A DNA stretch of 33,207 bases from Bacilli bacterium (GTDB lineage: Bacteria; Bacillota_I; Bacilli_A; RF39; UBA660), in contig JAFSEX010000029.1 of assembly GCA_017435465.1 (NCBI GenBank), positions 1 to 33,207 on the forward strand, read 5' to 3'. Positions within the stretch are counted from its first letter, which is position 1. Each line of letters starts with the position of its first letter. Positions 1 to 33,207 of the stretch are shown piece after piece. The notes under the pieces were generated by a model, which saw only the letters and a list, made by a program, of their open reading frames with translations, was not told the DNA's origin and ran no database searches. The position numbers and the translations under genes were made by a program.

Positions 1-145
1 CAATTACTGCTTTTACAAAATCTATTGTACCCATTATTATTAATATTATTGGGACTACAATCATTATAATATCTACTAACTGTCCTAAAAAACTAAATAT
101 TTGTTTTCCTGCATTTGAATTACACAATGCATTTAATATTAACAT
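1..145 (-). CDS. Two-helix pilin-like membrane protein (partial, 3' part outside window)
   Basis: Partial gene whose start is in the window; about 48 residues are visible, beginning MLILNALCNS. A long hydrophobic helix follows, with the pattern IVVPIILIIMGTIDFVKAV. This matches the first helix of the pilin-like module in the proteins at 3907-4857, 24725-26098 and 26816-28528 (IVIPVIIILMGSIDFIKAI and similar). Such small two-helix proteins resemble VirB2/TrbC-type type IV secretion pilins; that assignment is inference from helix pattern and the P-I-I-L-I-M-G-x-I-D core. Unlike the other copies, this one starts almost directly with the helix, so it is probably a short stand-alone form. The start is ATG at 145 with an AGGGTG ribosome site and its own good promoter at 184-212. 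It lies downstream of the glyS terminator. Confidence 0.7.
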   Translation of the reverse strand, partial: MLILNALCNSNAGKQIFSFLGQLVDIIMIVVPIILIIMGTIDFVKAVI

Positions 146-183
146 ATAATTCACACCCTATTTTATTTATCTTTTATAATAGA

Positions 184-212
184 ATTATATAACATTGTTT
201 GGATTTGGTCAA
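184..212 (-). promoter_or_regulatory. Sigma-A-type promoter of the pilin-like gene
   Basis: On the minus strand there is a -35 TTGACC (207-212), a 17-base spacer and a perfect -10 TATAAT (184-189). The start codon of the pilin-like gene lies about 38 bases beyond the -10. The promoter sits just after the glyS terminator, so this gene is its own transcription unit. Confidence 0.75.
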
Positions 213-254
213 TAAAAAAGTTTTCAATAGTAAAATCTATTGAAAACTTTTTTA
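213..254 (-). terminator. Rho-independent terminator of the glyS operon
   Basis: Inverted repeat AAAAAGTTTTCAATAG / CTATTGAAAACTTTTT (215-230 with 237-252) with a 6-base loop. On the minus strand it runs into a T-rich stretch. It begins within the glyS stop codon region. Confidence 0.85.
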
Positions 255-1619
255 AAATTTTATTCTTTCATTAATATAATTTTCTACTTCATCTAAACTT
301 AAAGTTATTTGTTCCATTGTATCTCTATTTCTAATAGTAACTGTATTATTATTTAATGTTTCATCATCAATAGTAATACACCATGGAGTACCAATAACAT
401 CTTGTCTTCTATAACGTTTACCAATTGATCCTGTTTCATCATATGTTGTCATAAATGATTTAGAAAGTTTATTAAATATTTCCATTGCTTTTTCATTATG
501 ATATTTTTTTACAAGTGGTAAAACAGCTACTTTATATGGTGCAAGATATGGATGTAAATGTAATACTTCTCTAGTATCATTTTCTAGTTGCTCCATCTCA
601 TAACTTTCAAAAAGTACTGCAAGTACTGTTCTATCTAGTCCATATGTTGATTCAATGATATATGGAATATATTTTTCATTTGTTTCAGGATCTAAATATT
701 CTTGTTTAACACCTGAATATTCTTGATGTCTTGTTAAATCGAAGTTAGTTCTATTATGAGTACCATTAACTTCTCCCCATCCAAATGGGAATTTATATTC
801 AATATCGCATGCTGCTTTTGCGTAGTGTGCTAATTTTTCATGGTCATGGAATCTTAAATGGTCTTCTTTAATACCTAAATCCATATAGAAATTTTTACCA
901 TATTCTTTAAAGTAATTGTATAATTCTTCATCATTACCTTCCTTACAGAAAGTTTGATATTCCATTTGTTCAAATTCTATTGTCCTAAAAGTAAAGTTAC
1001 CTGGTGTAATTTCATTTCTAAATGCTTTACCAATTTGCCCAATTGAGAATGGTAGTTTAGCTCTCATACTTCTTTGTACATTTAAGAAATTTACATATTC
1101 TCCTTGTGCATTTTCTGGTCTTAAATAAATTATACTTTTATTATCATTAGTAACTCCTCTATATGTTTCAAACATTAAGTTAAATTGTCTAATATCGGTA
1201 TAATTTGATTTACCACATTTTGGACATGGAACTTTTTCATTTCTTAAATATTCCATCATTTCTTCTTGACTCATCGCATCACCAATTGATGAATTAGTAT
1301 AATCATTAATTAAATTATCCACACGATGACGCATTTTACATTCCTTACAATCTACTAATGGGTCAGAGAAACTTGCTACATGCCCTGATGCTTCCCAAAC
1401 TCTAGGATGCATTAAAATATCAGCATCAACTTCATATGCATTATTTCTTTCTTGGATAAATCTTTTTCTCCAAGCATCTTTAATATTATTTTTTAATCTA
1501 GAACCTAATGGACCATAATCCCAAGTATTAGATAATCCTCCATAAATTTCACTTCCTTGGTAAATAAATCCATATTGTTTACATAAATTTACTAATTTTT
1601 CCATTGTTAATTCTTCCAT
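252..1619 (-). CDS. glyS: Glycyl-tRNA synthetase, single-chain (alpha2) type
   Basis: Charges tRNA-Gly with glycine in the cytoplasm. The 455 residues fit the dimeric class II GlyRS of Mycoplasma, Staphylococcus and Thermus rather than the two-gene glyQ/glyS enzyme of many bacteria. The N-terminal part has YGFIYQGSEIYGG and WDYGPLGS. A probable zinc site has C91/C94 and C132/C135 (CKEC, CPKC). Class II motif 2 is seen at FRNEITPGNFTFRTIEFEQ and motif 3 at STYGLDRTVLAVL. The C-terminal anticodon-binding domain begins near PYLAPYKVAVLPL. The ATG at 1619 has an AAAGGTGAG ribosome site six bases upstream. It overlaps the preceding unknown gene by 13 bases, so the two are co-transcribed behind the T-box leader at 2385-2529. 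Confidence 0.97.
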   Translation of the reverse strand: MEELTMEKLVNLCKQYGFIYQGSEIYGGLSNTWDYGPLGSRLKNNIKDAWRKRFIQERNNAYEVDADILMHPRVWEASGHVASFSDPLVDCKECKMRHRVDNLINDYTNSSIGDAMSQEEMMEYLRNEKVPCPKCGKSNYTDIRQFNLMFETYRGVTNDNKSIIYLRPENAQGEYVNFLNVQRSMRAKLPFSIGQIGKAFRNEITPGNFTFRTIEFEQMEYQTFCKEGNDEELYNYFKEYGKNFYMDLGIKEDHLRFHDHEKLAHYAKAACDIEYKFPFGWGEVNGTHNRTNFDLTRHQEYSGVKQEYLDPETNEKYIPYIIESTYGLDRTVLAVLFESYEMEQLENDTREVLHLHPYLAPYKVAVLPLVKKYHNEKAMEIFNKLSKSFMTTYDETGSIGKRYRRQDVIGTPWCITIDDETLNNNTVTIRNRDTMEQITLSLDEVENYINERIKF

Positions 1620-2374
1620 TTTTTCTCACCTTTTTTATATACCTTTCCTATTTTTTTATCTATTAAATTATTTTCTACCATATTAATAAAATCATTATAG
1701 TAACCATTACAAACATATATATTTTTATTATTACTAAATTTTAATACAATGTTTTTATCATTATAATTAATTCCATCAATATTTTCTTTATTTATATCAT
1801 AAAAATCATCTATTATTGCATATCCTATTTCATTATTTCTTAAATTTAAACTATCTTCAGCATTATTTATAGATATATATAAATTATTGCCTTTTACTAT
1901 ATCAACATCATTTTTCATATATGTAACATAACTATTTTCATTTGATATTAGAAAAATTATATTATCAATTTGATTTTTATTTACATCATATTTTTTACAA
2001 AAATGATAATTTTTCCAATATATTATTTTTTTAATAATGAAATCAATGTTTGCTTTATTTTTAAATTTTAAAATTATTTTTTTGTTATTTGAACAATATA
2101 TTTTTATTATATTATATTTTCCTTTAGGACAATTATTAATTTTTATTTCACTAATTTCAGTATCTGATAAATATTTTGTTAAAACACAATCTACCCATAA
2201 ATCACAATATCCAATAAGGGCTTCAGTAGTTTTTTGAAATAGCTCAATATTACATGGTGATTCATCAATTCCACATTCAATTTTGTAACTAATATTATTG
2301 TTATTTTCAATAAATTTAAAAGTTTTTGCTTTAATTAAAATATTAAAGTTTTCTTCTTTTATATCTTTTATCAT
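1607..2374 (-). CDS. Unknown protein between T-box leader and glyS
   Basis: A 255-residue protein that I do not recognise. It is rich in Ile, Asn and Lys, has no signal peptide or membrane helix, and looks cytoplasmic. Seven cysteines are spread through it, including a CNGYYNDFINMVENNLI segment near the end. It is the first gene behind the T-box leader and overlaps glyS by 13 bases, so its expression should follow tRNA-Gly charging and be translationally coupled to glyS. That position suggests, but does not show, a role connected with glycine, tRNA-Gly or translation. The start is ATG at 2374, preceded by GGTGAT. Confidence 0.75.
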   Translation of the reverse strand: MIKDIKEENFNILIKAKTFKFIENNNNISYKIECGIDESPCNIELFQKTTEALIGYCDLWVDCVLTKYLSDTEISEIKINNCPKGKYNIIKIYCSNNKKIILKFKNKANIDFIIKKIIYWKNYHFCKKYDVNKNQIDNIIFLISNENSYVTYMKNDVDIVKGNNLYISINNAEDSLNLRNNEIGYAIIDDFYDINKENIDGINYNDKNIVLKFSNNKNIYVCNGYYNDFINMVENNLIDKKIGKVYKKGEKKWKN

Positions 2375-2384
2375 GAAATCACCA

Positions 2385-2529
2385 ATCCCACAAAATAATA
2401 AAACTCTTAAAACAAGTATAGAGACGATTAATTAACCGCGGTTCCACTCTACTTATTCTAAGAGAATCACTTTTAAAAATACTGCTAGAACTTTCCACAT
2501 TCATTATCGCACATATAAAGAAAATTTAC
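2385..2529 (-). promoter_or_regulatory. T-box leader (tRNA-Gly-responsive antiterminator), short form
   Basis: On the minus strand at 2436-2450 is AGAGTGGAACCGCGG, the signature T-box sequence that pairs with the acceptor end of uncharged tRNA. AAGTAGAG before it can pair with CTCTATACTT after it, forming an antiterminator-type helix. A longer competing pairing (CTCTTA...TAAGAG) is followed by TTTTATTATTTT, a terminator. The leader lies 60 bases before the unknown gene and glyS. From the likely transcription start to the T-box there are only about 80 bases. I could not place a convincing canonical Stem I or a glycine specifier codon. Confidence 0.8.
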
Positions 2530-2535
2530 AAAACT

Positions 2536-2564
2536 ATTGTATTACAAATAAGTTGGTTTGTCAA
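2536..2564 (-). promoter_or_regulatory. Promoter of the T-box/glyS unit
   Basis: Minus strand: -35 TTGACA (2559-2564), 17-base spacer, -10 TACAAT (2536-2541). The -35 overlaps the TGA stop codon of the upstream YuiD-like gene. An alternative weaker pair, TTGTAA and GATAAT with 17 bases between, lies about 30 bases further downstream and would shorten the leader. Confidence 0.7.
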
Positions 2565-2998
2565 ATAGAAAATATAATTCCTATAGAAATACCAAATAAA
2601 ATTCCACAAAATACTTCAATTGGCTTATGACCAATTTCTTCTTTTAGGATATTATAACTTTTTTTAGTATCTCCTTTAATTAAATTATCAACTAATTTAT
2701 TTATAGTAATAGCTTGATTTTCAGTTTCCATTCTAAGTACCATAGAATCATACATAATAATTAAAGAAAATATTAATGATATGGCAAAAAAGGTTGACGT
2801 TATTCCTTCATTTATCCCAATAAGTGTAGTTAGAGAAAATACAAATGCATTATGAGAACTAGGCATTCCTCCAGATCCATTAAATAATCTACCCCATATT
2901 AATTTTTTATTTTGAATTGATTCAATTATAAATTTAATTATTTGCGTTAATATAATTGTTATAAATGGAACAATTATATAATTATATTCTCCAAACAC
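2561..2998 (-). CDS. Divergent PAP2 family membrane protein (YuiD/DUF212-like)
   Basis: A 145-residue integral membrane protein of the divergent PAP2 family (YuiD, DUF212). These are related in motif to acid phosphatases acting on membrane lipids, but their substrate is not established. Visible motifs are GRLFNGSGGMPSSHNA, which holds the PSSH signature, and EEIGHKPIEV near the C-terminus, a family hallmark. Hydrophobic helices lie at about residues 6-24, 60-84 and 127-145. The length is normal for the family. It follows recO closely (13 bases) and ends where the T-box promoter begins, so it is the last gene of the yqfC-recO operon. Confidence 0.85.
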   Translation of the reverse strand: MFGEYNYIIVPFITIILTQIIKFIIESIQNKKLIWGRLFNGSGGMPSSHNAFVFSLTTLIGINEGITSTFFAISLIFSLIIMYDSMVLRMETENQAITINKLVDNLIKGDTKKSYNILKEEIGHKPIEVFCGILFGISIGIIFSI

Positions 2999-3011
2999 TT
3001 TATCACTCTTT

Positions 3012-3752
3012 TCAAATATTTAGTTTTTTAATATCTTTAATAAACTTTTTACTTTTTAAATATATTCCTGTATATCTATCATAATAACTATTTACAAACA
3101 TATCTAATTCATATTTTACTTTATCACTTATACTTAATTTTGATATTTTAGAAATATCTACATAATAAAACATTCTAATTAATTTAATGGTTTTATCACT
3201 TACAATATATTCATTTCTTATACATTTGTTACAAATATATCCACCACGATCTCCAGATATTGTTATTATATTAACTTTTGAACCACATAGCGCACATTCA
3301 TCAATTATTGGTCTAACTCCTAAATAATCTAACATTTTAAGTTCTATTATATTAGTAATTACACCTGCATCAAATCCTTCATTTATTTTTATAAGACTAG
3401 CAATTAGTAAATCAAAAATTTGTTTGTTATATTCGTGTTTCATTACTTGGTTAACTAATTCTAAAATATAGTATGCATAACTAACATTTGTAATATTAGT
3501 TTTAATATTTGACAAATTATCAATAACATCAACATTTACTAAAGTAGATAATCCTTTTTCTTTATAATAAATATGAAAATAACCAAAAGTAAGCTTGGTT
3601 GAAACACTTCTAAGCTTACTTTTGATACTTTTGGCACCTTTTGCAATAACTCCAATAGTCCCATATTCCTTTGTAATAATATTTATTATCTTACTAGTCT
3701 CAGAATATGGAGTTTCAGTTAAAACAATTCCTTCTACTTTAATTATTTCCAT
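3012..3752 (-). CDS. recO: DNA repair protein RecO
   Basis: RecO works with RecF and RecR to load RecA on single-stranded DNA during recombinational repair. The protein has 246 residues, close to the family norm. The N-terminal OB-fold starts EGIVLTETPYSETSKIINI and continues with GTIGVIAKGAKS. The C-terminal half has a zinc-binding pair, C153/C156 (CALC) and C174/C177 (CNKC), as in Firmicute RecO. It follows yqzL by 4 bases, as in Bacillus, and lies downstream of era and the inserted pilin-like gene. The start is ATG at 3752. Confidence 0.95.
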   Translation of the reverse strand: MEIIKVEGIVLTETPYSETSKIINIITKEYGTIGVIAKGAKSIKSKLRSVSTKLTFGYFHIYYKEKGLSTLVNVDVIDNLSNIKTNITNVSYAYYILELVNQVMKHEYNKQIFDLLIASLIKINEGFDAGVITNIIELKMLDYLGVRPIIDECALCGSKVNIITISGDRGGYICNKCIRNEYIVSDKTIKLIRMFYYVDISKISKLSISDKVKYELDMFVNSYYDRYTGIYLKSKKFIKDIKKLNI

Positions 3753-3756
3753 TTTA

Positions 3757-3855
3757 TCACTTCTTTAATCTTTTATTTACTAAATCTTTATATGCTAAAT
3801 AGTATTCTATTTTACCTGTTTTTACAAATAATTCCCATGCAATTATTTCACTCAT
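3757..3855 (-). CDS. yqzL: YqzL-like small protein
   Basis: A 32-residue reading frame, MSEIIAWELFVKTGKIEYYL followed by AYKDLVNKRLKK, ending in TGA four bases before recO. It resembles Bacillus subtilis YqzL (W-x-x-F-x-x-T-G-x-I-x-x-Y-L), which sits in the same place between era and recO, and it is shorter than that protein. Its role is unknown. The ribosome site GAGGTGAG is strong, but lies in a perfect inverted repeat that includes the start codon (3854-3888). Confidence 0.8.
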   Translation of the reverse strand: MSEIIAWELFVKTGKIEYYLAYKDLVNKRLKK

Positions 3856-3888
3856 ATAACTCACCTCTATTTATATAGTGAGTTATAT
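3854..3888 (-). promoter_or_regulatory. Hairpin covering the yqzL ribosome binding site and start
   Basis: ATATAACTCAC (3878-3888) and GTGAGTTATAT (3854-3864) are perfect 11-base complements around a 13-base loop. The ribosome site GAGGTGAG and the first two bases of the yqzL ATG lie in the 3' arm and loop edge. No T-run follows, so it does not look like a terminator. Translational control is an inference. Confidence 0.55.
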
Positions 3889-3906
3889 AATATGAGTTTA
3901 TTCAAA

Positions 3907-4857
3907 CTAATTTGATTTACAACATATTTTTGCAGAGCCAACACCTTGATGTTTGCCGCCATTCCACATTTCCCATGTAGAAATTTCTTTATGAGAGTTA
4001 AAAATAGCTATTTCGCCTGAAAAAGTACCATATAATATCTTATCTATCATTTCTTTTTGACCCATAATTATTTCACCTTCACTATAATATCTAAAACGAT
4101 TATAAAGAATTACTGGGCCATTTTTATCTAGTGTAATATCACCTTTGAAATTTTTTTCAGAATATATTATTAATTTTGTATTTTGATCAATTGCAATAGA
4201 ATCTAAAGTATGGTTAAGAGCTCTAGAAATACTATATTCTAAATCACTGTATTTTCCACTACCTAAAATATCTGATGTAAAAAAATCATTAACAAATATT
4301 ACTGGACCATGGCTTAAAGCCCCTTCACCATTAACAGGTATTATTCCATCAGAAATATAGCTGCCACTAAAATGAACCCTACATCCATTTACTGGTGCTT
4401 GAGCTACATCAGAACAATTCCATCCTTCTGGATCTTTATCCTCTACTTCAGGTTCTTCAGTATCAGGAGTTGGTTCATCTTCAACTATCTCTTTTTTACA
4501 AACTGGGATGTTATCTTTATCACATTCACTACCATTAACATCGGCAACACATTTAAAGCATCTATTGTTAGTATCTCCACCTACTAAACCAATTAAAAAT
4601 GATACTATTGATATTACAAAGAATACTGCTACACCATATATTAATCTCCTTACAAATGTTTTTTGAGTTTTCTTTATTTCATCATCTTTTTGAGCAATTA
4701 TCGCTTTTATAAAATCAATGCTTCCCATTAAAATGATTATCACTGGTATAACAATTTTTATAATATTCATTATATGACCTAAAAAGATAAATAATCTAAT
4801 TAGACAATCACAAAAATTTGTTGGGTTTGTTAATATATTTAATAAATTATAATTCAT
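3907..4857 (-). CDS. Two-helix pilin-like module fused to crystallin-like outer domain
   Basis: A 316-residue membrane protein of the modular family found four times here. Residues 14-120 are the shared cassette: NFCDCLIRLFIFLGHIMNII, a long hydrophobic helix (about 20-50), a charged loop QKDDEIKKTQKTFVRR, a second helix (72-92), then a cysteine cluster (C100, C103, C112, C120). The two helices resemble VirB2/TrbC-type pilins; this is inference. After an acidic linker (122-143), residues 145-316 are homologous to the C-terminus of the protein at 26816-28528. They contain IYSEKNFKG at 231-239, a pattern like beta/gamma-crystallin Greek-key motifs. No cleavable signal is seen; the first helix probably acts as signal-anchor. 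It overlaps the end of era by 11 bases and sits between era and yqzL, where no such gene is usual. Confidence 0.75.
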   Translation of the reverse strand: MNYNLLNILTNPTNFCDCLIRLFIFLGHIMNIIKIVIPVIIILMGSIDFIKAIIAQKDDEIKKTQKTFVRRLIYGVAVFFVISIVSFLIGLVGGDTNNRCFKCVADVNGSECDKDNIPVCKKEIVEDEPTPDTEEPEVEDKDPEGWNCSDVAQAPVNGCRVHFSGSYISDGIIPVNGEGALSHGPVIFVNDFFTSDILGSGKYSDLEYSISRALNHTLDSIAIDQNTKLIIYSEKNFKGDITLDKNGPVILYNRFRYYSEGEIIMGQKEMIDKILYGTFSGEIAIFNSHKEISTWEMWNGGKHQGVGSAKICCKSN

Positions 4858-5734
4858 AATTTTTGAACCCCAATTCTGCTAAATATTTTTCTTTATCTCG
4901 CCAATTTTTAATAGTTTTTACAAATAATTCTAAATATACTTTTCTACCTAACAATTTTTCAATATCACGTCTTGATCTACTACCTATTTCTTTTAACATG
5001 CTGCCATTTTTACCAATGATAATTTTTTTAAGTCCATCTCTATCTACTATAATACATGCTTTGATATTAATAACATTTTTTTTATATTCAATGTCTTCAA
5101 TTACACAAGTTACAGAATGTGGAACTTCCTCATTAGTTAAATCTAATACTTTTTCGCGTATATATTCTGAAATAATAAACTCTTTTGAACTATTAGTTAT
5201 TGTATTATCATCATAATATTTTATTTCATCAGTCATATATTTTTTTAGTACTTGAATTAATCTATCAATATTTTTGTTTTTTAAACTTGATACTGGAATG
5301 ATTTCAGAAAAATTATATAAATCTTTATACTCGTTTATTTTTAATAATATTTCATCATTAGTTAATTTATCTATTTTGTTTAAAATTAATATAACATCTT
5401 TTTTTATGTTTTTAAGTTTATCAATTACAAATAGATCTCCAGGTCCTAATTTTTCAGAAGCATCAACTAAAAATAATACTACATCAACATCTTCAATCAT
5501 TATATATGCTTGTTTATTTAAGTGTTTTCCTAGTTTATATTTTGGTTTATGAATACCAGGTGTATCTACAAATATGATTTGTGTGTCAGAATCATTATAT
5601 ATACCTTGTATTATATTACGTGTAGTTTGTGGTTTGTTAGAAGTAATCGCAATTTTTCTACCGATTATTTGATTAAGTAGTGTGGATTTACCAACATTTG
5701 GTCTACCAATTAAACTTACAAATCCACTTTTCAT
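4847..5734 (-). CDS. era: GTPase Era
   Basis: Era binds 16S rRNA and helps 30S subunit maturation. The 295 residues from ATG at 5734 show a GTPase domain with G1 GRPNVGKS (10-17), a G2 region PQTTRN (36-41), G3 DTPG (57-60) and G4 NKID (119-122). A C-terminal KH domain follows, with IIGKNGSMLKEIGSRSRRDI. The start was chosen because ATG at 5734 has a GAGGA ribosome site and forms an ATGA overlap with the cdd stop. An earlier in-frame start at 5767 would lie deep inside cdd. Confidence 0.97.
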   Translation of the reverse strand: MKSGFVSLIGRPNVGKSTLLNQIIGRKIAITSNKPQTTRNIIQGIYNDSDTQIIFVDTPGIHKPKYKLGKHLNKQAYIMIEDVDVVLFLVDASEKLGPGDLFVIDKLKNIKKDVILILNKIDKLTNDEILLKINEYKDLYNFSEIIPVSSLKNKNIDRLIQVLKKYMTDEIKYYDDNTITNSSKEFIISEYIREKVLDLTNEEVPHSVTCVIEDIEYKKNVINIKACIIVDRDGLKKIIIGKNGSMLKEIGSRSRRDIEKLLGRKVYLELFVKTIKNWRDKEKYLAELGFKNYEL

Positions 5735-6117
5735 TTCAAGTCCTCTGATGTAAATGAATATGGACATAAATCTTCAACAGTTAACGTTTTAGATTCACCA
5801 TGTTTATTGTACATAACTATTTCCATATTACTTTCAAAAAACTCTGTAAATACCTGTCTACACATATTACAAGGTGTACTAATAGTATCTCCATCAACCA
5901 ATAAATATAATTTTTCAAAATCCCCTTTAGTATAACCATTAGATACTGCCGATACAATTGCACTTCGCTCTGCACATATTGTTGCACCATAACTTGAATT
6001 TTCGACATTTACACCATAAAATTCTTTACCATTATTTGTAGTAAGTATTGCACTAACTCTAAAGTATGAATATGGTGCATAAGAACGTTTTTGTAATAAT
6101 TTTAATTTTTCAAACAT
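5731..6117 (-). CDS. cdd: Cytidine deaminase
   Basis: Deaminates cytidine and deoxycytidine to uridine and deoxyuridine in pyrimidine salvage. The 128 residues are typical of the small tetrameric enzyme. Zinc site: C48-A-E50 (the glutamate is the proton shuttle) and P-C83-N-M-C86. NVENSSYGATICAERSA is the conserved substrate-binding and catalytic stretch. It lies between dgkA and era, as in Bacillus, and ends in TGA within an ATGA overlap with era. Confidence 0.96.
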   Translation of the reverse strand: MFEKLKLLQKRSYAPYSYFRVSAILTTNNGKEFYGVNVENSSYGATICAERSAIVSAVSNGYTKGDFEKLYLLVDGDTISTPCNMCRQVFTEFFESNMEIVMYNKHGESKTLTVEDLCPYSFTSEDLK

Positions 6118-6142
6118 AATATCTACTCCCTTTTTATTCTAT

Positions 6143-6562
6143 TTAAAATAATCCAATTATTTTTGGAACAAATATAATTAATGCGCCAATTAATGCAGTT
6201 ATGCATAAAATTAGTACCGCAGAAGAAGCTGTATCTTTTGCTATTTTAGCAAGTGGATGAATCTCCGGTGTTACTAAATCAACTAAAGCTTCTATTGAAG
6301 TATTAATTAATTCAGTTGCACAAATTAATCCAATTATTATAATACAAAATAACCACTCTACACTTGATATTCTAAACAATAATCCAAAAATTATCGCAAC
6401 AATTGCGGCAACTAAAATAATAATTATATTATGTTCAAATTTAATTGCATATTTCATTCCATCTATTGCGTGAAAGAAACTTTTAACATATCTTTCCCAT
6501 GCATTACCTTTATCTTTATTTCTAACAATTTTTATTTTGTTAATTTTCTCTTGAAATCCCAT
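6143..6562 (-). CDS. dgkA: Diacylglycerol/undecaprenol kinase family protein
   Basis: Integral membrane kinase of the DgkA family. In Gram-positive bacteria such enzymes mainly phosphorylate undecaprenol for cell-wall lipid carrier recycling. The 139 residues contain three hydrophobic helices at about 46-63, 69-88 and 112-136. Conserved acidic catalytic residues are seen: E43 in KFEHN, E84 and E91 in ATELINTSIEALVD, and D110 in HPLAKIAKDTASSAVL. It overlaps the end of ybeY by 23 bases and precedes cdd, the classic order. The start region reads MGFQEKINKI; a GGAG ribosome site lies a little farther off than usual. Confidence 0.92.
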   Translation of the reverse strand: MGFQEKINKIKIVRNKDKGNAWERYVKSFFHAIDGMKYAIKFEHNIIIILVAAIVAIIFGLLFRISSVEWLFCIIIIGLICATELINTSIEALVDLVTPEIHPLAKIAKDTASSAVLILCITALIGALIIFVPKIIGLF

Positions 6563-6989
6563 AATTATCTAAAATCTCCTTTTGTTTTGAAAACATTATT
6601 TTTTCTTCATCTTCTTTCATATGATCATATCCAAGTAAATGTAATAATCCATGAATACTTAAAAATGAAAGTTCTCTTAAAAGAGAATGATTATAATCTA
6701 TAGCTTGTCCTTGTGCTTTATCAATTGAAATGTATATATCCCCAAGCATTCTAACTTCAGTTTTAATATCATCAAAATCTTCTAGTGCAAAACTAATAAC
6801 ATCAGTATATGCATCTTTGTTTCTATACTCACGATTTAATTCTCTAATTTTTTTATTATCAACTATAATAATATTAAAAAATACATTTTCTAAATTTTCG
6901 TGTTTTAATGCATATTCAATTAATTTATTAACTTCAACTAATTCTTTAATTTCTTCATTAGTTTCATTAATTATTTCAAAATAATTCAA
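6540..6989 (-). CDS. ybeY: Endoribonuclease YbeY
   Basis: Zinc-dependent RNase involved in 16S rRNA 3' processing and ribosome quality control. The zinc motif HGLLHLLGYDH gives H113, H117 and H123 in a 149-residue protein. LNREYRNKDAYTDVISFAL is the family's upstream conserved block, and LGDIYIS follows. I choose TTG at 6989 as start: it is preceded by GGGGTGG at the spacing seen for most genes here and forms a TTGA overlap with the vanZ-like stop. GTG at 6998 is the alternative. Confidence 0.95.
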   Translation of the reverse strand: MNYFEIINETNEEIKELVEVNKLIEYALKHENLENVFFNIIIVDNKKIRELNREYRNKDAYTDVISFALEDFDDIKTEVRMLGDIYISIDKAQGQAIDYNHSLLRELSFLSIHGLLHLLGYDHMKEDEEKIMFSKQKEILDNYGISREN

Positions 6990-7606
6990 ATTAACCACCC
7001 CATCTTTACATCAATTATTCCATATACACATAATAAATATAGAATAAACGCTAATACCATTATAATACTTATTATATTTAAAAACCAAGTCTTTTTTGTA
7101 AACTTAGATAAATGATTCCAAAATTTATAAAATAAGTATCCTATTAATCCACCAATACCATTTAAAATTATATCATCAACATCAAATACCCTACCTATTT
7201 TTCCTTGAGTAAATTCAATAGTTAACGATGATAAGATAATAAGTATTAAGGGACAAAATATTTTTTTACTTTTAGTATAAAAAGAAATAAAAAAACCTAA
7301 TGGAATAAATAGTAAAATATTTCCTAATACATTCTTAATAAATAGTCTACTTCCAAATTCATATCTAAATATTTCTTTAAACAATGTAAAATTACTAGTT
7401 CCATAATTAACATCTTGAAAAGTTACAAGGTAAAACAGTGATAAAATATATATAATAAAACTTAGATTGATTAATTCTTCATATATTTTAAATTTCTTAT
7501 GATTTTTAATTATATGAGCAATTCTAATAGACGATATAATAGTTACAACTATTACTATCATTGGCCAAATATAATCAAATATATCCATCACTGCGTCTTT
7601 AATCAT
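6986..7606 (-). CDS. VanZ-like membrane protein
   Basis: A 206-residue multi-pass membrane protein of the VanZ-like family, named after a protein giving low teicoplanin resistance; most members have no known role. Family patterns are NVLGNILLFIPLGFF near residue 92 and EFTQGKIGRVFDVDDIILNG followed by IGGLIG near 130-155. About five hydrophobic helices are visible (10-28, 46-62, 90-108, 116-130, 175-196). It sits between yqfD and ybeY, where Bacillus has phoH and pgpH. The start ATG at 7606 directly follows the yqfD stop and has an AGAGGG ribosome site. Confidence 0.85.
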   Translation of the reverse strand: MIKDAVMDIFDYIWPMIVIVVTIISSIRIAHIIKNHKKFKIYEELINLSFIIYILSLFYLVTFQDVNYGTSNFTLFKEIFRYEFGSRLFIKNVLGNILLFIPLGFFISFYTKSKKIFCPLILIILSSLTIEFTQGKIGRVFDVDDIILNGIGGLIGYLFYKFWNHLSKFTKKTWFLNIISIIMVLAFILYLLCVYGIIDVKMGWLI

Positions 7607-8803
7607 TTAGTTTCCCTCTTCTTCTTTTATTTCTTCAACTATTTCTTGTGCCAAATCAATTCTTTCACAAACACTAAAAAATATTTCTACAACTATTTTA
7701 CTATCTTTTTGATAAAAATTCAATTTCTTTTGCTTAATAATATATTCATCTTCATCTAACTTAGCTTTCATTTTTTCAATAGCTACCTTTTCTGCTTCAA
7801 TTAGTCCCTCTTCAAAAGTATAAACATTATCTATTCTACTTACCTCACTAGATTTAACTTTTAATAATTTAAAAGGTAATAATTTGTTTTCAAATATTAT
7901 TTTTTCTTTATCTATAGAATTTTTATATTTATTAAAATCAAATAAAGATATCTTATTATTTAAAAATTGTATTTTATAAATATTCTTTTCTTTTCCGGTT
8001 TTAGTATCTTTAGAATAAATTAATGGATATTCCATACTCACTGTATACCATACTTCTGCGTATACTCTTCCCTTCGCACTAACAATAGATTTTATATTTT
8101 CTTGGTATGTATCCATAATTTTTCCAGAAATAATTACATCACCCTTACTAACATAATCATTAGTGTTTTTAACTATTACTCCTTCAGAAGATTTAACACT
8201 CATAATTATTCCGGATTTAGAAGCAACTATATCTTGTTTTGGATATGTTTTTTCTTCAGGATTTAATACTCTTTCTTCTACTTTAACAATAATTTTAGTA
8301 CCGTTAACTTCTATTTCTAGCCATTCTAATTTATCTTTATTACTATCTAATATTTTTTTTGAAATATCTTCTAACTTATTAAAACTTTTCTTTAATGTAT
8401 ATTTTTTAACTCCATATTTATCTAATTCTTTAATAATTAAATTTCTAATATTTGAATTAGAGTGAATAACTTGTACTTCAAATACTATATTTGTTAAAAA
8501 CATTATAAAAAAGTATCCAAATAATATTAGTATGATTAACAATTTATTTTTTTTAATAATATTTTTAAATTTAATTAACCCATATTCATTAATTATTTCT
8601 ATTTCATATATAGATTTTAAATTTAATACTTTTTCATAATCCTTTAAATATATTTTTAGATTAATTTCTTTTCTATTAATTTTATCAATATCTAATAATT
8701 CAACATTGCTTTTATATAATCTATTTAAAAATCTATCTATATTTTTACCCTTTATTTTAATTTTTATAATATTTTCATATCTGTTTAAAAATCTATTTTC
8801 CAT
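7607..8803 (-). CDS. yqfD: Sporulation protein YqfD
   Basis: A conserved sporulation protein of the YqfD family (398 residues) paired with yqfC in spore formers and produced in the mother cell in Bacillus. It has a short N-terminal cytoplasmic part (IKIKGKNIDRFLNRLYKSNV), one transmembrane helix at about 88-112 (IILILFGYFFIMFLTN) and a large outer domain. The outer domain has features typical of the family: IEVNGTKIIVKVEER, then IVASKSGIIMSVKSSEGVIV and VSKGDVIISGKI. It directly follows yqfC (4 bases apart). The length matches the family. Confidence 0.93.
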   Translation of the reverse strand: MENRFLNRYENIIKIKIKGKNIDRFLNRLYKSNVELLDIDKINRKEINLKIYLKDYEKVLNLKSIYEIEIINEYGLIKFKNIIKKNKLLIILILFGYFFIMFLTNIVFEVQVIHSNSNIRNLIIKELDKYGVKKYTLKKSFNKLEDISKKILDSNKDKLEWLEIEVNGTKIIVKVEERVLNPEEKTYPKQDIVASKSGIIMSVKSSEGVIVKNTNDYVSKGDVIISGKIMDTYQENIKSIVSAKGRVYAEVWYTVSMEYPLIYSKDTKTGKEKNIYKIQFLNNKISLFDFNKYKNSIDKEKIIFENKLLPFKLLKVKSSEVSRIDNVYTFEEGLIEAEKVAIEKMKAKLDEDEYIIKQKKLNFYQKDSKIVVEIFFSVCERIDLAQEIVEEIKEEEGN

Positions 8804-8807
8804 TCAA

Positions 8808-9047
8808 TCACCTAAATTCTATATCTGTAATATTACCGCCTATTAATATTTCTTCTTTTGTAAGTTTTTTAACTGTAATATTTTTACCAATTAAATTTAT
8901 TAATTTATCATCTACTTCTATAGAAAATTTATTTGAACCAAAGGATTTTATATTTTTATAATTAGAAACATATATATAATTATTTAATATAGTTATAGTA
9001 TTTTTATTATCATTTATATAATTTTTAATAGAAGATAAAATATCCAT
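8808..9047 (-). CDS. yqfC: Sporulation protein YqfC (YabP family)
   Basis: A small 79-residue protein of the YabP/YqfC family, required for normal sporulation in Bacillus, where it is mother-cell specific. The core pattern is ILNNYIYVSNYKNIKSF, with LIGKNITVKKLTKEEILIGG and IEF near the end. The start is ATG at 9047 because AGGTGAT precedes it at the usual spacing. It heads the long operon running down to the YuiD-like gene, and yqfD follows after 4 bases. Confidence 0.9.
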   Translation of the reverse strand: MDILSSIKNYINDNKNTITILNNYIYVSNYKNIKSFGSNKFSIEVDDKLINLIGKNITVKKLTKEEILIGGNITDIEFR

Positions 9048-9081
9048 TAGTATCACCTATATAATTTTATTCAATATAAAA

Positions 9082-9113
9082 GAAAAAAATCTACAAATTT
9101 GATTGTAGATTTA
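9082..9113 (-). terminator. Terminator of the Rpn-like gene
   Basis: Minus-strand hairpin AAATCTACAA / TTGTAGATTT with a run of T after it. It begins at the stop codon of the Rpn-like gene and separates it from yqfC. Confidence 0.8.
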
Positions 9114-9935
9114 TAAATTATTTTCGTTCTTTATTTTATCAATTTCTTCAAGACTAAGTTTAGTAATATCAGAAATAAAACTAATATCACAATTTTTATT
9201 TAACATATTAATTACGATATCATTTTCTTTTTCTTTAACCCCTTGTTCATAAGCATATTTTTTTGTAGTATTTAAAATCAATTTTTGATCTTCTTCATAT
9301 GTCATCGCACTTTGAAATGTTTCATCCTCATTTAAATTTGTTAATTTATTTTCAAATTCTTCCATGAATTCATCCCCTTTAGATATTTTTTTAAGATCAC
9401 TGCTTTCTAAATCTAACATTATTAAATGTTTGTATTCATTGATCTTTTTCTCATCTAAATCATACCAAAATTGCATTATTTTGTCCATATTATATTCAAT
9501 AATTTCTACATTATCAATATATTTATGTCCATCATCACTCATCACATAATATTTTTTGAATTCATCATCAATATCTAAATTATATGTAAAATCTATATGT
9601 ATGAATTCTGATTCTGTATCATATACTTCTCCTCTTTTAGTCTTCTTAGTAAATACAGTAGAAAAATATACAAAATTTCTAATATGTAACCAATTTTCAT
9701 AATTTGTATTTAATTCAATATGTATATATTTATTTTCACTTTTTACTAATACATCAATAGTTTTTACTTTTTCTTCAGTATTTCTAATTGGTAGTTCATT
9801 TCTTAAGAATTTAACTATTTCTACTTTTCTATTCAATAATCGACTTAAAAATTCCTGCATCATATGTGGATTATCTTCATCACATAATATTGTTTTAAAT
9901 ACTCTATCATATTTTGCCGTATAAAATTTTTTCAT
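9111..9935 (-). CDS. Rpn family recombination-promoting nuclease / PD-(D/E)XK transposase-like protein
   Basis: A 274-residue protein of the Rpn/PD-(D/E)XK nuclease family (transposase_31-like). Members cut DNA and promote RecA-independent recombination in E. coli; many bacteria carry degenerate or paralogous copies. The core KTIDVLVKSENKYIHIELN gives D61 and E74, with N76 where lysine or glutamine is common. The N-terminus YDRVFKTILCDEDNPHMMQE is typical. The C-terminus shows AYEQGVKEKENDIVINMLNK, a helical tail common in this family. The start at 9935 is set by GGGTGATC upstream; earlier in-frame codons lack a ribosome site. Its own terminator follows. Confidence 0.85.
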   Translation of the reverse strand: MKKFYTAKYDRVFKTILCDEDNPHMMQEFLSRLLNRKVEIVKFLRNELPIRNTEEKVKTIDVLVKSENKYIHIELNTNYENWLHIRNFVYFSTVFTKKTKRGEVYDTESEFIHIDFTYNLDIDDEFKKYYVMSDDGHKYIDNVEIIEYNMDKIMQFWYDLDEKKINEYKHLIMLDLESSDLKKISKGDEFMEEFENKLTNLNEDETFQSAMTYEEDQKLILNTTKKYAYEQGVKEKENDIVINMLNKNCDISFISDITKLSLEEIDKIKNENNL

Positions 9936-9974
9936 ATTGATCACCCAATAACACATTAACACTAAATTATTCAT

Positions 9975-10101
9975 TAATCAAATCACACAAATTTAATATT
10001 TATATATAAAAATAATCAAAAATTTAGTTTTCTATAAATCAATTTTAAATATATAAATATTAGAGGCTTATATAAAATAAAAATTGATACTTTTGTACCA
10101 A
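9975..10101. other. A+T-rich intergenic stretch
   Basis: The 127 bases between ylbE and the Rpn-like gene hold no reading frame of note. I see no strong promoter consensus and no clear terminator, only A/T-rich sequence including ATATAAATATTAGAGGCTTA. Confidence 0.5.
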
Positions 10102-10323
10102 TTATTTTAAAACATTAAAAAATGAAGTTAATAAATCTAATTTATCTACTATATTATTTAATTTATCACTTGGTCTTAATTTATATTTTTCCCTCATTTC
10201 TTCATTAAATAAATTTATAGATTCTGGATTACGATTTAAATATTTGTACCAGCCTGAATTCTCTCTTAAATATCTTTGCATATTCATATTATTTTTAATT
10301 TTAAATTGAACATCTAAATTCAT
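10102..10323 (-). CDS. ylbE: YlbE-like protein
   Basis: A 73-residue protein resembling the YlbE-like family of spore-forming Bacilli. Shared features are DVQFKIKNN, RYLRENSGWYKYLNRNPES (compare the FLREQPMWYRRLGRNPEE type in Bacillus) and a C-terminal helix DLLTSFFNVLK. The role is unknown. It follows ylbD by 2 bases, with the ribosome site TGAGGATTAAAT before the ATG, and the ylbD-ylbE pairing is the same as in Bacillus. No membrane segment is seen. Confidence 0.75.
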   Translation of the reverse strand: MNLDVQFKIKNNMNMQRYLRENSGWYKYLNRNPESINLFNEEMREKYKLRPSDKLNNIVDKLDLLTSFFNVLK

Positions 10324-10325
10324 AT

Positions 10326-10709
10326 TTAATCCTCAAACATTCTTTTAGTTGGTCTTGGTGTATATCCATTTCTAGTTGGAGTTTTTATTTTATTGTTATC
10401 ACCAACAAATTCTTGTACAAATCCCAAAAATTTTTGTATTGAATTAATATTTTGTTGAATAACTTCTGGTTTAACTCCTTTAATCATATTAAAAACATCA
10501 CTTATACCATAATTAGTATTAGAATTATTATCTATTCTAACATTGATTTCATCATCTTTTTTTAAATAATCCTTCCACGCTTCATTATCTTCATCATATA
10601 AACTATATAATTCATAGAATTTTTGCCATGACATACTACCATTTTTAACGTGTTTAATTAATTCCGGATGTTTTTTAACAAAACTTTTAAACTCATCTTT
10701 ACTTTTCAT
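10326..10709 (-). CDS. ylbD: YlbD-like putative spore coat protein
   Basis: A 127-residue protein that resembles YlbD, a putative coat protein of Bacillus spores. The N-terminal block DEFKSFVKKHPELIKHVKNG then SMSWQKFYELYSLYDEDNEA and W-x-x-Y matches the family (FK-x-FVKRHP ... W-x-x-x-Y-E). The C-terminus is basic and low-complexity (TPTRNGYTPRPTKRMFED). The start at 10709 is favoured by AGGTGAAGTCT just upstream. It lies directly downstream of gpr, another spore gene. A CATATACT sequence upstream could be a sigma-E-type -10. Confidence 0.75.
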   Translation of the reverse strand: MKSKDEFKSFVKKHPELIKHVKNGSMSWQKFYELYSLYDEDNEAWKDYLKKDDEINVRIDNNSNTNYGISDVFNMIKGVKPEVIQQNINSIQKFLGFVQEFVGDNNKIKTPTRNGYTPRPTKRMFED

Positions 10710-10714
10710 AGACT

Positions 10715-10740
10715 TCACCTATTAAAGTATATGTAGTTAC
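10715..10740 (-). promoter_or_regulatory. Possible mother-cell (sigma-E-like) -10 element before ylbD
   Basis: Minus strand carries CATATACT between gpr and ylbD, matching the CATAYANT form of a sigma-E -10. The -35 is not clearly recognisable. This is a weak call based on one hexamer-like match and the coat-protein context. Confidence 0.3.
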
Positions 10741-10743
10741 TAA

Positions 10744-11790
10744 TTAATTTGTACCACTTTCTAAAACTTTTTTGTGTAAACTTTTATTTATTCCTTCAGA
10801 TAATATTAAACTTAATTTATCAATTACAAAATCAACTTCTTTTGGTGTAACCATTAAATTATAATTTATTGGGGATAATACTTCATATATTAAGCTTTTT
10901 ATTTCCTCTTCATCTAATTCTCCTAAAAATCCCATATATTTTTTTTTATCAAAATCATCTAAATCTTTTATGTTATCTTTTTTAATGTAATTTGTATTAC
11001 CTACTTTAAGTTTATTTGATGGATTATCTATATTTTCTTTTACGTATGAAAAATGTTTTTCCATATAATTTATAGTATCACTTACTATTGTTACCGCATC
11101 TACTACCGTTGGAATCCCAATTGCGATAACCGGAATTCCCAGGGTATCTTTACTTAATTCTTTTCTATGATTCCCAACTCCACTACCTGGGTGTATGCCT
11201 GAATCTGTCATTTGTATAGTTTTATTTACACGTGATATTGCACTTGCAGCTAGTGCATCTACTGCGATTACAAAATCTGGATTTACACTCCTAATCAAGC
11301 TTTTAATTACTTCACTAGTTTCAATTCCAGTTACTCCCATAACACCAGGATTGAATGCACTAACACATCTAAAACCTTCTTCCACATTATTTCCATTTAA
11401 TTCAAATAAATGTTTTGTAACAAGTATATTATCAATTGTATTAGGCCCAAGTGAATCAGGAGTGGATTTTTCATTACCAAGACCAATCACTAAGCAACTA
11501 AAACTTTCTAGAATATTAAAATCATTCAGCATTTTTTTTAATTCACTAGTAAAAACTTTAATTATTTTTTGTCTATTATTATAATCAGTAACATCATCAA
11601 ATTCTATTGTAATATATGTTCCTTTCTTTTTATTTAATTTTTCTTCATATTCCTTATCTATAATAATTTCAGTAATTTTAATATTATCAATAACTTTTTC
11701 TTCAAATTTATATTCATCGCTTATATTTTCTACTGATTCGATTGCTAAATCAGTTCGAATTTGATATTTTTTCATATTTAATTTATCCAT
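10744..11790 (-). CDS. gpr: Germination protease (GPR)
   Basis: GPR degrades small acid-soluble spore proteins when spores germinate; it is made in the forespore as a self-processing zymogen. The protein has 348 residues, starting MDKLNMKKYQIRTDLAIESV, where YQIRTDLAIE is the conserved region around the self-cleavage site. Other family blocks are CLVIGLGNEKSTPDSLGP, GVMGVTGIETSEVI, DALAASAISRVNKTIQ, GIHPGSGVGNHRKELS and IAIGIPTVVDAVTI. The start at 11790 has GGTGATAAAT before it. The gene is divergent from rpsT, as in Bacillus, and it is direct evidence that the organism forms spores. Confidence 0.96.
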   Translation of the reverse strand: MDKLNMKKYQIRTDLAIESVENISDEYKFEEKVIDNIKITEIIIDKEYEEKLNKKKGTYITIEFDDVTDYNNRQKIIKVFTSELKKMLNDFNILESFSCLVIGLGNEKSTPDSLGPNTIDNILVTKHLFELNGNNVEEGFRCVSAFNPGVMGVTGIETSEVIKSLIRSVNPDFVIAVDALAASAISRVNKTIQMTDSGIHPGSGVGNHRKELSKDTLGIPVIAIGIPTVVDAVTIVSDTINYMEKHFSYVKENIDNPSNKLKVGNTNYIKKDNIKDLDDFDKKKYMGFLGELDEEEIKSLIYEVLSPINYNLMVTPKEVDFVIDKLSLILSEGINKSLHKKVLESGTN

Positions 11791-11879
11791 ATTTATCACC
11801 ATTTTTATTTTGATGCAAAATATTAATTTAATGTATATAATATTAATACAAAAAACATATACTCTTAATTTTTTTACTG

Positions 11880-11918
11880 CATAAAGAACTATTCTTTATG
11901 TACTTTTTTTATTTTTTT
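11880..11918 (+). terminator. Orphan terminator-like hairpin before rpsT
   Basis: CATAAAGAA (11880-11888) and TTCTTTATG (11892-11900) form a perfect 9-base stem with a 3-base loop, followed by TACTTTTTTTATTTTTTT on the plus strand. No plus-strand gene lies upstream, and the rpsT promoter follows it. Confidence 0.55.
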
Positions 11919-11927
11919 GGAATATAG

Positions 11928-11956
11928 TTGCTTTTTTTTGCCATTTTTGTTAAAAT
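11928..11956 (+). promoter_or_regulatory. rpsT promoter
   Basis: -35 TTGCTT (11928-11933), 17-base spacer, -10 TAAAAT (11951-11956). The leader to the rpsT start is about 23 bases and contains a strong GAGGAGG ribosome site. Confidence 0.65.
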
Positions 11957-11985
11957 CAATAGTGATGTAAAGAGGAGGAATAATA

Positions 11986-12240
11986 ATGCCAAATATTAAA
12001 AGTGCAAAAAAACGTGTTCAAGTAATAGCTAAAAAGAAAGTTGCTAACAACGATTATAGAGCTAGTATGAGAACTGCTATTAAAAATGTAGAAAAAGCGA
12101 CTGATAAAGACAGCGCACTTAAAAACTTAAATATTGCTGTTCAAAGAATTGATAAAGCTTTATCAAAAGGTTTAGTTCATAGAAATTATGCTGCTAGACA
12201 AAAATCACGTTTGACAAAATTAGTAAACAATATGGAGTAA
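11986..12240 (+). CDS. rpsT: 30S ribosomal protein S20
   Basis: Primary 16S rRNA-binding protein of the 30S subunit. It has 84 residues, the normal length, and is very basic. It begins MPNIKSAKKRVQVIAKKKVA and includes RASMRTAIKNVEKA and LVHRNYAARQKSRLTKLVN, all typical of S20. The ribosome site is AGAGGAGG. It is divergent from gpr, a conserved Bacilli arrangement, and is one of only two plus-strand genes in the window. Confidence 0.98.
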   Translation: MPNIKSAKKRVQVIAKKKVANNDYRASMRTAIKNVEKATDKDSALKNLNIAVQRIDKALSKGLVHRNYAARQKSRLTKLVNNME

Positions 12241-12292
12241 TATATTTAATTACTTCTTTTTTTATGGTACAATTGTAATTGTGGTGAAGAAT

Positions 12293-13228
12293 ATGAAAAA
12301 ATTTATCGGATTATTAACTCTTGTTATAGTTATTGGAGCTGTATATTTTTATCGTGAAGAATTAACAAAAATACTTACAACTTCAACTGAAAAATTTCAA
12401 AAACCTGAAATTGTAGTTCCCAAAGTAAATGAATATAAAACATTCAATGGAAATTATGAATATGTTCAAGATACAAATAACTTTGTTCCAAATTCTAGTC
12501 AAGATATTTTAAATATTATATATACTACTCTAAACTCTGGTTGGGATGAATTTACATTCTATTGTCCAAATGAATATACTTCATGTATAGATGAGGTTAT
12601 TAATATTACAAATGATAATGTAGTATTATCAAACATTAATGGATTTGTTCATCCTTATAATACTTTTAAATCAATTGAAACATCTTATAATAATAGTGGT
12701 AAAATTACTTTAAATATCCATAAAACATATAGTGATGAACAAATTAATATCTTAAATAAAAAAATTGATGAAATTTATTCTAGTTTAATAAACAACACAA
12801 TGAGCGATACTGATAAAATTAAAGTTATTCATGACTATATTATTAATAATTCTAAATATGATAATGATAGAATTAGCGGTATTACAAAATATAATTCTAA
12901 TAGTGCATACGGTAATTTAATTGAAGGATATGGTATATGTAGTGGATATACTGATTCAATGGCTATTTTCTTAAATAAAATGGGAATTCAAAATTATAAA
13001 ATTTCAAGTGAAAATCATATTTGGAATTTAGTGTATATTGATGGTAAATGGTTAAATTTAGATTTAACATTTGATGATCCAGTTATTACTGGTAATACTA
13101 ATCCTGTACAACCTGAAGATGTTTTATCACATGATTACTTTTTAATTGATACAGATACATTATTAAAACTTGATAAAGATGAACATATTTTTGATGCAAA
13201 TGTATTTAGTGAGGCAATGACGAACTAA
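12293..13228 (+). CDS. Exported transglutaminase-like protein
   Basis: A 311-residue protein with an N-terminal membrane anchor or signal (residues 1-20, MKKFIGLLTLVIVIGAVYFY) and a C-terminal transglutaminase-like domain facing outside. The papain-like triad is visible: C216 in GYGICSGYTD, H242 in SENHIWNLV and D257 in LNLDLTFDDP. Bacterial members of this fold act as peptidases or cross-linking enzymes; the substrate here is unknown. The middle part (75-165) is not recognised and has a possible disulfide pair in YCPNEYTSC. The start at 12293 has GGTGAAGAAT before it. A TACAAT -10 at 12270-12275 or read-through from rpsT may drive it. Confidence 0.85.
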   Translation: MKKFIGLLTLVIVIGAVYFYREELTKILTTSTEKFQKPEIVVPKVNEYKTFNGNYEYVQDTNNFVPNSSQDILNIIYTTLNSGWDEFTFYCPNEYTSCIDEVINITNDNVVLSNINGFVHPYNTFKSIETSYNNSGKITLNIHKTYSDEQINILNKKIDEIYSSLINNTMSDTDKIKVIHDYIINNSKYDNDRISGITKYNSNSAYGNLIEGYGICSGYTDSMAIFLNKMGIQNYKISSENHIWNLVYIDGKWLNLDLTFDDPVITGNTNPVQPEDVLSHDYFLIDTDTLLKLDKDEHIFDANVFSEAMTN

Positions 13229-13244
13229 TAATAGTTCGTTTTTT
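13220..13244 (+). terminator. Terminator of the transglutaminase-like gene
   Basis: ACGAACTA / TAGTTCGT stem (13220-13227 with 13232-13239) followed by TTTTTT. It overlaps the stop codon of the gene. Confidence 0.85.
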
Positions 13245-13398
13245 CATACATATTTTTTCTTTTTCTCCCCATTTTTTAACCACATTTATTTTATATAATT
13301 AAATAACAAAGAAAGGATGTGGTTATATAGATTAGAACAAATTGAATAAATGTTATATCAATTCTTACTCCAAAACAACAAAACAACTAAATATATTT
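13245..13398. other. Gap with a promoter-like TATAAT and a terminator, no gene
   Basis: The 154 bases between the two converging genes contain a TATAAT at 13294-13299 (no good -35), AAAGGATGTGG, and the hairpin at 13381-13412. Plus-strand frames here are only 10-21 codons and lack a properly spaced ribosome site. A short untranslated transcript is possible. Confidence 0.4.
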
Positions 13399-13412
13399 TT
13401 AGTTGTTTTTTA
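13381..13412. terminator. Bidirectional terminator
   Basis: AAACAACTA and TAGTTGTTT form the stem (13381-13389 with 13400-13408), with T-runs on the plus strand side and a T/G-rich run on the minus side. It overlaps the 3' end of the amidotransferase gene and would end transcription from both directions. Confidence 0.7.
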
Positions 13413-14061
13413 TAAATTCAAAAAAACATTTAAATATTTTATATATATTTTCATCTTTAGTTAATCTTTCAGGATGAAACTGTACACCAATATTAAATTT
13501 ATTATTAGGATACTCTATTGATTCTATTATTCCGTCACCACTAAAAGAACTTACCCTATATATTCCAGGATCAATTATATGTTCACTGTGTGTTGAATTT
13601 ACCTTTATTTTTTCTTTTCCAATAATTTTATATAGTTTTGAATTCTTATCAATTATAATATCATGTACATATTCATTTTTAATATTATGATTATTAAATA
13701 TATTAGTATCAATAATATTTAAATTATCTTCATATAGACTCGCCATTACCTGACAACCCAAACATATTCCTAGTATTGGTATATCATTCTTAATTGCGTA
13801 TTTTATTACTATTCTATCATAATCATAATATTCACTTCCACCTTGTAAAATAAATCCACTACACATTTTTAAAATATTCTCAAATTCAAATATTTCTTTT
13901 TTATTAAGTTTCCTATTTATATTTTTAACATTTGGTATTATACCAAGTGGAATACAATTAAAATCCAATATTGTATCTTTTAATTCTTCCCCTATTATAA
14001 ATACATCTTTATTAGTAATATTTTTGTCTGGTCTTCCAATTATTCCTATTATTTTATTCAA
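13399..14061 (-). CDS. Class I glutamine amidotransferase, gamma-glutamyl hydrolase-like (peptidase C26)
   Basis: A 220-residue cytoplasmic enzyme of the class I amidotransferase/C26 family, which includes gamma-glutamyl-GABA hydrolases. The nucleophile elbow GICLGCQVMA gives C100; IGVQFHPER gives H196 and E198. FILQGGSEYYDYD is the substrate-side loop. No synthetase domain or partner is adjacent, so it is probably a free-standing hydrolase of a gamma-glutamyl compound. I take TTG at 14061 as start, because GGTGATAAAA lies just upstream, exactly as for other genes here. A terminator separates it from the upstream LRR gene. Confidence 0.85.
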   Translation of the reverse strand: MNKIIGIIGRPDKNITNKDVFIIGEELKDTILDFNCIPLGIIPNVKNINRKLNKKEIFEFENILKMCSGFILQGGSEYYDYDRIVIKYAIKNDIPILGICLGCQVMASLYEDNLNIIDTNIFNNHNIKNEYVHDIIIDKNSKLYKIIGKEKIKVNSTHSEHIIDPGIYRVSSFSGDGIIESIEYPNNKFNIGVQFHPERLTKDENIYKIFKCFFEFIKNN

Positions 14062-14082
14062 TTTTATCACCAATATAGTATA

Positions 14083-14112
14083 TGAAAAAAACTTATCAAT
14101 TTTGATAAGTCT
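14083..14112 (-). terminator. Terminator of the TasA-like/LRR gene
   Basis: Stem ACTTATCA / TGATAAGT (14091-14098 with 14103-14110), followed on the minus strand by TTTTTTT. Confidence 0.8.
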
Positions 14113-14127
14113 TATACTTATAAATAA

Positions 14128-15453
14128 TTATGGTTTATAGATAACTTGATTTTCTAATCCATTTCCTAATTTATACCAATTACTATCAAATCCAGATGGT
14201 GCAGAACTTTTACCAATTACAATTATAGTTGCAGGAACATCCAAATTTTCTGTATAGAATGCCTCACCACTTATTGTTGTAACATTTTCAGGTATTACTA
14301 TAGTAGTCATTTTATGATTATTAAAAGCATTTTGTTCAATAGAAGTAACACTATTTGGTATTATTATGTTAGTTATTGGATTAACATTAATGATGAGACC
14401 AAAGGAAACAATATTATTTGGAATAAATACACTTGTTAATTGATTATATGCAAATGCACTTCCTCCAATTGAAGTAACACTATTTGGTATTGATATACTA
14501 GTTAATTGATTATAAGCAAATGCATTTGAACCAATAGAAGTAACACTATTTGGAATTACTATTTCACTTAAATTGTTACTAGCAAATGCTATACTACCAA
14601 TTGTTGTAATAGTATCTGGTATTATGACATTTGTTAAGTTTTTAGCGAGAAAAACTTCATCTCCAATAGAAGTAACTGTAATTCCATTAACTACTGGTGG
14701 TATTATAATATCTCCACCTGGACCATTATATGCAGTTAAAACTCCTGCTTCTGATACTACAAAATCACTTTCTGGACTAGTATAATATGCTTCTCCTTCA
14801 GCTTGTATTGTTGCTTTAAATGTTTGTCCCATCATTACACTTTGGTCTAAATGAGTTTCTTCTATCCATATATATAAATTATATTCTTTTTCATCATATG
14901 TTGTTACTCCATCTTCTGTTATTGGTGCTTCAAGTACTTGGTATGGTGCTACCATTAAGCTTGTTCCTACTCCATCAAATGATCCATTACTTACATTTTT
15001 TTCGATTTTATTTGTTTTATCTGTTACTTCATATAATGACCACATAAAATCATATCTTTTTAAATCATCTGAAGAAACTGCCACACCTTCTTCGTTTAGT
15101 TTTGTTGTTGTAATATCTTCTAATGAGATATGTACATACATTTTTTCTGTTCCTGTATTTTTGATTGTGAAATTTTTTGTTACTGCTTTTCCTGCAGTTG
15201 TTACTTTCCCTGTTTCATCTTGTGTTGGTAGTGCAACTTCTCTAATTAGTGGTGATAATCCAGATGCATTTGCGATTGGGGATCCATCTGCATAATCTAT
15301 ATCTAGATTTGCTGTTGTAACTGTTTGTTCTTCACTACTATCTTGCGCCATAAAGTACGCAAAACTTATTCCTAGTACTAATGCTAGTACTACTACCAAT
15401 GATGATATCATTAGTATATTTTTTTCTTTTTTGTTTAAATCTTTTTCTTCCAT
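14128..15453 (-). CDS. Surface protein: TasA-like N-terminal domain plus BspA-type leucine-rich repeats
   Basis: A 441-residue exported protein. Residues 13-35 form one hydrophobic segment ending SFAYFMA, followed by TTANLDIDYADG. This is like the SipW-dependent signal peptide and start of TasA/camelysin-type matrix proteins (AYFSD...TLDL). Residues 45-222 form the TasA-like beta domain, with FTIKNTGTEKMYVHISLED and IWIEETHLDQS. Residues 240-405 are BspA-type leucine-rich repeats with a 22-residue period (IGSNAFAYNQLTSISIPNSV). No LPxTG sorting motif is seen. Proteins with such repeats often mediate adhesion; the fusion to a fibre-type domain suggests a polymerised or matrix-bound adhesin (inference). 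The promoter contains eight G in its spacer (15534-15561). Confidence 0.85.
   Translation of the reverse strand: MEEKDLNKKEKNILMISSLVVVLALVLGISFAYFMAQDSSEEQTVTTANLDIDYADGSPIANASGLSPLIREVALPTQDETGKVTTAGKAVTKNFTIKNTGTEKMYVHISLEDITTTKLNEEGVAVSSDDLKRYDFMWSLYEVTDKTNKIEKNVSNGSFDGVGTSLMVAPYQVLEAPITEDGVTTYDEKEYNLYIWIEETHLDQSVMMGQTFKATIQAEGEAYYTSPESDFVVSEAGVLTAYNGPGGDIIIPPVVNGITVTSIGDEVFLAKNLTNVIIPDTITTIGSIAFASNNLSEIVIPNSVTSIGSNAFAYNQLTSISIPNSVTSIGGSAFAYNQLTSVFIPNNIVSFGLIINVNPITNIIIPNSVTSIEQNAFNNHKMTTIVIPENVTTISGEAFYTENLDVPATIIVIGKSSAPSGFDSNWYKLGNGLENQVIYKP
14400..14700 (-). repeat. 66-bp tandem repeats encoding leucine-rich repeats
   Basis: About five units of 66 bases encode the 22-residue LRR unit. 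The best-conserved pair encodes IGSNAFAYNQLTSISIPN and IGGSAFAYNQLTSVFIPN. Units carry GCATTTGC(T/A)TATAATCAATT, similar enough for repeat-number change by recombination. Confidence 0.65.
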
Positions 15454-15533
15454 TATATACTCTCCTATCTACTTCATTGTGAATATTTTTAATAATAAGT
15501 AATTATTACTATCTATCCACAATTTTCAATATT

Positions 15534-15561
15534 AGTATATAATATTCCCCCCCCGAGTCAA
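15534..15561 (-). promoter_or_regulatory. Promoter with poly-G(8) spacer before the TasA-like/LRR gene
   Basis: Minus strand: -35 TTGACT (15556-15561), then C plus eight G (15547-15554) and AATATTA, then -10 TATACT (15534-15539). The spacer is 16 bases, so one added G would give the optimal 17. The run is the only long G/C homopolymer in the window. The -35 also overlaps the T-run of the preceding gene's terminator. Confidence 0.75.
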
Positions 15562-15607
15562 GAAAAAGTTTTCAACAGGTGTCAATTTGACACTTCTATT
15601 GAAAACT
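15562..15607 (-). terminator. Terminator of the TtcA-like gene
   Basis: GTTTTCAA...TTGAAAAC (15568-15575 with 15599-15606) plus an inner GTGTCAA/TTGACAC stem form a long hairpin followed by TTTTTCTT on the minus strand. Confidence 0.85.
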
Positions 15608-15608
15608 A

Positions 15609-16442
15609 TTATTTTTTCTTTTCATCATAATCATCCAAAAAATTATATTTTATTTTACCGTCGTGATATCCAATTATAGTACTAAGATTTATGTTTTCTA
15701 CACTTCTAAATATATTAATATCTACATTTGGATTAATTTTTCTATATTTATTAATTAATTCTTTTATTTCTTTACGTTTTGATTTATTCTCATCTATGTT
15801 AATTTCTTCAGTGAATTTACAAGCACAATTAATAAATACTAACTCATTACTTTTTGTCCAACTAAGTATATCTTTCTCTTTGATATAATACATTGGTCTA
15901 ATAAGTTCCATACCCTCAAAATTGTCACTATGTAATTTTGGCATCATTGTTTTAACTTCTGCACCATATAAAATACTCATTAAAATAGTTTCAATAACAT
16001 CATCAAAATGATGTCCTAGAGCTATTTTATTACATCCTAATTCTTTTGCTTTGTTATATAAAAATCCCCTACGCATTCTTGCGCATAAATAACATGGTGA
16101 AGTCCCTCCAAAATTATCTACTACGTTAAATATATCAGAAGAAAAAACTTTAATTGGAATATTTAAAATTTGAGCGTTTTCTTCAATCTTTTTAGCATTC
16201 TCTTCATTATATCCAGGATTCATAACTAAAAATTCTAAGTCAAAATTAATTTTTCCGTGTTTTTTTAATTCTTGAAAGCACTTTGCCATAAGCATGGAAT
16301 CTTTTCCACCTGATATACATACAGCAATCTTGTCACCATCATTAACAAGTTTATATTCTTTAATTGCTTTAACAAATCTAGCCCATATTTCTTTTCTATA
16401 TTTTTTGATAATACTTCTTTCTATTTCTTCATATTTTTCCAT
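15609..16442 (-). CDS. TtcA-like tRNA 2-thiolation / PP-loop ATPase
   Basis: A 277-residue PP-loop ATPase of the TtcA/TilS-like group; TtcA adds sulfur to cytidine 32 of tRNAs using an iron-sulfur cluster. The nucleotide loop SGGKDS is at 44-49. The TtcA-type cysteine pair PCYLC gives C117 and C120, followed by ARMRRGFLY; GHHFDDVIET at 143-152 is also typical. A third cluster ligand could be C206 or C208 in INCACKF. The family contains several thiolation enzymes, so the exact base is not certain. It is preceded by an unknown 114-residue gene about 18 bases upstream and is likely co-transcribed with it. Confidence 0.85.
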   Translation of the reverse strand: MEKYEEIERSIIKKYRKEIWARFVKAIKEYKLVNDGDKIAVCISGGKDSMLMAKCFQELKKHGKINFDLEFLVMNPGYNEENAKKIEENAQILNIPIKVFSSDIFNVVDNFGGTSPCYLCARMRRGFLYNKAKELGCNKIALGHHFDDVIETILMSILYGAEVKTMMPKLHSDNFEGMELIRPMYYIKEKDILSWTKSNELVFINCACKFTEEINIDENKSKRKEIKELINKYRKINPNVDINIFRSVENINLSTIIGYHDGKIKYNFLDDYDEKKK

Positions 16443-16460
16443 AATTCCAATACTTTCAAT

Positions 16461-16805
16461 TTATAATTTTTTTATATATAATTTATTCATATTATGACTA
16501 TCTTTTGGTTCATTTACAATTAAATATTTTTTATTATCTTCACCTTGAATTAGAGTGATAATTTTATCTTCAACTATTTCCATATTACATTTTGTTTCAT
16601 CCATTACATATCCATAAATAATCTTGCTATCTTGAATTATATCTTTTTGGTATAATTCAATTAATGATTCTAATGGTTTAACATTATATTCAATATTATT
16701 TTCTGTTTCAATTGATACTAAATTATTAAAATATAAATCATTTTCCTTAAATAAATCATTTTCAATTATTGTACTTAGTGGTAATACATTAATTATTTTT
16801 TCCAT
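16461..16805 (-). CDS. Unknown small acidic protein
   Basis: A 114-residue protein I do not recognise, starting MEKIINVLPLSTIIENDLF. It is acidic, without signal peptide or membrane helix, and has one cysteine (TKCNMEIVED). The start at 16805 was chosen because GAAAGGAAC lies just upstream; an earlier in-frame start at 16847 has no such site. It is followed closely by the TtcA-like gene, so a shared transcript is likely. Confidence 0.7.
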   Translation of the reverse strand: MEKIINVLPLSTIIENDLFKENDLYFNNLVSIETENNIEYNVKPLESLIELYQKDIIQDSKIIYGYVMDETKCNMEIVEDKIITLIQGEDNKKYLIVNEPKDSHNMNKLYIKKL

Positions 16806-16872
16806 TTTAAATGTTCCTTTCGTTTTTTGAACTATTATATCATACATTTTAATAATTTAAAAATAATATTTT

Positions 16873-17223
16873 TTACATTTTATTTTTTATCCATTTTATT
16901 ATTATTTTTACTATATAATCAATTTGTTCACTAGATAAATCTCCACAAGGCTCTATATTGTGCCATTTATATAAACATGTTCGACAACAAGTTGCAGTTG
17001 CATGTTGTGCGATAAAAACTGGATGTCCTTTCATTGGGGTTTGTCTTCCATCATTAGGTATATTGGCTGGTGCTAGTCTTTTATTTATAAAGTCGTAGGC
17101 ATGATTTTTAATTATATCTATTCCTTTTTCTTTAATATATTTTTTTTCTTTAATTCCTAAATTAAAATTATTTCTAAATTTTGATTTCGATAACTTAATT
17201 AGTGTTAAATCAATATTATTCAT
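16873..17223 (-). CDS. DUF4186 family protein
   Basis: A 116-residue protein of the DUF4186 family, with no known function. The signature GHPVFIAQHATATCCRTCLY followed by KWH gives H74, C79, C80, C83 and H88, a probable metal-binding cluster. Upstream, APANIPNDGRQTPMKG is also conserved in the family. It overlaps the preceding membrane-anchored gene by 8 bases, which suggests co-translation. Length is normal for the family, with no membrane segment. Confidence 0.85.
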   Translation of the reverse strand: MNNIDLTLIKLSKSKFRNNFNLGIKEKKYIKEKGIDIIKNHAYDFINKRLAPANIPNDGRQTPMKGHPVFIAQHATATCCRTCLYKWHNIEPCGDLSSEQIDYIVKIIIKWIKNKM

Positions 17224-17797
17224 AATGTCTTCTAATTACAAATTCTTTATAATTGTTATTTGTATCTGAATCAAAATAACGAATAGATATTCCTATATTT
17301 TTATTTAAGTCTTTTGCTTCTTTTGAAATTTCAATAGCTTCATTGATTAATTTTTCAGTTTTTTCATCAGAAAGTTTATTTATATTGGAGTTTATTAATA
17401 TTTTTAAATAAATCTTTGCTTTTCCTTCATTTATAGTATCTTTTGGATAATATATGCCTAAATCATAAGTGATTTCTTTAGTTTGATTACCAGTATATTC
17501 AATAGGTTTTATATATAAACTTATATCTTCATATATTGTATAGTGATAAATATTGTTTTGAATTACATAATCATCTATATTTATTGGGGTATTCATACCA
17601 TTATCTAAAATTTTAGTATTGTATTTTTCAAGCGTTGTTTGAACGGTTTCTTTTTTTAGATAAATTGGACCGGTTTGTATTACTTTTTGTTCTTGCTTCT
17701 TTTTATTTAATAAATAATTTATTTCTAAAAAGATACCAAATAATGAAATGATTAAAATCAAACTAATTGTTAATATTTTCTTTACCTTTTTATTCAT
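17216..17797 (-). CDS. Unknown membrane-anchored protein
   Basis: A 193-residue protein with one N-terminal hydrophobic segment (residues 7-30, ILTISLILIISLFGIFLEIN) after a lysine-rich start, so it is probably anchored with the rest outside. The outer part is beta-rich by composition (ITYDLGIYYPKD, AKIYLKILINS) and ends FVIRRHYE. I recognise no family. It overlaps the DUF4186 gene by 8 bases and follows the MazG-like gene by 13 bases, in one likely operon. Confidence 0.65.
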   Translation of the reverse strand: MNKKVKKILTISLILIISLFGIFLEINYLLNKKKQEQKVIQTGPIYLKKETVQTTLEKYNTKILDNGMNTPINIDDYVIQNNIYHYTIYEDISLYIKPIEYTGNQTKEITYDLGIYYPKDTINEGKAKIYLKILINSNINKLSDEKTEKLINEAIEISKEAKDLNKNIGISIRYFDSDTNNNYKEFVIRRHYE

Positions 17798-17810
17798 TTC
17801 TACTCCCTAC

Positions 17811-18119
17811 CTATAATTCCTTTTCTAAAAATATTCTTTTATTAAATGCTCCTCTTTTTAGTACTTTTTGTTGTCTTATATTATTAAATTCTGTTTCAGA
17901 TACATTTTTATATTTTAAAATTGCTAGTAATACTTCTTCAATATCAGTAAGTTCTTCAACATTTTCATCACTAAGATATTCATTTACTTCTTCTAAAAGT
18001 TTTTTATTTAATTCTTTAATATATTCTTCATCACTTAAAATTCTAGTTATTGGTTTTGCATTATTTTTAATCATAATCTCTGGAATATTGTCTCGTACCA
18101 ATTTGTTATATTCTTTCAT
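17811..18119 (-). CDS. MazG/HisE-like NTP pyrophosphohydrolase
   Basis: A 102-residue protein resembling the phosphoribosyl-ATP pyrophosphohydrolase/MazG-like group, which removes pyrophosphate from nucleoside triphosphates, often non-standard ones. The start MKEYNKLVRDNIPEIM is typical of the stand-alone house-cleaning form. The metal-binding helix pattern is KKLLEEVNEYLSD followed by EELTDIEEVLLAILKY, with E-x-x-E and D/E positions. No his genes are nearby, so a role in histidine synthesis is unlikely. The start at 18119 has GAGTGAGAT directly upstream. Confidence 0.8.
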   Translation of the reverse strand: MKEYNKLVRDNIPEIMIKNNAKPITRILSDEEYIKELNKKLLEEVNEYLSDENVEELTDIEEVLLAILKYKNVSETEFNNIRQQKVLKRGAFNKRIFLEKEL

Positions 18120-18200
18120 ATATCTCACTCTTTCCAACTCTTTTATACATTAATATTTTATCACGTATATTTTGGTATTGCAATTATAATATATTGATTT

Positions 18201-18236
18201 AAAAAAATAAAACTCGAACCTAGTTGTTCGAGTTTA
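18201..18236 (-). terminator. Terminator of tRNA-Met
   Basis: AAACTCGAAC / GTTCGAGTTT (18210-18219 with 18226-18235) with a T-rich tail on the minus strand. Confidence 0.88.
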
Positions 18237-18245
18237 AAATCAATA

Positions 18246-18322
18246 TGGTAGCGATGGAGGGACTTGAACCCCCGACCCTTTGGGTATGAACCAAATGCTC
18301 TAGCCAGCTGAGCTACGTCGCC
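18246..18322 (-). tRNA. tRNA-Met (CAT), elongator type
   Basis: Full cloverleaf of 77 bases with encoded CCA (18246-18248). The anticodon loop is TTCATAC within TTTGG/CCAAA, giving anticodon CAT. The T-arm is GGGGG TTCAAGT CCCTC and the D-arm GCTC AGCTGGCTA GAGC. The overall sequence closely follows the elongator tRNA-Met of Bacillus, and the 5' end is G, not the C of initiators. The acceptor stem has a C6-A67 mismatch. A CAT anticodon could in principle be tRNA-Ile2; the body sequence favours Met. Confidence 0.95.
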
Positions 18323-18340
18323 ATAAAAGTAAGCAAATAT

Positions 18341-18369
18341 ATAATATCAAACTTACTTATTTTTTTCAA
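18341..18369 (-). promoter_or_regulatory. tRNA-Met promoter
   Basis: Minus strand: -35 TTGAAA (18364-18369), 17-base spacer, -10 TATTAT (18341-18346), about 18 bases before the mature 5' end of the tRNA. A weak AAGTAAG/CTTACTT inverted repeat spans the spacer and the tRNA leader. Confidence 0.65.
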
Positions 18370-18378
18370 GCATTTTTA

Positions 18379-19218
18379 TTAATTTTTTTGAAATTCATAA
18401 CATTTTACTACATTTACTAATAGATTAGTTACTGTCATTGGTCCAACACCACCTGGTACAGGTGTGATTTTTGCCACTTTATTTACTACATCATCAAAGT
18501 TAACATCACCACATATATGATCATCTAATCTGTTTATTCCAACGTCAATTATAATTGAATTTTCTTTAACCATATCCTTATTAATTAGATTAGGATGACC
18601 AACCGCACAAATAATTATATCTGCATTTTTTGTGTATTCACTTAAATTTTTGGTTTTCGAATGACATATACTTACGCTTGCATTTTCTTTTAATAGAAGT
18701 GAAATTAAAGGTTTTCCAACTAAATTGCTTCTTCCTATTATTACTACATTTTTGCTTTCTAAAGACGTATTAGAAAATTTTAATAGATCTATAACTCCAG
18801 CTGCAGTACATGGAATTATTGATACTTCACTATTATTTAATTTTCCAATATTTGTTGTTGTAAGTCCGTCAACATCTTTTTTATAATCAATTATATTTAA
18901 AATTTTATTGGTATTTATATGATTAGGTAATGGTAATTGTACTAAAATACCAGTAACTTCTTCATCGTTATTAAGTTCATTAATTTTATCAATTAATACT
19001 TCTTCGCTTACATCATCTCTAAAAGTTATTTCTAAAAAATCTATTCCTACTTCTGTGCAAGCTTTTCCTTTGGAATTAACATATATTTTACTTGCTTCAT
19101 CGTTTCCTACTCTAATTACTACTAATTTTAAGTTTTTATCTATTTCTTTTATTCTTTCTTTTAAATTTTGACGAATTATTTTACTACATTCTTTTCCGTT
19201 TATAATTTTTTCATTCAT
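18379..19218 (-). CDS. folD: Bifunctional methylenetetrahydrofolate dehydrogenase/cyclohydrolase
   Basis: FolD interconverts 5,10-methylene- and 10-formyl-tetrahydrofolate, supplying one-carbon units. It has 279 residues, the usual length. The catalytic Y46-x-x-x-K50 occurs in SKIYVNSKGKACTEVGI. Other blocks are GILVQLPLPNHI, DVDGLTTTNIGKL, VIIGRSNLVGKPL (NADP binding) and PVPGGVGPMT near the end. It follows glyA by 11 bases; the two enzymes work in sequence on the same folate pool, and the glyA promoter probably drives both. Confidence 0.97.
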   Translation of the reverse strand: MNEKIINGKECSKIIRQNLKERIKEIDKNLKLVVIRVGNDEASKIYVNSKGKACTEVGIDFLEITFRDDVSEEVLIDKINELNNDEEVTGILVQLPLPNHINTNKILNIIDYKKDVDGLTTTNIGKLNNSEVSIIPCTAAGVIDLLKFSNTSLESKNVVIIGRSNLVGKPLISLLLKENASVSICHSKTKNLSEYTKNADIIICAVGHPNLINKDMVKENSIIIDVGINRLDDHICGDVNFDDVVNKVAKITPVPGGVGPMTVTNLLVNVVKCYEFQKN

Positions 19219-19229
19219 TTAATCACTTC

Positions 19230-20447
19230 CTAATAAGGTAATGGATATTTACTTGTAAGTTCTATAACTTTAGACTTAACTTTTTGAATATTTTCTTCAT
19301 CATGATTTGTTAATACATCATCAATTAATTCTGCAATTAATTCAAAATCTTTTTCTTTTAATCCTCTAGTAGTCATAGCTGCACTACCAAGTCGGAGTCC
19401 AGATGTTACTTTAGGACTTAAACTTTCATTTGGAATTGTATTTTTATTGCAAGTAATATTTACACTTTCTAATATATCTTGTGCTTCTAATCCAGTTATA
19501 TTATATGAAGTTTTAACATCTAATAATATTAAATGATTATCAGTTCCATTTGTAACTACTTTTTTTCCTAATGATATAAATTTATTTGACATAGCTTTAG
19601 CATTTTTAATAACATTATTTGCATATTCTTTAAAACTATCGTCTAATGCCTCACCAAAACATACACCTTTTGCGGCAATTACATGCATTAAAGGTCCACC
19701 TTGTAGTCCAGGGAATATAGTTTTATTAATTTTTTTAATTATTTCTTCATTATTAGTTAAGATTATTCCACCTCTTGGACCTCTTAATGTTTTATGGGTT
19801 GTAGATGTTACTACATCTGCAACCTCACATGGATTTGGATGATAACCACCAGCTACTAATCCAGCTATATGTGCCATGTCTACCATTAAATAGGCCCCCA
19901 CTTTATCAGCTATTTTTCTAAATTTTTCAAAATCTATAATTCTTGAATATGCAGTTGCGCCTGCAATAATCATTTTTGGCATACATTCTAGTGCAATTTT
20001 TTCAACTTCATCGTAATTAATTTCTTCAGTTATAGGATCAACTCCATAGCTAACAATATTATATTCTTTTCCAGAAAAATTAGCTTTTAAACCGTGAGTT
20101 AAATGACCACCATCATTTAAACTCATTCCCATAACTGTATCACCAATATTTAATAGTGCCTTATATACAGCCATATTCGCACTACTTCCTGAATGTGGTT
20201 GCACATTAGCATATTTTACATTAAACAATTTTGTAACTCTATAAATTGTTTCATCTTCCACTTCATCAATATGTTTACAGCCACCATAATATCTATTTTT
20301 TGAATATCCTTCAGCATACTTATTTGTAAGTATAGATCCTTGTGCTTTTAAAACATTTGGACTTACAAAATTTTCAGAAGCAATTAATTCAATATGTTCA
20401 TTCTGTCTTTGTTTTTCACTTTCTATAAATTCAAAAATTTTATCCAT
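19230..20447 (-). CDS. glyA: Serine hydroxymethyltransferase
   Basis: PLP enzyme converting serine and tetrahydrofolate to glycine and methylene-tetrahydrofolate. It has 405 residues, typical of bacterial GlyA. The PLP-lysine is K219 in [15 protein letters not shown]. Other conserved parts are [45 protein letters not shown] and [13 protein letters not shown]. It is the first gene of the glyA-folD unit, with a near-perfect promoter and an AAGGAGGG ribosome site. Confidence 0.98.
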
Positions 20448-20482
20448 AAATGATATCCCTCCTTAAATTCATTACTAAAATA

Positions 20483-20511
20483 ATTATACGAACAATTGTA
20501 TTGTTTGTCAA
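20483..20511 (-). promoter_or_regulatory. Consensus promoter of glyA-folD
   Basis: Minus strand: perfect -35 TTGACA (20506-20511), 17-base spacer, perfect -10 TATAAT (20483-20488). The spacer contains AACAATACAATTGTTCG; its ACAATTGT centre is a palindrome that could bind a regulator. Confidence 0.85.
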
Positions 20512-20527
20512 TTGTTTTTATTATTTT

Positions 20528-20560
20528 AAATTAAAGAGTGAACATATTTGTTCACTCTTT
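20528..20560 (-). terminator. Terminator of lepB
   Basis: AAAGAGTGAACA / TGTTCACTCTTT (20533-20544 with 20549-20560), a 12-base stem beginning at the lepB stop, with T/A-rich sequence after it. Confidence 0.8.
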
Positions 20561-21068
20561 AATTTATAAATCCAAATTTATCAAAAGGAATTATTACAAA
20601 ATTTGCTTTTCCTTCAATTTGGTCTTTTTTTATTAAACCAATACTTCTACTATCAGAAGAATTTATTCTATTATCACCTACTACAAAATACATATCTTTT
20701 GGAATAACATCATATCCGGTTTCAGATACAGAATAATCTAATGTTTCACCGTTTTTTTTGAAATCTTCTTTTACATGTTCACCATTAACATATAAATTTC
20801 CATCTTTATATTCTATTTTTTCTCCAGGTAATCCAATTACTCTTTTAATTAATGGTTTGTTAGAATAATCTACTACTACAATATCAAATCTTTCAATATC
20901 AGAAAATGTATATTTAATTTTATTAAGTAACATTAATTCGCCATCTTCTAAATTAGGATTCATACTTGTTCCTACTACTTGAATTGGGCTAATTATGAAA
21001 TATCTTAATATTACTACTATAAGTATAACAATTATATATGGTAATACTTCTTTAACAAATGTTTTCAT
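20559..21068 (-). CDS. lepB: Signal peptidase I
   Basis: Membrane-bound serine protease that removes signal peptides from exported proteins. The 169 residues fit the short Gram-positive form. One N-terminal anchor helix (about 9-27) is followed by the catalytic S35 in VGTSMNPNLEDGE and K75 in PLIKRVIGLPGEKIEY. The last box GDNRINSSDSRSIG is present at about 132-145. It follows rplS as in many Firmicutes; a hairpin between them may lower its expression. It is a general type I enzyme; the TasA-like protein in this window may need a separate SipW-type enzyme. Confidence 0.96.
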   Translation of the reverse strand: MKTFVKEVLPYIIVILIVVILRYFIISPIQVVGTSMNPNLEDGELMLLNKIKYTFSDIERFDIVVVDYSNKPLIKRVIGLPGEKIEYKDGNLYVNGEHVKEDFKKNGETLDYSVSETGYDVIPKDMYFVVGDNRINSSDSRSIGLIKKDQIEGKANFVIIPFDKFGFIN

Positions 21069-21090
21069 TATACATCATCTCCTAAATCAC

Positions 21091-21124
21091 AAAATAAGGC
21101 AAAAGTTTTTTGCCTTATTTTATT
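21091..21124 (-). terminator. Terminator between rplS and lepB
   Basis: AATAAGGCAAAA / TTTTGCCTTATT (21093-21104 with 21108-21119) followed by TTGTGATTT. The T-run after it is short, so it may be leaky and allow lepB expression from the rplS promoter. Confidence 0.7.
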
Positions 21125-21125
21125 A

Positions 21126-21464
21126 CTAATTTCTTTCTTTAATTTTAAATTGCCCGATAATTTCTCTTGCATAATGCAATTTAGCACGTCTTACTTTACC
21201 TTTTCTTACAACTGTAATTTTATCAATCTTTGGTGAGTGCATTGGGAAAATTCTTTCAACACCAATACCAGCAGATTTTTTTCTTACAGTGAAAGTTTCA
21301 CTAATTCCTCCACCTTTTCTAGAGATAACAACACCTTCGAATGCTTGGATTCTTTCTTTGTTTCCTTCTTTGATTTTAACATCAACACGAACAGTGTCAC
21401 CTACTCTAAATTCAGGAATATTAGGATTTAGTTGTTTGTTAGTAATTTTATCAACTAAATTCAC
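21126..21464 (-). CDS. rplS: 50S ribosomal protein L19
   Basis: Ribosomal protein at the 30S-50S interface. It has 112 residues, the normal length. Diagnostic blocks are [60 protein letters not shown] and [13 protein letters not shown]. The start is GTG at 21464 with a GGAGTGA ribosome site. Its usual neighbour trmD is upstream, but an unknown gene and a broken metallopeptidase gene lie between. An L19-type leader and its own promoter precede it. Confidence 0.98.
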
Positions 21465-21465
21465 G

Positions 21466-21537
21466 TTTCAGTCACTCCTTTTCTAATAAAATGATCATGA
21501 TTTTAAGGGCATCAGCGGATCACTTCTTTTTTAACAA
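21466..21537 (-). ncRNA. L19-type ribosomal protein leader
   Basis: The untranslated leader of rplS is about 70 bases and contains GAAGTGATCCGCTGATGCCC and an ATGATCAT palindrome before the ribosome site. Position and size match the L19 leader of low-GC Gram-positives, thought to be the site of L19 autoregulation. I identify it mainly by context. Confidence 0.5.
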
Positions 21538-21542
21538 TATGA

Positions 21543-21571
21543 ATTTTAACACAAATTTATTAAAAAGACAA
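21543..21571 (-). promoter_or_regulatory. rplS promoter
   Basis: Minus strand: -35 TTGTCT (21566-21571), 17-base spacer, -10 TAAAAT (21543-21548). It lies across the end of the broken metallopeptidase gene, so rplS no longer depends on the trmD operon. Confidence 0.65.
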
Positions 21572-22320
21572 GTTTTTTTTAATATCTTGTATCATTTTTA
21601 TTTCATCATTATAATTAAATTTCCGATAATATATAAATCTATAGATTGGGTTTTTGTTTTCAACATTTAAATACTTTTCATATTTTTCCATGGCACTAAT
21701 ATAAATTGGTGAAAATTTTGTATTATGTTTATTTATAATTTCATTATCAATATCATATATTTGTTTCTTTGAAAACGCATAACTCATCAATAAATCACTA
21801 TCAACTACATCAAATAACGAACTTGTAAATTCAACTTCTTTAGAATGCATAATAGGTGCGAAAGGGATATTATATTTTTCACAAATCTCACGTGTTTTAA
21901 TTTCTGTTATTCCTTCACCAATAATTCCCCACGATATCCTATTAAATGCATTACTTCATGTGGTAATACATCCAAATAATAATCATTTTAGTTTTTCCCA
22001 CCAACAATCATATAATTAAAATAATCTAAATAATCCTTAGAATTATCACTATTATCTAACATTTTAACATTTGGATTACTATTATATTCTTTATCACTTT
22101 TAAAATATGCATCAATCATTTTTTGAGTATCTTTGCCAAGATAAATTTTTCTTTTTTCAAAATTACACCATGCACCAATTCCGTCTGTATACTCTATTAT
22201 ATTATCAAAATTTTTTGAATCATTAAAAAATTCTTTAGTAGATACATCTACATATTCATCCATTTCTTTAAGAAATATTTTTATTAATAATATTAATTTA
22301 GTTTTTAAATCCATAATCAT
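21560..22320 (-). pseudogene. Broken zinc metallopeptidase (gluzincin-like) gene
   Basis: Three pieces line up as one former gene of about 250 codons. The first (21988-22320) starts MIMDLKTKLILL and ends at an in-frame TAA at 21988. The same frame continues with NDYYLDVLPHEVMHLIGYRG, which carries the zinc motif HEVMH (HExxH). The frame is then lost within a run of four G. The next frame gives IIGEGITEIKTREICEKY and runs to 21560; GEGITE would supply the downstream glutamate of a gluzincin. One missing G (five to four) restores the join. No signal peptide or long hydrophobic stretch suggests export. Two lesions make a decayed gene more likely than a sequencing slip. The start overlaps the previous stop as ATGA. 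Confidence 0.75.
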
Positions 22321-22769
22321 CTACTTTTTCCTTGATATTCATTACTATAACTTTTTTCTTCTTCTATTTGATATATTCTTCTTTTAATTTCTTTTCCCAT
22401 TAAATTTAAACGTTTAAGTAATTTTTCTGTTTGTTCTTCTCTCATGAAATTAGCGTATTTCTTTTTAATAATTGATTTAAATAATTCTACTTGATTTAAT
22501 ACACCAATCATTCTTCCAGTATCATCATCATCTGAGGATGCAATTTCACCAACCATCATTAATATTTTTTTATATTGTTTATCAATTTTTTTATTTAATA
22601 TTTTTTCTATAAGTGTAGGTGACATAAAAACAACTTTTGTTACATCAATTGAGTCACTTTTCTTTAACTTATTTTTAGGTTTTACATCAAATCCTTTATT
22701 TTTTTCGTACTCAATATATGTAATTTCCTTATTTTGCATATTTTTATTTATTATGTAACCCTTACTCAT
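22317..22769 (-). CDS. Unknown helical, highly charged protein
   Basis: A 150-residue protein that I do not recognise. It begins MSKGYIINKNMQNKEITYIE. From about residue 55 to the end it is strongly helical and charged (EKILNKKIDKQYKKILMMVG, EEQTEKLLKRLNLMGKEIKR). The start at 22769 follows a GGAGGG ribosome site two bases after the trmD stop region; an earlier in-frame start at 22835 would overlap trmD and is unlikely. It ends in an ATGA overlap with the broken metallopeptidase, so the two were probably a functional pair inserted between trmD and rplS. Confidence 0.7.
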   Translation of the reverse strand: MSKGYIINKNMQNKEITYIEYEKNKGFDVKPKNKLKKSDSIDVTKVVFMSPTLIEKILNKKIDKQYKKILMMVGEIASSDDDDTGRMIGVLNQVELFKSIIKKKYANFMREEQTEKLLKRLNLMGKEIKRRIYQIEEEKSYSNEYQGKSR

Positions 22770-22771
22770 AG

Positions 22772-23437
22772 TTATCCCTCCATTAAATCTGGTCTTTTTT
22801 CTTTTGTTTTTTTTATTCTTTGTTCCATTCTCCATTTTTCAATATTTTCATGGTGTCCACTAAGTAATACATCTGGAACTTCCATTCCATTATATACTCT
22901 AGGTTTTGTATATGTTGGATAATCTAATAAATTATCGTTAAATGAATCATTTAAATGTGATTCAGTATTTATCACACCATCTATTAATCTTACAATAGAA
23001 TCAGTTACAATCATACTAGGTAATTCTCCACCTGTTAAAACATAATCTCCAATACTAAGTTCTAAATCTACTAGACTTAATATTCTCTCATCAAATCCTT
23101 CATAATGTCCACATATTATAATAATGTGTTTATGTATTGATAATTCATAAGCTTTTTTTTGAGAATAAGTTTCACCTTGTGGTGTCATCATAATCACTAA
23201 AGTATCCTCTTTTCTTAAGGCTTCAACAGCTTTAAAAATCGGATCACACATTAATACCATACCACTTCCACCACCATAAGGTGTATCATCAACTTGTTTA
23301 TGATTATAACTTGAATAATCTCTTATATTATGAATATTAATGTTTACTAATTCTTTTTCAATCGCACGTTTTATTATCGATTCAGATAAAAAATTATCAA
23401 ACATATTAGGTAATATTGTAAGTATATCTATTATCAT
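22772..23437 (-). CDS. trmD: tRNA (guanine-N1)-methyltransferase
   Basis: Methylates G37 next to the anticodon of several tRNAs, which prevents frameshifting. It has 221 residues, slightly shorter than E. coli TrmD but normal for Bacilli. SPOUT-knot motifs are DILTILPNMFDNFLSESI, DDTPYGGGSGMVL, IIICGHYEGFDERIL and IGDYVLTGGELPSM. GMEVPDVLLSGHHENIEKWR is the conserved C-terminal block. It overlaps the rimM stop as ATGA, the usual order. Confidence 0.97.
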   Translation of the reverse strand: MIIDILTILPNMFDNFLSESIIKRAIEKELVNINIHNIRDYSSYNHKQVDDTPYGGGSGMVLMCDPIFKAVEALRKEDTLVIMMTPQGETYSQKKAYELSIHKHIIIICGHYEGFDERILSLVDLELSIGDYVLTGGELPSMIVTDSIVRLIDGVINTESHLNDSFNDNLLDYPTYTKPRVYNGMEVPDVLLSGHHENIEKWRMEQRIKKTKEKRPDLMEG

Positions 23438-23922
23438 TCTATCAATCCCTCTATATATTTAATATACACTCTTCTCTTCTCTAAATCAACTCTTTCGATA
23501 AAATCTTTATTATTTGGAATATAAGTAGTTTTATTTTTGCTTTCTATAATTAATAAATTATTATTTTTTATATATTCTATGTTTTTAATTTTTCCAATAC
23601 ATTTACTATTACTAAATACATCCATACCAATTAAATCTTCATCAAGATAATCATCGATTATTAAACTATCTCTATCAATAAATACTTTATTATTTTTAAA
23701 TATTAATACATCATTAATATTATTAAATTCCTTAAATGTTATCATATCAAAATTTTTATGAACTCTATAACTATTTATATTTAATTCTTTTTTATCATTT
23801 CCAATATATATTTTATTACCTACTTTGAATACTTCTTTTTTGAATTTGAATTTAGATAAAATTCTAACTTCACCTTTAATACCATGAGTATTAACTATTT
23901 TACCAACGCATAAATAATTCAT
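23434..23922 (-). CDS. rimM: Ribosome maturation factor RimM
   Basis: Helps assemble the 30S head by binding S19 and 16S rRNA. It has 162 residues. The N-terminal block LCVGKIVNTHGIKGEVRILS is diagnostic. In the C-terminal PRC-barrel part, EDLIGMDVF and YIPNNKDFIERVDLEKRRVY are typical. Translation is coupled to trmD through an ATGA overlap. The SpoU methyltransferase gene lies 7 bases upstream. The usual rpsP and khpA upstream partners are not in the window. Confidence 0.95.
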   Translation of the reverse strand: MNYLCVGKIVNTHGIKGEVRILSKFKFKKEVFKVGNKIYIGNDKKELNINSYRVHKNFDMITFKEFNNINDVLIFKNNKVFIDRDSLIIDDYLDEDLIGMDVFSNSKCIGKIKNIEYIKNNNLLIIESKNKTTYIPNNKDFIERVDLEKRRVYIKYIEGLIE

Positions 23923-23929
23923 AATCCAC

Positions 23930-24655
23930 CTAATTATCTAGTTCATAAAGGATTATACTCGCAGCAACTCCAACATTTAAACTTTCACATTTTTCATTCA
24001 TGGATATATAAATATGTTTATCACATAATTTTTTTATGTTATCACTTACACCTTTACCTTCATTGCCTACAATAACACATAATTTTCCATATTCTTTTAG
24101 ACTTTTTACATTTATTCCACCATCAACATCTGTTCCATAAATTTTATAGTCACTCATCTTTAATAATGGTATAAAACTAGATAAATCTTTTCTAATTATA
24201 TTTATGTTAAATAACATTCCTTGTGTTGCCCTAATAACTTTTGGATTATATAGATCAACTGAATTATCACTTAATACAATTGTATCTACATTAAAAGCAC
24301 ATGCACTTCTAATAATTGTACCCAAATTACCTGGATCTTGGATATTATCTAAAACAAGTATCCTATCACCTAATTCAGATTCTTCTTTTTTCTTACATAC
24401 ACCTATCATATTAATTGGAGTATCTAATTCAGATATTTTTTTCATTATTTCAGGAGTTACATAATATGTATCTACATCTAATGGTAAAAAACTACCTTTT
24501 TCTAAGATTAACTCTTGTAAATAGGAAGCATTATATGCTTCTTTAATTAAATTACTTCCTTCTACTAAAAATAGACCAAGTTCATCTCTATATTTTTTTT
24601 GATTTAATTTTGACCATTCTTTTACTTTTTTATTTTCTAAAGATTCTATATTCAT
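23930..24655 (-). CDS. SpoU-family RNA 2'-O-methyltransferase
   Basis: Methylates a ribose of rRNA or tRNA using S-adenosylmethionine. From ATG at 24655 it has 241 residues: an N-terminal substrate-binding domain starting MNIESLENKKVKEWSKLNQK with FLVEGSNLIKEA, then the SPOUT knot. Knot motifs are LDNIQDPGNLGTIIRSACAF, NPKVIRATQGMLF, VIVGNEGKGVS and ESLNVGVAASIILYEL. RlmB/TrmH/YsgA-type members differ in target, which cannot be told here. The start has GGTGATAAAT upstream; the TATAAT of a duplicated promoter segment lies just before it. Confidence 0.92.
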   Translation of the reverse strand: MNIESLENKKVKEWSKLNQKKYRDELGLFLVEGSNLIKEAYNASYLQELILEKGSFLPLDVDTYYVTPEIMKKISELDTPINMIGVCKKKEESELGDRILVLDNIQDPGNLGTIIRSACAFNVDTIVLSDNSVDLYNPKVIRATQGMLFNINIIRKDLSSFIPLLKMSDYKIYGTDVDGGINVKSLKEYGKLCVIVGNEGKGVSDNIKKLCDKHIYISMNEKCESLNVGVAASIILYELDN

Positions 24656-24731
24656 ATTTATCACCAAAATAATTATACATCAAATATAAAAAAATTAAAA
24701 TAAAAACACATAGAATTTGTGTTTTTATTTT
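24655..24731 (-). repeat. Duplicated terminator-promoter segment, copy 1
   Basis: About 75 bases that closely match 26742-26820. On the minus strand it reads: terminator hairpin AAAAACACA/TGTGTTTTT, a T-rich run, TGTATAATTATTTT (a TATAAT -10), and GGTGAT before the next gene's start. In both copies it follows a pilin-module gene ending in a CC(R/K) pair of cysteines. Differences are a few bases and one-base indels. Confidence 0.75.
24695..24727 (-). terminator. Terminator of the pilin-module gene at 24725-26098
   Basis: AAAAACACA / TGTGTTTTT stem (24702-24710 with 24718-24726), T-rich on the minus-strand side, overlapping the stop codon. Confidence 0.75.
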
Positions 24732-26098
24732 CTACAACATTTAGGAAGATGTTCTTTATTACATACTTCGCCATTAACATCAGCAACACATTTAAAACAT
24801 CTATTATTAGTATCTCCACCTACTAAACCAATTAAAAATGACACTACTGATATTACAAAGAATACTGCTACTCCATATATTAATCTTTTTATAAATGTTT
24901 TTTTAGTGATTTGAATTTGATCATCATTTTGATAAACTATTGCTTTTATTAAATCTATACTTCCCATTAATATAATTATTATTGGAACAGTTATTTTTAT
25001 AATATTCATAATATGTCCTAAAAATATAAATAATTTTATTAAACAATCACAAAAATTATCACTTTCTGCTACACAGGTTGGTTCTTCTACCTCTGGTTCT
25101 GGTGATTCATCCATACAAGTTTCTGGATATTCAGTGCAGCATTTACCAGGATTAGATTCTGCGTATTGTTTATTATCACATTCATTGGATTCCGAAACAG
25201 GATTTTCTAAATCAAGTTCTACTGGAAAAGACAAATCAGTTACAATAAAATTTGTTTTCAACTGACAAGCATGTACATTATAATGTGTTCCAAGGCCAAA
25301 TCCATAAGAATTAGAAATAGTAGATATATTTACTTCTTTTTTCTTAGAACCATCATTCATTTCCCATTCCATTAAATTCCAATCTTCTAATTCTTCAGCA
25401 TAATATGTTGGAGTAGAATGGGCATATAATTTCACAGTATTTTTATTTACTACTAATTTTATTTTATTAAAAGGACTATCTATTATAGAATAAAATTTAC
25501 CAAGTATTTTAGTATTAGGAATTTTTATTAAATTTTTAATACTATCATTCATAAAATGATTCAAGACATTATAATGGTATTGGTGATGTAAATCACGAGT
25601 TGATAAATTAGTAATTTCTAACAAATATGTTCCATCCTGTGAAAAATATATCGCATGTGTATTTATTATTTGATTATTCATATTATAATTACCAGTTATA
25701 TTTGTATTAAAGAATATACTAAACCCTAAAAAAGTATGCCACAAATTCTGTGTTTCCGCAGTCTTATTAATATTTAAAGAAAAAGTTTTTTCATTTGAAT
25801 TATTACTTGGATAATATAGAAAGTCTGCATGTGGAGAAGTACCATATCCTTTAAAATCAACTGTTTTTCCATCATTAGTAATATTTGTATGTCTATCTAT
25901 TGTATAATTACCAACCATAATTTCTTCATGATACTCAATATATTTGTGTTCTGTATCTGAAATAATTGCTTGTTCTTGAAAATTAGTATGATCATATATC
26001 CACCAAGTAGCTTTTGACAAATCTTCTTCAGCATATACATTATTTCCAATAATTAAACATATACAAAATAATATAAATAAATTCAAATATTTCTTCAT
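24725..26098 (-). CDS. Secreted N-terminal domain joined to pilin-like two-helix module
   Basis: A 457-residue protein. A signal peptide (1-23, LFILFCICLIIGNNVYA) is followed by an unrecognised, probably beta-rich outer domain (24-320) starting EEDLSKATWWIYDHTNFQEQ. A cysteine-rich linker holds ECDNKQYAESNPGKCCTEYP and acidic repeats. The shared cassette begins near 342 (CVAESDNFCDC). Helix 1 is at about 355-388, a charged loop is YQNDDQIQITKK, helix 2 is at 405-427, then the cysteine tail NRCFKCVADVNGEVCNKEHL. The gene ends almost at once after this module, unlike the two longer relatives. Its last 373 bp of cassette are nearly identical to 27369-27741. Topology should place both the N-terminal domain and the cysteine tail outside. 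The function is unknown. Confidence 0.75.
   Translation of the reverse strand: MKKYLNLFILFCICLIIGNNVYAEEDLSKATWWIYDHTNFQEQAIISDTEHKYIEYHEEIMVGNYTIDRHTNITNDGKTVDFKGYGTSPHADFLYYPSNNSNEKTFSLNINKTAETQNLWHTFLGFSIFFNTNITGNYNMNNQIINTHAIYFSQDGTYLLEITNLSTRDLHHQYHYNVLNHFMNDSIKNLIKIPNTKILGKFYSIIDSPFNKIKLVVNKNTVKLYAHSTPTYYAEELEDWNLMEWEMNDGSKKKEVNISTISNSYGFGLGTHYNVHACQLKTNFIVTDLSFPVELDLENPVSESNECDNKQYAESNPGKCCTEYPETCMDESPEPEVEEPTCVAESDNFCDCLIKLFIFLGHIMNIIKITVPIIIILMGSIDLIKAIVYQNDDQIQITKKTFIKRLIYGVAVFFVISVVSFLIGLVGGDTNNRCFKCVADVNGEVCNKEHLPKCCRK
24732..25104 (-). repeat. Near-identical cassette repeat, copy A
   Basis: This 373-bp segment encodes the pilin-like module and aligns base for base, without gaps, with 27369-27741. 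Only scattered substitutions are seen, clustered at the cytoplasmic loop (around 24890-24925). A more distant third copy lies at about 4495-4825. It is a recent duplication or gene conversion. Confidence 0.85.
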
Positions 26099-26109
26099 AT
26101 ATTCACCTA

Positions 26110-26742
26110 CTATTTTTTAAGTTCATTTCTATATATTTTCCAATTTGGAACATAAATACTAACTAAGTCCCAAAACATTTTAGAATGATTTGGATGTATA
26201 AAATGACATAATTCATGAAATATAACATAATCTATTACTTTTTCATCATATCTAATTAAATTAGAATTCAAAGTTACATTATTATTAGCTCTATTACATA
26301 CTCCCCATCTTGTTTTCATATTTCTAATTTTTAAATTGATTTTAGGTAATGGTTCTAAAAACTTATTAATACATAAATCTAATCTTTCTTCAAAAATTAT
26401 ATTAATTTGTTTTTTTAACCATTTATCTAATGTTTCTCTATCTTTAACAAATATTTTTTTATCAATTATGGATATAGTTTTATTATCAAAAAAAATTATA
26501 TCATAATCCTTACCTAAATATTTAAATTTTTTATTATTTTCTATTCTTTTAATTTGTTTATCTAACATCTTACATATAGAGTTATAATTGTCATTTATTA
26601 TTTTTTCTAATTGTTTATTACTAGTAAATCTATTGCAACTTATATATATCTTTAAATCTTCTTTAACTCTAATATATAAATTTTTAATTTTCTTTTTTTC
26701 AATAATTACTTCATAATTGTTATTTAAATAATTAAAAATCAT
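26110..26742 (-). CDS. YgjP-like (DUF45) zinc metallopeptidase
   Basis: A 210-residue cytoplasmic protein of the YgjP/DUF45 metallopeptidase family. The zinc motif is in FHELCHFIHPNHSKMFW: H176, E177, H180, and H186 as likely third ligand. The family signature MKTRWGVCNRANNNVTLNSN precedes it. The N-terminal beta part starts MIFNYLNNNYEVIIEKKKIK. Members are sometimes next to restriction systems, but the cellular role is unclear. The start at 26742 has GGTGATAAT upstream; an in-frame upstream extension would read through the duplicated promoter segment and is rejected. The pilin-module gene follows 11 bases later. Confidence 0.88.
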   Translation of the reverse strand: MIFNYLNNNYEVIIEKKKIKNLYIRVKEDLKIYISCNRFTSNKQLEKIINDNYNSICKMLDKQIKRIENNKKFKYLGKDYDIIFFDNKTISIIDKKIFVKDRETLDKWLKKQINIIFEERLDLCINKFLEPLPKINLKIRNMKTRWGVCNRANNNVTLNSNLIRYDEKVIDYVIFHELCHFIHPNHSKMFWDLVSIYVPNWKIYRNELKK

Positions 26743-26820
26743 TATTATCACCATAAAATAATTATACAACAAATATAAAAAAAGTAAAATTAAAAACACA
26801 TTAGAATTTGTGTTTTTAAT
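26742..26820 (-). repeat. Duplicated terminator-promoter segment, copy 2
   Basis: Matches 24655-24731 with few differences: hairpin AAAAACACA/TGTGTTTTT, T-run, TTGTATAATTATTTT and GGTGAT before the YgjP-like start. The two segments sit at the 3' end of two pilin-module genes, so the duplication spans gene end, terminator and promoter. Confidence 0.75.
26785..26818 (-). terminator. Terminator of the VWA/pilin-module gene
   Basis: AAAAACACA / TGTGTTTTT stem (26792-26800 with 26809-26817) followed on the minus strand by TTTTACTTTTTTT. Confidence 0.78.
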
Positions 26821-28528
26821 TTTTACAACATATCATAAATGATTTAAATGCATTATATTCTCCATACATGTGTTGCGGTGATCTTTCATAGGGAAAATTT
26901 AATCCATTATAATTATTAGAAAACAGGGAATTATTTACCCAACTATTGAAAATACTTTCATCATTGTTTCCACTATATAATAATAATGGTCCTTCTTTTT
27001 CAAAAAATTGACCTTTGAAATTTTCTTGATCATAAAATATAAGCTTCGTATTTTTATCTATAACAAATGAATCTAATGTAAGTGAAGTGGAATTGGGTGC
27101 CGCTATTGTAGAGGAACTATATTTTCCTTTTCCAAGTATATCGTTTGAATTTGGATAATTAGAATTTTCTAATGTGAAAAATTTTTGATTCATACCTATA
27201 ACAATATCACTAAAATGAACTCTACATCCTTCAATTGGTGCAGTATTAACATCACTACATGACCAACCTTCTAAATTAGGCTCTTTTTTTTCAGGAATTG
27301 ATTCTTCTTCTTTTGGAACTTCATCTTCTTGAGGTTCTTCTTTTGGAACACTTTCTATATTTGAATTCCTACAACATTTAGGAAGATGTTCTTTATTACA
27401 TACTTCGCCATTAACATCAGCGACACATTTAAAACATCTATTATTAGTATCTCCTCCTACTAAACCAATTAAAAATGATACTACTGATATTACAAAGAAT
27501 ACTGCTACTCCATATATTAATCTTTTTACAAATATTTTCTTTGTTTGCTGTATTTGATCATCATTTTGATAAACTATTGCTTTTATTAAATCTATACTTC
27601 CCATTAATATAATTATTATTGGAACAGTTATTTTTATAATATTCATAATATGTCCTAAAAATATAAATAATCTTATTAAACAATCACAAAAATTATCACT
27701 TTCTGCTACACAGGTTGGTTCTTCTATTTCAGGTTCTGGTGGAATTGTTGGCACTTCATCTTCTTCTTTTGGTATTTCAGTAATAGGCTCACTAATATCA
27801 ATAAAATAATATTTTCCTAATGTTTGTTTTGTTTTTTCACCAAAATAATTTATATTTGCATGGTCATTACCGATGTTTACAATATATAATTTTATTCCAT
27901 AATCAAGCAAACTTTCTCCACCAGCAATTGTTTCAAACACATTATGATCCATTGAATCAGTTAGCCATATAATAATGTCATAACTCCATTGAGAAGTAGG
28001 TACCATTTTAGATGATAAATATTTAAATGCACTTTCACTTCCTGTTGGAGGGAATGTACCATTATATACTATCATATTATAATCGTATGTTTTATCTTTG
28101 CTTATGTTTTTTCTCATTATGGCTTGAAATTTAACACTTTCATTTATTCCATCTGTATATAAAAATGGTGCATAATTTGCAATACCAATCATATCCTCTG
28201 AATGCAGTGCATTAACAAATTTTTGAATTGTTTCATCTATATAACTTAATTGTGTATTGTTTTGCATACTTCCACTTACATCAACTGCAAATAATACATT
28301 TGCATAACTTCTAGTTTGTCCATCTGGCATTCTAGTAGCTTCACTTTCTCTCCAAGTTTTAAACCATTCTGGATTATTAATAAGTAATTTTTCACAATTA
28401 TTTGCTTCAGTACAAGTACTTGGTATGGAATAATATTCTTTTGATTCAGTAATAATAGTTTTTGTATTATTAAAATTAATATTTACTATACATAGTAACA
28501 TAAATAATATAAAATTTATCTTTTTCAT
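26816..28528 (-). CDS. VWA domain - pilin-like two-helix module - crystallin-like domain protein
   Basis: A 570-residue protein with four parts. A signal peptide lies at about 1-20. A von Willebrand A domain (about 75-245) has an intact metal site: D83-V-S85-G-S87 in LFAVDVSGSMQ, T162 in FPPTGSESAF and D191 in IIIWLTDSMD. After an acidic/proline linker (250-271), the shared cassette (273-387) has helix 1 (284-318), a charged loop, helix 2 (337-357) and cysteines C365, C368, C377, C385 and C386. After a second acidic linker (389-420), the domain 421-570 is homologous to the end of the 3907-4857 protein, with LIFYDQENFKGQFFEKEGP, a beta/gamma-crystallin-like motif. With the signal removed, both VWA and crystallin-like parts lie outside. 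VWA domains usually bind proteins; the role here is unknown. Confidence 0.8.
   Translation of the reverse strand: MKKINFILFMLLCIVNINFNNTKTIITESKEYYSIPSTCTEANNCEKLLINNPEWFKTWRESEATRMPDGQTRSYANVLFAVDVSGSMQNNTQLSYIDETIQKFVNALHSEDMIGIANYAPFLYTDGINESVKFQAIMRKNISKDKTYDYNMIVYNGTFPPTGSESAFKYLSSKMVPTSQWSYDIIIWLTDSMDHNVFETIAGGESLLDYGIKLYIVNIGNDHANINYFGEKTKQTLGKYYFIDISEPITEIPKEEDEVPTIPPEPEIEEPTCVAESDNFCDCLIRLFIFLGHIMNIIKITVPIIIILMGSIDLIKAIVYQNDDQIQQTKKIFVKRLIYGVAVFFVISVVSFLIGLVGGDTNNRCFKCVADVNGEVCNKEHLPKCCRNSNIESVPKEEPQEDEVPKEEESIPEKKEPNLEGWSCSDVNTAPIEGCRVHFSDIVIGMNQKFFTLENSNYPNSNDILGKGKYSSSTIAAPNSTSLTLDSFVIDKNTKLIFYDQENFKGQFFEKEGPLLLYSGNNDESIFNSWVNNSLFSNNYNGLNFPYERSPQHMYGEYNAFKSFMICCKN
27369..27741 (-). 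repeat. Near-identical cassette repeat, copy B
   Basis: Partner of 24732-25104, same length, offset 2637 bases. It sits inside the VWA gene, where coding continues past the cassette, whereas copy A is at the end of its gene. Confidence 0.85.
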
Positions 28529-28546
28529 AAAATCAACTCAATTCAT

Positions 28547-30967
28547 TTAATTGTCTATATTTGTTTCTACATATTCCAATAATTTTAAAAATAATTTAAT
28601 AAATCTTTTATCAATTTTTATTTTTGATAATCGTCTAACTTTTATTCTTTTTTTCTTAATAGGTATTTCTTCAAACATTACATCACTTATTAATTCTTTT
28701 TTTGATGTTTCTATTGGTAAATCAGAAATTATATCATCAATATCCTGATTTATAACTTGTCCAGCATCCATTTCTATATCATTACCACGTACATTAAGAA
28801 TCAATTTTTCTGTTGTAGATACATTATTTATTTCTACAACAAAATCATTATTGTCTTCATATACAATTGTTTCTAATTGTTCGCCATTTAAGAAAGCTAC
28901 TACAGTATCTGCCTTTTTTACATTTTTAAAGCGAACTATATATTTTCTTTTTTGAGGTATGATTCCACTTTTACCAGATGTTGGTCTAATCGCAACGGCA
29001 TAATCATTTTTCCTATAATTATACTCTATAGTGGTGATTGTATAAAATCCTCTTTTATATTGATTAGTTTCACCATCATCCTCATATAAATTATATGAAT
29101 TAGTAGCACCCGGAAATATTTGTATTTCCATAACTTCCGGAACACTTGTATCATTTAAAGCCTTTGGATTGGCTAGTGGAATAATCGCACCAGCAGGAAC
29201 AAATACTGGATATGTTTCATCTTTATAAAATGAGACGTGGTCCAACCCGCCATTAAATCTTTTTCCAGTTGTAAAATCATACCAAACTCCTTTTGGTAAA
29301 TAAAATCTGTGTATTACACGATTCATTATATTATCTTTCTTTTCAACAATTGGCGCAATTAACATTTGAGTACCTAAGAAGTATTGATTTCTAACCTTTA
29401 AATCATCAAATAATGTTGGAACTTTATAATATATTGGTTGAATTAATGGTGTTCCTGTTTTATGATATTTATAACTTTCTGAATATATATATGGAATTAA
29501 TCTATATCTAAACTTCAAATAATCTTTTGTTATTTCATAGGTTTTATAGTCAAGTTTCCATGGTTCTTTTTTATAATATTTACCTTCATCAGATGAAAAT
29601 CTAAGTATTGGAGAGAATGTTCCAAATTGAACATATCTTAAATATAGTTCATTATCTTCCATTCCTTTATAAAATCCGCCGATATCATGACTCCACCAAG
29701 ATATTCCCGAATTTGCAGCAGCTGAATTATAAAATGGTAAATTTTTTAATGTGTTCCAACTGACAATTGTTCTTCCAGAATAACATATTGGATATCTATG
29801 TGGTGCAACCTTAGCATTTCTACTTAAAATCAAGGGTCTAATGTTTTCATTTTTTTCCATGTCTTTTATATGATAGTAGTTAAGTAAAGATAATTTATTC
29901 AAATCTTCTTTCATAGGTTTATAATCTATCCAGAAAAAATCAAATCCTAAATTTTGAATTGGATGAATAAATAATTTTAAATAAACTTCAACAAATTTTA
30001 AAACTTTAGGATTAAAAACTACTAAATTATCAGTTATTCCTAAATATTCACTAAGAATTTTAAATTTTGGTTCAGTACTTGGAATACCATTTTTAGGATT
30101 TATATTTAAACCTACTTCTATATTATTTTCATGTAAAAAATCAGTTAATTTTTTTGGATCAGGAATATATTTAGAATCAAATGTAAATCCTGTTTCTAAC
30201 TTTTTTTTATTTAATTCATTTATTATATGCCATTTTTTATCAAGTAAAAATACAGATATCGGTATTTCTTTATCTTTAAAGGTTTCTATTTCTTTTATTA
30301 CATCTTTTTCACTATATTTAATATTTTTACTCCACCAATTACCTAATGCATAACGTGGTATCATAGGTGGCATAGTAGTTAATTCAAAATAATCTTTTAA
30401 ACACAGTCCAAAATCTTTTTTATATGCAAATAAATAAATATCTATACCTTTACTATCTCTTTCTTCAAAAACTCCATCTTCATTTATAATCATGCTTTCT
30501 GAATCATCAAAAGATGCAAAACCATCTGCTGAATATAAACCATTATCTAATTTTAAAGTTCCTTCAAAATCATCTAAAGATACATTACTTCCACCATAAC
30601 TTCTAACTTCAGGGTGCTTATAGTACCAAGTTCTATCTGTATTTGAAAGTGTTACTTTTAAGTTTGATGCTGGAAACAACTTACTTCCTACAAAGGGCAT
30701 TTCTTTTTGATATTCTACATTAAAATATCTAGTAGATATTTGTAAATATTTATTATCTTCTTTTATTTGAAAATTACATTCAGGAAAATTTCTAAACCAA
30801 GCAAATTCTGTTGGTCTATCTTCAAATATTCCATCCTTATTATATTCAAATCTTATTAGTCTTTCAGTAAGAATTGTAAATCTATATGTTTTACCCTTAA
30901 TAATTGATTTTGAATTACTTTTATTATTTAAATAATCAACTAAAAACATTAATTTAGGTTTTTCCAT
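28547..30967 (-). CDS. Glycoside hydrolase family 31 protein, acid/base residue replaced
   Basis: An 806-residue cytoplasmic protein with the GH31 fold (alpha-glucosidase/alpha-xylosidase type). The N-terminal beta domain (20-200) is followed by the barrel: YALGNWWSKNIKYSEKDV, then GFDFFWIDYKP with D348 as nucleophile, and WWSHDIGGFYKGMEDNELYL with RYVQFGTFSPILRFSSDEGK. The typical acid/base motif F-S-G-D-T is here YSGRT (arginine at 399), so the usual catalytic aspartate is missing. The C-terminal beta domains run to about 725. A charged tail then ends in IPIKKKRIKVRRLSKIKIDK and a short helix, which looks added. There is no signal peptide. A good promoter precedes it; the VWA gene follows 18 bases later, so the two may be co-transcribed. 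Confidence 0.88.
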   Translation of the reverse strand: MEKPKLMFLVDYLNNKSNSKSIIKGKTYRFTILTERLIRFEYNKDGIFEDRPTEFAWFRNFPECNFQIKEDNKYLQISTRYFNVEYQKEMPFVGSKLFPASNLKVTLSNTDRTWYYKHPEVRSYGGSNVSLDDFEGTLKLDNGLYSADGFASFDDSESMIINEDGVFEERDSKGIDIYLFAYKKDFGLCLKDYFELTTMPPMIPRYALGNWWSKNIKYSEKDVIKEIETFKDKEIPISVFLLDKKWHIINELNKKKLETGFTFDSKYIPDPKKLTDFLHENNIEVGLNINPKNGIPSTEPKFKILSEYLGITDNLVVFNPKVLKFVEVYLKLFIHPIQNLGFDFFWIDYKPMKEDLNKLSLLNYYHIKDMEKNENIRPLILSRNAKVAPHRYPICYSGRTIVSWNTLKNLPFYNSAAANSGISWWSHDIGGFYKGMEDNELYLRYVQFGTFSPILRFSSDEGKYYKKEPWKLDYKTYEITKDYLKFRYRLIPYIYSESYKYHKTGTPLIQPIYYKVPTLFDDLKVRNQYFLGTQMLIAPIVEKKDNIMNRVIHRFYLPKGVWYDFTTGKRFNGGLDHVSFYKDETYPVFVPAGAIIPLANPKALNDTSVPEVMEIQIFPGATNSYNLYEDDGETNQYKRGFYTITTIEYNYRKNDYAVAIRPTSGKSGIIPQKRKYIVRFKNVKKADTVVAFLNGEQLETIVYEDNNDFVVEINNVSTTEKLILNVRGNDIEMDAGQVINQDIDDIISDLPIETSKKELISDVMFEEIPIKKKRIKVRRLSKIKIDKRFIKLFLKLLEYVETNIDN

Positions 30968-30992
30968 TCTATCACCTATTTTCCTATTATTA

Positions 30993-31021
30993 ATGATAAC
31001 ATAAAACCCATTTTATAACAA
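30993..31021 (-). promoter_or_regulatory. Promoter of the GH31 gene
   Basis: Minus strand: -35 TTGTTA (31016-31021), 17-base spacer, -10 TATCAT (30993-30998). It directly follows the terminator of the GLUG-repeat gene. Confidence 0.6.
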
Positions 31022-31052
31022 TAGAAAAAACTCTTATAAAAAGAGTTTTTAA
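31022..31052 (-). terminator. Terminator of the GLUG-repeat gene
   Basis: AAAAACTCTT / AAGAGTTTTT stem (31026-31035 with 31041-31050) followed by TTTTTTCTATTG on the minus strand. Confidence 0.82.
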
Positions 31053-31055
31053 TTT

Positions 31056-33062
31056 TTATTTAACAGTAAATGATCCATTAATAAGCATAGGATAAGACCC
31101 AGCATCATGTACATCATCACCTGTAGCGATTTCATACATAATTATTTGAGCAATATCTTCTCTTTGTTCTCTTGAACCTCCTACTTTTATTTCAGGACCT
31201 CTAATTGAAAATGTAAATCTTGTGTATGTATATGGTTCCTTTTTTCCAGTTTTAGTAACTGACATATCATTTGGCTCCTCGTAAAAACTAAAGAATTTTT
31301 TAAATTCCATAATTGTTTTGTCATCTTTTTTTATTATCCCTAAATAATATGTTTTATCTTTTTCTAATTCATAATTACCTTCACTATTTTTTTCTATTAG
31401 TGTACATGAACTTATATCATCTTCACATTTTCCTTCTGTTATTATCGGTGTATATACATCATTAAATGTTTTTTCAAAATTATTTTTAATAGTTACTGTA
31501 TTAGTATCTCCATCCCATTCGACTCTAAGTCCTAATGCTTGTGTTAAGAATCTAACTGGAACATATATTGTATTACCACTACATTGATATTTTGAATCTG
31601 TTACTTCAATAGGACATGATGTTACATTAGCACTTAACTGTGTATTTATATCATCTACTACACTTCTTCCACCTATCAATATTGTTGATTTAAAATTAGA
31701 TGTCCCAGATTCATGTTCAACTAAATAATGATATTTTTTTTGACCATCTGTACTAGTTAATGATTCACTTTTTAATATTTTATATATCTTTTCATTTTCT
31801 TCATCCTTATGTACTTCACATATTCCAGATTCACTACAGAATGTATATAAATCTACATATGTTCTATTTTTATATAAATAATTAGAAACATTAACTGTGT
31901 TAGTATTATATTTTATAGTTATTTCAGTATTTCCTGAACCACCAGTTCCGCTTATTGTTTCTCCACCATCAATAGTAATCTTTCTTTCAAGTTCTGGATG
32001 TTCCTCACCCATTATCCATATATTATCAAAATCAAAGCCTACAAAATTTTCTTTATTTTTCATTTCTTCTTTTGTAAAGCCTTTCATGCTTGATATTTTA
32101 CTATACTCATTATGATACCAACCTACACCATTAAGTGTTGTATTTTCTTTTAGGGTATATGCATTTGTTGCAGTTGCGATACTATCATTTGACATAACTC
32201 CAATTAATAAACCAACATATTCTGAACCAGTAATATTTTCATTATAGTTTAGTGCATTTCTTAATGTTGAATATTCAGATAATTCCCCAACAATACCACC
32301 AACATGAGAACCTTCACCAGTAATAGAAGCAGTATTTGATACATCTTCTATTGTTACTTTATCAGAGGCATAACCAACAATACCACCAGTACCACTCAAT
32401 TCACCTTTATTATTACCACCATGAATATTACCAGAATTCTTTACTTTTTTTAGGGTTGAATCACCATATAACATACCAACAATACCACCAATTTGAGTAC
32501 CACGACCAGCAATAGAAGCAGTATTCCATACATTTTCTATTTTTGTTTTCCATGTTTCTCCTATTATTCCACCAGTTGGAGAATTTCCTGTACTTGATGT
32601 TGTTTTTACTGTTATACTACTATTTTTTCCAATTCCTATATTTTTTATTGTTGCACCATTTGTTGCTCCAAATAGTCCTCCAAAGAAACCATCTGTTTCT
32701 ATTTTGAAATTGATTAGTTCTACATTATTTCCATCAAAATGTCCATAGAATGCATCTTTGAATACTTCTTCTTCATTTTTTCCTTCTAATAATGAACATA
32801 TTGGTTTAAAGTTTTGGATATCTTTCATATCTAACTTATCATCTTTTATATCTATTTTAAAATATTTTGCGTTATCTTTACCACAATATTTTCCTACATT
32901 TTGTAACTGTTTTGCATTTGTTATTATATATGGATCATTTTTTTCTCCAGTACCACTTTTAAAATCTCCTGCGGCACTAGTATTCATTGCCATTGATGAA
33001 AGTATCCCTGTTAGGATTAAACTTATTCCTATTGTTGCCTTTAATAATATTTTCTTTTTCAT
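31056..33062 (-). CDS. Secreted GLUG-repeat protein with copper-amine-oxidase-like stalk domain
   Basis: A 668-residue exported protein. The signal peptide covers about 1-31 (ATIGISLILTGILSSMAM...SAAG). GSGTEKNDPYIITNAKQL-type sequence (KSGTGEKNDPYIITNAKQLQ) opens a beta-helical region with repeated G-G-I-(I/V)-G (GLUG) motifs near residues 163, 192, 225 and 253, and a weaker one near 282. GLUG repeats occur in bacterial surface adhesins and peptidase-type proteins. From about 375 to 550 there is a stalk-like domain of the copper amine oxidase N-terminal type, with TIYVPVRFLTQALGLRVEWD followed by TNTVTI. The last 110 residues are unrecognised. No sorting signal is seen. It follows the BIG2-like gene by 8 bases. 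Confidence 0.85.
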   Translation of the reverse strand: MKKKILLKATIGISLILTGILSSMAMNTSAAGDFKSGTGEKNDPYIITNAKQLQNVGKYCGKDNAKYFKIDIKDDKLDMKDIQNFKPICSLLEGKNEEEVFKDAFYGHFDGNNVELINFKIETDGFFGGLFGATNGATIKNIGIGKNSSITVKTTSSTGNSPTGGIIGETWKTKIENVWNTASIAGRGTQIGGIVGMLYGDSTLKKVKNSGNIHGGNNKGELSGTGGIVGYASDKVTIEDVSNTASITGEGSHVGGIVGELSEYSTLRNALNYNENITGSEYVGLLIGVMSNDSIATATNAYTLKENTTLNGVGWYHNEYSKISSMKGFTKEEMKNKENFVGFDFDNIWIMGEEHPELERKITIDGGETISGTGGSGNTEITIKYNTNTVNVSNYLYKNRTYVDLYTFCSESGICEVHKDEENEKIYKILKSESLTSTDGQKKYHYLVEHESGTSNFKSTILIGGRSVVDDINTQLSANVTSCPIEVTDSKYQCSGNTIYVPVRFLTQALGLRVEWDGDTNTVTIKNNFEKTFNDVYTPIITEGKCEDDISSCTLIEKNSEGNYELEKDKTYYLGIIKKDDKTIMEFKKFFSFYEEPNDMSVTKTGKKEPYTYTRFTFSIRGPEIKVGGSREQREDIAQIIMYEIATGDDVHDAGSYPMLINGSFTVK

Positions 33063-33070
33063 ATTCTCAC

Positions 33071-33207
33071 CTATTCAACTATTGTTATTTCTATTATATT
33101 TGATTTTACTTTCCCGTTTTTTGTTTGTAAATATATTTTTGTTGTTCCTTCACTTTTTCCAATTATATTATTATTTTCATCTACATATGCAATTTCTTCA
33201 TTCTCAC
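33071..33207 (-). CDS. End of a BIG2-like (bacterial Ig-like) surface protein, partial
   Basis: Only the last 45 codons are inside the window. The frame reads ENEEIAYVDENNNIIGKSEG then TTKIYLQTKNGKVKSNIIEI and TIVE, ending in TAG at 33071. The pattern I-A-x-V-D-x-N-x-x-I-x-G-x-S-x-G-T-T-x-I is that of BIG2 repeats, common in adhesins such as intimin-type and cell-wall proteins. The GLUG-repeat gene follows with GGTGAGAAT as ribosome site, so both are likely one operon. Confidence 0.75.
   Translation of the reverse strand, partial: ENEEIAYVDENNNIIGKSEGTTKIYLQTKNGKVKSNIIEITIVE

Follow-up and report, generated by a model that had tools for sequence, protein, structure and literature searches.

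The window, i.e., the whole 33,207-nt stretch of DNA that was analysed, has a G+C content of 24.5%, in line with the about 25% claimed for this region by the preliminary description. On the minus strand, positions 15561 to 15534 read TTGACT-C-GGGGGGGG-AATATTA-TATACT, and the promoter scan listed this site with 10 of 12 consensus matches and a 16-nt spacer. The earlier placement of eight G between TTGACT and TATACT at 15534-15561 was borne out by both the sequence and the scan, and the expected 17-nt spacer after gain of one G agrees with the 16 nt observed. Apart from this tract, no run of C or G in the window exceeds 5. The features of the locus are as follows.

14128..15453, minus strand: target gene, a 441-aa N-terminally anchored BspA-type LRR protein (profile matches, hydrophobic N-terminus)
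15460..15466, minus strand: ribosome-binding site AGGAGAG (sequence)
15476..15523, minus strand: leader (5'UTR) stem-loop containing TGTGGATA (fold -14.5 kcal/mol, z -3.1)
15514..15521, minus strand: candidate downstream box TGTGGATA, with the DnaA-box-like form TGTGGATAA in relatives
15534..15539, minus strand: -10 hexamer TATACT (sequence, promoter scan)
15545..15546, minus strand: A2 run next to the G tract (A4, A5, and A7 in the paralogous promoters C27, C42, and C36, respectively)
15547..15554, minus strand: G8 tract in the promoter spacer (sequence; motif shared by the genome's eight G8 tracts)
15556..15561, minus strand: -35 hexamer TTGACT (sequence, promoter scan; TTGACT or TTGATT/TTGAAT at paralogous sites)
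15567..15607, minus strand: hairpin with a trailing TTTTT, immediately 5' of the promoter (fold -19.2 kcal/mol, z -6.6)
15568..15577, minus strand: upstream box TGTTGAAAAC, whose position, 16 nt ahead of the -35, is fixed
15609..16442, minus strand: upstream neighbour, a PP-loop (TtcA-like) ATPase that ends just before the hairpin and lies outside the proposed switch

The hairpin at 15567..15607 is probably the intrinsic terminator of the upstream gene, and as such it would insulate the promoter; the consensus scan listed no terminator. Its left arm is missing in the copies C36, C21, and C42, and its right arm, which is the TGTTGAAAAC box, is retained even there. The window's genus comprised the window's genome (G000) and two others, the sister species G001 and the rabbit-gut bin Lapin-027 bin35 (G002). 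In 29 of the 32 genus sites, TGTKGAWA stood at the upstream-box position, always equally far from the -35; the downstream box was present in 24 of the 32, mostly 24 nt past the tract. In G002, an extended -10, TGCTATACT, occupies the position equivalent to TATACT. The leader stem-loop sequence is conserved in the copies C53, C27, C8, C36, and C21; an Rfam search of the leader gave no match, and a known RNA element was therefore rejected.

The genus promoters (L092-L137 in G002 and 15514-15577 in the window) carry TGTGGAAAAC upstream and TGTGGATAAC downstream, both resembling DnaA boxes, and a link to a regulator or to replication is possible. The bases at the -35 edge are nearly always GANTC (GACTC, GATTC, GAATC) in the sites of all three genomes, a possible methylation target that overlaps the -35. 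An A/T-rich 18-nt inverted pair (89%) flanks the promoter, with one arm within the coding start, a stretch that differs in the C8 and C42 paralogues. All promoter copies point the same way, and the reading as an invertible promoter is weak. Reiterative transcription from a G tract at the transcription start was rejected, as the tract lies upstream of TATACT and no -10 was seen upstream of it.

The target gene had been described as encoding a TasA-like/LRR surface protein. The LRR part was clear, with an LRR_5 (BspA-type) match at E 1.2e-33. The TasA/camelysin-like N-terminus received weak support, as the SipW-dependent signal model scored 17.2 against a cut-off of 19; Peptidase_M73 matched a paralogue at E 0.0019, below its cut-off. 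A surface or secreted location of the product is indicated by the LRR_5 match together with its hydrophobic N-terminus. The same holds for the wider set: a hydrophobic segment in the first 60 residues was present in 66 of 69 proteins downstream of such promoters vs 20 of 95 other ORFs from the same loci (Fisher p 8e-24). Three other proteins of the window (3907-4857, 24725-26098, and 26816-28528, minus strand) share a near-identical membrane module, FCDCLI.LFIFLGHIMNIIKI...GVAVFFVIS.VSFLIGLVGGDTNNRCFKC, and have different outer parts; one showed a weak VWA match and two had no Pfam match.

Statements on the whole 1.46-Mb genome rest on pattern searches. With independent bases, about 0.13 runs of at least eight G/C are expected in a genome of this size. 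Eight G8 tracts and none longer were found, all of them in one -35/-10 context and mostly before membrane or surface proteins; a chance run was rejected because of this common context. The homopolymer lies between the -35 and -10 of its gene both at the window site and genome-wide. Of the genome's two G7 tracts, one is also in the promoter motif. About 13 related sites precede further LRR proteins, a Listeria-Bacteroides-repeat protein, and small proteins with an N-terminal anchor. The tracts of these sites occur as G8A2, G8A4, G8A5, G8A7, G7, G5, and CCG5; the promoters are conserved in other respects, and their spacers measure 13, 14, 15, 16, 18, 19, and 21 nt. Length variation is concentrated at the G/A stretch of the spacer, mainly in the A run (A2, A4, A5, A7), and the G run is very uniform. 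A close paralogue (C29:64723) lacks a G tract, and its spacer (TTGACT-N17-TAAAAT) has the usual 17 nt. At C8:31098-31162 (L034) the hairpin, the -35, and G5 are present and no -10 is recognisable; this is apparently a decayed or solitary promoter cassette.

The order-level pattern TTGA-N1-4-G8+-N2-12-TATA was searched in 385 sampled genomes of 117 genera, all of one family, with the reversed pattern as control. It was present in 72 of the 385 genomes and 30 of the 117 genera, and the control was almost empty. Up to 76 pattern matches were counted per genome, a figure inflated by overlapping matches; the motif copies in this uncultured Bacilli family reach about 30-40 per genome, stand before surface-protein genes, and often differ only in the number of G. 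In a sample of the phylum outside the family (about 330 genomes), two genomes had the motif, at one site each. The flanks of the tract vary by genus (TTGACTG, TTGACATG, TTGACGT, TTGATG), so the common feature is a G run in the spacer and not a longer fixed sequence. The G number varies as well: G001 has G6, G8, G9, and G10, G019 has G9, G10, and G11, G401 has runs of about 10-13, and nearly all of the about 14 sites in G002 are G8.

Scans of viral contigs (two pattern scans and protein scans) gave no matches, and a viral or mobile origin was rejected on these empty scans. In the scan of named genomes, several matches in G+C-rich genomes had exactly G6 and look like chance. Candidatus Paceibacterota STE_147, which belongs to an unrelated phylum and has a genome of only about 0.5 Mb, has five promoters (L095, L108, L110, L130, L139), all TTGACTC-Gn with G9-G11, and four of these stand before proteins with a hydrophobic N-terminus; most of the downstream proteins have signal peptides. 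They look like an independent case of the poly-G spacer design.

Tract length was followed most closely in the genus g88, with 111 distinct sites from four genomes and 19-34 copies recovered in each. The -35, -10, and flanks are nearly invariant: at 8 sites the core of 19 non-G bases departed from the genome consensus, and G ranged from 7 to 10. At consensus-core sites, the G number was 8 (12 sites) and 9 (13) in G233; 8 (17) and 9 (2) in G283; 7 (1), 8 (25), 9 (2), and 10 (1) in G147; and 7 (6), 8 (18), 9 (4), and 10 (2) in G186, with G8 modal in three of the four genomes. In G233, G8 and G9 were evenly divided over two gene subtypes (6/6/6/6), i.e., length was independent of subtype. The same genome has four tandem, similar camelysin-like genes with G10, G9, G9, and G8, and a second tandem pair with G9 and G8. 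These arrays use a second architecture in which the tract adjoins the -10; over the 95 bases downstream, the copies show 2 to 9 differences. This length pattern is what slippage would predict and is contrary to a fixed binding site. The modal spacer is 15 in g88 and 18-21 in G019, so the 'better' slip direction would differ between lineages. A compensation between the tract and the non-G spacer length across genera was dropped, as it was not significant (Spearman -0.18, p 0.26).

The reading of the site as a phase-variable surface promoter thus gained in two respects: a spacer homopolymer upstream of a surface protein was confirmed, and tract length varies from species to species and among near-identical copies, with the remainder of the promoter constant. 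This second point is weaker in the window's own genome, where the long tracts are uniformly G8 (8/8) and length varies in the A run and as G5 or G7.

The probable explanation, on sequence grounds, is control of the surface-protein repertoire by slippage in promoter spacers, as in porA and vlp. Sigma-A/sigma-70 promoters have an optimum spacer of 17 plus or minus 1 nt. The window feature would belong to a promoter family with many copies, whose sigma-A spacer is in large part a G homopolymer. Replication slippage would add or drop a base in the G run, here also in the adjoining A run, and would shift the distance between -35 and -10 about its optimum of 16-18 nt. Each surface-protein gene would be turned up or down independently of the others, by an on/off or a dimmer switch, and the outcome in the family would be a combinatorial surface repertoire. 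We infer that the lengths change reversibly within a clone, and differences between paralogues alone are no proof of clonal switching; metagenome assemblies give the majority allele only. By analogy with known systems, the length would set transcription. Switching of the window's own G8 through slippage is plausible, though unproven.

Some points speak against slippage. Spacers of 13 and 21 nt would be very weak as sigma-A promoters, and since the non-G core is under selection, the free G count could be merely tolerated. A slippage-permissive background through mismatch-repair loss, which is common in such genomes and no defining requirement, was not found: MutL was identified in 43 of the 44 genomes checked, the window's genome among them, and mismatch-repair loss was rejected as a cause. 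With MutL present, slips at G8 would be corrected and length change would be slow, and switching rates may be low.

The presence of MutL would also suit a G run that is a fixed element, with a constant function (binding of a regulator or DNA stiffness) that keeps it near eight, and with incidental length differences. The uniform G8 of the long tracts in the window's genome and of nearly all sites in G002, and the modal G8 in three g88 genomes, point the same way. We nevertheless regard this account as unlikely, because the G number varies in G001, G019, G186, G233, and the tandem arrays while the adjoining bases are constant, and because other genera alter the bases on either side of the tract and use 8-13 G, unlike a protein-binding site. 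Static diversification, in which duplication or recombination would have given each gene a spacer of fixed, gene-specific promoter strength with no ongoing slippage, is the least probable account. It could explain the changes from A2 to A7 and from G8 to G5 in the window's genome, which are not single-step slips, but length in G233 is independent of gene subtype and near-identical tandem copies differ by single Gs.

Operator spacing of the NadR type, in which a regulator would bind the TGTKGAWAAC and TGTGGATA boxes and the tract would mainly set their distance or helical phase and not the sigma spacer, is quite improbable as the main mechanism. The constant distance of the upstream box from the -35 (29/32) and the recurrence of the downstream box (24/32) fit it, and phase variation of nadA acts through the spacing between operators (PMC2791445). 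However, the boxes were found only in the window's genus, and the g88 sites listed have the same tract with other flanks; the tract also lies between the -35 and -10, so sigma spacing shifts regardless. As two further boxes flank the tract in the window's genus, a nadA/NadR-like contribution there is possible. The likeness to nadA is the repeat between two candidate regulator boxes; unlike here, the nadA repeat is built of tetranucleotides and lies upstream of the promoter, and no NadR homologue was identified.

For promoter-spacer slippage, the closest known systems are the spacer homopolymers of porA, fetA, and opc in Neisseria meningitidis (PMC2791445, PMC3899988), where one-base changes in the porA tract alter transcription (PMC3899988, PMC2791445). 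As in these genes, the homopolymer lies between the -35 and -10 of a surface-protein gene; tract instability and length-dependent transcription are established in Neisseria. The Neisseria genes are a few separate Gram-negative loci with demonstrated switching, whereas here a standard promoter, a candidate switch, is repeated before paralogue families in uncultured Bacilli. In the vlp family of Mycoplasma hyorhinis, each member has its own promoter-region homopolymer (PMC10502178). It resembles the present case as a surface-protein gene family with promoter homopolymers in a comparatively related low-G+C lineage, but the vlp tract is adenine and not G, and here there are many more loci per genome and different proteins. 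Bordetella fim2, fim3, and fimX share a promoter G/C homopolymer; they are activator-dependent with a fim box, whereas here a -35-like TTGACT lies directly upstream. In fimX, transcript levels differed nearly fourfold between C7 and C8 (PMC1891110); eight bases are thus enough to matter.

The kind of switch is known (porA/vlp type). What is new is its occurrence in this lineage, at so many loci, and with a standardised promoter; in the literature searched, we found no paper joining RF39 with phase variation. Large multi-locus phase-variable sets are known mainly from pathogens, which may be a database bias according to a recent review (PMC11868660). We lean slightly towards the view that this uncultured, reduced-genome gut Bacilli family keeps much of its surface proteome under dozens of homogenised, independently slipping poly-G promoters, i.e., a multi-locus phasome in non-pathogens. 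On the sequence evidence, a single genome of these bacteria may hold dozens of candidate switch promoters. If true, this would matter for our view of how commensals vary their surface in the face of immunity, phages, or competitors. The prediction is directly checkable in existing metagenome reads, and TTGAC-N0-4-G7+-N2-14-TATAAT is offered as an annotation rule.

The window's genome has one run of at least seven G outside the promoter motif, a G7 at the ribosome-binding-site position of C28:21579 (L015, ACAGGGGGGGAATACTAATG), where translation could be affected if the tract slips.
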